DNA from: Fragilariopsis cylindrus CCMP1102
Lineage: Eukaryota > Bacillariophyta > Bacillariophyceae > Bacillariales > Bacillariaceae
DNA: 64,000 nucleotides
Assembly: GCA_900095095.1 (NCBI GenBank)
Contig: FMBT01000304.1
Location: 248,001-312,000, forward strand
Reading direction: 5' to 3'
The notes below the pieces were generated by a model that did not search any database, was not told the DNA's origin, and saw only the letters and a program-made list of their open reading frames with translations. Position numbers and translations under genes: made by a program. This document shows positions 1 to 64,000 of the stretch, in pieces (within the stretch, counting starts at the first letter, position 1; the number at the start of each line of letters is the position of its first letter).

Positions 1-2812
1 AATCTTCACACTTACCACGTGGAGTCTTGCATTTCTTCTTGCATGTACCAGGACAGTAGAATCTAACTTTTTTCCCAGTGCCAGGTTGCTTCCTTTTACA
101 TCTCTTGATGGGTTTGAAAGCAACGTATGATTCACAAGTTCTTGAAGAATCCCCTTCAAAGTTGAAGTCAAGATCATTTGAGCAGCCACTGGTAGGTACA
201 GCGCTAGGTATTGAACTTGAACTTGGCTCCAAACTTGGTTCTAAACTTGGAACTGTGCTGGGAATGCTACTTGGATCAGCACTAGGAGCAGAAGTGGGTA
301 CATCACTTGGTGAGAGACTAGGCGTGAGGCTTGGACTAGAACTTGGACCGGCACTGGGTACAGCACTAGGTGTTGAACTTGGAACATCACTTGGAATGGT
401 GCTGGGTTTGCTACTAGGATCAGCACTAGGAGCAAAACTAGGTACATCACTTGGTACCAAACTTGGGACAGTGCTGGGAATGCTACTTGGATCAGCACTA
501 GGAGCAGAAGTGGGTACATCACTTGGCGAAAGACTAGGCGTCAGGCTTGGACTGGAACTGGGACCGGCACTGGGTACAGCACTAGGTGTTGAACTTGGAA
601 CATCACTTGGAATGGTGCTGGGTTTGCTACTAGGATCAGCACTAGGAGAAAAACTAGGTACATCACTTGGTATGAAACTTGGGACAGTGCTTGGATTGCT
701 ACTGGGATCAACACTAGGAGCAGAACTAGGTACATCACTTGGTGAAAGACTAGGCGTCAGGCTTGGACTGGAACTGGGACCAGCAGTCGGTACAGAACTA
801 GGTAGTGAACTTGGTGCTAAACTTGGGACAGTACTTGGACTGCTACTGGGATCAACACTAGGAGCAGAACTAGGTACATCACTTGGTGAAAGACTAGGCG
901 TCAGGCTTGGACTGGAACTGGGACCAGCACTTGGTACAGAACTAGGTAGTGAACTTGGTGCTAAACTTGGGACAGTACTTGGACTGCTACTTTGGGCAGC
1001 ACTAGGAGCAGAACTTGGTACATTACTTGGTGAAAGACTAGGCTTCAGGCTTGGACTGGAACTTGGACCAGCACTTGGACCAGCACTAGGTAGTAAACTT
1101 ACAGTTGCTGTAACACTTGGAGCAGAACTAGGCTCAAATCCCGGAGCAAAGCAGCCTTGTACAAAATTTTGGCACCATGGACCAACTGTTGGACCTAGGT
1201 TTTCATCTGGACACTCACTTCCACTCAACATTCTATCAGTTGAAACATCATCAGGAGTCTTTTCAGCCCATGTGGAAAGACATTGATTGAAGTAACTTAC
1301 ACGAAACATACTACCCATATCCTTTACACTTGACGTGTCCCATCCATCAATAGGTCTATCGAAATAAAAATTACCATAAAACATACTGTTCATTGAAGTT
1401 ACAGCCGATGTATTCCAATCACCAATAAATTGGTTGAAGCCATATCCTTGTACTGGACTAGAAAACATTTTTACCATTGACTTGACACTTGACGTGTCCC
1501 ATTTGCCAATAGGTTCGTTGAAATAAGTATAATAAAACATGTTCTCCATTGTTGTTACAGCTGATGTATTCCAATCATCAATAGATTGCTGGAATTTTCC
1601 TCCATAAAACATACCAGCCATTGTGTTGACACTTGACGTGTCCCATAGACCAATAGGTTTGTTGAAAGCACAGCTATCATAACCCGTATCCGTACCAAAC
1701 ATTTCTTTCATTGTTGTTACAGCCGATGTATTCCAACCACCAATAGCTTGATCAAAATCAAGAGCATAGGAAAACATTTTTTCCATACTTGTCACTTGAG
1801 AAGTATCCCAACACTCTATGGGATCATTAAATGACTCTTTTTCATAAAAAGCCATATTCATATCAGTAACACTACCCGTATTCCAGCAATTAATATCAAC
1901 ACTCAGGTATTCTGAGTTTACCTGGTTCATATCCTCATCAATAAATTCACTGATCAATGTTGCAAAATCTGTGCCACTCTTATTAATAATAGGACGTCCA
2001 TCAGAACAGGTACAATCTGATTCATCAAGATGCCTTTCCTCAAGTTCCTGGAGTTGTTGTTGTTGATAATAATGGGATTGTTGGTAATCATCTAACTGTT
2101 CCTCAACATCACCTTTCTCATCAATGAGTGGAATACCAACAACATATTGATGATTGGAGTAGTCATCTTGTTGATGATGTTTGCCTTCTTGTTGATAAGG
2201 ATTTTCATCGGACAATTTTCCTGCAGTGGTACTATCATTATGACTGTAACTATCATTAGATAACTGAGGTTCAGAATTGTTGCCATAAATGGATGTTCTG
2301 ATCAAGACTTCTCCAGGTACTGGCCTTGTAGAAGTATGTCCAGTAGAAATAGTAGTAGAAACAGTATCTTCCCAATATGAAACTGGAATATCAGAAGATT
2401 CCCAATAGGCAGTTGGGACATCATTGACGTCAGTACAAACTCCAGACTCCTTTTCAAGAGATGAAGATGACTGCTTCATATCATTGTTGATACAGATTTG
2501 CTTCTTTGAGGAGGAGCATGAGGACAATGGAAGATTACCAGCATCAATCTTGCTAGTTTTGCCAACTGTTACAGAAGGGAAACATCCTTCCTTATCACCA
2601 TCACCACCGGAACTAGAACCAGCAGACTCAATAGTAGGATGGACAGTCGTTACTTCTTCATCCTTCTTGTTGTTGCTATTCTCAACGTCACCATCCACGT
2701 TGTGGATTCTTGTTGGTTCAGAACCGACCTCAAGACGGTTAGCAACCGATACCTTAGCAGTAACAAGGAAGGGAGCAAGTAATGCGCTGACGCATGCAGG
2801 CGAAAACTTCAT
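1..2812 (-). CDS. Secreted BspA-like (DUF285) surface protein with PS-repeat stalk, 3' end outside window
   Basis: One open frame runs from an ATG at 2812-2810 to the left edge without a stop, about 937 residues, so the C-terminus is missing. It opens with a signal peptide (MKFSPACVSALLAPF...). Residues about 300-515 hold seven or eight alternating WDTSSV/WNTSAV...MF units, the BspA-type leucine-rich/DUF285 repeat that is strongly expanded in diatoms. Residues about 550-875 are PSxxPSxx repeats (Pro-Ser with S, L, V, A, D or G between), probably an extended stalk. From about residue 876 a Lys- and Cys-rich module follows (SSRTCESYVAFK, then YCPGTCKKKC), like the one on the sulfotransferase at 15703-18127. 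Family knowledge suggests a cell-surface or extracellular adhesive role; the function is not shown by sequence. No intron is needed. The antisense strand of the PS block is also open, a by-product of the repeat. Confidence 0.85.
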   Translation of the reverse strand, partial: MKFSPACVSALLAPFLVTAKVSVANRLEVGSEPTRIHNVDGDVENSNNKKDEEVTTVHPTIESAGSSSGGDGDKEGCFPSVTVGKTSKIDAGNLPLSSCSSSKKQICINNDMKQSSSSLEKESGVCTDVNDVPTAYWESSDIPVSYWEDTVSTTISTGHTSTRPVPGEVLIRTSIYGNNSEPQLSNDSYSHNDSTTAGKLSDENPYQQEGKHHQQDDYSNHQYVVGIPLIDEKGDVEEQLDDYQQSHYYQQQQLQELEERHLDESDCTCSDGRPIINKSGTDFATLISEFIDEDMNQVNSEYLSVDINCWNTGSVTDMNMAFYEKESFNDPIECWDTSQVTSMEKMFSYALDFDQAIGGWNTSAVTTMKEMFGTDTGYDSCAFNKPIGLWDTSSVNTMAGMFYGGKFQQSIDDWNTSAVTTMENMFYYTYFNEPIGKWDTSSVKSMVKMFSSPVQGYGFNQFIGDWNTSAVTSMNSMFYGNFYFDRPIDGWDTSSVKDMGSMFRVSYFNQCLSTWAEKTPDDVSTDRMLSGSECPDENLGPTVGPWCQNFVQGCFAPGFEPSSAPSVTATVSLLPSAGPSAGPSSSPSLKPSLSPSNVPSSAPSAAQSSSPSTVPSLAPSSLPSSVPSAGPSSSPSLTPSLSPSDVPSSAPSVDPSSSPSTVPSLAPSSLPSSVPTAGPSSSPSLTPSLSPSDVPSSAPSVDPSSNPSTVPSFIPSDVPSFSPSADPSSKPSTIPSDVPSSTPSAVPSAGPSSSPSLTPSLSPSDVPTSAPSADPSSIPSTVPSLVPSDVPSFAPSADPSSKPSTIPSDVPSSTPSAVPSAGPSSSPSLTPSLSPSDVPTSAPSADPSSIPSTVPSLEPSLEPSSSSIPSAVPTSGCSNDLDFNFEGDSSRTCESYVAFKPIKRCKRKQPGTGKKVRFYCPGTCKKKCKTPRGKCED
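190..1155 (-). repeat. Nested PS-repeat block inside the BspA-like gene
   Basis: Coding minisatellite for PSxx units. It has higher-order structure: a recurring anchor (actaggagcag on the + strand) occurs at 281, 497, 713, 857 and 1001, giving steps of 216, 216, 144 and 144 bp. All are multiples of 12 (one PSxx unit) and so keep the frame (72 and 48 codons). Confidence 0.85.
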
Positions 2813-3412
2813 AATGATTTAATTGCTATGAGTTGTATTGTAAAATACTAGCATTAGAAAAAATTAGAAGAAGGTGAAAGAATTGAATTGAACAATAATG
2901 TGAGAAAAATTATTGCACTGGGTGCCTGATTGACTACCTAATTGTATGTACTATACACATCTTGAAACAATGAGACCTTTTTTGACGACAAGGACGACGA
3001 CGACGACGACGACAACGATGATGATAGGGCATACAACACAGTGACAACATAAGATAACTCAGCACAACAGTACTTACATTCGTAGGACCGTATTTTATGT
3101 TGATATTGAGTTAGCTTTTAAGTTAACTTGATTTCAATTTTATGTGGAGAATAAAAAGCGAGCATAAAAAGCGAGTTTTTTCAAATAACTCATCTCTCTT
3201 CTGCAGGTTTTAATATCTAGCGTAGTTGGATATGCATTATTCTAATTTTTTTTTTTACGATGCCTCCCTCATTGCCACTGAATTTGGGAAGTGGGCATTT
3301 GGGGGGTTCTATGATATATATATACTATATATGATTCCTTGTTCCTCTAGTTGGAGCGACGAAATGACTACAACCGAAGTTCAAAACCATGCGATGCCTC
3401 TGGAAGTTCATG
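2813..3412. other. Upstream intergenic DNA, no gene seen
   Basis: AT-rich 5' flank of the BspA-like gene. It contains a short gac/gat-rich run (2988-3023) and two copies of 'aaaaagcgag' (3155-3178). No coding signal was found; the only open frame of note (3226-3417) has no recognisable content. Confidence 0.5.
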
Positions 3413-3965
3413 GATGACCCTGTGCACGTTAAGTCAAAATCCGTACTTATGGTATTAATATGACAATAATATATAGTAGAGTATTTCCTATTTTACAATG
3501 CCTCATCATGGGATGCCTCTGAAAGTTCATGAATGACCCTGCCCGCTAAGTCAAAGTCCGTACTTATGGTATTAATATTAAAGTATATAATATTATATAC
3601 ATCCTTCTTCCTCTAGTTGAAGCGTCGACACGATTAGGAACCTAGTTGCGAATAGTACGTCAGATTATATGTTACTATATAATATATAATGAATGACCCT
3701 AACCGTTAGGTCAAATTCCGTACTTATGGTATGAATATGAAAATATATACATCCTTCTTCCTCCTCCCGATTAGTAAGTCAGATTCTATTGTTACTATAT
3801 AATATATAATGAATGACCCTCGACCGCTAAGTCAAAGTCCGTACTTATGGTATTAATATGAAAATATATAGTATTTTCTATTTTACAAATGCCTTCCCTC
3901 ATTGCACTGCCCCCATTAAGTCAAATTCCATACTTATGGTATTAATATGACAATATATATAGCAC
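3413..3965. repeat. Five-copy degenerate repeat (taagtcaaa-tccgtacttatgg)
   Basis: The core 'gaccct..cgctaagtcaaagtccgtacttatggtatt' recurs at about 3415, 3531, 3693, 3815 and 3908 at spacings of about 90-160 bp. Several copies have an AT-rich tail (gaaaatatata) and a shared 'catccttcttcctc' or 'gttactatataatatata' segment. It looks like an irregularly amplified intergenic repeat. No reading frame is conserved. Confidence 0.75.
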
Positions 3966-4074
3966 TGCGGCACGCCACACATTATTATTACGACTGAAAA
4001 TGCCAAATCAAGATACGTACGTATGTAAGTACACGTCTGGAACAAAGGAAATCGGTATTCAATCCTCTTCATCA

Positions 4075-4151
4075 ATCAAATCAAATCAAATCAAATCAAA
4101 TCAAATCAAATCAAATCAAATCAAATCAAATCAAATCAAAATCAAATCAAA
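4075..4151. repeat. (TCAAA)n pentanucleotide microsatellite
   Basis: About 15 near-perfect copies of tcaaa, ending at 'aataattcc'. Shorter runs of the same unit recur at about 4766-4780 and 5020-5036. Confidence 0.95.
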
Positions 4152-6265
4152 TAATTCCTATCGGTAGACGAACAGTCCGGACCGGTAACGTTACTGTACC
4201 GCCACCCTTTAGTTCCCTCCTCCTCTGTTCGTTCGTCGCCACACCTGCATACATCCATCATGTATATCCTCCGTCGTTGCGTTGCGTCGTTGCGTCGTCG
4301 CACTTCGCCTCGATCGAAAAAAAAACAAAGCAGTATAGCTATCCTCAGCCAGCATATGGCTGATGCCTGCCTCATATACTACAATTACCGGTAGTAATAT
4401 GCTTTGGTGCGGTGCTAGCGAACATCCATCATTATCGGTTCGTCTGTATGTACCGTATATATATGTGCCCTACCGTACAGTAAACTGCAGTAAAGAAGAA
4501 ATAGAATAATAGTAATAATAATAATGACAAGGGGGAATAGTAATAATAACCGATCAATTATTTATTTCATTTATGATTTTAATAGTAACAGCAAATATCA
4601 AAATCATCGTCGTCATTCATCGTCATTCATCGTCATCATCATTTATTTGCTTTTGTATTTTGCATTACCAAAAATTCCAAATTATTCCCTTGTTATTGAT
4701 GTCAAAGTCAAAATCACAAAAAAAAAATCACGACGTCCGTTTTTTTTTCTTCGATGTCTCAAGTCAGCCAAATCAAATCAAAACGACGACAAAAATAATA
4801 ATGCTAGGAACAGTAATGATTTTCGTTTCGTTCGTTGGTGTTCATCCTCCCTATTATTACAATTATCCACAAAACAAAACAAAAAGAAGCATTATGACTA
4901 CAAGTGACGATGACAATAACGAGGACATTGCATGACGAGATTGACAAATGACGAGAGATGACAACAGTGATGAAAAAAAAAACACAAGAAACAGTATCAG
5001 CAATGTGATAATAATAATAAATCAAATCAAATCAAAAAAGTCGTCTTTTTATTAGGATTTTGCGTTGCATTATTATATATACTATGGTTCATTTTAAATG
5101 TAGTTTTATAAGATTTGTATATGCTATTATATACCACCAAAACAGCAACACAGCAGCAGGCAGCATTACGTGCATCTCGTGGTTGGATGAGATTGCATTT
5201 ATTATGGTGGATTATTTTCATCTACAATAATAAAACTTACCAGAGCAGCAGCAGCTGGCTGCTGGAGCAGGAGTATAGGATCATCACTATTGACCTCTTT
5301 GTCATCATCACTATCATTACCATCATGGATGACAACAAGTTATATATTGTATGGATACGGTAGCATTATTTTTAAGTGCAATATTTGGTCTGGTCCAGGA
5401 ACAATTTGCTGATGATGTAAGTTCAAGTTATTTTTTTTCGTTTTTTTTTTTTTAACTTCCCTTGAACGTGTAACACTAGACTACACTGCACTTGTACAGT
5501 ACTTGCACTTGTACAATACTTTATAGTGCGTCTACCCTTTTTGTAGTGTAAGAATTATTATTTGCTAGTTATGTTTGTCCACACTACACCACACCACACT
5601 AACTAGCTTACGTCCTATAGTCGTCTCTTTTTCCTTCCTTCCTTCCTTCCTTCCTTCATTGTTTATAGGTACTACAACAAAAGGCACAAAAAAAATGTTA
5701 GTCCAGTGTGAGGCAAATGTAATAGTAAGTTCTGAACCAGTATAATTTGCAAACGCTATTTGTTGTATTTTTATTGAATGAAAAAACTACATTACATCAT
5801 AATAGAAATTATTGGAGGTGGATTAATTTTATGTTCTGCATTAAGTGCAACAACAACTACTACTACTGGTGCTGATGTTGGTGATGAATGATGCTGGTGC
5901 TGATGGAGGTATACTTCTTATGATGTAGATGTAGAAACGGAGGGAAGGACTACTTCCTACCGGGCAACGCTTAATTCGAACGCGCTATGGTAGTGAGGAA
6001 TTATTACATGATAAAAGCGTGTTGAATATGAACCACCCTTAATTAAAATCTACGCCACAAAATGCGAAATGTACGAAAAAAATAAAAATAAGTGAAGATT
6101 GTACGAAGATTTTAAGAGCGTTCAGAAACGCTTTAGCTTGTGTTAATTTTTTTTAAGCCGATAACGCGTACTAGTTGTTTATATTCACCTCTACAGGCAA
6201 CACAGCTCAACTTCTAATTTTGGGGCAATTCGTTAGAAGGTGTGTGTCTAATTATATAACTTTCA
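4152..6265. other. Gene-poor intergenic DNA with simple repeats
   Basis: Open frames here (for example 4524-4935 and 5115-5363) are low-complexity Asn/Ser/Ile-rich or shadow frames with no domain. Simple features are a (ttcc)n tract at 5631-5658, 'cagcagcagctggctgctg' near 5244, and a small hairpin (gagcgttc-agaaacgctt) near 6117-6137. I see no gene. Confidence 0.55.
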
Positions 6266-6571
6266 AATCCCTAGAAGTGGAACAGTTTTTAATTATCTAG
6301 CCCCAAGAATTAGCATAGAGGGGTCCCCCAAAATAAAAACAACGTTTGGGGGTTATAAAATTCGTACCCCCCCCAAAAAAAACTTTACTAGTATTTGTTA
6401 GTGTTATATATAATAACAACTTTAGCATCAAGTATATACTCCTAAAAATATTTTTTTTGGAAAATTAAACTATGAAGTTTACAATTGACCACTTGGATAG
6501 GGAACCGTTATATTCCTTAGTCTTGTAAGCCTACTGGTATCTCATAATGTAGGCTCACACACGGCACACAT
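6266..6571 (+). repeat. Dispersed repeat, left copy (inverted partner at 41360-41709)
   Basis: Runs from 'aatccctagaagtgg' through 'attagcatagagggg', 'actagtatttgttag', 'aacaactttagcatcaagta' and 'tccttagtcttgtaagccta' to 'ggctcacacacggcacaca'. All these blocks reappear in the same order on the opposite strand at 41360-41709, with small indels. No open frame spans it and no terminal inverted repeats were recognised, so the element class is unknown. Confidence 0.8.
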
Positions 6572-7519
6572 CAGCTTTTTACGATATATCTTGTTCTGGA
6601 CACAAAGCAGGGTAGAACTTCCAGGTAAATGCATCTTTTTAGTCAGGGAGAGTTCCTCTACCTTACCATGTGTGTAACAAAGATTGGTATTAAAATATAT
6701 GGAAGGAACTCCTTCAGTTCATGTACACATACCTGTACGCTGACCTGCCTCTAACGCACGATGTTACTAGTTAATTTGATGCGGCTATAATTTTTGCTAG
6801 AACAACTTTTTTCAGAAAATAAAACCATGAAACCCATTATATGCTAAATATACATATGTATGCAAGACAGTGGGTACATCCAGGGGTTTACTTTCTTCGT
6901 CACGGAACAAAAACCAATAAATGCCCTATTTTAGCTAAAATCAACTTAAAATAATTTTGCACGAGATGGAGCATATGAACCAGAAGCCCCAATGATTTCG
7001 GCTTTAGGTGGGTTAGTTTATTTCATGAGTATTTGTGCAAAAATACATGTCAAAATTTGTTTTGGAGCATAAATCAGCCCACAGTGATTATTTTAAGTAC
7101 GGTCCTTGATTGTTTTTTATGAGATATTCTTGAAAACAGGGGTAAACAGCAATTACATCCAAAATAATGGTGGGTTGGGATGATGATGGCTTCTATCCAC
7201 AAGTAATAGTGTATGAGGACCTTACCTAACCCTCCTATCACTTTTTCATATGTGTGGTTGAAGAGAAATGTAGATTTGGCTGGATAGGTATGCACTAAAA
7301 TCAGTCCTATTTTTGGGCAAAATGCACTACAAACATTCTTGTTTGGAATGGTTCAAATGTAGAACTTTGTTTTCTTTGGGTGCACCAGCCTCCAAATAGT
7401 GTATTAGGACCTTGCCTAACCTTTATTCAATACACCAGCTCACTATCACACTCTTCAACAATGTTGGTTGTATTATAGAATATTAGAAACATCCTGTTGG
7501 TTGTTGTTGCATTAAAATA
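6572..7519. other. Intergenic DNA with a 190-bp direct repeat
   Basis: The segment 'tagtgtatgaggaccttacctaac' at 7207 recurs as 'tagtgtattaggaccttgcctaac' at 7397, exactly 190 bp on, within more diverged flanks. Nothing coding is recognised. Confidence 0.5.
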
Positions 7520-8030
7520 AGCAGATACATGTAGAACAACAAGTGCACATATATTACAGTGGCTCTTGTTATTATCTTATGCATGTGTGAAATGCTGCTG
7601 ACTAACTATTTAGGAAAAAAAAGTGATGGTAGCATCTATATATATATAATATAAATCCCACATAATGCCTACCTACCCTCCTACTAGACCATTATTGGCA
7701 GAATGATACACGTAGAACAGCAGCTGCACACATATTACTTTTGTACATTTACTTTGGGTGTTATCTTATGTATGTATTTGATGTTGCTGACTAATTATTT
7801 TGGAAAAAAATTGATGGTAGCATCTATATACATAATATAAATCCCACATAATGCCTACCTACCCTCCTAGACCATTATTGGCAGAATGATACACGTAGAA
7901 CAGCAGCTGTACACATATTACTTTTGTAAAGTTACTTTGGGTGTTATCTTATGCATGTATTTGATGCTACTGACTAATTATTTTGGAAAAAAAAATGATG
8001 GTAGTAACTATATACACGATATAACTAGCT
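7520..8030 (+). repeat. Tandem repeat, three copies, 181-183 bp period
   Basis: Each copy carries 'gtagaaca.cagctg.acac', then 'gggtgttatcttatg', 'actaattattttgg' and 'gatggtag..tctata', ending in 'ataaatcccacataatgcct' in the first two. Anchors 'gtagaaca' lie at 7531, 7712 and 7895. Copies two and three are nearly identical; copy one is more diverged. Confidence 0.85.
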
Positions 8031-8905
8031 CAAATTGATTTAAACTAAGGAGATTATTTAGTTTTTTTTAATCTGATTTGGAGATTATTTAGTTTTTATT
8101 ATTTGATTTTGGCAGTCGTGACCCATCCAGTCGTGAGTGACCCATTTGACTAGAAGTGAAAATGTTACTAATTATCTAATATTTTATTCTGTAGAAATTG
8201 AAGTGTGTTTAATTATCTAAAGAGTCGTTAGAAGTTGAAATGTTTGAAACACGTTCAAAGTTGAAATGTGTTGCCTTTATTAATAAAATTATTGCACCGT
8301 TTCTGTAGTAAAATTTTTATATAGTTAGTTAGTTAGAACAGGATCAGATCGAATCGGATTGGATCGGATTAAATCCGTTTAGTGCTGGTTTTGGTCTATG
8401 GTTGTGCGTATAGCACAGTACAGTACGGCGTATTTAAACTATAGGTCCCATTCGGTAGCTACTATATAAAATCTCGTCCTGATAGTACATTCATATTTAT
8501 ACTTATACTCTGAAGAAATACACAACAAATAGCTATTATCATTGTATTTTGTACACATGGACAGCTAAAATCAAAACGATACAAAGTCTACAAATCAGAA
8601 CTATGTCGATTCGATCCGAGTTTCACCCTACCGAATTTCATCAGCAAATAATATTTCTTGGCTACCTATTTGTACTTCGGTATATTGTTGGCTTTGTTTT
8701 CGTTTTTGATTTTTGATTTCTTCTTTGATATAGTAGCATATTGATTATTACCGCTGACTTGTGCGTCTGGCCTTTGCTCACCGCGACCAAAACTATCCGC
8801 TCAGCCAACAGCCACACAGCCACATCGTCGTCGTCACCATAATGAGAATAGCAATAAAAATAGTAATGATAGCTACTGGTTAGAACAAATTTGTCTATCT
8901 TTTTT
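8031..8905. other. Intergenic DNA with short 'tagaagt-gaa...taattatcta' repeats
   Basis: Between about 8130 and 8270 a short motif (tagaag-tgaaatgtt-taattatcta) recurs several times in degenerate form. It resembles the left edge of the dispersed repeat at 6213-6301. The rest (8271-8905) is the 3' flank of the GID-repeat gene and shows no coding signal on its own. Confidence 0.45.
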
Positions 8906-9835
8906 TTAAAGTAAAGCAACAACACCAGCGATAGCAGTAGTAAATCCGATGATAAAAGAGACGATAGTAGTAGTAGTTGTACCAGCAGAATCATCAAGTT
9001 CAATTGGTGAATCAATGTCAGCATCAGCATCAGCATCAGCAATACCATCAGCATCAACGTCAACGTCAACGTTACCGTCAACGTCAACAGCAATACCAGC
9101 ATTACCATCAATGTCAGCATCTTCACCATCAATACCATCAGAGCTAGGCAAATTAGTTGGCTCCACACTCGGATTAACACTCGGATTAACACTCGGATTA
9201 GCACTCGGATTAACACTCGGTATGGAACTCGGACTAGCACTTGGATTAGCACTTGGATTAGCACTTGGAATGGAGCTGGGTTTCAAACTAGGGACAGAAC
9301 TCGGTGCACCACTCGGATCAGAGCTAGGATCAACATCATCAATATCAACATCTTCACCACTACTGTCAATACCAATACCATCTATACCATCTATACCATC
9401 TATACCATCAATACCATCAATTCCATCGACACCATCAACGCCATCAACGCCCTCAATACCAGCAATACCAGCAATACCATCACTATCAACGTCTTCACCA
9501 CTACCGTCAACACCAATACCATCAATACCATCAACACTATCTATACCGTCTATACCGTCTATACCATCAATACCATCAACACCGTCAATACCATCAACAC
9601 CATCATTATCAACGTCTTCACCACTACCGTCAATACCAACGCCATCAACGCCATCAATACCATCAATACCATCACTATCAACGTCTTCACCACTACCAAT
9701 ACCATCTATACCATCTATACCATCAATACCATCAATACCATCTATACCATCAATACCATCTATACCATCCATACCAGTATTAGTTGTAGTCGACAAGGCA
9801 AGACTAGTAACGAATAAGGAAAAAGATAGCTTCAT
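8906..9835 (-). CDS. Secreted Gly-Ile/Val-Asp repeat protein with PS segment and GPI-type tail
   Basis: 309 residues, no intron. The N-terminus (MKLSFSLFVTSLALS) is a signal peptide. Residues about 21-165 are (G-I/V-D)n triplets, glycine at every third position as in collagen but with Asp instead of Pro, broken into blocks by GSGEDVDSDG-type spacers. Residues about 170-225 are PSxxPSxx repeats (PSSDPSGAPSSVPS), then an acidic D/A-rich stretch. The C-terminus is a Thr run plus a hydrophobic tail ending at the stop (SFIIGFTTAIAGVVALL), which fits a GPI-anchor signal. I infer a very acidic wall- or surface-attached protein that could bind cations. No enzyme domain is seen. The open antisense frame at 8949-9947 is a repeat artefact. 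The start is set by the signal peptide; a duplicated start lies just upstream. Confidence 0.8.
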   Translation of the reverse strand: MKLSFSLFVTSLALSTTTNTGMDGIDGIDGIDGIDGIDGIDGIDGIGSGEDVDSDGIDGIDGVDGVGIDGSGEDVDNDGVDGIDGVDGIDGIDGIDGIDSVDGIDGIGVDGSGEDVDSDGIAGIAGIEGVDGVDGVDGIDGIDGIDGIDGIDGIGIDSSGEDVDIDDVDPSSDPSGAPSSVPSLKPSSIPSANPSANPSASPSSIPSVNPSANPSVNPSVNPSVEPTNLPSSDGIDGEDADIDGNAGIAVDVDGNVDVDVDADGIADADADADIDSPIELDDSAGTTTTTIVSFIIGFTTAIAGVVALL

Positions 9836-10098
9836 GATTGTATTATATTATTTTGTACATTTGTATTGTTTTTGTGTTCATGCTTTCGTGTTTGTGCATT
9901 TTTTATGTTCTAGATTGCAGTGTCAGATGCCGAGATACAGTATCTAACTTATGAGGAAAGAGATAGCTTCATGATTGTATTATATTATATACTGTACATT
10001 TGTTTTGTTTTTGTGTTCGTGCTTTCGTGTTTGTGCATTTTTTATGAGTTAGATTGCAATGTCAGATCGATGCCGAGATACTGTATCTAAAATGTGAA
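9815..10098 (-). repeat. Tandem duplication of start codon and leader of the GID-repeat gene
   Basis: Two copies of about 141 bp: 9815-9957 and 9956-10098. Each contains, on the minus strand, a T-rich leader with 'cgaaagcacgaacacaaaa' and then an ATG followed by AAGCTATCT. The inner copy is the used start. The outer copy encodes M-K-L-S-L-S-S and then a TAA, so it is a minimal upstream ORF that mimics the start of the signal peptide. Confidence 0.8.
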
Positions 10099-10128
10099 AA
10101 CCGGAAGACTTCGCGTAAGAACATTCTT

Positions 10129-10222
10129 CCTAAAAGTCTCAAAATTATCCGGATTTTTTTCTCTGCGCATAAAACTTAGACGCAAAGAGCCTAAAAGTCG
10201 CAAAATTATCCGGATTTTGTTC
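10129..10222. repeat. 61-bp-spaced direct repeat (cctaaaagtc-caaaattatccgg)
   Basis: 'cctaaaagtctcaaaattat' at 10129 and 'cctaaaagtcgcaaaattat' at 10190, each followed by 'ccggattttt/g'. Short direct repeat in the intergenic region; role unknown. Confidence 0.7.
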
Positions 10223-10231
10223 GTGCGCGGT

Positions 10232-10408
10232 TCAAAAAAACCCTTGTGCCACTAATAATCTATTATCTATTGCTTTCCTTGTTGCAGTATCATTAATGAC
10301 ACCGATTTGAAACCAGATACATTTTGCATCACCAATATCCAAAATTTCATTTACGATAGTTTCAACTTGATCGGATCGACAAAATGGATTAACTAGATCA
10401 ATTTTCAT
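10232..10408 (-). pseudogene. Truncated relic of a CoA-binding-domain gene
   Basis: A 58-codon minus-strand frame (ATG 10408-10406, TGA 10234-10232) reads KIDLVNPFC, then VETIVNEILD, then CIWFQIGVIND. It aligns with IDMVDIFRN, PSIVDEILQ and SIWMQVGVINE of the intact CoA-binding protein at 42557-43150. Only the middle of that domain is present: the Rossmann GAS motif and the C-terminal MNACP are missing. The relic also lacks the poly-Asp insertion found in the intact gene. I read it as a decayed duplicate; a very short expressed ORF is possible but unlikely. Confidence 0.7.
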
Positions 10409-11373
10409 TCAAATGTTCGATAAATCTTTCATTGAGGAATATAAAATCAATATGGGTCTCAGCTTTTAAGGTAAAAAAAATGGTAGCCTCCAACAGGAAG
10501 ACTAACAAAAGTTGCGTGTGAGTGAGTGGTTATATATTGTACTGATCGGTCCCTCCCACTCTCAAGTGACTGTGAAATGGCTCCTATATTATGTACAGTA
10601 TAAAAGTAAATAAAGCAGTACGTTTATTCTAAAGGTGCAAGGAGCGGGCAAAATTATTCAAAAATTTTGAGATTCATTTGGGGGGGTTGTTTTGTTTTAA
10701 AGAGGGTAATAATACATTCACAGGCGTAGTACGATCAAGGGGTGACGATTTTTTGAGGGGTGCGTCACGAAAAAAATTCTCACCGCTCGAGTGATTTTTT
10801 TTTCAATCAGAATTACTGCATAGTACTAGCTTTAATGTGAGCAACACATCGTATTCTTCTATGGACTTCTTCAGCAATATTGATCCCAATACTTCGTGGG
10901 AAGTCTAACATACACCATGTGATCACATAGACAGTCGACGATTTTTTTTTCTATTTACAAAATCTGGATATTTTTCGTCTGTGTTTTGACAATAAAATAG
11001 GCACTGAATTATATCGTTACTATTCTATTAAGTCTGTTCACCGCCATCGTAGTTATTTGATGTACTTATATTGTAAGCATGATAAACGATGAAAAGTCTT
11101 TTTTTTCTGTTGCGGTACGTAGTAGTAATCATATATATTACCACAAGGATTTTTTGTTTATTAATACTGGAGGAATGAAAGAGCGAGAATTTCCAAAAAA
11201 AATAAAATCTTTCGAATTCTCGTCTTTGTGTTGTGTTGCGTTGTATTGCATTAGAGTAGTTTACATCAAGGGCCGGGTATGCGTATACCATCAAAAGAAG
11301 AAGCCATTCGAGAATAGATTGTTACAAGGGTAAAGTATGTGCCAGCAGTATAAACTCCAATGCAATCACATAC
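10409..11373. other. Intergenic DNA, no gene seen
   Basis: AT-rich with homopolymer runs (for example 10681-10690 g-rich, 10796-10804 t-rich). The overlapping opposite-strand frames at 11028-11333 share no recognisable domain and are treated as chance. Confidence 0.5.
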
Positions 11374-12853
11374 TTATTTTGTGACCTTATTAGGTCGACC
11401 ATGAGGAAAGATTTTATCAGTGAACGAACATTTACCCTTGCCTTCCACAAATTTAAGTTGGGTCAAAACCTTCATAATTCCTTCGAATCCTGTTGAATTA
11501 GCCGCCTTGTAGGAAGTATCAGCAACTAATTCTTTCCGAGTATACGCATCACCATCTAATAACTTGTTCCAAACAATTGTTGCTGCGTCGGTAATCGTCT
11601 CACCAGATCCACCCTTCGGACAGTTTTCAAGGCTTATTAAAAATTGTGCCTTTCGTTGCTTCACAACTTGATGTGGATCTGTCGAGATCTTTTCCTTTGG
11701 GATTTTATCAATTTCCGACTGAAGTAAGCGTGCCACACCAAGGTTGCCTTTAGTTTTCTCGGCTCTCCCTTGTGCCTTCAGGAGTTTCATACCCTCTTGA
11801 ATCGCATCACTGCGATGATTCTTGTATGGTTTGCCTGCCTTCGTTGTAATCGACGGAGCTAGAATATCCATCGGTGTCTCAGTGATACCATTCTTATAGT
11901 TCTGCAGTGCGCGTGTATAAACAAGTACAAAATGAAAGATAAGAGAATAATACTTCATGCCAGAAAAGCCATGCGATTCCCACTTCCCACATGGCAACGT
12001 GTATATTAAAGTACAGTATAATTTGGTAACTTAATATCCATAAACTTACCTTAACCAATTCAGCAAACATTTTTTCGGCAGAATCCTTAACGACCGATTC
12101 GCTGACACGAGCGCGCTTCTTAGGTTTCTCCTCGACCGGTTCCCAATCTTGTTCGTCTTCTGCTTCTTTTTTTATGTCATGGTTCTCGGTTTTGACAGAA
12201 TCCTTTGCTTTGGTCTTTTTGCGTTTCTTGTTCTCGTTGATACCTTCAGATTCTTTCTTTACAACAGCATCATCTTCTTCTTCCTCTTCGTTTTCATCCT
12301 TACCGGAGATCTTCTGTTCAGCTTCATTGTCATGATCCATCATATCTTTGTCGACGTCCTCGTCCTCGTCCATGTCCTCGTCATTGGATTCTTCTTTCTT
12401 GACAGCTGCAGCCATTTTGTGTTCGGCATTGATCTTTGAACGACGAGAAGGACGACCAGAAGCACCCACCAACTCGACGATGTCTTTCATTTCGAAATCA
12501 GATCCATCCTTTTCATCGATGGTGTCCTTCTTCTCATCCTTGGTAGTATCCTCATCATTATCATCGTCTTCGTCGTTGACGATATCTTCCTTTTCGATAT
12601 CAGATCCATCCTTTCCTTCTAATGTTGTTGATTCTTCCGGTACGGATTTACCAGTTTTAGGATCTCGTAACACGATCTGACCTGTTTCTTCTACTATTAC
12701 ACCAGTTTTAGGATCTCTCAACATGATCTGACCTTCTTCTACTTCACCTCCTTCAAGTACTTTATCGTCGGCGACGATTTCTTCTTCGTTATTATCCTTC
12801 TTCGACTTAGGATGAGGGGGAGGCATGGAGTCTTGTTGCGACGAATTCATCAT
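11374..12853 (-). CDS. Acidic, Lys-rich nuclear-type protein with conserved-looking C-terminal region, two exons
   Basis: Exon 1 is 12050-12853 and exon 2 is 11374-11901, separated by a 148-bp intron (11902-12049; GTAAGT donor, CTGCAG acceptor, phase 0), giving 443 residues. Residues 1-260 are very acidic and low in complexity, with a duplicated LRDPKTG motif, a duplicated DGSD..KDIV motif, GRPSRRSKIN (AT-hook-like GRP core) and Lys/Arg clusters (NKKRKKTKAK, KPKKRARVSE) that look like nuclear localisation signals. The C-terminal 175 residues are of normal complexity: TPMDILAPSIT, a Lys-rich helix, a region predicted helical (ETITDAATIVWNKLL), and a GFEGIMKVLTQLKFVEGKG segment that could be a winged-helix-like fold. 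I do not recognise the family. I infer a chromatin- or RNA-associated protein, with moderate doubt; the gene model itself is firm. Confidence 0.75.
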
Positions 12854-14412
12854 AGTGGATGTGGTGTTTTTGTTTGTTTGTTTGTTTGTTTTATTATTGT
12901 TACGTTATTCGTTGATGAATTCAGTAAAGTTTCCTTTTTAAAAATATGAGATATTTTTTTTATGAGAGGAAAGTGATTATTTTTGACGGCGATACAATCT
13001 GAAATAAAAATCAGAATATTGTTGTCAAATTGAATTGAATTGAATTGAATCGAATTTTTCGTTGTTTTTGTTCCTTATTCTTTTCTTTTGTCTTCCTTTT
13101 GTTGTTGTTGCAATGATTCCAAAAAAAATTGTTATAATTTGATTCGATTCGATTCGTTTCGACGCCGACTTTTTTTTTTTCCTTTTCGATCGTGGACGAT
13201 ACGATTCCTCATTTTTGTTCCTGCCTATTTAAAAAGAAGGATCATATCATAGCATTCATTCCCACCTACAACAAAATTTACAATTATTAAGTGTTGTCAT
13301 GTCACCATAGATAATAATTCATTCATTCGTTCGTTCTATTATCATCCACACTGCACGTTGGAGTTGAATGCAATTCACTTCTTTCAGAAAAAAAATCCTA
13401 TTCTGTGTCGGAGTCGCGATTATCGTATTATCATGCATACATACAAATTTCGTTTGTTGACACGACCTTCTCTAATTGGAGTAGTAACGTCTGAAAAGAA
13501 TTGTATTCATTTATCAAAACGTCCGCTTATTATTCCCACACACGTTCCAAATTTTATACTATAACATGCACTCCGAACGTCTACTGTATGATACGTTGAG
13601 AGTCACCACGGCCAAAACTGTGCCGTACTTATTGATGGTAGCTTTGTGCATGTTGTGTTTAATATATAATGGTGCGATGATTATTTTGGCATCGATCATT
13701 ATATGAGCGTGAGTGATGTGTCTGTTGTCTGTTGAGTTTTTGGATTTTTTTTTCAAGATTTTGTTGTAGTCATCTCAAACGTGTAGGCATGTGTTGATTA
13801 CCTTTGAGGGGTAGAAAATAGGTTTGAGGGCAAGCACTCGACAGTAACTGAGAGGTAGCCTTTTAAACGCAGAAGATCTCCCCTCAAATTGAAGTTTCAA
13901 AAATTCAAAATTAGACCGCGCCTTCAATGGAATCGAATCAATCAATCAATCAATATATGTACTCAAGCAACTCGTGCACACAAAGCAAGGATACGGATTT
14001 ACGTTTTTGCGAGGGTTCTATACTACGAGACGTTCCTAAAAAGGTGGTAGATGAATATACAATAAGAAACCACTTGGTGCAATTTGTGGAGAAAGTAATG
14101 AATGTATGACTAATTGCACAGGATGAATAAACGACGGGCGCAGCATAATTTTCGGTGTCTCTTCAAAAAAAAAGGTCGACATATATCGATAGCTACATTT
14201 GTGCAGTATTTAAAACAAAAGATCCGTTGATATATACATTTATAGAACTAAAATATAGAAGATACATTTAATAATAGTAGAGAGGACCTTTTTTTTTCCT
14301 ACGATCCTCCAACACCGTTGCTGTATAATGTCCAATACTGTAACATATCCGTCTGAAAAGTAATATCAAAAAGAACAAAGTACTGCGTCATCTTCATCAA
14401 TTTTAAAATTTC
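12854..14412. other. Intergenic DNA with GAATT/GATTC pentamer runs
   Basis: The 5' flank of the acidic gene contains 'tttgtttgtttgtttg' (12870-12890), 'gaattgaattgaattgaatc' (13030-13050) and 'gattcgattcgattcg' (13141-13158). Frames at 13358-13756 and 13927-14109 show no domain. I see no gene. Confidence 0.5.
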
Positions 14413-14970
14413 CTAAAACTGGATGACGACGTTAGATGATGATGATGATGATGATGATAGATCATTCTTAAAAATTGGTTGTTGACATGGTCGTTTACGT
14501 CGTCGTTGCCATTGTGGTAATAATGTTGATTTACGTATAGTATAATTACAATCCATTGGTGCGTATATTATACGACGTTCATCGTTATTACTACTATCAA
14601 TAAGTCGAATTTGATATGGTACATAATGATCCCAATCGGATTCTTTATAATTTAATTGAATAATCTCACCCAATGACCAACCCTTTGACGTATTACATTC
14701 AACTTTTGTTCCCACCTGAAATCGTAATAAAGATGGATCCGTCCAACTCATATTATCATCATTGACATTACGTGTACGTGTATGCTTATGATTATGACTA
14801 TTGTTATTACCAGTAGTAGCGTTAGCGTTATCATTGTCACCATTTGTATCATCATAGTATGAGAATCCCTTACTGCCGTCATCAACAGATGTAGTCAACG
14901 AAGATGGTGAAACTGTCTTCTTCTTCTTATTGTTCTTTCGTTGACCTTTCTTTTTACTATGATTCGCCAT
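14413..14970 (-). CDS. Small basic protein with heterokont 'RFQVGTKVEC' domain
   Basis: 185 residues, single exon. The N-terminus is a lysine cluster (KKKGQRKNNKKKKT), a possible nuclear or nucleolar signal. An Asn/Asp/His-rich linker follows. The folded part, residues about 82-155, reads LRFQVGTKVECN, GWSLGEIIQLNY, VPYQIRLID, IIYAPMDCNYTIR. This pattern (RF.VG..V.C....W..G.I....Y.......PYQ..L.....IYAP.D....R) recurs in many diatom and oomycete proteins, often beside ankyrin, MYND or other interaction domains. Its function is not known to me. The C-terminus is Arg-rich and then Ser-rich. No neighbour suggests a role. Confidence 0.7.
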   Translation of the reverse strand: MANHSKKKGQRKNNKKKKTVSPSSLTTSVDDGSKGFSYYDDTNGDNDNANATTGNNNSHNHKHTRTRNVNDDNMSWTDPSLLRFQVGTKVECNTSKGWSLGEIIQLNYKESDWDHYVPYQIRLIDSSNNDERRIIYAPMDCNYTIRKSTLLPQWQRRRKRPCQQPIFKNDLSSSSSSSSNVVIQF

Positions 14971-15702
14971 TTTATTGTACTGCTATTCTCGGTCTCTGTC
15001 TCTTTTTCCTACCCAATTTTTCAAGACACTTGCGTAACGTGAATTGTAAATTATGAGATACGATACATTGTATATTGTGTACCTGATACTGTACCATATT
15101 ATATACTTCGTCATCATACACGCACACAAGTTGTTACTACAGTACAATATTCTTGAACAATGTAGGCTAAAGATATTCGTATAATATATTATGGTCAAAT
15201 GGACAAATAGATCCATTAATAAGGCCTTTAAAATATGGCCTTGCATGGGCCTTTAATAAAAGCGCGATTGCAGACGCGCATGAAAAATTATTCATGCACA
15301 GTCACGAGAACTGACTCGCTCACAAATCTTCATTCGGCGTAACAATGAACGAAGATCATCGAATCAATCGAACCAATCGAATCGAATAGCTAGCCATTAG
15401 TAGATGGTACTGTACGAAGCTATAACACAAAGCCTAATACAACCAACTAGTAGGGTCTATCGCTTCATGGTGAACCGATGATAACAATACTATATTATGA
15501 TCCAATCCAACAAATATTTGCGTAGCTATCATAAATGAAAGAGAAATGCATATTTATAATAACTTTTATGTAACTATAAACAAGGTTTGTGTGTGTGTGT
15601 GTTGCTCTCATTAAACTCACTTAACAACAACATCTATGACACGTACTGTACAGTGTGCTCATATTAAGTATACTATACTATATATATATATATGCTGATT
15701 TT
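14971..15702. other. Intergenic DNA, no gene seen
   Basis: Between two minus-strand genes. It holds several TACTGTA/TACAGTA words, a (cgaat/tcgaa)-type run at 15358-15388, a (tg)n run at 15590-15602 and 'tatatatatatat' at 15680-15692 just past the stop of the sulfotransferase. No coding signal. Confidence 0.5.
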
Positions 15703-17386
15703 TTACCAGTTCGTAATAATCATACGTTCATTTAAAAATTGTTCCCATGTCTTAGCGTTACCAAATAATGTCTTAGTATCAATAGAACAAAAAGCACCAC
15801 TATTTGCTAACTTCCAAAGATCTAGAATATGTTTTTGTTCACCTAATATAGTATCTTCAATAAATGAATTTGGTAAAATTAATTTTTCAAAGGCTAATGA
15901 TTGCTTTAAGAATTTTTCTAATTCTTTTTTTGGTGGACAAACCAATGGTAATAATCTTTGTCCTAATTTACTATTATTCGTTGTTTTGTGATTGTTCGAA
16001 CCAGCAGCAATATTAGTATTGTTCATTATGATATTCTTATGAAAGTTTTGTAAATCTTCCCATGTATCTATATTGTTATTATGATTACTACCTTTGTTGC
16101 CCTGTGGTATTATAATTATGGTGGTATTTAGAAACTGACTCACTCTTTTATAATCTTTTGGAAACCCTGTAATCCAATTTCTTTTTTGTGCTTCATGTAT
16201 AATTAATTTATATGGTACATTATCTAAGGAACCTTGATGTGAGACAATAGCTTTCGCATTTTTACTGTACTGACAGATATTTGGTGTATAATCATTCCCT
16301 AATATCTGACAATACAATTCGGTGGTGATACTATTATAATAGTTGGTATTTGGTGTTAATTGAAAATAATTTAATAGTTCCACACGATAAGTAGTGCTGC
16401 TCCTGTTGTTATTATTCGTTGTTGATGACGACGACGACCTTGTTGATGGCATTGTTGTTGAATTTGTTTTTGCTGATAATAATTCTTTCAATACTTCACG
16501 TGCTAATGGTAATGTTTCATGTATATTATGATAATGATCTGTACTGAATACTTGTATTCCTTTTTCATTTCTACTACTTTTATCTATATAACCCGCTATA
16601 TATTTCCATATTGACTTGCACGCTTTTTTTCTGGTACTATCTTTATCAGAATGATATAAATTATACGATAAACAATAATTTTTCATTCCTTCTTTGTAGG
16701 TACTTGGTAACCAATCATAATATCTTCGATAGGCACCCACAATAATAATTTCATCATAGTCTAAATAATCAATAAATACTGTATAAAAATCTTTGATTTT
16801 ATTTGTAAATTCTATTCCTCCTTTATAACTATACCCTTCCGTGGAATCCACTATACTTAGATCTAACATATATTTAGTTTTGGACCAACATGTATCAATC
16901 ATATGTTTTCGTTGTTGTTGTTTTATTATTGTTTCATTGTCATTACCACTGTCAGCAACAATTCTACTAGTATATGTGATATTATTTGCAAACTGTATCT
17001 TCATACATTTATAGGATCCCATAAATGGTCCTCTTCTATCTAGACTACCAAATTTTCCTACATACACCACTTGATCTTTCTCTACTGCCGTTTGAAAATC
17101 TGGATTGGTATTGGAAGAATCTTTTTGCTTTTTCAAAAAGAGAAGAGATGGAAGAAAAAACAAAGATTAAAAGAATCAGAATATAAGAGTGTGAGAGTGA
17201 TGAAATCTGAAATCAATCGAATCGATTCCTATTTTAGAGAGAGAGGTAAGGAGAAAAAAAAGCAGCTAGTAGGTAGTACTACCTATTAATACACATACTT
17301 ACGATGGATGTTGTACCTGTCTTACTTGGACCGATATGTATGACAATAAATTTCTTTTTTTTCTTCTTCTTTTTTAGAATCGGAAG

Positions 17387-17431
<45 letters not shown>

Positions 17432-18127
17432 GCGACCGTTACTGTTAATAGTACTAGCAACATTAGTATTATTCGACGACTCCTCGGACGACGAAGTATG
17501 ATCACGGGGACGAGCAGTTTCATTATTATCGTTGTCATCAGTAGGAACAGTCTTGCTCTTATCTTCACCACAAAATGTTTGACAGCGGACTGGACATAAT
17601 TCGGATAATTTTTTCCCATTGTTTCCTTTTTGATGACATTTATTTTTCTTCTTCACTTTCTGACAGGTCAGTTTCTTATTACCTGATATAATAATACCCT
17701 TCACTTGAAATGTACCAATTTTATCCTTACAAGACAACGAAGAAGCTTTCAATGTCGTCGCCGTTATTATTGACTTTGTCGTTATTGACTTTGTAGTGCT
17801 TATTTCTTTTATAGTGATAGTAGAAGAAGCACTAGTACCGCCATTACCGCCATTACCACCACTAGATGCAGCAGAAAATGAAACGTATTCCAGTAAATGA
17901 TTCGATTCGGAATAAATTGTTATAATACATAAGATACAAATAATTAGAATAATCAAAAAATTTGGACTTCTTGTCATTGCAGTCCTTATTATTCCACGAC
18001 TATTATTTTCATTTTTATTATTACTTGCATTATTATTTGCATTTGCATTTGTTATTACCACCGAACTATTACGATCATCATTATCTACTACTACTACTTT
18101 CGATGTCATCATCATCATCGCCGACAC
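15703..18127 (-). CDS. Type II membrane sulfotransferase with N-terminal Cys-rich module, two exons
   Basis: Exon 1 is 17303-18127 and exon 2 is 15703-17127; the intron of 175 bp (17128-17302) has donor GTAAGT and acceptor AAAAAG after a T/C tract, phase 0. The product is 749 residues. Residues 57-73 form one membrane span (FLIILIICILCIITIYS) after a basic stretch, the layout of a Golgi type II enzyme. Residues 131-188 are a six-cysteine module (LSCKD, TCQKV, KCHQK, LCPVRCQTFCG). Ser/Asp/Lys-rich linkers follow. IVIHIGPSKTGTTSI at 261-275 is the 5'-PSB loop that binds the PAPS cofactor, and the intron falls directly after it, joining to QKDSS...YVGKFG. Exon 2 supplies the rest of the catalytic domain (FIDYLDYDEIIIVGAYRRYYDWLPS). 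It probably sulfates a glycan or protein tyrosine; the acceptor cannot be told. It is divergent from the M14 carboxypeptidase. Confidence 0.82.
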
Positions 18128-18869
18128 AAACTGTCAGTTATTTATTTGTTATTCAACTGTAGTTTTCTCCTTATAAAATCCTATTATGTAGAGCTCAATT
18201 ATTGTACAAACAATCTAGCTACAGTATTAAGAATGTTTGTTTTGTTTCGTCTTTTGAAAGAGCGAGCCGAAGAATGCTGTCGTGGATTTTACTTTTTTAT
18301 ACACCTCAATATGAGGATGGCTCGTACGGTACTAGCCTACTTCGTACTGTACTTCAAGTACATGATTATTCATTCACGAACACTTCCCTTTAAAAATAAA
18401 AGTTTTATGCATGCTTTTTTGTTTGAATTTTTTCTGCGCTAAAACGTTACCATTACATAGCATATTTGAATAAAAATTATAAAATAATAAAATCGAAGCA
18501 AGTCTACGTATTTGCTTGCTGTCGTTACTGTACTAGTAGTACAGTAGATGATGGTAGGAAATATTTAGAAAAGTATTCTCTTTATCTCTATGAATCAATC
18601 TTGCCAAAATACACTAATATCATTTTACCTCGCTCAACACATCACAGCGCATAAATATAAACATAGACATACATACAACACATTCACGTCCTACGCACTT
18701 ACTGTGCAAGCAATTGACTAAATAAGCAGAAGAGATATAGCTACTATACTACGAGAACAAAAACTGTTACGAAAGTAAAGAAAAATCAGAATACAATCGT
18801 AGAAATCGAATCAATCACAATCCAAATACAATCACACTCCAATCCAATCGGAAGTCTCAAAGTACAATA
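18128..18869. promoter_or_regulatory. Divergent intergenic region between sulfotransferase and M14 carboxypeptidase
   Basis: 742 bp separates the two start codons. It contains an inverted repeat TACTGTACT-agt-AGTACAGTA (18526-18546), other TACTGTA words, and A-rich leader sequence before 18870. Frames at 18146-18654 show no domain. A shared promoter is an inference from geometry only. Confidence 0.4.
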
Positions 18870-21800
18870 ATGTCGTCTTTATTATTTTCGTCATCGTCAT
18901 CGTCATCGTCATCGTCGTCATCATCATCATCTTTATCTATGCCGTTTATGTCTATTGGTTTTGTATTATTTCTTTTACTTACTACGAAAACAGCAAATAC
19001 GTCAGCTTCAACAACAATAACAAAAACAGAAACATTATTATTCCCTGGTATATATACGTTACGATATAACAATAACAATAACAATAACGATAACGATACC
19101 AATAACGATAACAGTAATGATAATGATAATACAAGTAGAATAAAAAGATGGACCAACGAGTTTGATTTCATAAAAATTGACTGCAATACACAGGAAGAGA
19201 ATGATAATGAGGACAAAGTTCAAAAAGAAGAATATGAAAACAAGAATTATTGTAGGGTACATTCATTACTACATTCTAGAATGGAATATGAGGAAGCTAT
19301 ATCCTCACTGCCATCATCATTATTATTATCGTCATCATCATCATCGCTTCTTCTTCTTAATCATTTGGAATATAATGCATTATTAACAAAAAAATGGATC
19401 ACACCAAGATTACAAGTAACAGCAGAAGAAAGAATAAAAAAGAAAAGTAGTAATAATGAGAACAATACTAGTAGACGAAGAAGACGTCAACAGCAGGAGG
19501 GAGATGATGATTATTATTCCACAATTGAAACCTATGATTGTTATTATGATATGAAAGGTACCATACAATGGATTGAAAATTTTGTTACAAAATATCAGAA
19601 TTCATCATTGTTCGAGGTAGAATGGATTGATATTGGTGATTCTTATTTAAAATCTAAATATATAGAATCGAAAAAAGCAGAAGAATCATCTGGTAGTAGT
19701 AGTAGTAGTACTAGTGTTGGTGATAAATTATCACAATTACAACAACAGGGACAAGGACAAGGCGAAACCAATAAAGATACAGAAGAAGATGATGAAGAAA
19801 AAGGACATGATATAATGGTATTAACTATTACTGGTAAAGCTAATAGTAAGAAGAAGAAGACTCGTGGTTCATCTTCGTCGTCGTCGACGACAACAAACTC
19901 AACCTCAAATAATAAAAACAATAAAAAGATGAATAGAAATTATAAAGCACCCTTTATATTAATATCGAGTACACATGCCAGAGAATATACACCACCAGAA
20001 TTAATCAGACGTTGGTTAGAATATTTAATAGAACAACAGGACAATAAGGACTACTTGGCGGTATTCGAAACAACAAAAATACATTGGATACCGTATTTAA
20101 ATCCCGATGGACGAGTGTTAGCGGAAACCATTCAACCATTACGACGAAAAAATTTAAATAATAATTGGACCGGCAATACTAGAGATTCGAATTATTGTAC
20201 CTCCGATAGTTATGGTGTGGATTTGAATCGTAATTTTCCCTTCGAATGGGGTAAATCGGATGGATCGTCTAATAAACCATGTTCGTCCAGTACAAGAGGA
20301 GCAAAAGCAAATAGTGAAGTAGAAACAAATGCAATTGTGAATTATCTACTTTCTTCTTCGGATGATAATAATCAAAATCAAAATTACAATCATCCAGCAG
20401 TATTTCCTAATTTACAAAATCAATTAAAGGAAAATACAATCTCAACAAGTGAGGGTGATTTTAATATTAATCATATACCAAATTTAAGTGTGGAAGTGAG
20501 TAGTACCAAATGGAAAGGATATAATGAAACAACCACCCAAGGTATATTTGTCGATATACATTCGTATGGGGAAGTCTATATGTAAGTATATATTATGTTA
20601 TTACAAGATTTACTGTATTCAGTCGTATTCGTATGTACTGTATGTATGTACTGTATGCAGTGTTTGTTTGTTTGTATGCGTGCGGCGCGGGAGAATTGAA
20701 TTGCATTTCTCACACACGGGGCGCGCACGTACAGTGCAGTGCAGTAGTTTCGTGAATGAAAAATAAGTTTTCCGTTTTCGCTGGATTTGATTCATTCGAT
20801 TCGATTCGATTCGGGGTACAATAACGTGTATTATTTTGATTACATACTGTATGCATATGGTTTTTTGTTTACTTTTCTGTTAGTAATCGTCTAACATAGA
20901 CCATTTTCTTCTGTTTCTGTTTCTTTAATTTATTCAATTCTATTCTATGATCTTCATTTCATTATTGTATGTCTATACTCTACTCTACCTTTACTGTACT
21001 TAACTATTATTAGTTTTCCATGGGGGAATTTAAAAAATGCGATAACACCCAATGATTCGTCGTATCGAAGTGTAATGGGACAACTCCAATCGATTACAGG
21101 ATTAGAAGCCAAACAAGCCGGATCGAATCATTATGGTGTCTCCTCTGGATGTACCGATGATTGGTCTTATGCTATTACTGGTGCAATGTCCATGACCTGG
21201 GAACTGGGTACAGAATTTCATGAACCATGTATAAATTTTTTACAAGAGTATCAAAAACATTTTCCAGCATTTGATTATTTATTTAAAATTGCCTATCGAC
21301 CATATTCATTAGGAAAAGGACCAATTATTAATGCAGTATCAGTATCTTTCAATGATATAAATAACGAAGGTACTAGTAATACAATTGCATTGTATTACTA
21401 TACCAGTATGAATCCTGTGAGTAATGAAAATGAAGTTCTGTTGAGTAGTAATATGAGAACATATAATACTACAAATAATACTGCAAAGGAGATTACTTTT
21501 CAGATAAAAATTGAACTCCCAGATGTATTAAAAGAAACGATACCATCTATAGTATTTGATGATGGAACAACAGCAACAGCAAGAACAACAACTGAACAGA
21601 AACAACAACGTTCGATCAGCAAGATACGTGTCTATTATAATACTCATCCATTATTGTTAGGAGTAGTAGACGACAACGACGAAGGCGATGATGATAATGC
21701 TGGTACTACTACTACTACTACTATTACATCGAACAACGGTACTACTACTACTACCAACAACAACAACCAAAACAACGTTAATAATAGTAATAATAATGAT

Positions 21801-22622
21801 TATTGGGAATTACTGTTTTATGAAGTTGAAGAAGGAAAGAATAACGAAAACGATAAGGTTTCATCATCGTCATCATCATTATCATCATCGAATAATATAA
21901 TTACATATACTAGTTCTATTAATAAAAATCAAGTATGGTCAGCATTTGGTGTTGGTGGTGTTGGTGGTGTCGGTGTTGTCGGTGGTGTCGGTGGTGTTGA
22001 TAGTAGTAGTAGTACAACAACAACAATAACAAATCATCATATGCTTTACGTACAAGCAATGGACAGTAATGAGAATTGGGGTCCAATTACAGCAACATCA
22101 TTAAATGTTATGCTAATAGATGAACAATTATTAATGGCAACATCTACTAGTAAACCAACAGCAGCAGCAGCAGCAACAACTGGAACAACAACTGGAACAA
22201 CAGAAGTAGAGACAGATACCACAACAACAACATCAGCAACAACAACTGGAACAACAACGACTAATATACCGTGGGGAAACTATACTATACCATCAGCATC
22301 AGCAGCAGCTTCTAACAATGTAGAAGAAGAAACAGAGACGACTACTACTACTACTTCTTTGTTTACGAATAGTAAATCTTCTACTACTACTAGTAATAAT
22401 GACAATAGTGTTTCATCATCAATAATAACGGAGAAAAATACTAAAACAGTATCATTAGTAGATCAAGGACAAGCAGCAGCAGCAGCAGCATCAGGATCAA
22501 CGACAACATCTTCATCATCATCATTATCACATTCATCATCATCATCGTCATGTATATACCACCTCTATTATGTACCAGCAATTATTATTTCAACTATAAT
22601 TTTAGTTGATATTTTTTCATGA
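18870..22622 (+). CDS. Secreted zinc carboxypeptidase (peptidase M14), two exons
   Basis: Exon 1 is 18870-20581 and exon 2 is 21014-22622; the 432-bp intron (GTAAGT...ATTATTAG, phase 2) restores GEVYIFPWGNL. The product is 1106 residues. A Ser run precedes a hydrophobic signal (FMSIGFVLFLLL). Zinc ligands are H369 and E372 in STHAREY and H564 in VDIHSYGE. Substrate-site features include NPDGR and GVDLNRNFPF, with CSSSTRGAKANSEVET downstream. The catalytic glutamate is E634 in MTWELGTEF. After the catalytic domain come a beta-rich region and long Thr/Asn/Ser/Gly tracts. The final hydrophobic stretch (VPAIIISTIILVDIFS) ends at the stop, suggesting a GPI signal or tail anchor. It removes C-terminal residues from peptides, probably at the surface. 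The intron splits the catalytic domain, so exon 1 alone would be inactive. Confidence 0.88.
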
Positions 22623-23230
22623 ATGTAATACAAGTTAGAAAGACAATGCAATACAGTTAGAAATGGGGTTACAATACTGCGGCAATCAATGACGACGATG
22701 ATGATGATGATGACGACGCCGTTATATTTGCCAATATTCCAAAAAAACGGAGTTGTCTTTTTATTCTGTCGAACATCACTTTTTTTTTGGAGCAAGGATT
22801 ATTATTTTGCTGTTATTTCCTCTCTCTCTTGAGAGAAAGAGAGACATAATCTTTGCATACATACGGCGGAAGTCTAGTCAAGTCAAGTTGATTGTACATA
22901 TACTACACTCACGTGCACGCACGAGAACATTATACATGCACTGTACATAACAACAATGTTATTAACACACACTCGTACTGTACTATTACTCCATTCTATA
23001 CTATAATTAGAATATCTTGATCATCATTCTCTCTCTATATATATATATGTGTCTCTTTCGTTCTACTATCATCAATCTTAATCGATCCTTAATTCGATTG
23101 ATTCGGCATATTTATTGTAGATGGAGCTCAATGGAAAGTATGCATTTACACTACAGTTCTAGCTCTAACTAGCTCTACCTAGCTACAGCAATATGATGGT
23201 ATTGAATAGTACACTGTATAGTAAATTAAT
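22623..23230. other. Convergent intergenic region, no gene seen
   Basis: Lies between the 3' ends of the M14 gene and the NTF2-like gene. It contains 'gacgacgatgatgatgatgatg', a 'ctctctctctatatatatatat' run (about 23028-23048) and 'tagctctaactagctctacctagct' (23160-23185). No coding signal. Confidence 0.45.
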
Positions 23231-24346
23231 TTATTTGCTACCCGCTGTCGTAGTAGTACTCGTAGTCGAAAAGAGTATAAGATCATTTTGTGTAATTGAT
23301 TGTGATCTTGTTAAAATCTTTACTAAGTAATCAATTTGTGATGATCGTCGTCGACGAGTTATTGTAGAAGGAGGAGGAGGAGGAGGAGTATAAGTAGCTT
23401 TCGGTGTCACTTTCGTCATTGATGGCAATGATGGTTGAAATACTGACAGTATTGGTGGTGATGGTGACGATGACGATGACGATTGTGGTGGTGTTGACCT
23501 TGCAGGACGACTCGTTATTATGGAACCATTCTTATTGTCGTTGTTTGTTTTGATTGTGACACCACTAATAGCGCTTGTGGGAGTAGTTGTAGTTGTAGTA
23601 TTAATATCAATCTTGGAGAATGTATGATTAACAATCTTCCATCGATTATTACTACTACTACTACCGCATTTCCCATAAATGAATGTATATCGTGCATGTA
23701 TAATTTGTCCAGCAAATGTTATTATTTCAATTATACCAGTATCTTGTGCATAATAAGAGCAGCTTGCATTGTTGTCATCACTACTAATGTGCTCGCGGAT
23801 AGTAACACGACTCCTTAAAATTCTACAATCTGTTGGTCGATATAATGATATAAATTCATTATAATAATTTTGAATTGATTTTGAATTTGTTAATGGTATA
23901 GTAAAGGTTTCAAAAGTAGTACTACTATGCTCCTCGTTATTATCATTATCAAGGTTCATAATATTCATTGGATTCAATATAGCATTAGTAGTATATCGTT
24001 TTGATAGACCCTCAATATCACCTGATATTAAATAATGCTTCCATAAATGAAATAATGCACGGATTTGATATTTTGTTGGTGGTGCTAATAACCTTATTTT
24101 TCTGTCTTGTTCCTTCATTGTCTTTATGCTGGTAATGATGCTGGTGGATACTTCGCTGGCTTCGCTATAATTGTCGTCGTTATCGTTATCGTTGTCGTTA
24201 TCGTTGTCGTCGTCGTCGTCGTCTGATGCTAATAGCAATAAAGGAGCGCTACTACTACTACTACTACGTGTAGATCCTTGTAGATAATGTTCCTGTTGTC
24301 CTAAAAGTAGGACTGTAGAGTACACCAAGGTCTCGAAAATGTTCAT
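23231..24346 (-). CDS. NTF2/SnoaL-like fold protein with Ser/Thr-rich tail
   Basis: 371 residues, single exon. After an N-terminal part with an Asp/Asn run (DDDDDDNDNDNDND), residues about 85-245 match the SnoaL/CaMKII-association type of NTF2-like fold: IRALFHLWKHYLISGDIEGLSKRY, then AILNP, SIQNYYNEFISLYRP, ARYTFIYGKC and RWKIVNHTFSKI. Members of this fold are small cyclases, isomerases or oligomerisation domains. The 'ARYTFIY...WKIVNH' pair is most like the stand-alone DUF4440/CaMKII-AD group, so binding or assembly is as likely as catalysis. The C-terminal 100 residues are Thr/Ser/Pro-rich with a PPPPPPS run. No clear targeting signal is seen (the first 15 residues are weakly hydrophobic). 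The neighbours give no hint of a pathway. Confidence 0.65.
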   Translation of the reverse strand: MNIFETLVYSTVLLLGQQEHYLQGSTRSSSSSSAPLLLLASDDDDDDNDNDNDNDNDDNYSEASEVSTSIITSIKTMKEQDRKIRLLAPPTKYQIRALFHLWKHYLISGDIEGLSKRYTTNAILNPMNIMNLDNDNNEEHSSTTFETFTIPLTNSKSIQNYYNEFISLYRPTDCRILRSRVTIREHISSDDNNASCSYYAQDTGIIEIITFAGQIIHARYTFIYGKCGSSSSNNRWKIVNHTFSKIDINTTTTTTPTSAISGVTIKTNNDNKNGSIITSRPARSTPPQSSSSSSPSPPILSVFQPSLPSMTKVTPKATYTPPPPPPSTITRRRRSSQIDYLVKILTRSQSITQNDLILFSTTSTTTTAGSK

Positions 24347-26332
24347 CTATCTGAAATAGTGTTGTGGTACTGTACTGTAGTTGTTATTGTTGGTGATAAT
24401 AATGTTTGTGTATGTGTTTTATTGTGGGATGTGTTTATTTTATGAAGAGTCGTCGTGTCAAGAAATAAGTAACATTAATCGTGTTTTGTGTTCATTCGTG
24501 CGCGAAAGCTCCGTTGCGCCTAAATACTTCACAGAAGATAGATCGCATAGAAAGCCACTCACGCATTATTCATAATATACTGTACTGTTCGGCATACGGT
24601 ACCGTTGTATTATCGTATGACATCATTATTTTCATCTCGCGGCGGCATCATGCATTGCGGTATATACCGCCATTGTCATTGTCATTGTCGTAGTCGTTGT
24701 CGTTTTCTGAGGCATCAATAGTACATTCATCCCAACCCTTTTTTTCTCTCCTTTGATCTTGTTCCTGCTCTACTTACTTGATGAACTCATTGATTGATTC
24801 CTTCTCCATCTTGATATCATCCGCAAGATAATCAGTATCAATATTGTAGTATGTCGTGTTCCACTTAGCCAAATTGTGAAGCATTCATTTCAGATCAAGT
24901 CATCCTAACCATGAGCATTAATACAAACAGCATTGGACTGCACTTCTAGCTCACCATATGACAACAAAAATAAGTTAAAGTTTACCAATGAAACGACGAA
25001 ACTCGAATGGGAGTCCGATATTAGACAATCATTCAATTCAACTCTTCACAGAGAAATCACTAACACATTAACATAGAAAAGTCGTGCCTCTATATATGAG
25101 TTGCCGCAACTTCGTGCACTCTTAGTGGCCTTAGGTCGCTTTGAGTATCGGGAGTATAAATTAGATATTTATATTATATTATTTTGATGAGATGAGGTAA
25201 AATAAGATAAAAAATGCTCTCGTTATATTGACAAGCCTGTTTGTTCAGTCAAGCAATATAAACCAATGATTTGCCCTGAATGCTTTCCGGATCCCTTTTG
25301 TTCTTGCCTGCAAAAACAACGATGAAACGAATCAATCAAATCGCTTGTTGTGTTGTCGTCTGATATTGTATGCATATGTCGATCAACATGCATTTGATGC
25401 GCAACACTGCATGTACCGTATGGGATCTATCTAGAGTCTACTCGCATCTCTTGGCTACTGTAAAATGCAAAGCAGAATACAGTGTACAGTTCCAGTTCAT
25501 ACATGGCAACAAAAAGGAAAGAGTAGTGAACATAAACAAGAAAGATACGAGAGGAGGATGTTTTGAGCCCTTACCATGCAACGTTACTTGGGATACCTAC
25601 TTCTTCAAAGGAGTGACACAAAGAGAACAACGTCAATGATACGCCAACTACAATGTAGAAAGGAATGGCGGGGTTGAATGAGAACAATGAAGTTGAATGA
25701 ATGAATGAATTTATTAAATAAATAAATTTGTATTTCAAAAATGTACTATTTTTAAATTCTATTCTAACACCACGTGAGTTACATTGCAGTCATTATTTGT
25801 TTTGTCTGTCGTAAATTTTAAATTCCGTTTCTAAACCCAAACCCCATCCACGTATACTTATAGTGCATGTATACGCGTCAGTAGTCATCAAAAATATCAA
25901 TTATAATATATTTTAAAAAATACAGTATTTGAATCTTCAATCAAAGATTAAGTCGTAATTAGGTAAGAAAATTAGGGTTCTTCATTCGCGGAGAGAATAA
26001 TTGGAGTGTGGTAAGAGTGCGGTCGTCATACCAATAAAAGTTCAATAATCAATGTGGATATCATTCAAAATCCTTTTTTTCAGCGTACTTTGTAATTAAA
26101 GGGGAAATAAAAATATATGGCATTCCAGCGAATGATTACTGAACTAATCGGAAGTACTTTTGTCGCGTACGTGTACTACTATTACTCGTTGTATTATTTT
26201 ATATATTGAGTGGGTCTTTTTTTTATTTTTATGTACATATATTGTATACTGTCTTCAAGTAAATGTTCGTAGTAAACTGAACAAACCTATTGTGCGTATG
26301 GATGTACTACTGGTAGTATCAACTGCAGCTAA
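24347..26332. other. Long intergenic region, no gene seen
   Basis: Almost 2 kb without a convincing gene. It contains TACTGTAC words near 24370 and 24580, an AT-rich run 'aatgaatgaatgaat' (25696-25712) and 'aaataaataaat' (25717-25730). A frame at 25370-25639 (89 codons) has normal-looking composition but no family I recognise and no splice partners that I could join. Confidence 0.45.
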
Positions 26333-26500
26333 TAAATTCATATTAAGATTGACCAAGTTCCAATCCGAGTTGCTAACATCAAATTCGAATTCTTCAATTC
26401 CAAAGCCGAGTGCTAATTCGGGTTTCTTAACGAGTGACTAGTTCAATTCCAAGTTCCATAATTCCGAGTACTAGTCGAAGTTCCAATTACAAGTGTCTTA
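26333..26500 (+). pseudogene. Probable remnant of a PS-repeat coding region
   Basis: The sequence is built from 'aagttccaa', 'ccgagt' and 'attcc' words typical of PSxx repeat DNA. The plus frame reads ...SNSSIPKPSANSG... before a stop at 26439. Frame changes continue the pattern further (ttccaagttccataattccgagtac). It resembles the decayed PS tract at 46922-47275. Low-copy degenerate sequence; chance similarity is possible. Confidence 0.4.
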
Positions 26501-26565
26501 TTTTGTCACACTTGTAGATTCATAATAAGATTGTCGCCGACTAAGTAGGATCAATACAATACAAT

Positions 26566-26638
26566 ATGGATAGTTTCATAAAAAAATTATTCCATGATAA
26601 ATTGTTAATATCGGTAGACGAAAGAAACAACAATTCCG

Positions 26639-26679
<41 letters not shown>

Positions 26680-28212
26680 GGTAGTGATGAAGAAGTTGTA
26701 GAGAGTATCGACGACGGTGTTGATAATAATAACGATTATTGTTGGTCTCGTCATCAACCTGCTGTATCTGCAGCCGTTGATATTGCTCCGACGAATGCTG
26801 ATGATGTTAGTAATGGTGCTACTGCTGCTGCTACTGCTTCAGGAATAAGTGTACCTCATCGTCGTCCACATCGTCGTCGTGATTGTCTTTTCGTTGGTCT
26901 TGTCAGTGACAGTGCTAGAGTGTTTGCAAAAGCACGTCCAGAGGTCTTTCGTCGTAATAATAATAATCGAATGGATGATGATAATAATAATAGGAAGGAA
27001 AGAGATCGATTGGATTATGGCAATCATAACTATCATGGTACTCATTATACTCATACTCCTAGTAATAATAATAATACACACAGTAGTAGCAGGCTGCAGC
27101 CAGACGACGAAATGAGTACAGATGATTCAAGGTTCTTGGAGATACCACCACCAAAGACAACGTGTTCTTCTTCGAAACAACAATACCAGCGTAGTGATCT
27201 GAGACGTCAAATGTATGACTCAATGCTGGTAATACCAAAGCAGCAGCAAAAGAAGAGGAATAGTTGTTGGAAACAACAACAACAACAACAACAACAGCAA
27301 TCTCCTCCTCCTCCTCCTCCTGATGCAGCAATTGCAATAGCAATCGCAACAAATAGTAAAAGAAAAGCAGAAGATATGTGGCCTGAAACTAGTTGTAGTA
27401 GTAGTTACGATAGTCATAAATACAAACAACACACAAACGGTAAAGTACCAGAAGATCGACAATTATGGGATGCCAATAATACTAATGACAATGACAATGA
27501 CAATAATAATCATCTCAGTAATAGGCGACGAGAAAAAAATAGTAGGAGTGATTCAATGTTAGTAATACCCAAGAAAAATTGGAAACAAAAACAATGTAAT
27601 TTCCGGCGAGAAATGAGTGATTCAAAGTTGTTGGAACTACGAATACCAATAAAGAAGAGGAATTGTTCTGACTTGATGAAGGGCGTTGCAATTATGGAAT
27701 TAGATAAGGAAGAGCACCACCACAAAAAAGATAATGTAAGTATTAATGATAATAATGATCTTATTAGACGACGACCGGCGGAAAAGCAACCTCCTCCTCC
27801 TGCTGCAATTGCTGCAATCGCAACCGCATCTGTTGCTTTTGCTGCATCCACAACTGCATCCTCAAAGAAGAGAAAAGCAGATGATGAATGGCATAATAAT
27901 GATGGTAGTAGTTATTACTATGATGATCAAAAATACGAACATAAAAAAAATGGTATAGTCACGACAAGTAACAAAAAGAGAATCGAATCCTTACAAAACT
28001 TTTCTTGGAATAATAATAATAATGATAAAACAAAAACAAACACAGATAATAATAATTGTAATACTAGTTGTGCTAGTGCTAGTACCAATAATAAAAGTAC
28101 CATGTTTGCATTAGGACTGGCACTCGGTGAATTAGCACCGACGATACCGGAAAGAAGAAGGAACAATGATAATGGCTATCAAAAAAAAGAAACAACATCA
28201 CGTACAGCTTAA
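26566..28212 (+). CDS. Low-complexity protein with internal duplication, function unknown
   Basis: 548 residues, single exon, start MDSFIKKLFHDKLL. It has poly-Asn, poly-Gln and poly-Pro runs and many Arg/Lys pairs. Two related blocks are visible. One is SMLVIPKQQQKKRNSC, AIAIAIATNSKRKAEDMW, SSYDSHKYKQHTNGK. The other is SMLVIPKKNW, IKKRNCSDLM, AAIAAIATA, SSKKRKADDEW, YDDQKYEHKKNG. So at least one internal duplication of about 170-200 residues has occurred. The KRKAED and KKRKADDEW motifs look like nuclear signals. No domain is recognised. A PS-free, Asn-rich composition like this is common in regulatory proteins, but a role cannot be assigned. The reading frame stays open through repeats of many kinds, which argues for selection. 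Confidence 0.6.
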
Positions 28213-28833
28213 GCTTAGCTTAGCTTAGCTTGACTACACTACAGTACATGTATTTCAAAAAAAAATATGATAGAAAACTGAGAACAGAACAGTTGCTGTT
28301 GCAGTTAGCAATACATACAGTAAGAAAGGAAGTGACTGAACTATTTTACAAATTTAACCATTCGACCAATTGGTCGAATACATTTTCAAACAAATAAATA
28401 ACACACAATTTTAGATGTAATTTTAATTGATATACCTTTTTCTATTATCTATACGTAATACGCTGTAATAGAAAATGAATTAAGAGTAGTGCAGTGATTG
28501 TTATGCTTGATCAGTTAATTGCCGTAGACTAGACGCTTCTAATGTTTATAGAATTCTTATAGATGTAGAATTATTAAGATGGATTTATTTATTAGTTATG
28601 TATATTTAAAGTTATTGTGTTTGTGAATTGGAAATGAAAATGAAAAGACACGAAAAAGTGCACTACTGTACAGTAGGATAGAGCATGTTTTGGTTTTGTT
28701 CTTGTTTGAATTGATGTTATAATTGCGGTAGGCGTTGTATGTTACGTTACAACAATCAATGTAACAACAGATTCGGATGATCATACAAGTCGATGACGAT
28801 CGCGATGACGATCACGATTACACTTTTACTGTA
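28213..28833. other. Convergent intergenic region, no gene seen
   Basis: Starts directly after the stop with 'cttagcttagcttagctt' (28213-28230). It contains TACAGTA words (28240, 28318, 28669) and 'gacgatcgcgatgacgatcacgat' near 28792-28815. No coding signal. Confidence 0.45.
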
Positions 28834-31578
28834 CTATAACGCCAACGATGCAATCATAATCGTTGAAGTTATCACGCCTATAATGAAAAATGTGGAGTAG
28901 TGATTCAATGCAGTGCCAGAAGTAGTAGCAGAAGCAGCAGCAGAAGCGGTCGAGTCGACACTGGTTGTACTACTACTACTAGCATCCGCATCAGTATCAG
29001 TATCAGCACTTTTGGTTGCAGTTGCAGTTGTAAAAAATACATGCTCTTCTTCATCGTAGTCATTACAACCACATGGTACATTCGCAGCCAATTGTACTAA
29101 TGAACAAATAGGATTAAATGAACGTTGTTTAGCAACCTCATTCAATTCTTTACATGTGAATATTCCTTGTGTTGGAATACTAACTTCATTATCATCATAT
29201 TTCGATGATAATACTTTTTTCTTCGGTCCACACGGGGAACAATATTTATTCATACTATACACATCGATATCGTCTACTTGTTCTTGTTCTGCATCATCAT
29301 CCTCGTCGTTATTGGTGGTAGAGGTACGATCAATATTGTCGCCGTTGGTAACATCATTTCGACTAGATATATCATCGTTTTCCGCTGTAGCCTCATAGGT
29401 ACCAGTATCTAGTACACTAGGTTCATCAATAAATGCACCATCATCTATTTCTTCTTGGTTAATAATAACAGGTGGTTCTGTCACCGGGTGAGAAGGCGCA
29501 TCTGTTCCATCTGGACCATCGAATGCGTCAGAAGGCACATCTGTTTCATCTGGACCTTCAGATATATCTGTTATGTTCCCAACAGGATAATCAGTTTCTC
29601 CGTCATCAGTAGGCGCAGCAGCAGCAATACCAACAACAATGGGCGCATCGGTCTTCTGTGTAGAATCGGCAATAGTAGCTTCCGTTGTCACTTCTGGAAC
29701 AATAGGTGCTGGTGTAGGAGGATCAGAAACGGGAGCCGATGTTGAGTCTACAGCAGCAGCAACAGCAGCCGATGTTGGATCACTAGTAGCCGCAACAACA
29801 GGAGCCGTTGTTGGATCATTAGTAGTAGCAACAACAGGAGCCGTTGTTGGATCATTAGTAGCAGCAACAACGGGAGCCGTTGTTGGATCACTAGTAGCAG
29901 CAACAAAGGGAGCCGTTGTTGGACCATTAGTAGTAGCAGCAACAGGAGTCGTTGTTGGATCACTAGTAGTAGCAGCAACAGGAGCCGTTGTTGGATCACT
30001 AGTAGCAGCAACAACGGGAGCCATTGTTGGATCAATAGTAGCAGCAACGGTACCCGATTTTGGTTCAATAGTAGCAGCAACAACGGGAGCCATTGTTGGA
30101 CCAATAGTAGCAGTAACAACGGGAGCCGATGTTGGGTCTGCAGCAGAAACAACGGGAACCGATGTTCGATCTACAGCAGCAGCATCAACATCAGCTTCGG
30201 CAGCATCAATAGCAGCTATGGTAAAATCAGTAATACTGCTAGCACTGCTACTGATACATCCACATGAATCTGTTGCTAAATTAGCAAAGTAGGTACATGT
30301 ATCAGTTGTAAAGAATCCTAATCCTGCAATCTCTGCAACTGTTGAACATACATATGCTGTATCAGAACCAGCAACCATAATTGTTGAATCTGGTAATGTC
30401 ATCCCATCACTAAGGTCACATAAATTACATGTTGGACAACCATAGGTATCTAAATATAAACTAAGTGGAAATACTGGATAATCACATGTGTTCCCAACTT
30501 TACTAATACCATTCATACCGGCCTGTGTATTACGACAATCAAATACGTAACACGTTCCTTCATCATCATCATTGCTTCTACTTTCAGCAATTTCACAACT
30601 TGTACAGGTTTCACCATCTATTGAAATAGAACATCCATATGGATTGCGGCTGCTTGTTGTTGCTTCTTCAGCATCGTTATCATCACTGCTTGTAATAGTA
30701 TTACGTGTTGTATAACAAATGGTTTGTTCGTATGGTTGAGAAAATTGTGAACATACTTCTGCATCCCATGAACCAGTAGCATCACTTGATGATGATGATG
30801 ATGATGGAACAAGAGTAACTCTATACGTTGATGAATAACAATTCTCAATTGATACATCACACATTGATGTTGTTGTTGTACAGAATTCATCATTGCCAGT
30901 GTCAGTAATAATACATGCACCAGAACCAGTATAGTCATTTTCATTAAAATTACATTCACAATCATATCCTACTAAGTCACCATAATCACATAAATATTGC
31001 ATCTCATTTAATTTACCAGTTGCAAAAGTATCTTCATAAATATCACTTTCTGAACTACCTGCTGAACCTTTGTGTTGAAGATTACGATGGTTCCATCCTT
31101 CAACGTCAACACAAAGACCACCTGATTTTGATGTTGATGTTGATACATCTTGGCATTTACGTCCAACACCACAAGCAGACGTAAATGTGATGAAAGAGTT
31201 AGTATTACTCCTATCCAAGATACCAAAGTCGTCGTCCTTTGTGTTGGCTGTCATCTTAGAAGTGCCATCGTGGTATTCACTGTTAGTATTACTACCACGA
31301 CCTCTTAATCGTCGTTCTTCTTTAAGATCGTTGCCACTGCTTGCTGTCGTCGGGTCACATTCGACAATTTCGCGAAGTCTTTGTAAGTTAGTAATAGCTG
31401 ATGTAGTTACTGCTCCTGTTTGTTGTTGGCGATTTGTTGTACGATTCGTAATCGGTGGTGTGACACTATTACTTCTACTGCTCATCATTGAGGAGCGATG
31501 ATGACGATCAGTGCGATGACGATCAGTAGTGCCATCGTTCGAGGCACCAAGGATTGCCAAGGCACCAGAAAAACGCAT
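28834..31578 (-). CDS. Cys-rich secreted surface protein with DPTTAPVVAAT repeats and GPI-type tail
   Basis: 914 residues, single exon. A weak signal (MRFSGALAILGAS) starts the protein. Residues about 125-450 are cysteine-rich, including FTSACGVGRKCQD, GLCVDVEGW, YGDLVGYDCEC, and a pattern CPTCNLCDLSDGMTLPDS...YVCSTVAEIAG...DTCTYFANLATDSCGC. This last Cys pattern recurs near the C-terminus (YCSPCGPKKK...FTCKELNEVA...NPICSLVQLAANVPCGC), so the module is present twice. Residues about 470-620 are 11-residue DPTTAPVVAAT repeats, mucin-like and Thr/Pro rich, giving a probable glycosylated stalk. A second acidic linker follows. The protein ends in a hydrophobic stretch (FFIIGVITSTIMIASLAL), consistent with a GPI signal. 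Cysteine modules of this type are common in diatom secreted proteins of unknown role. I infer a wall or surface protein. Confidence 0.78.
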   Translation of the reverse strand: MRFSGALAILGASNDGTTDRHRTDRHHRSSMMSSRSNSVTPPITNRTTNRQQQTGAVTTSAITNLQRLREIVECDPTTASSGNDLKEERRLRGRGSNTNSEYHDGTSKMTANTKDDDFGILDRSNTNSFITFTSACGVGRKCQDVSTSTSKSGGLCVDVEGWNHRNLQHKGSAGSSESDIYEDTFATGKLNEMQYLCDYGDLVGYDCECNFNENDYTGSGACIITDTGNDEFCTTTTSMCDVSIENCYSSTYRVTLVPSSSSSSSDATGSWDAEVCSQFSQPYEQTICYTTRNTITSSDDNDAEEATTSSRNPYGCSISIDGETCTSCEIAESRSNDDDEGTCYVFDCRNTQAGMNGISKVGNTCDYPVFPLSLYLDTYGCPTCNLCDLSDGMTLPDSTIMVAGSDTAYVCSTVAEIAGLGFFTTDTCTYFANLATDSCGCISSSASSITDFTIAAIDAAEADVDAAAVDRTSVPVVSAADPTSAPVVTATIGPTMAPVVAATIEPKSGTVAATIDPTMAPVVAATSDPTTAPVAATTSDPTTTPVAATTNGPTTAPFVAATSDPTTAPVVAATNDPTTAPVVATTNDPTTAPVVAATSDPTSAAVAAAVDSTSAPVSDPPTPAPIVPEVTTEATIADSTQKTDAPIVVGIAAAAPTDDGETDYPVGNITDISEGPDETDVPSDAFDGPDGTDAPSHPVTEPPVIINQEEIDDGAFIDEPSVLDTGTYEATAENDDISSRNDVTNGDNIDRTSTTNNDEDDDAEQEQVDDIDVYSMNKYCSPCGPKKKVLSSKYDDNEVSIPTQGIFTCKELNEVAKQRSFNPICSLVQLAANVPCGCNDYDEEEHVFFTTATATKSADTDTDADASSSSTTSVDSTASAAASATTSGTALNHYSTFFIIGVITSTIMIASLAL
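29741..30170 (-). repeat. 33-bp coding minisatellite (DPTTAPVVAAT)
   Basis: About 13 copies of a 33-bp unit (gccgttgttggatcactagtagcagcaacaac on the + strand), a few with 3-bp gains or losses that keep frame. Copies in the middle are the most alike, as expected from unequal exchange. Confidence 0.85.
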
Positions 31579-32515
31579 CCTTTTTAAAAACTTTACTTCT
31601 TCGTGGGAAGGAGGGTGGATATCAAATAGAAAAATTTGCTAGAGATGTAAATTACCGCCAAGTTATTATGTTATTTAATGTATGTATCGGTATATGTGTG
31701 TGTGGAATATTCCAAAAGAAGAAGAATGAATAATCAATCTTGTTTGTTCTAGCATGGGAATGTTCGTTAAAAAGTGAGCATCTCGCTCATTCGCAAATAA
31801 ATTAAAACGGTATTTTTTTAAAAATTTAGTCCAACAAGAAGGAGAATGATATTGTCGTGTAAACGACAATTAACTGTAAGCGATTGATTGGATGCATTTA
31901 ATCACGGACTCGATGATTGCATCCAGTCCCGTGCGGAAACAATTACAGTAAGATAAAAATATCGTGGCGAAAGAGAATTTCTTCCGTGATAGATATGCAG
32001 TCCCGTATTGTAGAGGTTCGTCGACATCGAACTTCCTGTACCTAATTTGAGTCTTAAAATTATGTACTATTGTAGGATGATTGGAGCCATTTAATCACGA
32101 CTCTGTTCAGTATCCAGTCCCGTGCGAAAACGATAAAGTTACTATCATTGGCGCATAGGAAAGAGAATTTCTTCCGTGATAAACTTCAGTCCCGTATAGA
32201 GAATGGATTCCGTGCAGTATTTGTGGCTCAGTGCTGTGCTACCGGTAGGGAGGCGATGGGAAAGTATTTTAAAATTCTAAAATATTTCATGTCTAGAAAA
32301 AGAAGAAGAAAAATTGTATACAATATAATATTATGTGTAGCTCAAATGCTTATTTATGAATAGTTAAGTTGTGTGATATACCGTAGTATAACTTTTGTGT
32401 ATAGTTTATAAAATTGTGAGCGGTCGGTACGGTACTTTCAAATCAGTACAATATAAAATAGTTTATAGTATAATGTATATAATCGAGTAAAAAGAAAGAA
32501 AGAATACATACACTT
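31579..32515. repeat. Intergenic region with a 194-bp-spaced duplication
   Basis: 'gattggatgcatttaatcac' at 31885 and 'gattggagccatttaatcac' at 32079 start two copies. Both continue with 'tccagtcccgtgcg.aaac', 'gaaagagaatttcttccgtg' and 'cagtcccgtat', ending near 32020 and 32215. The rest (31579-31884 and 32216-32515) is AT-rich flank. No gene is seen; the frame at 32148-32363 lies over the second copy and has no domain. Confidence 0.7.
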
Positions 32516-34825
32516 CTAATAGGATGATCGTTTGAAACCCTTCAATCCAAATTTCTTTTTTGTACTTGAACTTGTGTTGGATGATGATAAAGTACCACTA
32601 GATGATCTGGATCCAAATATTTTCGATGATGATGCACCTGATGTTTCAAGTTTAATTTTTGACATACCTTCCGATGTTGATCGTTTGCTACTTCTTCTTC
32701 TACTAGGTAATGGTAAGTCTCCCAAATGACGTAACTGATTTCTACCTAAACTATCATCACCGTCATCGCTATCATGATTCGCTGATCGACGTGAACCAGC
32801 ACTCATTGCTGATCGACGTGAACCAATACTACTCATTGCGGACATGGATAATGAAAAACGATTCCCCATGGACAGTGATCTTTTACCCACTAAGGATGGA
32901 CGTCGACCACCATTCTCATCCGTATTTAATTCATATACCTGTACGGCAGTTAATCCACCACGTTCTAAATACAGGAACAGTTTATGTTCCGCCCATGCTT
33001 GATGTTGCGGTGTGATATCTTCTTCGGAATCAACTAATGGTAGCATGCACTCTGGATCCACAAATGTTTGATGTACTAATAATGATATATCATACCGTCC
33101 ATGACATGCTTCTTTTATCCATCTTGTTACTGGATTTATTATTTGGGATTGTGTCGTTGTTGATGTTTCGTTGTCATTATCATTCTCTTGAATTAATTTC
33201 ATTACTTTACGACCAACAATAAAGTATAAATCTTGTTCCGTTTGTTGCTTGTTACTACTTCTGCTCACACTACTCATCATACTACCTTTACTTCTTTGCA
33301 AACCAGGTCGACAACATTTTATTTCATATCTTGAATATGGTATCTTTGGTAATTTGCTGACATCTTTTACACCATTCACTAGTGGGAATGTACGATATTT
33401 ACCATCCAGTAAACCATCTCGTTCTTTTCGTACGAATGGTATAACTAAAATTTCATCATTAATATATCCTTCATCGATCTCATGTGCACGTAATCCATCT
33501 GTTATTAAATTCAAGTATCGTTCTTGTGGCATACCCACCACACATGGTGTATCGGTATCATCAATAAATGATACTGAATTGTTGGAACTTGCGGATGAGG
33601 AATGTGAGGTACGACGATTATATCTGGAGGAACTTCCTATACCTCCTCCTTCATCTGCATCTTCTGGTGAGAACATGAATGTAACAGCACGTATTGCATT
33701 CGGATCTTCAGTTCCATAGTTGCCACCCAGCATGTTAGTGCTTCTTGCATCATCTAATGCTGCACTCATCGCAAATGGACATGAATATTCTTCTTCATCA
33801 TCATCCGAATCATCATCGTTATATCCAAGATTTGGACAACTCTCACCTCGTGATGAATCACGGGAGGGTGTAGTTTGTTCTTGTTCTTGATCACTACCAC
33901 CTTCTTGTATATCTTGATGTTGAAATGGTGCTAAAGAATCATTTTTATTTTTTGGATCAATATTTGTTTTACTGATTGGTGATACGTGTACGTCACGAAT
34001 ATCATAATTTAAATCATATCCATGTAAATTATGAAATTCTTCTGGATTATTAAATTTCATTAATATACCCTTGACATCCCATCCACGACAGGGGATAATA
34101 TTTGCGGTACCACCCTTAATAAATTCTAATCGATGATCATACAGTATTGCCGTTTGTATATTTTCACGTGGTACTCTACAACCTCTTCTCAATCGAACCA
34201 GTGGATTCACAATTGTTCCATACCCAAAGTAATATATTGCATTGTCACCATTCTGTGAGGATGAAATAGAATCATCATCATCGTAATCATGCTGTAGATC
34301 ATTATCAGATGGACCACTTGTACGAACATTCACATTCACTGTTGTCGTCGCAGCTGGTACCATTGTTACTCTGTTATTATTATGAAACTCAGTAGAAAGA
34401 GTATGAAAAGTTAAACTACTACTAATATCTGTTCCTTCTGTACCCATCGTCAGTACGCTACTGCTACAATTACCCTTGCCGCACTGATTACTGTGTTCAC
34501 TACAGTGTGGAAGTTGCTTGCCTTGAATCTTTCGCGAAGACAATAATTCCGTCTCGCTCTTCTTCTTATTCTTCGATGCTTGGCAGGTTCTTGATCCTCT
34601 TCTTCGAAACAAAGATGAATGTGATCGTCCTTCTTGGTCTGCTGCTGGTGCTTTTCCTTGCTGTAAAACTGTATTATTATCCAATGGTAGCATAATCAAA
34701 GTTGACGTTTTTTTTTTGTTAAAGAAGAAGGAGGAGGATCGGACTGGGAAGCTATGAATGGAATGGAAAGAAAGGATACACGAATTAGATACGCTTTTCT
34801 TCTTGATTTTTATACTACTGTACAC
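32516..34825 (-). CDS. Gamma-glutamylcyclotransferase-like protein with long insertions
   Basis: 769 residues from the first ATG (34825); an in-frame ATG at 34693-34691 (MLPLDNNTV) gives 725 and may be the real start, since the 44 residues before it are untypical. The core signature is IYYFGYGTIVNPLVRLRRG, then RLEFIKGGTANIIPCRGWDVKGILMKF and LHGYDLNYDIRDV, which is the GGCT/AIG2-like fold; YFGYG is the glutathione- or gamma-glutamyl-binding loop. Long Ser/Asp-rich insertions separate this from later segments (VVGMPQERYLNLITDGLRAHEID, then ILVIPFVRK). Known relatives release 5-oxoproline from gamma-glutamyl peptides or glutathione, but the inserted regions mean the substrate is uncertain. The C-terminal 120 residues are Ser/Arg-rich (SMGNRFSLSMSAM), perhaps phosphorylated. 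No targeting signal is evident. Confidence 0.72.
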   Translation of the reverse strand: MYSSIKIKKKSVSNSCILSFHSIHSFPVRSSSFFFNKKKTSTLIMLPLDNNTVLQQGKAPAADQEGRSHSSLFRRRGSRTCQASKNKKKSETELLSSRKIQGKQLPHCSEHSNQCGKGNCSSSVLTMGTEGTDISSSLTFHTLSTEFHNNNRVTMVPAATTTVNVNVRTSGPSDNDLQHDYDDDDSISSSQNGDNAIYYFGYGTIVNPLVRLRRGCRVPRENIQTAILYDHRLEFIKGGTANIIPCRGWDVKGILMKFNNPEEFHNLHGYDLNYDIRDVHVSPISKTNIDPKNKNDSLAPFQHQDIQEGGSDQEQEQTTPSRDSSRGESCPNLGYNDDDSDDDEEEYSCPFAMSAALDDARSTNMLGGNYGTEDPNAIRAVTFMFSPEDADEGGGIGSSSRYNRRTSHSSSASSNNSVSFIDDTDTPCVVGMPQERYLNLITDGLRAHEIDEGYINDEILVIPFVRKERDGLLDGKYRTFPLVNGVKDVSKLPKIPYSRYEIKCCRPGLQRSKGSMMSSVSRSSNKQQTEQDLYFIVGRKVMKLIQENDNDNETSTTTQSQIINPVTRWIKEACHGRYDISLLVHQTFVDPECMLPLVDSEEDITPQHQAWAEHKLFLYLERGGLTAVQVYELNTDENGGRRPSLVGKRSLSMGNRFSLSMSAMSSIGSRRSAMSAGSRRSANHDSDDGDDSLGRNQLRHLGDLPLPSRRRSSKRSTSEGMSKIKLETSGASSSKIFGSRSSSGTLSSSNTSSSTKKKFGLKGFKRSSY

Positions 34826-35014
34826 AACTAGAGAGTAGCGATGAGATATTTATCTCTTTGTATGTGTCACTGTCACTGTCACAGTCTCTTGTCTCTCTCA
34901 CCCATCCACAAACTGCGTTCTCTCTGCTCTCTTGCTCTCTCACAGACACTCACACACGCCACGGATTCTCTTTTTTTTCTCCGTCACACACAAGCACACA
35001 CACATATACACACA

Positions 35015-35046
<32 letters not shown>

Positions 35047-35100
35047 CTCTCTCTCTCACACACACACTTCGATACTGTGTTCTGTCTCTTCTGTCTCTAC
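34826..35100. repeat. CT/CA simple-sequence tract upstream of the GGCT-like gene
   Basis: Alternating 'ctctctctctc' and 'cacacacacac' runs from about 34880 to 35070, with 'tgtcactgtcactgtcacag' at 34863-34883. Directly 5' of the minus-strand GGCT-like gene, so it may lie in its promoter or leader. The frames over it are compositional. Confidence 0.8.
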
Positions 35101-35199
35101 TTACATCACTCTACTACGATTGTTGCTGCTTAAATCAAAGACGACTTCACGTTCAAAGTTCAAAGTTTTTTTTGTATTTGAAGATAGTTTTTCTTGTAA

Positions 35200-35450
35200 A
35201 GATATTATCGGCGTTATGCAAACGAGACACAGCGGATGCTCTGGCTCTATTGAATTGATTTGATAGTGAATTTGATTGATTTCCAATTCGTCGAATTATG
35301 TTCAGTTCTCTCTACAGTATTCGTAAAGATGTGTAAACGAGATACAGCGGATGCTCTGGCTCTGGCTCTATTGGATTGGATTGAAGTGATAGTGAATTTG
35401 ATTTGATTTCCAATTAATTCGTCGAATTTTGTTCAGTTCTCTCTACAGTA
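35200..35450. repeat. Tandem duplication, about 120 bp unit
   Basis: The block 'aaacgagacacagcggatgc' at 35219, through 'tgatagtgaatttgat', 'ttccaattcgtcgaatt' and 'gttcagttctctctacagta', repeats from 35334 with small insertions. Two copies end near 35325 and 35452. Confidence 0.8.
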
Positions 35451-37480
35451 TTGGACTCAACCAAGAAGAAAGGAAGTGTATCGAACAATCTATTCGTTGT
35501 TGATATTATGATTTTTACTTTTTTTACTCGTTCTCTTTCGTCTCTGTATACAATAATTGTACACAGATCGCGTGTAGACTCACTTACACAAACAAATTTA
35601 TTTATATTACTTTGCGTGTGCGTGTGTGCCTGTAAAGTAATTAATGATCAGAGTAGCATGAGGCTTTGATTTTTATTTTGAGCAGTATTAAGATAGGTGT
35701 TATCGATCATGTAAGTATTTCGTGTTAACAAGTACTGCCCTTACGTCTTGACTTCTAGTTAAATTATTTCGAGGGTTTTGTACTAGTATAATTAAATTTA
35801 TTCAAAATTAATAATCATTTACCCGATTTTTACCTCAGTCTTGATCGTGGTGTCTGTGCATATGTATGTGTATTTTGTGATGTGTCGTCGTGTCTGGTGT
35901 CGTGTGTTCTGTGGTGGCATGTGCTGACATTACGTGTAGGTAGCCATTACTGTATGTCATCAATACGCGACGACGACATATATCGCCTATAAACATACCA
36001 TTGCCATAACAGTGGATATCCATGTCTTACTGTATATATTGTTTTTGGGAGCAATTGTTTTGTCTTTGAATACTTCATGAAGTTTTGAATAAATTTTAAT
36101 AAAAGGAAATTAATTAAATGTTTTGTGAGTTGTATAAGTGTCAATCCCACATTGCATAGCGACCAGCAAAAATGAGATGTTAGCGAAACATAAATGACGT
36201 CGATTCATTCAATTGAACATACCTTTACTCTATTACACTATGAAGATTATTACTTATTGTATTATGGGAAGCGTGCTACACGTGCTAATGAACCAGGTAA
36301 GAACGTGTACTAACGTGACGGTAATCAAGCACCGTATTCATTGTACTGTATACAGTACCGTATTCCATTTTGTATAATTATACCGTAGACATTATTTGTT
36401 ATCTATCATTTATTTTTTATTCCACCCAAGCAGGTACAAAGTCTACACAGAAGTGAAAAGATATACCGACTAAAAATATTACACATTTAAGTCCCCGTAA
36501 TCCAATCAAAGTCATGCATTATTATTATTATTCCGGAACTTTTGTATTTCAAGACTAATTTATAATAGTTTGTTAAGTATGTTGTAAATCGACCTTGATT
36601 GATTTCATACCGGTAGAAGAATGCACAGAGACATACACGCCATTGGAAAGTGTGATGCCTATTTACTTGTTTTGCGTTATATATAATAAAAGCGAATCCT
36701 ATAGAATACTAACAAAATAATTATGTCGGAGTAGAAAAAGATATATCATTCCAAGTTTGCATGCCATTTTTGATGTACCACTGTGTAGTGTTTTCTTTTT
36801 CATGGCGCCATCATATCATGCATGGGAGGATGATTGCACCACTCTACAAAGCTCGAACGTAGACTTAAAACAAAACACATCACATGCTGAGGGGGTATTA
36901 TTTTTTGTTACACCGTCATGCTCGTAAAACGGGCATAATAGATTAAAGCGTTAAAATACTAACTTATTACCGTGTGATATTAGTATCAATATGAGACAGC
37001 TACCGTGAATGAAGACTGCATCCACACATCAAAACTGTTCAGTGACAGTCTCTTCTTGCTTCTGTCCATTCTATTTATGTCACCATGTGCATCAAAATAC
37101 AACAACAGTAAGGAAGTGGTGGTCTACTGCCCAGCAAAGAGGTGTGGCACTGTATCGTATCTCTTATTGTGCTTTTTTGATAGAGTCCGATTATATAATG
37201 TGACCACACATCATAATGCCAATGTTTATGTGATCCCGCCACACACACATACACATACATACATACACATATCATGTACATAGTTGACATTATTGGTTCC
37301 ACAAATAGATAGAGCTGTACCATCATCTTTACAACCATACATAAAATAGCAGACATCCAATATGCTACTACAGCCTTGATATAATTATGCACTAGGAAGG
37401 ATTTTAAAATAATAATAATAGCAGTAGAATTCATTCCATCACTATCTGATGTATGTATGTGAACAACACTGGTTGTTTGC
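35451..37480. other. Intergenic DNA, no gene seen
   Basis: No reading frame with recognisable content. Notable short elements are a perfect 16-bp palindrome GTACTGTATACAGTAC (36343-36358) and (cacata)n at 37242-37270. The overlapping frames at 37005-37434 on both strands look like chance. Confidence 0.45.
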
Positions 37481-38340
37481 TTGCAGCAAAGCAGCAGTGT
37501 TACAAGCAGCAGCCAATTATGTGTGGAAACAGAAAATCAAGGAAGTGGTATACCTAAAGAATAGAGAGGCAAATTGCCATAGAGGAGTTATAGGAGGTTC
37601 AATGACTCACTAACTATGATGGCAATTGTACACAGTAGACTAAGTTTCTTCCTTTAATTCTGTAAGATTATTGGTTGAGAGAGACAATAATAAGCTGTAT
37701 CTATATATTTGAGCTATTGTCAGATCCATATATATCTTCCATCATTGTTGTTGTTGTGGTGGTAAAGTAAAGGGAAGCAGTATGTTGTTGTGTTGTTGTT
37801 GTTGTGATGGTGGTATAATATAATATATCATGGTGCTGCAATTGATTACTAATTACTTACTGCACTTGTTTGGACCATTTCAAACCCAACTATAGAAACA
37901 CACCTTATCAAGGCATTAGTTACTCCATTGCTGCAGGCAATATTGTAAATGGTAATTTAATTCAGCTATCTGTTGCACTTCCAATTTCTTGGCACTCCAC
38001 TATTACATATAGTATATTGGTCCATCACTGGTGTAGTAAGTTATAATATATGAACAACCAACTGGTCTGCTACTGCTACTGAGTTCATCTATCAGCAACC
38101 AATAATGTGTGAAAATCAAGGAAGTGGTAAAGAATAAGTATGCAAATACCACCAACTAGTAGGTCTTCATACATTAATTTATGAAGGATTTGTTAGTTAA
38201 TTTTGGTCATTCACTGGTGTATATGAACAACTAACTGGTCTGCTACTGGGTTCATCTATCAGCAACCAATTATGTGTGAAGAATCAAGGTAAGTGGTAAA
38301 GATTTAGCATGCAAAGACCACCAACTTGCCATCACAGTCA
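37481..38340. repeat. Degenerate repeats ('ggtctgctactg...caaccaattatgtgtga')
   Basis: 'ctggtctgctactg', 'gttcatctatcagcaacca', 'aatcaagg.aagtggtaaag' occur at about 38060-38130 and 38233-38300, about 170 bp apart. A more diverged match lies at 37490-37565 ('caattatgtgtgg', 'aatcaaggaagtggtata'). Between them is a gttgtt-rich tract (37747-37815). Confidence 0.65.
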
Positions 38341-38850
38341 CACTACATGTTGAACACACACACAAATACAAATACAAATACAAATACAAATACTAGACAT
38401 GCATCTTATGCTGTGGAAAAGTGGCATGCAGCAAGTGGCATGCAAATAATGGTTGTAGTTGACCATCATCATATATCTATATCTAAAATAGCTGATGGCC
38501 CAAAAAGGAACTACATAACACCCAGAATGCAAGATATTACTAGTATGTTCTATGTACACTACTTACTATGACAAAAACTCTCAATCAAAACCCTCCTAGC
38601 ATGTATAAAGTCCCAATCAGATGGTATAATCTGAGCTTAATATGTACGTAGGGTGGATACCTGGAACGGACTTTGGGGCGCTAGGTATTTGTTCTTCACA
38701 CTGGAAGGTAGTAAAGGGTGTGACGCAGCCTAGGACATAGGAAAGTGGCCGATTTGGGGGGGGGGGGTATGTGACCTAGTACATGGTCAAAAAGATGAAT
38801 TATCCCAAAGTAAGCACGTGGGGTTGACCATAATATACACCAACTCAAAT
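38341..38850. other. Intergenic DNA with small simple repeats
   Basis: Contains (caaata)n at 38366-38392 and a poly-G tract at 38755-38768. No gene is seen; opposite frames at 38326-38571 cover each other and share no domain. Confidence 0.5.
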
Positions 38851-39200
38851 GTTTTTGCAATGTGTGCATTTTGGGCCATTTTATGTCTATTCTATTTTTC
38901 CCCGCCCCACCACACCACCAATATGGCAAATGTTCCAGGTGGTGTTGGTGTATTTTGACCATATACATACATGGAAGGTACCTGGATGTTCAAGCCATGG
39001 ATGCCTAGGGATTCAGCACACCTGGTATGGGCGCAGTAGCATCTCAAATACTTTTGCAATGTGTGCATTTTGGGCTATTTTATGTCTATTCTATTTTTTT
39101 CTCCCCACCACACCACCAATATGGCAAATGTTCCAATTATTGTTAGTCTATATTGACCATATGTATATATGGAAGGTATCTGAGTGTTCAAACAACAGTC
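38851..39200 (+). repeat. Tandem repeat, two copies, 199-bp period
   Basis: 'gcaatgtgtgcattttgggc' begins copies at 38857 and 39056. Both continue with 'attttatgtctattctattt', 'ccaccacaccaccaatatgg', 'caaatgttcca' and 'tggaaggta.ctg..tgttcaa'. The 129-codon plus-strand frame at 38849-39238 only reads through the repeat and is not taken as a gene. Confidence 0.85.
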
Positions 39201-39519
39201 CTATTTCTTTTTTTGATGTTGTTGCAGCCTATTTCTGAATGGTACTTTTGGGCATGGAAATATGACATGTTGGCCAAAATGCAATGTTTGTGTTCTGGAG
39301 GCAAGAATAAGGTATGTATGAGGGATCATGACCCTTGGTTCATACCCTATGGGTATGAGATGGATGACTTGGTGGTATGTTGATGCATCATGCTGGTTCT
39401 AGAACCTAAGGAGTAGGCGCGTTCCCGCTCGATGTGGTATTTTTGGAGACACTCGCGACTCAATTTTTGATATGCGCGATAGGCTCACGACAGGAAAATT
39501 CTTTTAAATAATTAAGAAT

Positions 39520-40095
39520 TGAAATGGAAAATTATTCACATCATCATGATAATGGGAATATATTGTATCGAACCTCCTTGGATATCGGTTTGTTCAATAC
39601 AAACTTACAAAACGAAATATAGATATTGGTACGCTTAATAAGGGAAAAAAGTTTTGGTTGAATTTGGATATCTGGGGAAAATTCTATGAGTATTTATATG
39701 GGTGGCAGGCAGATTTTCGAATCGCCACAAGAGGTGCATAAGAGAGGAGAATTAAAAATTTAATAATGGACTAATAGATAAAGTGCTAATACAGATGTCT
39801 CTATTACTGTTATATTAGCTAATGCGATAATTTTTATTGTTATTTGTATATTAAGAGAGGACCCATTATCAACGGGTATGTAGGACGTGTTTTTTTCGAA
39901 AAATCCGAAAATTCGTCTCTTTACTAAGAGAGAGTTTATGTACTCAAAATAAGCCCAAATTAAACCGCACCTCTTCGTCCCTATTAACAGTACAAATATC
40001 TATATTTCAACTTGTAAGCTTTTATTAAATAGATCGATATCCATGGAGGTTCGATTCAATACATTCCCATTTCCATGTGTTAATAAGGAATTTTT
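39520..40095. mobile_element. MITE-like element: inverted arms around a non-coding centre
   Basis: The left arm, about 39546-39630 ('gggaatatattgtatcgaac', 'ctccttggatatcg', 'acaaaacgaaatatagatatt'), is matched in reverse complement by the right arm, about 40000-40076 ('aatatctatatttcaacttg', 'cgatatccatggagg', 'ttcgattcaatacattccc'). A weaker match continues outwards to about 39520 and 40095. The centre of about 370 bp has no reading frame. The arms are about 80% alike by eye. No target-site duplication could be fixed, so the mobile assignment is tentative; a hairpin-forming intergenic repeat is the alternative. Confidence 0.5.
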
Positions 40096-40523
40096 CCACT
40101 TATTACTGCGTAGGTGCGTGGTATCTTAATCCCGCGACGCGATAAATAATGTCACGACGTACCGCCATATGGGGGAAATTCTCCTTCGATAAGTACCAGA
40201 TCATTGGCTACACCACCTATACCAGTCGATAATTTGGAATGTGTAGAACCAAAATGATTTTGTACTGTAGAAGGTTTGAGGAGTTACCATACAGTTAAAA
40301 ATCCCCCCGATTGATGGTACTTTACTGCATAGCGCGTGTTGTAGAAAATCGTCTGTCCGCAGATTGTCACACAGGGCGGATATCCGTATCAAATCGAGCC
40401 GGAACACGCCAGTAGTCAATAATTTTACTATCCAAAGTTGTTTAATATTCTAATAACCAAACTCCTGTGGGATGATACCAATCAGAATTACTTTAGTCAA
40501 TTGATGATGTGCACCCTCCCCAT
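40096..40523. other. Intergenic DNA, no gene seen
   Basis: Flank between the inverted-arm element and the satellite array. No coding frame with recognisable content and no clear repeat. Confidence 0.4.
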
Positions 40524-41345
40524 CTGGTGTTGTCCTCTGTAACCTTTTCAAATGAGATATTTTGTTGTTCATTATTTCTGATCCAAAATCAAGTTGTTTG
40601 TGTGCCTGCCATAACAGCGTTGTAATGAATTTCATTCCTCAACCACATGAACAACAAAGTGGTAGGATGCAAACACAATGTTCTAGTACACTTTTTGGAT
40701 ATGCACCTGACCTATCTGGTGTTGTTCTCTACAACCCTTTCAAATAAGACATATTGTGGTTCATTTTGATTGAAAATCATTTTGTTTGTGTGCCTGCCAT
40801 CGCAGAGGATTGTAATTTATTCAACAACCACAGGAACAAAAAAGTGGTAGGAGGCAACTACAATGTTCTAGTATACTATAAGAAGGCTAGTACATCCGAC
40901 TCAGAAGGTGTTGTCCCCTGCAACCCTATCAAATAAGATATATTGTTGCTCATTTTGACTGAAAATCTTGTTATTTATGTGCCTACCACATTAGCAAAAC
41001 AATTTTGTTTCTGCAACCACATGGACAAAAAAGTTGTAAGGGGCAACCACAATGTTCTAGTACACTATTTGTATATTTGTGCACCTGACCTATCTGGTGT
41101 TGTTCTCTGCAACCCTTTCAAATGAGATATTTAGTGGTTCATTTTGATCAAAAATCTTGTTTTATTTGTGTGCCTCCTACCACATTAGCAAAACAATATT
41201 TTTTCTGCAACTACATGGACAAAAAGTTGTAGGAGGCTAACATAATGTTCTAGTACACTATGCAGATGCTAGTGCATCTGACCCAGAAGGTGTTGTCCTC
41301 TGCAACACTTTCAAATGAGACATTTTGTTGTGTGTACACATACAT
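40524..41345 (+). repeat. Satellite array, 4.3 copies of 189-193 bp with alternating A/B variants
   Basis: Unit anchors '(ct/aa)ggtgttgt.ctctgcaac' lie at 40524, 40716, 40905, 41094 and 41287 (steps 192, 189, 189, 193). Each unit contains 'caaat.agat.tt', 'gtgtgcctgcca' or 'gtgcctaccacattagc', and 'aatgttctagta.act'. Units end alternately in 'tgcacctgacctatctggtg' (A) and 'gctagt.catc.gac.cagaaggtg' (B), so the real period is a dimer of about 380 bp. Three units carry a 60-61 codon frame that ends with a stop at the unit boundary. Confidence 0.88.
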
Positions 41346-41359
41346 TTTAAATCCCTAAA

Positions 41360-41709
41360 ATGTGTGCTGTGTGTGAGCCTACATTGTGAGATACCAGTAG
41401 GCTTACAAGACTAAGGAATATAACAGTTCTCCATCCAATATGTCAATTGTAAACTTTATAGCTTAATTTTCAAAAAAAATGACCTTTTAGGTGTATATAC
41501 TTGATGCTAAAGTTGTTCTTATGTAGTAGACTAACAAATACTAGTAAAATTTTGGGCATTATTTAGTTTTTATATTGAGAATTCATTTGGGGCTATTTCT
41601 CCCCAATAACATTTTTGTGTCCCAAAATACATATCATTTTCGGGCCCCCCTCTATGCTAATTTTGGGGGATTGTTAATTACTGAATAACCAGTTACACTT
41701 TTAGGGATT
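41360..41709 (-). repeat. Dispersed repeat, right copy (inverted partner at 6266-6571)
   Basis: The reverse complement carries, in order, 'aatccctaaaagtg', 'attagcatagagggg', 'tttactagtatttgttag', 'aacaactttagcatcaagta', 'tccttagtcttgtaagccta' and 'ggctcacacacagcacaca', as in the left copy. This copy is about 45 bp longer, mostly between the 'gagggg' and 'actagtatt' blocks. It directly abuts the satellite array. Confidence 0.8.
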
Positions 41710-41839
41710 AAAATAATAGATATTGAATGCACGCTTCAATATATTCATACCCAAACAAAGCTACCAGCTATACCGTATGTATCACCGACTGCGTCCCGAA
41801 CAAACGAAGTGGATCCACCTTCCTGCGAGTTGAGTCAAG

Positions 41840-42380
41840 TCAAGTCCAAATACTTCCCATCTGCCTTCTTCAAGTGCAAATCCCGGTAGGTGCTATGCTG
41901 ATCTGAGTGCCCTCATTGCTTGTCTAATTCTCCTTCCCGCTCCCACCAAGAGCAAGTGCAAGTGCTTTTGTTTTCCAAGTTTATATTATATCATCAAGTA
42001 GTGCTACAAACCATCAGCTTCTCCAAAATGCAATGCAATGCAAATATCAGGTGGCAATGCTTCTTCCGCCAAGAAGTCCAAGGTATAGATAGCGAAGATA
42101 AGATAACAACATGATCTTAACATTGCTTCCGAATGCAAGTACAAATCCCGGTGAGTGCGAGTGCTGATCCGAATAGAATGCCTCATTACTTGTCTAATTC
42201 TCCTTCCCACTCCCATTTTTTCCAAGTTTATATTATAACACCAAAAAGTGCTTCAAACCCATCTGCTTCTCCAAAATGCAATGCAATGCAATATCAGGTG
42301 GCATGGCATGCTTCTTCCGCCAAGTCCCAAGGTATAGATAGTGAAGATAAGATAACAACATGATGATCTTTATATTGCTT
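41840..42380 (+). repeat. Tandem duplication, 265-bp unit
   Basis: 'aaatcccggt.ag' at 41879 and 42144 mark two copies. Both carry 'cttgtctaattctccttccc', 'ttccaagtttatattata', 'ttctccaaaatgcaatgcaa', 'tatcaggtggca' and 'aaggtatagatag.gaagata'. Some words (ccaagtccaaat, tcaagtgcaaatccc) are reminiscent of PS-repeat DNA, so it might descend from such a gene, but no frame survives. Confidence 0.8.
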
Positions 42381-42556
42381 CCGAAGAATGTAATCACAAT
42401 CACGATCACGATCACCACACACATCATTTTGTTTTTTCTATAGCACCGTCTCCTTCCTTCCCCCTTTTTCGTTCGAGTATGTATGCCAATAATACATCTA
42501 CCTCGTCGTCGTTGTCGTCGTCGTACAACTAACTACCCACGCACGTTACTATTTTA

Positions 42557-43150
42557 TTATAATTCACTTCTAATATTATTGATATTCAATTTAGGTATTT
42601 CAATTTTTGGACATGCATTCATTACAACGTCTAATCCTGAATCTTTTGCTTTTAATGCAGCATCTTCATTTATAACACCAACTTGCATCCATATACTTTT
42701 TATATTGTGATGTTTATCCTTGTCGTCGTCGTCGTCGTCGTCGTCGTCGTCTACTATTACATTATCGTTATTCATTTGAAGAATTTCATCCACGATGGAT
42801 GGTACAGCTGCACTATTACGAAAGATATCTACCATATCAATATTTGCACATGCAGGGATACTTGATAAACTTTCATAAACTTTCTGCCCATGAATTGTTG
42901 TTCCTTCTTTTAAACCAGGATTAATTGGTATAACATTATATCCAACATCTAATAAATATTTCATGACATAATTTGATGGACGATTTGATTTTATACTTGC
43001 ACCAATTAATGCAATTGTTTTTGTATTGCTTAATACTTTACGAATTATCTCTGGATTATTCGTCATACTAAAAGCAGTTACTGACGACGGCGACGATGAT
43101 AGCAATGATAAGACGACGACGGCAACAACAAAGACTGTTGATGGATACAT
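42557..43150 (-). CDS. CoA-binding-domain (YccU-like) protein with plastid-type pre-sequence
   Basis: 197 residues, single exon. The N-terminus (MYPSTVFVVAVVVLSLLSS) is a signal peptide followed by SVTAFSM; in diatoms a Phe just after the cleavage site (ASAFAP-like motif) directs proteins across the four plastid membranes, so plastid import is likely. The core is a Rossmann-type CoA_binding_2 fold: TIALIGASIKSNRPSNYVMKYL (nucleotide loop GAS), GYNVIPINPGLKEGTTIHGQKVYESL, IDMVDIFRNSAAVPSIVDEIL, IWMQVGVINEDA and VVMNACPKIE. The expected ligand is coenzyme A; the cellular role of the family is poorly known. Odd feature: an Asp10 run (GTC repeats) is inserted in the surface loop between VDEIL and SIWMQ. 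A truncated paralogue without it lies at 10232-10408. Confidence 0.85.
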   Translation of the reverse strand: MYPSTVFVVAVVVLSLLSSSPSSVTAFSMTNNPEIIRKVLSNTKTIALIGASIKSNRPSNYVMKYLLDVGYNVIPINPGLKEGTTIHGQKVYESLSSIPACANIDMVDIFRNSAAVPSIVDEILQMNNDNVIVDDDDDDDDDDKDKHHNIKSIWMQVGVINEDAALKAKDSGLDVVMNACPKIEIPKLNINNIRSEL

Positions 43151-44056
43151 TTAGGAGTGATGTGTCTACTGTTATAAAAACAGCTATTCACGAAGTAAGC
43201 AGATCAGTTTACAGAATTAAACAACCCAACAGCAAAGGTAGGTAGGTACGGTAGGTAGGTGACGTCGTTTTTTCAGTTGTACGCACTGCCACAGAAATAA
43301 TAGTACTGTATGCGCATTCTTGAGTGCGTGTGTTTTGTTTCTCTTGATACTGAAAAAGATTTCATTGACAGATTTTATATGAAGTAACCGCCTCGCGCGC
43401 ATAATTTTATTTTTTGTACATATCATCCATCCATACTCCGACAAATTACGCGATCAAAACCATTTCAATTTGTCGTAAGTAACTCAATCTAAAAAATCGC
43501 TTTCGACCGTTTTACTGGTAAGATTCTATCTACCCTCATTATTTTTATGTTGTTGTATCTAAGTTGTCCGTTAAAGTATCTAACAAACCAAAAAATTATT
43601 TATGGCCAAAATTCGATGCTCATTTTTGTGGAAGTAAATTGGAATTGTCAGACGATATTTCACATCATTTTCTTTTCTTACTACCGTTACCGTACAGTAG
43701 CAATCCAATAGATAGATATCTACTACCGTACGTCTATCTCATCCCCAAAGGAATTAGTTTTGACTGAGGCAGGGAATACGTGCAGTAAGCGCTAGGAAGA
43801 CAGCCACACCACCACAAAACAAAACAAGACTGGATCTTGCCAAAAGGAACAAAACTTTTGTCGAGCAAAACACAAATACTTTTCCTTCATTAATTAAGTT
43901 CGTTGATTTGTGTTGGTGTGTGTGAAGGGACAAACAAGTTTGTTTCTCTGTTGTCATTTTTCGACACACGACAACGACAGAAAGAAAGAATTTGAAGACA
44001 AGAAAGATAGAAAGAACGTTCGTCATCTCGTGGAAAGGTTGGCCTCATTTAATATT
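43151..44056. other. Divergent intergenic region, no gene seen
   Basis: Between the starts of the CoA-binding gene (minus) and the four-TM gene (plus). It contains 'ggtaggtaggtacggtaggtaggt' (43238-43261). A possible upstream in-frame ATG for the plus gene at 43910 is treated under that gene. Both flanking genes start outward, so shared control is possible but unproven. Confidence 0.45.
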
Positions 44057-44483
44057 ATGGATTCTGTATTCACATACTTACAGAGTTGGGCCAACGTCGA
44101 CGACGAAGATGACGACGGCAATGATAACAGCAATAGTAACGATAACAATTGTCAACAATCATTGGGTGGTGGGATTACTATTCCATCATGCAATGTTGAT
44201 GTGTCGATGATAGGAGGGTCCACAACTACTACAGTTGTTGTCGAAGTTCCTGACCTAGAAGTACAACAACAACAACACCATTATGCGTTGAGAAAAAAGC
44301 CAACAAAATCATTCGGGGATTTACTAATTGCAAAGAGTAAAGAAATGGCTGATCGGATAGTACCATTTCGAGCTACTTTTTCCTCAGATAACAGGACCAA
44401 AATCAAAACAAAAAAGACGTCGTCGTCACCGTCATCGTCGCCGTCGCCGTCATCGTCGATAAGTAGTAGAACTGCAAGTAGTA

Positions 44484-44516
<33 letters not shown>

Positions 44517-46807
44517 TCGAATGGGCAAACCCGCTATCCTCAAATAGTACCAATGATTCATTCGTCGATGGAACAACAGCAAGTTCAAAACGACAACGTC
44601 AAAAGCAACAGTCCAAGCAGAATAAGCATAAACATTGGCATTGGTTTGGTTTTCCACATGGTATAATGTGGACAATAATGGCTATAATGTTTGGTTGGAT
44701 TGGTACATATTTATCATATATGGCAAGACAAACACCAAATTTTGTATCTATCGAAAATAATCCTATTTATATAGATCCAATGTATGAAAAATTAACATCA
44801 GTCGGTATGATAAATATAGAATTATGTTGGAATACAACACATATAGATTTATACCAAAAGATAGAAAAAGGACAGCAGGAAGAAGGTGAACGAAGACAAC
44901 CAAGTAGTGTTGCTATTGCAGCAGTATTCGATGATGATTTTTTTGGCATTAATAACAATCATGGATATTATGATGCTACTGCTACTGCTACTGCTACAGA
45001 ATACATTGCGAACAACAACAACAACAATGATGATGGTGCAGCAGCAGCGGTAGTATCATTGTCGTCAGCACCGTCAACACCGTCAACACCGTCAACACCG
45101 TCAACACCAACAACCTCAGAATCAGGGTCCGAATCAGGATTCGAATCAGAACAACTAGAACAACTAGAACAACCATGTATAATACATCGTTTAACATCCA
45201 ACAATGTACAGAATGATATAATGTATACAATATCAAGATCAGTGGCATTTTTAGCATTTTTATTTGGTTTATTTAGTAGTACAATATTATTAACGACAAG
45301 TATATGTTGGAAAACAATTAATTTAAAACCATTAGGTATCTGTTATTTAATTGCCTATTTTCTACAAAGTTTTACATTTTTAATTTTTGATTCCAAAATT
45401 TGTAATACTATTGGTAACAATAACAATGAACAACAACAACAAGAAGAAAAAGGAGGAAATGATGGTAATAGTAGTAGTAGTAGTGGTGGATCATGTTCAA
45501 TAAATACAGGTGGGATATATAGTGCATTAGCAAGTATATGTTTTATTATAGCATGTGCTGCAGCAGCACGGATGGATAATAAACAACAACGTAGTATAAT
45601 AATACAAAAAGAATCAGAAGAACAAGAAGATCATGAAAATGAAAACGAAGAAGAAGATGAAATAAGATATCGTCAACAAGAGCAGCACCTCGAAGAACAA
45701 CGTATAATCTATGAACAACAAATGTTAATTATGGCTCAAATTGAAAAGAATAAATTTAGTAATAGTAATGCTTCAAAGAACAAGTCTTCATTGCCATCAT
45801 CACGTGGTACTCAAAAAGGTCCGATCATTCAAAAAAGTTCACAGCGAAAAGAAAAACAGCAAAAGCAAAAGCAAACAAAACAATCATTGATTAAAAAACC
45901 AAAAACAATCAGTATTAAAGATCGAAATGATACAGATGAAACTTACTACACAAATATTAACGATGATAATGATAATGACGATGCTGACAATGACAATGAT
46001 GGGAGGAGAAGAAGAAAGTCTTCGACGAGGACGGCGTCTCCTAATAACCATCAACATCTACTACAAAGGAAGGAATCATCAATGATGATGACACGTTCAC
46101 GTTCACGTTCACATCCAGCCAGTAATAGTAGGAAAGATATCAGTTCGAAAAACAACAATACTAATAATAATAACAACAACAACAATGAACGATCATCATC
46201 ACCTACTCGAAAACAACAGCAACACAAACAGCAACAGCAACACCATCAACCCTCCTCGCCAAGTACTAGAAATAGTATTAAAACACGTACACCACATACA
46301 GCAACAGCACCATTACACAAAAAAAGACAGCATTCTAAACAGCAGCAGCAGCAGCAGCAGCAGTCCCTCCGCTTGCAACAACAGTCACAAGATCAACAGC
46401 GTAGTCCTCGAAAAAATAAAAGAACTGATCTTACTGTTGATGTTGTTGATTACGACTATGATAAGAGGACAATAACAGCAACGAATCTGGCGTCGTCGTC
46501 ACCATCATCATTGGGACGTAATAGTAATTTTGCTCCAAAAAATTCTTCAGCAACGCCTGGAGCTAATAGTAGTAATAGTAGGTCTCCTCGTCCACTTTCA
46601 CGCTGTAGTAGTACTACAAGATCCTCTTCTATGTCAAGGAGACAACAAAAACAACATCAAGGAGAACAAAAACAACATGAACGAAAACAACGACCTTCAT
46701 CATCGACGACTACGTGTAGTAGAACGACTTTGAATCCACCCCTATCAAGTAAACAAATTGACGTCGTTGTTGACGACGACGATGACAGCTCACATTACGA
46801 GCTGTAG
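44057..46807 (+). CDS. Four-transmembrane protein with long Gln/Asn/Ser-rich C-terminal tail
   Basis: The start is taken at MDSVFTYLQSW (44057); the frame is open back to an ATG at 43910, but those 49 residues look like leader. From 44057 the protein is 916 residues. Four membrane spans are visible: MWTIMAIMFGWIGTYLSYMA, VAFLAFLFGLFSSTILLTT, LKPLGICYLIAYFLQSFTF and YSALASICFIIACAAAA. A large loop between spans 1 and 2 has cysteines (IELCWN, QPCIIH). Spans 2-4 with SICW and a CSINTGG loop before span 4 match a four-TM architecture (claudin/tetraspanin-like in layout only) that I associate with an expanded diatom family of unknown function. The N-terminal 190 residues are low-complexity and basic; the C-terminal 390 residues are Gln/Lys/Ser-rich with coiled-coil character near RYRQQEQHLEEQRIIYEQQ. 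Role unknown. Confidence 0.7.
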
Positions 46808-46921
46808 ATACTGTAATATATATTATATAATTTATAGTCAAGATAAGAATTAATCGAAAAATAGTACTATAATATTAGTATAGTAAATAATATCTAGTAC
46901 ACTACCTAGTAATGTAGCCTA

Positions 46922-47275
46922 CCAAGTTCTATTCCAAGTCACTGTTCATAGTGTTGCTTCAAGTGACGCACCCAGTTCCGCCCCAAGTCTGGAACAAGTT
47001 TTGTTGCAAAGTTTTGTTCCTAGTACTGTACCAAGTGATACCCAGTTCAGTTCCAAGTCACTACCCAAGTCTCGAGCCGAGCAGTGTTGCTCCAATTGAT
47101 GCACCCAGTTCCATTCCAAGTCTGGAACCAATAATCACAGGCCAAGTCTCGAGCCAAGTGGTGATCCTAGCACTGTTCATAGTGTTGCTCCAATGGAAGC
47201 ACTCAGTTTGGTTCCAAATCGGGAACCAAGTGCATTACCTAGTGCTCTGCCCAATTCTATTGAAATTCCACGAGA
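46922..47275 (+). pseudogene. Decayed PS-repeat gene fragment with frameshifts
   Basis: PS-repeat code is plain but jumps frame: SSDAPSSAPSLE, then VPSTVPSD, then SSVPSHYPSLEPSSVAPID and APSSIPSLEP, then (after another shift) LEPSGDPSTV and REPSALPSALPNS. No signal peptide or other domain of a complete protein is attached. At least three indels interrupt the frame, so it is a relic of the PS-repeat surface proteins seen intact at 1-2812. Confidence 0.75.
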
Positions 47276-47357
47276 AGGAGAAACGATCCCCCTATCGGTT
47301 GATTTCGCTTGATTTTGATTCAACATTATATTCTCCACTTTTACCTGCAAACAATCG

Positions 47358-47431
47358 CAGAGGTGGTTTAGATGTTTATGACGCGCCTTTAACACAGCTG
47401 AGGTCGGGGGTTCGATTCCCCTCCATGTACG
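47358..47431 (+). tRNA. tRNA-Val(AAC)-like sequence with unpaired acceptor stem (probable tRNA pseudogene)
   Basis: 74 nt with the right spacing for a tRNA. The A-box-like tggtttagatg begins at T8 (47365). The anticodon loop is ttaacac (anticodon AAC) with a stem of four pairs of five. The variable loop is aggtc, and the T arm ggggg-ttcgatt-cccct has an intact B box. The D stem pairs three of four. The acceptor (gcagagg versus ccatgta) pairs only at two Watson-Crick positions plus one wobble. It is either a decayed tRNA-Val or the head of a tRNA-derived SINE; I do not expect it to be charged. Confidence 0.45.
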
Positions 47432-47613
47432 TTTAAAAAATAGTAAAAAGTAACCACGAAAGAAGAAAAATTTAAAAAGAATAGTAAAAGTAATTGATGC
47501 TGTTGCGCTTTACCTCTCTTTATATTATATCATATGAATGGATCTTGTCTATGTGTATTATATCTATTCAAATTCTGTACTCTACTGTATCTATTTATTC
47601 TATATTAAATTCC

Positions 47614-49494
47614 CTATTGTTTGTTGTATCTTGTTTTACTTTTGATACCATTATCAGCACCAAGACCACCGCTGTTGTATAATAATAACGAAGATTCTTC
47701 TTTTTTATCATCATTGTTGTCTCCCTTACAAGTCGACTCAGATGACCAACACGAGGATGAAGCATCCCCCATAGGTGACGAATCATGTGGTCGTCGTCCT
47801 CCTCGGAATATTGGTCGCCAAATTCGACGACTGACGAAACGTAGTGTACCACCCCCACCACCCCCACCACCACTCACTCGTAATAGTCGTGGGCTTGTGC
47901 TTGTACTTGTTACTGACGTTGGAATCATTTTGTTTGTTGGTCTGACCTTCTTTGCTGATGATGATTCTGCTATTGCTGCTCTCTGTTTACTGATAATGCA
48001 TTGTTTCTTGCAGTCAATTTCAGTCGTAAAAAAATCTTTTAAGACTTTTGCAGATGGACGTACATTAATTCTATTCGACCATGATCTTTGAATGATTTTC
48101 GTCAGATTTTTACCAATATAATCATGGTGTGTTGGTATAATTGGTCGTTCACCTTCGACGAAAACACGACGTTCGTGTTGTGCAACTGTATATATATCTG
48201 GAAATACCTTATCGGATTGTGGTAGTACCAAAATTTGATAGGCTAATAGTCCAAACGAGTAGATATCAACCTTTTGATTATATCCTCCATGTTGCTGTTG
48301 TTTCATACCAACTTCTTTTGCCATATAACGTCTTGAACCAACCTTTTGTGTTAAATGAAATAGTTCATCATCTTGATGATTATGATTATGACGATGTGAT
48401 GATTTTGGTGGTAGTTTACGTGCAACGTTGAAATCAAATATCTTTACTACATTGGGATGATGATAATCAAAACCAACGTTATCCCCCTTCAAATCACGAT
48501 GGATGATACGATTAGAATGTAAATATTCTATTCCATCTGCCAATTGTTTACATACATCTAAACGTTCAATCCAAAATTCATCCCTTGCATCCTTACTATT
48601 ATTATGATGACGATGATGTGGGATCTTGACAATAAAATCTGCAACTCGTACACGTTGTAATTGTTTCAAATGATGTCTCCATTCTGAAAACTTTTCTGTT
48701 AAACTACCAGATAAACGTTCCAATACTAATACAAACCCATCTGGACGTACTAATAATTGTTGGTTATTATTATCATCATCATTGTTGCCATCGTCGTTGT
48801 CATCGTTGCTACAAAAAAATCCTTCCAGACCACTTGATGTACAACCAACTAATTTTAATATATTTGTATGTTTTGTTAATCTTGCTAATATTGCACCCTC
48901 CCTAACTAAATCAGATGCGATAGATGCAATTGTACGATCTTTCTTTGTTCCTTGAAATAAATCTGGACGTAACATCTTTACTACAAATTGTTCATTTTCA
49001 GATTGTTGTGTATCTGCTTTGACTAGTACACTCTGTTGTTGTTGTTGTTGTTCGTCTTTGAATGATTTGACTACACGTACTTGTGCAAAAGCACCCATAC
49101 CAAGTATTTCACCCATTTCAAGTTTGGACGTAGACGTATTTCTTAATTGACTATTAATATCTTGCCGTTCCATGAAAGTCTGACTCTGATTTACGTTTTC
49201 GTATTCTTCCATCAAACCACGACCGATACGTCTCTTAGCATGACGTAGTAACTTTTCTCGTTGTTGTTCAATTGTTGGTTCCTGTTCCTGTTTTGCAACA
49301 GTAACAACTTGTTGCTGTTGTTCATGTTGCTCGACGACGAGATGATGAGGATGTGCCATCGCAGATGATCGGACGAAAGATGAAGATCGTGCTTTCGCTG
49401 CCATATTGTTCTTGTCGTTATCGTCTTTTGTCGAATGGTGATGTTGTTGTGCACGCTTGAAATGACTTCCTTTATTGAATTTAGGAACTGCCAT
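47614..49494 (-). CDS. TKL-like protein kinase with DFN and AKE motif variants
   Basis: 626 residues, single exon. Residues 1-125 are Gln/His-rich. The kinase domain covers about 128-490: glycine loop GMGAFAQV (132-139), VAIK-type lysine K173 (FVVKML), C-helix glutamate E199, catalytic loop IHRDLKGDN (331-339; D334, N339), metal site DFN (354-356) in place of DFG, activation segment end MAKE (391-394) in place of APE, then VDIYSFGLLAYQ and the TKL-like RPSAKVL. Lysine, HRD and the metal-binding Asp are all kept, so activity is possible in spite of the two changes. Insertions (Asn/Asp run at 229-246, His-rich at 292-300 and 366-374) sit in loops. The tail is Ser-rich with a Gly run. An N-lobe/helix region before 128 (RIGRGLMEEYENVNQ) might be regulatory. 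The substrate is unknown. Confidence 0.82.
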   Translation of the reverse strand: MAVPKFNKGSHFKRAQQHHHSTKDDNDKNNMAAKARSSSFVRSSAMAHPHHLVVEQHEQQQQVVTVAKQEQEPTIEQQREKLLRHAKRRIGRGLMEEYENVNQSQTFMERQDINSQLRNTSTSKLEMGEILGMGAFAQVRVVKSFKDEQQQQQQSVLVKADTQQSENEQFVVKMLRPDLFQGTKKDRTIASIASDLVREGAILARLTKHTNILKLVGCTSSGLEGFFCSNDDNDDGNNDDDNNNQQLLVRPDGFVLVLERLSGSLTEKFSEWRHHLKQLQRVRVADFIVKIPHHRHHNNSKDARDEFWIERLDVCKQLADGIEYLHSNRIIHRDLKGDNVGFDYHHPNVVKIFDFNVARKLPPKSSHRHNHNHQDDELFHLTQKVGSRRYMAKEVGMKQQQHGGYNQKVDIYSFGLLAYQILVLPQSDKVFPDIYTVAQHERRVFVEGERPIIPTHHDYIGKNLTKIIQRSWSNRINVRPSAKVLKDFFTTEIDCKKQCIISKQRAAIAESSSAKKVRPTNKMIPTSVTSTSTSPRLLRVSGGGGGGGGTLRFVSRRIWRPIFRGGRRPHDSSPMGDASSSCWSSESTCKGDNNDDKKEESSLLLYNSGGLGADNGIKSKTRYNKQ

Positions 49495-50643
49495 GATTGC
49501 TGTTGATGTACCGGTACAGTATGTTAGAGTTTGTTTCTATTCGTTAGCCTTTATTGTTGTAATAAGAGTATGTTTGTTTTGTTTTGTGTTCAGTTGAGGT
49601 GAATGAATCATTTGCTTTCATTATGAGCGCATCATTTTATTTAGAATTTTCTTTGCGGGCTTACTAATTTCCTCTGTGCTATGTTTACTGTACTATTACT
49701 ACTTAGCGGCGGTATGTTTGAACCAGTTTAGCTGGTACTCGGAGTTGTAAAATAAATAAATATCGGAGATGTTTGACTAGAACGTGCGTCACGCAACTAA
49801 GCAACTTTCAATCACTTCTGAGAACCGGGCACAACAACTAGTACTGTACTTATTTAATTTTTGTGAGTGAGTGAGTGAGTGAGTGAGTGAGTCCGGTTTG
49901 ATGAAAGTGCTAACCAAGTCAGTGGTAAATGAGAACACGTTTCGCTTCGCTTTTTAATGTATCACTATGATTTTACTCAGCAAGCAAGATTGAAATCGAA
50001 ATTCATAGTACAGTACTGTGTATGTTTGGTTAACAAGAATGGCAAATATGAAGCAAGCAACACCGCGTCTAAGAAAGAAAAACGAAACGCGCACCAATCA
50101 TTACTCACTGGAATACTTAGCAAGTCTCCGATTAATTTAAGGTGATACTGTATTACTGTATGTGGGATATAACAACTCCAACTCCGCTCAACACAACCAA
50201 TACAACACTGTAAAGACACGTCTCTTATTCTCGCTACTATTGTTGGAGTGAGTGAGTGATTGTGGCTCTTATTAGTCACAGATCACAAGACATTAGCGAC
50301 TTTAAACTAGGAGCGAATATCGGTAGTTGTACAGTAGCCGCAAGAGCTCATAGAATAATAACTCATCACACGCACAAAACAAAAGGTGGAAATCGACCTA
50401 GATTATACTCTATAATAAAGGAAGATAAAAAATGGTTTATTTTTACGATTTGATTCCATACCGTGACGAGGAGTGCTATCGTTGACGCCACTATCGCGTT
50501 GTACTCTTTTCCATAGCCATTATAGTTGCTGTACTGTATCGTATTATTATCGAGATCAGAAGGACGGAATGCAAATAAGGCGCGTCTTGAACCCTTTTCG
50601 ATCGTATGATCCTAAATTTTCTTTATCAGCATCGTCGTAAATT
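49495..50643. other. Intergenic DNA with a (GTGA)n microsatellite
   Basis: (gtga)n lies at 49863-49891. TACTGTA/TACAGTA words occur at 49512, 49688, 49840, 50009 and 50150. Frames at 49957-50453 cover each other on both strands with no domain. I see no gene. Confidence 0.5.
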
Positions 50644-53600
50644 TCACGCAAGAGCTCCTCGTCGACGGATTGAATCGGAATCGTTATCCTCATCACTGAA
50701 ACCATTTTCTCCATCATCGTGATCAGAAAAACCACCGTTCTGCTCCATCGTTGACGAGAGTTCAACAGCACCGTATTTCTTCATTCCACTACCTTCCTTT
50801 CGTCGACAAAAGCAAGACCATATAGACCAAACGAAACAAGCTAATCCCGCTATAGTGACAAAAACGGCTACACCTAAAAGAAAGGAAACCATGGTACAGT
50901 AAACAAGAGATGATGAGGAAAGTTTGTTTGTAGAGAATGGGTGATCATACACAATTGCGGACGGATGCTATACTCATTTGTCGCTATCGCCGGGGTTGTC
51001 GTATACACACAAACAAAAAAACACACACAAACACACAGGTCGAATTAAGTTCAAAACTTACCTCCAACAACATATTGTACAATTGGCGAAGATGACGTAT
51101 TCTGTGAAGTAGACGCATTATTTGAAGAAGACGTAGTAAAATCATACTTATCTTTACATTGGGTTTTCGTACAACTATTGCCATTGCCATTGTCATCACA
51201 AACGGGACATTCAACTTTGACATCGTCATCGTCATCATCATCATCATCGTCGTCATCGCATTTTTCTTGTGCCGGACATTTTGGACACGACGACGATGAT
51301 GATGAACCACCACCACCACTTTCTGATTCTAATGGCTTCACTGCATTTAAATCTTGTTTGTACGTTTGAAATGATTGTTTGTATATAAATGTTTCTAACA
51401 TATCTAAAGCAACACCTGGTACATCCATTGGTACCATATGACCCGAATTTAATACTTTCAAAAAGTATAAATTTTCATATTCTTTAATGTATCCACCTAA
51501 TTTATCTATTGATGATGATTTCCATCCATATCTTGATGCAGTTTGATATTCATTTTGATAATTCCATTCTAAATTCTCTAATGCATTTTCATTACCAACA
51601 TGATTACAGATTAAATCATGTACACCATTAAAAAATAACAATTGTATTTTATCATCTTCATCAGTATCATTTAATAATTCAATTATATCTTGTGTTACAC
51701 CTAATCCATCTTGATGTGATAATGCATTATAGGGTGGATCTGTACATTCCCTATACCGTTGTCCAGATTCCCATGATGGCATTGCATGTATTGCATTTAA
51801 TACATCTTTAATTGGTGCATTCGATATTTGTTCTGTTTGTCCTAAATATGCTTCAACATCCTTATGTCCTGGTGGGAATTCACGTGATCCACCTCTTTTT
51901 GATTCCCATTTTCTTTGATCATATTGACTAACTTTATATGGTGCACCACCACCATTACCTAAACTATTAGATATAACATCATCCAATAATGAAAAACATG
52001 TCCTTGATGTATATATACCAGCTTTTAAATCAGTACGACAAGTTTCTTCCTTTTTAGCTAGAGCACGTTCTTGTCCTTTACCAATTAATCCATACCCATA
52101 CGCGGCCTCATGGGCTGAATATTGATATATTGGATCAAACCAACCATTACCAATTAATGCACCAGTCAATGGCATTATGATACTATCTTGGTTGTTTTTC
52201 TTATTTGGTTTATTCTTAATATCAATATTCTTTTTACGTATATAATTCATCATACTTGGTATATAATGTCCAGCATGTGATTCACCTGAAAAATATAATG
52301 GACGTTGTAATGTTGTTGTTATTGGTGTTTTACCAACTTCTGTATCTGTAAATTTATCACTATGAAGTTTCATAAATTCGGTTAAAAAATAATAAAAATC
52401 AATATTAACTTTTTCATCATCGGATGGATAATTAAAACTGGTAGTGAATGATAGTCCTGTACCGACCGGTTGATCTATATATAATGTATAGGCTGGTGCT
52501 GTATGCCAACTATATGGATCAATTTCTATATTATTCCAATCATCACCCTTTCCACCACCAGGCCTTAATCGGAATGGACCATTTTCTACCCATAATCCAT
52601 CCATTGAGGAACATGCGGGACCACCTGTATTAAAAGCGGGAGAAAGGAAGGGAGGAAGGAAGGTAGGAAGAACAAGAAAAAATATAGAGTGAGTCCGAGT
52701 TGAGTCCGAGTCGCTTTTGTGTAAAATTTTCATCGTACGTGTGTACAAAAGGGAAGAAAAGTGAAGTCAAGATCTTTTGTCTCTCTGTGGTGTCTTCCAC
52801 ACGTTCGATAGTCGATTCGAATTCGAATTCGATTCGAGTTGGATGATGTAATCGGAATCATATACTTCCATAACGTTCACGTTCGCGTTCACCTGAGCAG
52901 TAGTAGCAGTAGTAGCAGTAGTAGCAGTAGCAGCAGTAGCAGCAGCAGCATAACAGGCACAGGCACCGATAAATCTGTGATCACGACCGACGGGAGTCAA
53001 ACCGAATCTAATCTAATCGAATCGAATCAAATCGAAACGAAATGAAATGACGGCAAACTAATACTGAATCATTTAATAGCAGTAGTAGCTGCATTTACTT
53101 GCAAAAATGTATTTCAAAACAAAAAGTGCAAAACAATGTAATGTAAAACGTACCATTTAACCAAATAACTAATGGTATATCTTTTGTTTCATCTTGAATT
53201 AATCCTGCAGATTTTGCTTTTTGGACAGCAGTAGCATCTGGTTCAAATAACCAATAAAATAAATATCCATCACCCTTTTCATTGACAGGTAATAATCCAG
53301 ACCAATGTTTTGTATTCTTGAAGTCAACATTTTCAAGTAATGGCATATCTGTTACTAAATGATCATCTGGACCTTTTGCTACAGGTACATTCACATTATT
53401 TTTTAATAATCTATTACTAGTAGTAGCAGTAGTACCGTCTTCTTCCTTTTCTTCTGCTAATAGTCTATCAACCATAAATGATGATGATGCTAATGGATCT
53501 CGACGAACTGCCTGTACGACGACGACTTGTAGTAGTAGTAGTAGCACTAGTCCGATGAATGCGGCAAAACGCCTCATTGCTGTCATTCCCACCCTTGCTG

Positions 53601-53688
53601 TACTTGTTCTTGTCGACAAATTCATCCGTGTCGTCGACGACGACGTCGTCGTCATGTCTGATTTCGTCATTATTTGATCAGTAGTCAT
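50644..53688 (-). CDS. KEX1-type serine carboxypeptidase (peptidase S10) with C-terminal TM, three exons
   Basis: Exons are 53154-53688, 51062-52624 and 50644-50873. The introns (52625-53153 with GTACGT...CAG; 50874-51061 with GTAAGT...TTTTAG) are both phase 1, and joining restores VIWLNGGPACSSMDG and PIVQYVVGGVAVFV. The product is 775 residues. A hydrophobic segment (FIGLVLLLLLQVVVVQA, residues about 43-60) is the signal; an internal Met just before it (MRRFAAF) may be the true start. The catalytic triad is Ser294 in FSGESHAGHYIP, Asp515 in NGVHDLICNHVG and His574 in NSGHMVPMD. LWVENGPFRL and VGTGLSFT are typical S10 segments. After a Cys/Asp-rich linker (CPKCPAQEKCDDDD) exon 3 supplies one membrane span (VAVFVTIAGLACFVWSIW) and a cytosolic acidic tail. 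KEX1 relatives trim basic residues from proproteins in the trans-Golgi after a kexin has cut, and a kexin-like gene lies 7 kb away. Confidence 0.9.
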
Positions 53689-54283
53689 TTATTGTCAATT
53701 AATTTTCGCTCCTTTTTTTCTTTCTCTCCGAAATAAATACGATTCGATTCGTCTCTTTATCTATCAAGTAAGATGCACCAAAAAAGATCGTCACACACAA
53801 CGTAAATGGGTGTTAGTTTAGTGGTAGACGTTCCGACGAGTATATATTTTATTGTAGCTGTCAAGAAAGAAGGAAGATAAGCGAAAAGACTTTTATGTGT
53901 TCTTGTCTGTTTCTTTTTGTTGTTATTTGTCTTTGGTCCTTTTCTTTGGGTTGGGTGATGATGATAGATCTTTATGAATTCGGGGGAGATAAAAATTAAT
54001 CTAGATCGAATCACTAACTCGACTCGACTCACTCGACTCGACTTATTTTTGTGCATCACCCCCAAATTTGGCAGAGCCGAGAAATAATACTACGACACAC
54101 GTTAGAAAGATACGCCTCTTGTTTGTGCCTGTAACGGCGACGTACAAGACACAACTGCACATAACATAACGTTTCAAAAGCAAAGGACAAGCAAACAACA
54201 AGCGTTCAACTTCTATCTCGACACTATTGTCTTCGCGAAGTACAGTCTTTATACCTTAGTTTAATCTCAATAACAATCATACA
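53689..54283. promoter_or_regulatory. Divergent region between KEX1-type and G-beta genes
   Basis: 595 bp between the two starts. It contains a (ctcga)n-type run (actcgactcgactcactcga, about 54015-54038) and a tRNA-like 5' half (ttagtttagtggtagac at 53811-53827) without a matching 3' half. Shared promoter by position only. Confidence 0.4.
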
Positions 54284-55959
54284 ATGGCAGCTAGTCTAAA
54301 AGAACGTGCCGATGCGGCTCGTAAAGAGGTACGTACGTTACTGGTATAGTAGAAAGAAGAAGAAGAAGTTGTTTCGCGTTTTCTTGTATTTGTTTATTAT
54401 GCGTGTAATGTCGGGTGTGGTGTGTAGGGAAAGGGATGGAGATAGAAGAAAAGAAAGGAGCTGCGGTGCGGCACACTTTCTTTGGTTGGATTATTGTTGT
54501 TTGTTGGTTTATGTAATGCTGCTACTGCTACTGCTTTAGGCGAAACCAGGCCAAAGGCCAAGGTCGATGAATGCAATGTATTTTCTCTCTCGCTTGCTTG
54601 TGTGCGAATTTAATGTAATCGATACAATGCAGTTAGTTTAAAATGGATTGTCAAGATAAATCAGAATTCATCCTCGAAAGCAGAGGGACGTAATATTGTT
54701 TGATACATGCTGCCTCCTCCGTTGTACCAATCCAATACATTGTGTCTCTCACTCTCTCACACAATTCAATTTTTCATATTCTTTTGCTCCCCATTTATTT
54801 GTACTATTTATTTGTCCTCCCCATTGTTTTATCTTATTTATTTGTATTATAGATTGGTACATTAACAGCACAAATTGATAAAACATTAACCTCCAAACGT
54901 GATAAGGGTATCGGATTAATGCAAACTGTCAAGAACTCTGGTAAACCATTAGCACCAATTCGTGAACCACCCTCGCAATTAAAATGTCGTAGAAAATTAC
55001 AAGGTCATTTTGGTAAAATTACTGCGATGGATTGGTCCGCCGATGGTAATACAATTGTATCAGCAAGTCAAGATGGTAATCTATTACTGTGGGATGCATT
55101 TTCCACATCGAAAAAACAAGATGTACGTTTAAAGTCCAGTTATGTGATGTCTGTATGTATGGAACAAACAACAGGTGAATATGTGGCAGCTGGTGGATTA
55201 GATAATGCCTGTTCTGTCTATAGTGTTGGTGATAATAATAATGACAGTAATAAATCACAATTAAAAACTGAACTGGTCTCCCATGAGGGTTATTTAGCAG
55301 CCTGTAAATTTTTTCATTCACCATCGAAAATGTTGACCGGGAGTGCCGATTCCACATGCCTGTTGTGGGATGTCAATACCGGACAAATTATTGACACGTA
55401 TGCGGAACACTCCGCGAATATAATTGAAATGGAATTAGTTGGACAACATAATTTTCTATCCACAAGCGTGGATAAGACAATTAAACTATGGGACACGCGA
55501 ACATCTGCATCAAAATCAACTAGTAGTAGTGGTTCTGTACAAACATTTACTGGTCACACTGCTGACGTGAATGGTATTACTTTACTCAAATCAAGCAACG
55601 GTACAACATTTGCAACATGTAGTGGAGATGGTACAGTACGTGTATGGGACATGAGAAGTTATGGTGAAATCTCACAATTTGGTGAAATAATGGATTCCTC
55701 GGAATGTGATCCATTTTCGGATGGTGATGCAGGATTTACATCCATTACATCTTCTGCATCCGGACGATTATTATTTGTTGGTCATTCAGAAGGTACTGTG
55801 GAATGTTATGATATATTACAACAACCTAATATGGATCTGGATCCAATGTATATGTTAAATAATGCACATGAGACACATGTATCATGTGTTGGTGTATCGC
55901 CAACAGGTGACGTGTTATGTACAGGATCATGGGATACACAATTGAAACTATTTGCATAA
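54284..55959 (+). CDS. Heterotrimeric G-protein beta subunit, two exons
   Basis: A 45-bp first exon (54284-54328; MAASLKERADAARKE) joins across a 524-bp intron (GTACGT...TTATAG, phase 0) to exon 2 (54853-55959; IGTLTAQIDKTLTSK), giving 383 residues. The N-terminal 35 residues form the coiled coil that binds G-gamma. Seven WD40 blades follow, with GH...WD spacing: GHFGKITAMDWS...LLLWDA, YVMSVCMEQ, SHEGYLAACKF...CLLWDV, EHSANIIEMEL...IKLWDT, GHTADVNGITLL...VRVWDM, a sixth blade with a Ser/Asp insertion (SSECDPFSDGDAG), and HVSCVGVSPTGDVLCTGSWDTQLKLFA. The order and the SWD..LK.F ending match G-beta rather than generic WD40 proteins. It would act at the plasma membrane with G-alpha and G-gamma. 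The start is fixed by the need for the coiled coil; a model without exon 1 would lose it. Confidence 0.88.
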
Positions 55960-56646
55960 ATGTAATAATGGAATGAAGTAGTATTATAAAAGAAAAGAGG
56001 AAAAAGAGATTAAATAATATATCGTCGTCGTCATCGTCGTCGTCACTCCCTCGTTTCGCAACGTATTAAAAATATGAAGATTAGATGATGACGATAATAA
56101 TGATGAAGAAGAATTACCGAATGAAAATTGGAAACAAAATATTTCAAATCAGAGCAGTAGCAGTAACAACAAGAACAACTAATATAAAAAAGAAAGGAAA
56201 ACAAAAATACTGTCACCATTATTTGAAAAAAAAATATCATAGCATTTATTAATGTATCGATGTGTAAAAAAACTAAAAGAGACTTTTATTATTGATTCTA
56301 TTGTTTGTGTACGTTAAGAATAAAGAAAGCAACATATTATTTAGTCAATATTATTTAGTATAACGGGGTTATTTTTTAGGACGTGCTGCAGTGAGTAGCT
56401 AATCTATTCATACGCAGTAATTTCGATGATCGTGGTCTTCTCTCTCCTGTCCTATTCTTTCTTGGACATAGTTGTTTCTATATAGACTTTAGACTACTGT
56501 AGTTAGCTATTTGTAGTAATAAAATCCTTCTTGCTTAGATTCGAACGTCGCATAAATATAAAATAAATATACACTTTCTGTACTGTATGCTGTGTTACCT
56601 TTTCCTTCTCTTGTCCTAGTTTTTTAATTGTAGTTCCATTCTTTAT
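55960..56646. other. Convergent intergenic region, no gene seen
   Basis: Shared 3' flank of the G-beta gene and the orphan minus-strand exon. It contains 'cgtcgtcgtcatcgtcgtcgtc' near 56023-56045 and TACTGTA words at 56503 and 56579. No coding signal. Confidence 0.45.
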
Positions 56647-57027
56647 TTAATTCAATTGCACACGCATCACCGTGCCATCCATATTTCGTAAAATCATATG
56701 TCTACCCTTTTCATCGAAAGGCCGACCAATTGTGTGGGCAAGCTTTCCTGCCCTAACATCAATTTGTTCGTAGTCATCTTCAGAATCGGAATCGTACCAG
56801 TTAATGAAAGGGATGTATTGGCCGAGCACACTATCTTTGCCTCGAGTTGATGCATACATAGCACCATCCCAACCTAGATCTATCATTTCGTCGAGTGTAT
56901 AGCTTGCAATATGGCGGTGTTTGCCATTATGTAACCGTTCTAATTTATGTTCTCCTACCCATTTTAGAACATTGGCGCAGCCACCCTCATCAGGTATAAA
57001 TGGTGTGAGTTTACCAGATCTACCAGG
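56647..57027 (-). CDS. Orphan 3'-terminal exon or gene fragment, 126 residues, family unknown
   Basis: A minus frame without stops runs from 57027 to the stop at 56647-56649, preceded in frame by TAG, which also forms a possible acceptor (GAGTAG|CCTGG). It reads KLTPFIPDEGGCANVLKWVG, HNGKHRHIASYTLDEMIDLG, YIPFINWYDSDSEDDYEQID, KLAHTIGRPFDEKGRHMIL, DGTVMRVQLN. The composition is normal, unlike the surrounding low-complexity DNA, so it has the look of true coding sequence. The first ATG inside is at 56886 (79 residues). A short minus frame at 57149-57283 (MNTVEYEVTTVPKDNKRPRL) could be an upstream exon, but I could not find a splice pair in phase. It may be a pseudogene. No family recognised. 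Confidence 0.45.
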   Translation of the reverse strand, partial: PGRSGKLTPFIPDEGGCANVLKWVGEHKLERLHNGKHRHIASYTLDEMIDLGWDGAMYASTRGKDSVLGQYIPFINWYDSDSEDDYEQIDVRAGKLAHTIGRPFDEKGRHMILRNMDGTVMRVQLN

Positions 57028-57450
57028 CTACTCACCCTTCTTTTATACGAACCTCCACTAATAAAGGGATGGTTATTCCTTCTGTGGATATATCTATTGA
57101 TATCGCTACTGCAATACCTCAAATCAGCTCAAACGCAAAAGGTTGTCATTAACACACTTGTTTATTTAGTCTATGGTTATTACAATTCATCAACAATAAA
57201 AGATAAAGGTAGAGCCTTTCTTGTAATCTTGGTCGTTTGTTGTCTTTTGGTACTGTGGTAACTTCATATTCAACTGTATTCATAACATCACTTCGTCTAA
57301 TACGGTATTTGTATTAGCGGTTTTTGGTTCAGACTTCTTTTCTTTGTGCTTCGAAACTAACTGGTCACAACTGTTCAACATTTACTTTACGGACATAATT
57401 CCTTATGTACATTTAACACTTTCCAAATGGAAGCAATAAATTAACTGAAC
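57028..57450. other. Short intergenic region, possible lost 5' exon of the orphan fragment
   Basis: Apart from the 44-codon minus frame at 57149-57283 noted under the orphan exon, nothing is seen. The 3' end of the LPMO-FAS1 gene is at 57451. Confidence 0.4.
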
Positions 57451-59748
57451 TTAAGGAATTGCTCCAATAGGGAACATTACTCCATTGACAACGTGTGCAA
57501 CTCCATTGCCTACAAAGGACAGAGAATAGAAGGAGGAGAGAAATAAATTTGGAAATAGAGAGAGAGAAATGAGCGGTGGACGGATAGTGTAATGAATGAA
57601 ACAACAAGGACAAAAAGCAGGTATATAAGAAACGTACAAAATTTGATATCAGTTTGAATGATCTGAGCAGAGTTATCAAGTTGGTCATTCCCGGCACCAT
57701 TCTGATACATTGCATCATTGTTACATTTGGTGCGACTTGAATCACCATTGAGCATTTGAACTTTTTCTGTACACTTGAGGTCATCGCTGCTGAGAACTTT
57801 ACCAGCAACGGCGTGAAACATAAGCTAGATAGAAAGGCAAGTGGTAAAAACAAAAGAATTACATATTTAGCAAGGCAAGGTTTCTTAAAGGAGTTGATTG
57901 TGATATACCAAATAAAAGAACTTATCAACGTACAATATTGGTGATAGCGTCATTGGACAATGATCCAAGTAACTCTCCAGAACTCTCAATAGCCTCATCG
58001 TTTGGAATGAAAACAGTCCATGTTTCTTTGTCAAAGGAGGAATCTAGATTAGCAGCCTTCAATGCATCACAGAAAAGACCAAAATCCTTGCTGTCGCAAA
58101 CGATGTTTTCTGTTATATTTATAAATAAGTAGAGAACAAGGAATGTCAATATAATTATCAACTGTGTTTGACTATGAAATAGATTCAAATGAGCATCGAA
58201 TTATGAATAAGAAGCAGATAAACTTACCGAGTGTTTCACACTTATCATCGTCATTGCTGTTGCTCTCACCATCTCCTAGCATGTTTTCTGGATCAACAAT
58301 AGTGACAATGGCACATTGAGTCCAAACCTGTGGTGTTTGTTCGGAATCCCATCTCCAGCTAACAACATAATCACCACTTAGACCTTCAGGGACCTTCAAT
58401 TTGTCAACAACTTTCCAACTAGAAAGAACTGCTTGCAAATCAGGAGAATTTGCAACTGGGTAGGAGCCTCCTTTGCCGTAATATCCCGGAGGGGCGTGAT
58501 CAGTGAACTGTGGTCCACGTGTGCATTTAGTCTCATCACCAATTTTCCAGCCGGCGCATGGAGGGATACCAATTTTCCTCCATGTGCTACCCTTTGGCAT
58601 GACACCGTCGGTATTATCGTCATTTATATCCATTGCATCAAAGGTAATGTTTACGGTAACGGTGCCATCATCAGCCATTGCAATAAATAAAGATTTATCA
58701 TTGGCGAATTCCATCACGGTCGATTGAAAGCAGCTTTCGTCGAGTGTGTTGTTATTTAAATTCTCGACAGGACAGAGACGATATTGATGCCCTCCGCCAT
58801 GATTGGCTCCCACGTTATACGCCCCTTCAACAATTTCCCCTGCAGTCCAAACAACCGGATATGCAGCCACCGAGTCACGCTGCGCATTTTGCATCTGCAT
58901 ATTCACTGCCGAGGATAGGACAGTAGATCCTAAAGTTCCGGCGGGAGGGTCCATATACATGGGTGGCAGTTCTCCATTGACAGCTGCCCCATCTCCGGAT
59001 ATAAGATTGAGGAAATCATTGCCGGGTCCAGCAATGAAATCTATTGCATTTTTGTATTTCCATCCACCAAGAACACCGCAAGAATCTAGGACGGATGCAG
59101 TTCCAGGAACAAACCATGGATTGCCTGAGTTAATTGATGCAGATACATTGCCTTTGTCTACCTCGGCCTGTCTATATTCCATATCCTTTACACACTCTTT
59201 GGTATCATTTTTATAATGTAAGGCTGCGAGATAGCCATTGCTAAAGTCGCAGTCGCCATCAAAGTAGAACTTCGGGTTCGAAAGCTGGTCTATACTTTTT
59301 AAAGTAGGTTCCATCAATTCTTCGCAGAACCCCCACTTTCCGTTTGGATTTTCACCCTACAAAGAGAAAAAGGAAGATAGAAAGAGAAAGTAGAACAAGG
59401 CCAGGTGATGAGTTTACAATGGCTTAAAAGTTCATGTATCGCATTTGCAAGGATTATTGCTCTATTAACATGATCATACCATAAAGCCGTACTTACGGTT
59501 GCCTTGCATCCTGGCGCTGTTCCCGTTGTAAACCAATGAGCATTGTAACCAAGGAACGCTAATTGAGCATTACTAGTCACATTATAATATTTATCGTACC
59601 CATTAGATAAATTTTCAGCGCATTCATCACGGCAAGGAGTTAGCATACGCTCCATTCCCTCTGGATCAATCAATGTAGCATGTCCTAAAACGGATAGAAC
59701 CGCAGAAGAGGTGATGGTGATTCGAAGGCATGCACTACTAAGCTTCAT
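57451..59748 (-). CDS. LPMO-like (chitin-binding type-4) protein fused to a C-terminal fasciclin domain, five exons
   Basis: Exons are 59497-59748, 58228-59356, 57934-58109, 57638-57824 and 57451-57509; introns of 140, 118, 109 and 128 bp are all GT-AG with matching phases (0, 1, 0, 1), giving 600 residues. The signal peptide would be cut before His23 (SVLG|HATLIDPEG), leaving an N-terminal histidine, the first ligand of the copper histidine brace. The second ligand lies in GANHGGGHQYRLCP (His270 or His274). VVSWRWDSEQTPQVWTQCA before residue 440 is a further LPMO-like strand pair. Residues 461-600 form a FAS1 domain: WTVFIPNDEAI, LMFHAVAGKVLSSDDLKC, a YQNGAGN loop, and CNGVAHVVNGVMFP at the end. 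LPMOs oxidise polysaccharide chains outside the cell; FAS1 domains mediate adhesion. I infer a wall-tethered oxidase. Its substrate is not predictable. Confidence 0.8.
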
Positions 59749-60527
59749 TGTTGTATTGTTCTATTGATATTTGTTTATCGGAAAAACTTCCTTTTCTTCT
59801 CGTGTTATTGAAATTATGTGCTTTAAATGTGACTGCCTTGGTTTTCTAATTTGATTAAAAAAGAAAAAACGATCTTAAAAATGTCATGCATTACGGTACG
59901 TTAGCTACCGGTAGCTAGTAGTGATGCAATTTTTGGTCAAGCTCAGACAAGATTCATCCCTCACTTCTTCTCTTTCAAATCTTCTCTTTCCTATTTCGCG
60001 CAATCAGTTTAGCGCCATCAGTTTAGCGCTATCGGTTTCGCGCTAAAAATGTTGAACCGATGAAAGTGTTAGAAGAATCGGCGGCGCTTTCGCTCTCCTT
60101 CTTTAACAAAAAGAACAAGAAAAGAAGAATTCAACATCAGCATCAACGTTTGTGAAAAATAATGGTAGCCTTAACTAAAGTTTAAGCAGTGAGGTGCAAC
60201 CGTGTTAAAATTTACTTAAAGCACACAATATGCTTTCGTTTTGGAATACAATTGATCGATTTTCTTAAGAAATGGATTTAAGTTGTTTCATTGCGTTGTA
60301 TAAGTAAGAAACGTCTTCGATTTGGCGTACTTTTTGATCGTCCTTATTTGTGATACTACAGTAAACGTAAAAGAACTACAAGGATAGCTAACAAAGAATA
60401 CAGCTACAATTACGCGAAATGAAGAATTTATAATTATTGTAATTAGTATGTATTGCAATAATTGAACACTTGAAAACGTAACGCACGTGTATCTCGAAAT
60501 GTTTAAAAACAGCTTTTTGAAAATATT
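59749..60527. other. Intergenic region upstream of the LPMO-FAS1 gene
   Basis: Contains the TTT(A/C)GCGC motif array (59994-60044) annotated separately. No open frame of note. The S8-FAS1 gene ends at 60528, so this is its 3' flank and the LPMO gene's promoter region. Confidence 0.5.
59994..60044. promoter_or_regulatory. Four-fold TTT(A/C)GCGC array, 14-bp phased, E2F-like
   Basis: tttcgcgc (about 59995), tttagcgc (60008), tttagcgc (60022) and tttcgcgc (60036), linked by 'catcag'-like spacers, lie about 245-300 bp before the LPMO-FAS1 start. TTTCGCGC matches the E2F/DP site consensus TTTSSCGC; TTTAGCGC is one base off. Regulation is an inference. Confidence 0.45.
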
Positions 60528-63500
60528 TTATGCAACAGGAGGAAGCATAAGAATATTATCTACCAAGTGAATTATTCCTCCATTACATATTTCGATATCA
60601 GATTCAATTATCATTGGCAACCTATCATCTTGATTTCCAAGTCCTTTCTGATACAGGGGGGCGTCGTCCTCACAAATAGTTACACTATCATCATCATTGC
60701 TCATTGTAATAGTAGCATTACAATAGAGATCGGTCTTGAAGAGTTTCCGACCGAGCACGAAATGGTATAAAAGAACATCACTGAGATCGTCGCCTTCACG
60801 AAGTGATACATTTGGATCAGATTCAAATGCATCGTTCGTCGGTGCAAATATCGTCCACTCAGAAATAGCAAGTTCACTGAGAGTTTCGTTTAGTCCAGTT
60901 CTTGTGATCGCATCACATAAGCCTGCCATGTAAGGTAATTGGCAGATTGTATCGGCTATGGAATATTGTAGAGAAAGCAGGCATCAGAACAAAGATGTCC
61001 ATTTAGAGCGTGTAAACTATCTTGCTGTTACTCAGTCACAAATCAATGACGACCGCAAGTTAACAATCAAAACGACAACAAATGAAGGACTTACATATTG
61101 ATTTACATAGTTGCACTTCGGTTAAGGGTCCGCCATCAAACACTTCGCTTAAGGGTCCGCCATCAGTAAAAGATTCTAGTTCGTCGGCTTGCATACGTAA
61201 TTCGTCAGTTCTTCCTCGTAGTCCACCACGACCAAACTCCACGTTATCTCTATCAATAGAAAAAAAATCCGTGAAATTGTTGCTACCATATACCACCACC
61301 TTCCATTCAAATAGATAATCGGGAAAGGAAGAGGGTGGGGCTCCACCTCCGCAGATGCAGCAAGCATCTGTCACCTTTAAACCATCATAAGAATCAGTTT
61401 CAAACTTATCCAGTAATTCACATGCTTCATCGATACCATCATTACAGAGTTTTCCGTAATATCCATTCTCGCGATCAATTTGCCCATCGGTACAGAAGCG
61501 CCGTAATAGAAAATCTAAATTGAATTCACAATGTAGGACTTCATCAACTGTGATATTACTAAAATCATCGAATAATTGCCATTGCCATTGACTTTTTCCG
61601 GAACAGCTATTGACGTCTCCTTGTACTGTATCGAATATCTCAATAGACCATTCGCCCTATAATTTGTTTGGTCAGTAGAAAATGAAAGTGGGAGTAAGAG
61701 TTAGTATACAATAAAAGTTTGAAAAGGAATCAAATCCCGGCTATTGCCAGGATGTGTGTACGTACATTTGGATTTTCACCCCTATGACGCACTGTAGTAA
61801 GTTTCATCCTAGAGAGAAACGTGAAAGAAGTGAAATTTGAGTCAATAGTGTGAGACGAGAGCATGACAAGAGAGAACACGACGACGACGACCATATTACG
61901 CACCATTCATCAGTTTGATCTTCGGGCCGGAATCCCGGAGTAAGTACCGATACCATGCCACCTAGAGCATGACAATCGAAACGTAACAGAAGAAGAAGAA
62001 AACGAAATCATGGCAGAAAAAATAGAGAAAATAGCGTAACAATGAGAAACATGCGTTAAAATAAGGGGTCGACGTGACCACGGACAAGTGCACGCATCCG
62101 CGTACATACCTGGAGACTTCAATTTAATTTGCAGATGTCCTCTTGACGTGTGATTCAATCGTAAGTAAATGACAACATTTTCCGTTACAAATGGTAATCC
62201 ACTATCGATTGTAACATTCGCTACGCTAATTTTCCCTTCACTATGATCAAATATTGGTAGATCCCCCGAACCTTGTCCTAGTAACATACGTTCTGGACCT
62301 AAGTTCGTATGAGTTACACTCATATTAACAGCTAAATCAGCATTAACAATACCGAATCCATACTTGTTGGAGTGTGATAGGTCTGCAGAATTTATCGCAA
62401 ACGTTGGATCGTTTGGATCGTTTACAAGTTGTGCTGACCGTGCAAGAATATCTTGTACGTCGCGCCATCCAAGATCTGGATTTGCTTCAAGCATCAACGC
62501 AACAACTCCAGAAACAACTGGATAATGCAGATTCAGTGTAATAGCAACAAGAAGAAGAAGACGTGACAAAAAAATATGTGTGAGCTCGTTGTAACGCCTC
62601 GATTAACTTTTGAATGCACATGCCTTTCGGTATATTATACTTTAAATAGATAAATTACTAACCTGGAGCAGCATATGATGTACCATCTCCAGCATCTGAA
62701 CATTTTCCACCGCTTACAGCAGCAATTACTGTCGTATGAGATTCGTGGGGATCCCCACCGGGCCCTGCAATAAAGATGGATGCGCCTGGTGTTGAAGAGC
62801 CTGCTACAAAACCAGACTTACCCACAGACGCAACAGGGATCGTAAACCTTGTACTTGCACCATATGATTGAAAGTTTGTATCATCGCCGTCGCTATTTTC
62901 ATTACCAGCAGCAAACACATAGATTATTCCCTTTCCATCTCGTCCATCCGTACTGTAAATTGGATAGAAAAAAGAAAGGAGTACATTGGCAAATTTTTGT
63001 TGGTAATCAAAATCCCACAAACAGACACAGACACAGACACACAATTCGAATTCGATACACAGAATTAGATAAAATTGAGTTGGTTTTTACTTACACACCA
63101 CGTGATAATGCTTCTCGTCCGGCCTCCTTTATATTTTTGAATTTACATTCTCCACCAGAGCTTGGGTAGTTTATTTCTAAAATCAGATCTAAATATTCCA
63201 CGCATGTTTTTTCTTCTTTCGTATAATAAAAATCACAATGTTTTACAACTGAATTAACACAATCTTCTCCCAACAAGCCTATTTCGATATCATTATCAAT
63301 ATCTACAGTATTTTGAAATAATGTACATATATCACAAGGGAACAGAAGATATCCGTCGAAAGGTTTATATACAAATGGACATTCAGTAGTTAATGTTGGA
63401 ACTACTGTTTGAACACCACTATCTTGAAGACTACGCTCAGGATCAAGTTGTGAGAGTTTGCCACAACCTTCGATTGCCCAAGAATTCTGTGAAATATCTA

Positions 63501-64000
63501 TTTGGTCTAATTTGTATGTTAATAATTCTGGAAATGACATTACACTACCCTCAGAATGACATGATGACAATGTAACTTGTGGTGCAATACCTACACCACA
63601 TTCATCATTATTACCTGTAGCACCAACAATTGATGCTTTTATTTATAAATTCAAAATGGAGAGAAATTAGATGAATTGAATAGAATCAGAGTTGGAATTG
63701 GAATGAACAAAGTGAGTGGGAAATGGAATAGAATTGGATGGTAATGAATGAAATGTCCCTTCCATCTTGTAGGTATGTGTATATTGTGTGTGTAGGTATG
63801 TGTATTTTTTTCTTTTTGGCTCTTTCCTTCATATCTAGCTAGTATCTTCACTTACCAACGACTGTGCCATGTTTAGCACCCGGTTGAATGGGATCAACTC
63901 CACCCACATCTTCATCACATGATGCACTAACATCAATTCTACCAGCAAATTCTGGATGTGATGATTCAATGCCTTCATCATTTACACGAACTCGTACACC
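60528..64000 (-). CDS. Kexin/furin-like S8 protease with P domain and C-terminal fasciclin domain, 5' end outside window
   Basis: Eight in-window exons: 63856-64000, 63095-63635, 62663-62952, 62110-62517, 61904-61961, 61766-61808, 61095-61656 and 60528-60955. Every intron (95-220 bp) starts GT and ends AG, and the phases agree throughout, giving 824 residues in the window; the signal and prodomain lie outside. The catalytic triad is Asp8 in VRVNDEGIES, His44 in AKHGTVVASIVG and Ser321 in GDGTSYAAPVVSG; the oxyanion Asn is in FAAGNENSDG. Residues about 395-530 are the P (homo B) domain that follows kexins (VTENVVIYLRLNHTSRGHL, NGEWSIEIFDT, QWQWQLF). A Cys-containing linker (DACCICGGGAPP) follows, then a FAS1 domain at 684-824 (WTIFAPTNDAFES, LLYHFVLGRKL, ICNGGIIHLVDNILMLPP). 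It probably cleaves proproteins in the late secretory pathway or outside the cell. The orientation and the FAS1 module are shared with the LPMO gene downstream. Confidence 0.85.

Follow-up and report, generated by a model that had tools for sequence, protein, structure and literature searches.

Two neighbouring genes of the diatom Fragilariopsis cylindrus CCMP1102 each end in a fasciclin (FAS1) domain with six cysteines, and we find this six-cysteine FAS1 on unrelated, apparently secreted enzymes of at least six and probably eight families across the genome. We interpret the FAS1 domains of both genes as one extracellular module type that is carried by many enzymes and most likely serves as a tether, a reading that we put at a probability of roughly 0.6. 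Both genes lie on the minus strand of a 64,000-nucleotide stretch of contig FMBT01000304.1, here called the window. Gene A encodes an LPMO-like oxidase and gene B an S8 protease. A sequence-only reading had placed them head to tail on one strand, each with a single C-terminal FAS1 domain, and gene models with GT-AG introns confirm this arrangement.

An LPMO-like oxidase joined to FAS1

Gene A (57451..59748, minus strand) encodes 600 amino acids in five exons (59748-59497, 59356-58228, 58109-57934, 57824-57638 and 57509-57451; stop codon 57453-57451), with GT-AG at all junctions. Its product comprises a putative signal peptide, an LPMO-like domain, an acidic linker and a six-cysteine FAS1. The 22-residue signal peptide (59683..59748) includes a hydrophobic stretch at residues 3-21 (hydropathy, KD 1.52), and by eye we predict cleavage between VLG and HAT. 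This would expose His23 (59680..59682) as the predicted first residue of the mature oxidase; a histidine also directly follows the leader in paralogues L075, L077 and L078, as judged by eye. The LPMO-like domain (approximately residues 24-438; 58295..59679) contains one intron. The acidic linker, DPENMLGDGESNSNDDD (58244..58294, 39% D+E), is encoded in an exon that also holds most of the oxidase. The FAS1 domain (residues 456-600; 57454..58243) is interrupted by three introns and matches Pfam PF02469 at residues 469-595 (E 1.1e-20, 74.6 bits against a cut-off of 22, model positions 2-123 of 123).

Searching the PDB with a profile of six LPMO-like sequences retrieved a single sequence, AoAA13 (E 6.6e-6). 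In this weak alignment, His270 (58801-58799) and Trp429, both invariant in six aligned paralogues including gene A, fall opposite AoAA13 chain position 91 and the tyrosine at chain position 224, respectively. Position 91 of AoAA13 is presumably a copper ligand, and His270 may form a histidine brace with the mature N-terminal histidine; Tyr 224 of AoAA13 presumably occupies the axial copper position. The closest LPMO families are AA13 and AA15: gene A has a weak profile match to AoAA13 and a candidate first and a second histidine, but it carries Trp429 opposite Tyr 224 and falls below the Pfam cut-off. We use the name 'LPMO-like' because LPMO_10 scores 18.5 bits, under its cut-off of 23, and NCBIfam gave no match up to E 0.1. 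The earlier label of LPMO-like oxidase is therefore weak and survives as a likeness carried by the AoAA13 match. Searches by tblastn confirmed no bacterial or viral relatives of the domain.

A convertase-like protease joined to FAS1

Gene B occupies 60528..64000 of the window (minus strand), which covers the S8 protease, a P domain with a cysteine-rich insert and the six-cysteine FAS1. The full product has 986 amino acids encoded by nine exons, all with GT-AG junctions; the start codon lies 670 bases past the window, and exon 1 with 22 bases of exon 2 is found outside it, in L031. Furin is the best PDB match of residues 1-688 (E 4.4e-45). Within the catalytic region (62676..63979), Asp170 (63979-63977), His206 (63871-63869), the oxyanion Asn408 (62903-62901) and Ser483 (62678-62676) align with furin and presumably have the roles established for the S8 family. 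Pfam recovers Peptidase_S8 (2.1e-32), followed by P_proprotein (4e-13; residues 600-672, 49.7 bits, cut-off 21) and Fasciclin (PF02469, 4.6e-13; 49.9 bits, cut-off 22, model 7-122 of 123). The P domain spans 61279..62206 when its last strand and the insert ahead of that strand (about residues 700-762, ending CCICGGG) are placed by eye. The FAS1 domain (residues 840-986; 60531..61110) contains one intron.

Two blocks of gene B, with the S8 catalytic residues and the P domain, align with furin, but about 100 extra residues lie between them (query 272-382 versus furin chain 156-162). Gene B further departs from furin and kexin in its FAS1 domain and, by eye, its P-domain insert. No N-terminal S8 pro-domain was found with Pfam at E 1, and in its place lies a cysteine-rich, PSI-like stretch that scores below threshold (14.5 versus 23.1 bits). 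The triad, P domain and furin match uphold the proposed S8 protease with P domain; since the pro-domain was not found, we call it convertase-like rather than kexin.

We asked whether the proximity of genes A and B has functional meaning, as in a gene pair, and rejected this because copies of the LPMO-FAS1 and S8-FAS1 genes elsewhere are not adjacent. A second copy of gene B, on C251, has a one-base insertion upstream of its FAS1; neither the 5.2 kb downstream of this copy nor the rest of the C251 sequence examined gave an LPMO-like match. Likewise, none of six other LPMO-FAS1 loci has an S8-FAS1 match beside it (46 of 126 candidates scored). The adjacency looks incidental.

Integrity of the fusions

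Introns part FAS1 from the enzyme in both window genes, so the domains could be separate genes that appear fused. We consider such an artefact very improbable and reject it. C1, the first FAS1 cysteine, is encoded in an enzyme-part exon of each gene, and the splice sites are consensus. The phase-1 intron between C1 and C2 of gene B (60956..61094, minus strand) has its counterpart in gene A at 58227-58110 (minus strand), and a phase-1 intron is joined at the equivalent place in 16 spots of the genome. Separate FAS1 transcripts are also unlikely because enzyme and FAS1 share a single open reading frame in a gene A-type paralogue (551 amino acids) and in three further partner genes, encoding GDPD, amidase and SGL.

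A distinct six-cysteine class of FAS1

The genome yields at least 150 FAS1 matches, counting haplotype copies and partial domains. It also has 27 silicon-transporter matches, which mark the host as a diatom. The FAS1 domains split into a one-cysteine and a six-cysteine class, the latter forming one side of a branch with 100/100 support that is retained when cysteines are masked. The FAS1 cysteines C1-C6 are residues 457, 465, 474, 537, 553 and 582 in gene A and 841, 849, 858, 923, 939 and 968 in gene B. The atypical features that the two domains had been said to share, including an extra cysteine pair, are therefore real and larger than claimed, with six cysteines in each, while overall identity is just 32%. 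Across 15 aligned six-cysteine domains from different genes, C2 to C6 are invariant, and by reading, C1 sits one exon upstream in eight. The pattern is not attributable to chance, because none of 162 prokaryotic and viral FAS1 domains has more than two cysteines (116 loci: the best 80 of 516 prokaryotic loci plus 36 viral). Nor did this set give any sign of a recent bacterial origin of the six-cysteine type. We also rejected the two window domains as tandem duplicates, since they do not group with each other: that of gene A pairs with a PT-rich protein's domain on C500 (88/77) and that of gene B with a GSDH-fused domain (95/94), in a tree with several long branches.

Our best guess for the disulfides is C1-C6, C2-C3 and C4-C5, predicted from joint loss of cysteines, and these bonds would brace the FAS1 fold outside the cell. 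Of four co-loss cases, three agree with C1-C6 and C2-C3; the second FAS1 of L070 retains C6 with leucine in place of C1, which speaks against C1-C6.

Enzyme partners of the six-cysteine class

Beyond the oxidase and the protease, six-cysteine FAS1 partners include GDPD, amidase, glucose/sorbosone dehydrogenase (GSDH), SGL and an FAD oxidase. Three are uninterrupted: GDPD-FAS1 (550 amino acids, GDPD E 1.2e-18; no leader visible in the stretch examined), amidase-FAS1 (616 amino acids, E 9.1e-84) and SGL-FAS1 (491 amino acids in the stretch examined, E 1.2e-14). Two contain introns: a fusion of GSDH (E 3.6e-38) with PKD, with GT and AG at both joins, and the FAD oxidase, with FAD_binding_4 at E 1.7e-10 after joining exons by eye and BBE above cut-off in the C1-bearing frame. 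A metallophosphatase is perhaps another partner (C324; E 0.0033, below cut-off; nothing matched in the PDB up to E 1). Partners at C411:277k, C40:43k, C682 and C500:148k gave no Pfam match above cut-off; a PDB search up to E 1 likewise gave nothing for the one on C411, and the C411/C40 partner resembles FNR by eye. From leaders read by eye, the fusion enzymes are apparently secreted. Among prokaryotic FAS1 reading frames (best 80 of 516), two match an enzyme family, Peptidase_M73, weakly, and one more matches Copper-bind.

The six-cysteine FAS1 might have no common function, being an expanded and easily shuffled domain whose role varies or is small, such as folding, stability or carrying glycosylation. 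The abundance of FAS1 matches would fit this, as would its placement at either end of its partners (C-terminal in some, N-terminal in others such as amidase and SGL) and the 21 of 27 six-cysteine locus groups read that have no enzyme domain above cut-off, a count that takes in a scan of ten further frames of the class without an enzyme. We nevertheless think it quite unlikely. The invariance of C2 to C6 argues against it, as does a FAS1 dN/dS of 0.38, well below 1 (oxidase 0.30), between gene A and its C47 paralogue, the one LPMO-family pair compared. One-cysteine FAS1, moreover, came with no enzyme in all ten frames scanned, some of them near-copies.

Alternatively, the domain may be a targeting module comparable to a CBM that picks a polysaccharide or glycoprotein, with retention a mere side effect. 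Extracellular polymers or sugars may be the substrates of the LPMO-like, GSDH and SGL partners. Some LPMO-like paralogues have no FAS1 (C317/C341, C456, C557 and C72, the last with two in-frame stops), so the domain is dispensable for the enzyme as such, and these paralogues may have other substrates. Yet no substrate is common to protease, phosphodiesterase, amidase and oxidases, and the module also occurs on LRR and PT-rich proteins in which we found no enzyme domain. We regard targeting as unlikely.

A probable extracellular tether

We favour a tether because an S8 paralogue that lacks FAS1, on C411, instead ends in a transmembrane helix (KD 2.35) at the place corresponding to FAS1, while hydropathy reveals no transmembrane stretch in genes A and B. 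The domain family and the variety of partners likewise make tethering the most likely function. FAS1 would keep the attached enzyme within wall, mucilage or pericellular matrix, letting protease and LPMO-like oxidase act locally without diffusing away. The enzyme-tethering toolkit first proposed for these two genes thus extends to one special FAS1 type on several unrelated enzyme classes, with tethering favoured from sequence. The occurrence of a common six-cysteine FAS1 on so many kinds of enzyme suggests a general way to fix enzymes outside the cell.

TGFBIp, periostin and fasciclin I are matrix proteins of the same PF02469 family, and the first two give the best PDB matches to the six-cysteine profile. 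The profile also matches AstaP, which binds pigment, and CupS, a subunit of NDH-1; these count against a tether because they show that FAS1 domains have other roles. Also weighing against it are the placement of FAS1 at either end of its partners, the FAS1-free LPMO-like paralogues, the many six-cysteine groups with no enzyme domain above cut-off, the GDPD frame with no visible leader and the one-base insertion in the C251 copy of gene B. TGFBIp and periostin carry FAS1 arrays, whereas here often one FAS1 is joined to an unrelated domain and has six conserved cysteines and a YQxGxGN loop. CBMs, dockerins, SLH domains and LPXTG anchors are accessory anchoring or targeting modules on enzymes; each similarly recurs as one module type on many unrelated secreted enzymes, but the module here is a FAS1 domain. 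In a bolder and fairly unlikely version, it would be a docking module of general use in the diatom extracellular matrix, with one type of binding partner in a shared pericellular layer. Protease, LPMO-like and FAD oxidases, sugar dehydrogenase, lactonase-like enzyme, phosphodiesterase, phosphatase-like enzyme and amidase would then be fixed together in a diatom counterpart of the cellulosome or of S-layer enzyme display.

The combination of LPMO and fasciclin was already noted in passing in 2019: a passage of PMC6950343 mentions AA15 members with a fasciclin domain and gives no organism for the fusion. An excerpt of PMC10939406 puts FAS1 in about 140 diatoms. Our literature search found no report of a multi-enzyme six-cysteine FAS1 class.

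Diatoms control a sticky extracellular layer that matters for gliding, biofilms, aggregation and carbon export, yet little is known of how they retain enzymes there. If the six-cysteine FAS1 is a tether, it would provide a sequence handle for the pericellular enzyme set of diatoms and a ready module for enzyme display on their surfaces. It would also sort the many unexplained diatom FAS1 genes into two groups that probably differ in role.

FAS1 domains are fused to two neighbouring enzymes

Gene A lies on the minus strand (59748-57451) and has five exons encoding 600 aa. Gene B, also on the minus strand, begins at a start codon 670 bases past the window (in locus L031) and has nine exons encoding 986 aa. 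All splice junctions of both genes are GT-AG. The assembly (67.9 Mb, 818 contigs), in which the window spans C464:248001-312000, yields 27 Silic_transp matches, every one above cut-off; these silicon transporters identify the organism as a diatom.

Gene A starts with a 22-residue leader (by eye), directly after which comes His23. The middle domain scored 18.5 bits against Pfam LPMO_10, under the cut-off of 23, and no NCBIfam model matched at E <= 0.1. A profile of six paralogues of this oxidase retrieved one PDB sequence, AoAA13 (E 6.6e-6). H270, which sits in N-H-G-G-G and is unchanged across six aligned paralogues, pairs with AoAA13 chain position 91, and Trp429 stands opposite position 224 (Tyr); we take both AoAA13 positions to be part of the copper site. 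The sequence-only reading had called this domain LPMO-like, a label that the profile match weakly suggests and the LPMO_10 score does not reach. An acidic linker (58244-58294) and a FAS1 domain (E 1.1e-20) complete the protein.

Gene B encodes a leader, a PSI-like Cys-rich stretch (under cut-off), S8 (E 2.1e-32), P domain (4e-13) and FAS1 (4.6e-13). Furin was the top PDB match to its first 688 residues (E 4.4e-45). The alignment pairs the catalytic Asp, His, Asn and Ser with those of furin, and ~100 additional residues separate the two aligned blocks (272-382 versus chain 156-162). By eye, a Cys-rich insert ending in CCICGGG (61530-61342) seems to break the P domain before its last strand. Because an S8 pro-domain was not found in gene B, we call the protein convertase-like.

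Several observations argue that the fusions are genuine. The first FAS1 cysteine (C457 in gene A, C841 in gene B) is encoded within an enzyme-part exon, and a phase-1 intron follows it in the same position of both genes (C-E-T-L in A, C-K-S-I in B). Parallel fusions occur as unbroken ORFs: an LPMO-FAS1 paralogue of gene A on contig C47 (L035; single ORF, 551 aa), GDPD-FAS1 on C88 (single ORF, 550 aa), FAS1-amidase on C268 (616 aa scanned) and FAS1-SGL on C265 (491 aa in the sequence examined). Between gene A and its C47 paralogue, dN/dS is 0.30 for the oxidase (389 codons) and 0.38 for FAS1 (144 codons). A second copy of gene B on C251 (L032, C251:29001-39000) shares 95.5% identity across 4,800 aligned positions and has an overall dN/dS of 0.25. 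It carries a one-base insertion in a short G run of exon 8, upstream of FAS1, and may therefore be broken or misassembled. Judged from sequence, the enzyme-FAS1 fusions proposed for both adjacent genes are real, as is their special FAS1 type.

A six-cysteine FAS1 class

Of 222 FAS1 candidates in the genome 150 were scored, giving a minimum of 150 matches, with haplotype copies and partial domains counted. We counted cysteines in 66 non-redundant full-length domains, which are not a census because their loci were picked by likeness to canonical or gene A FAS1. One domain had no cysteine, 31 had one, three had two, three had three, 14 had five, 12 had six and two had seven; many five-cysteine counts arise because C1, the first of the six, is encoded one exon upstream. 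A strict pattern matched 25 of the 66. Although the FAS1 domains of genes A and B are only 32% identical, C2-C6 are invariant across 15 aligned domains, each from a different gene, bearing out the claim that the two share an unusual cysteine-bearing type. None of 162 FAS1 domains from prokaryotic (best 80 of 516) and 36 viral loci had more than two cysteines.

We built a tree from 17 six-Cys and 14 one-Cys rows together with 20 prokaryotic rows, taking every fourth of the 80. A branch supported at 100/100 separated all six-Cys rows from the others, and masking the cysteines gave the same split with 15 six-Cys rows. One-Cys rows lay among prokaryotic ones, and those in the tree (from L001-L030) look to have been acquired separately from the six-Cys class. 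Within the six-Cys part several branches are long, and the order of its domains is uncertain.

A six-Cys pattern search over the loci examined gave 35 matches. In 17 of them we could write a join across a phase-1 intron, and 16 were kept (L071, with an unusual donor, was dropped); these include near-copies (L051/L053 and L059/L063), and the printed acceptors of L051/L053 are doubtful. C-x-x-[ILM] precedes the intron in all 16. Ten matches read without an intron at this place (L058 doubtfully). The other eight had no join: six were not FAS1 by inspection, and the remaining two were L014 and L070, the latter showing its join on recheck.

Four cysteine-loss variants bear on the pairing. C1 and C6 are both missing from L068 and L069, which retain C2-C5; L028 lacks C2 and C3 and retains C1, C4, C5 and C6. 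These co-losses fit pairs C1-C6 and C2-C3, leaving C4-C5, and we offer this disulfide arrangement as a guess based on a handful of cases. Against a C1-C6 pair, the second FAS1 of L070 keeps C6 and has Leu at the C1 place, with another Cys a few residues before.

Partners of the six-cysteine class

Merging haplotype pairs, we read 27 six-Cys locus groups among the loci examined; C6 is lost in three (C297, C189/C68 and C500:89k). Six groups carry an enzyme domain above the Pfam cut-off: S8 (the gene B group), GDPD (E 1.2e-18), amidase (9.1e-84), GSDH with PKD (GSDH 3.6e-38), SGL (1.2e-14) and an FAD oxidase (FAD_binding_4 1.7e-10, exons joined by eye; BBE 22.1 bits versus a cut-off of 20.6, in the ORF holding C1). 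Two further groups are enzyme-like under cut-off, one LPMO-like (seven loci) and one metallophosphatase-like (0.0033). Remaining partners are LRR, DUF285, PT-rich or Cys-rich repeats, or have no family assigned, and ten further six-Cys ORFs scanned contained FAS1 and no enzyme domain. Splice sites were seen at the GSDH-PKD and PKD-FAS1 joins, and for only some exons of the FAD oxidase and phosphatase-like genes. FAS1 is C-terminal in gene A, gene B and the GDPD, GSDH, FAD oxidase and phosphatase-like genes, and N-terminal in the amidase and SGL fusions. On 15 six-Cys tree rows, 'enzyme' and 'no enzyme' labels require five changes.

Two controls frame these counts. Ten of ten one-Cys ORFs chosen from the 30 best loci were FAS1 with no enzyme domain; the ten include near-copies, and each was scanned as a single ORF, while for six-Cys genes the reading also crossed introns. 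Among 80 prokaryotic FAS1 ORFs (best 80 of 516 loci), Peptidase_M73 matched in two (best 7.4e-5) and Copper-bind in one, with no other possible enzyme-type match. The window's two fusions are the visible corner of a larger pattern.

Other arrangements were also seen. L046 (C411:275856-279269) and L060 (C40:41649-45074) seemingly share a partner, FNR-like by eye and without a Pfam match, with six-Cys FAS1 N-terminal in one gene and C-terminal in the other. L062 (C303:341178-344579) and L070 (C487:7000-9900) combine six-Cys FAS1 with SSYCTYSPDxDCxxxGWPxCCGDDxxECPxEQPxCE repeats; those scanned gave no Pfam family above cut-off. L074 (C500:89200-94400) encodes PS/PT-rich stretches, DUF285 repeats (1.3e-93) and a FAS1 without C6 in one 1672-aa frame. 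An acidic stretch often directly precedes six-Cys FAS1 (D+E 39-74% in most linkers picked), but not in gene B (19%) or the GSDH fusion (25%).

The adjacency of genes A and B is probably incidental. No gene A match lies within the 5.2 kb examined downstream of the gene B copy on C251, nor is there an LPMO-like match on that contig. C501, C659, C81 and C645 had no S8 match among the 46 of 126 candidates scored. On C47, an S8 relative lies ~80 kb away, with no FAS1 match beside it. Similarity of C251 to the window's contig (C464) ends shortly past the gene B 3' end.

A probable role outside the cell

A search of mainly open-access literature turned up no account of a diatom FAS1 class shared by several enzymes. 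Related papers describe a fasciclin domain in some AA15 LPMO members, with membrane targeting suggested (PMC6950343); FAS1 in about 140 diatoms, with transfers from bacteria inferred (PMC10939406); three FAS1 proteins that bear a raphid signature (PMC7335047); and 22 fasciclin descriptions counted in Nitzschia inconspicua (PMC8329260). Fasciclin proteins are listed in PMC8977783 and PMC2945787, and a brown-algal fasciclin-like protein is mentioned in PMC8307928.

Hydropathy revealed no transmembrane stretch beyond the leader in gene A or B (later KD maxima 1.39 and 1.29). An S8 paralogue on C411 (L080, C411:606500-608600; C411:604608-606598) has an 828-aa open frame running from protease through P-domain region and PT-rich linker to a C-terminal transmembrane helix (KD 2.35) instead of FAS1, and no FAS1 match was found at the locus. 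The FAS1 of gene B thus stands where a relative has its membrane anchor. Given both the anchor position and the variety of partners, retention outside the cell would be the simplest shared role; the domain may instead bind substrate, or may have no shared role. We regard the six-Cys FAS1 as a putative tether that would hold enzymes on the wall or mucilage, as the sequence-only reading had proposed.
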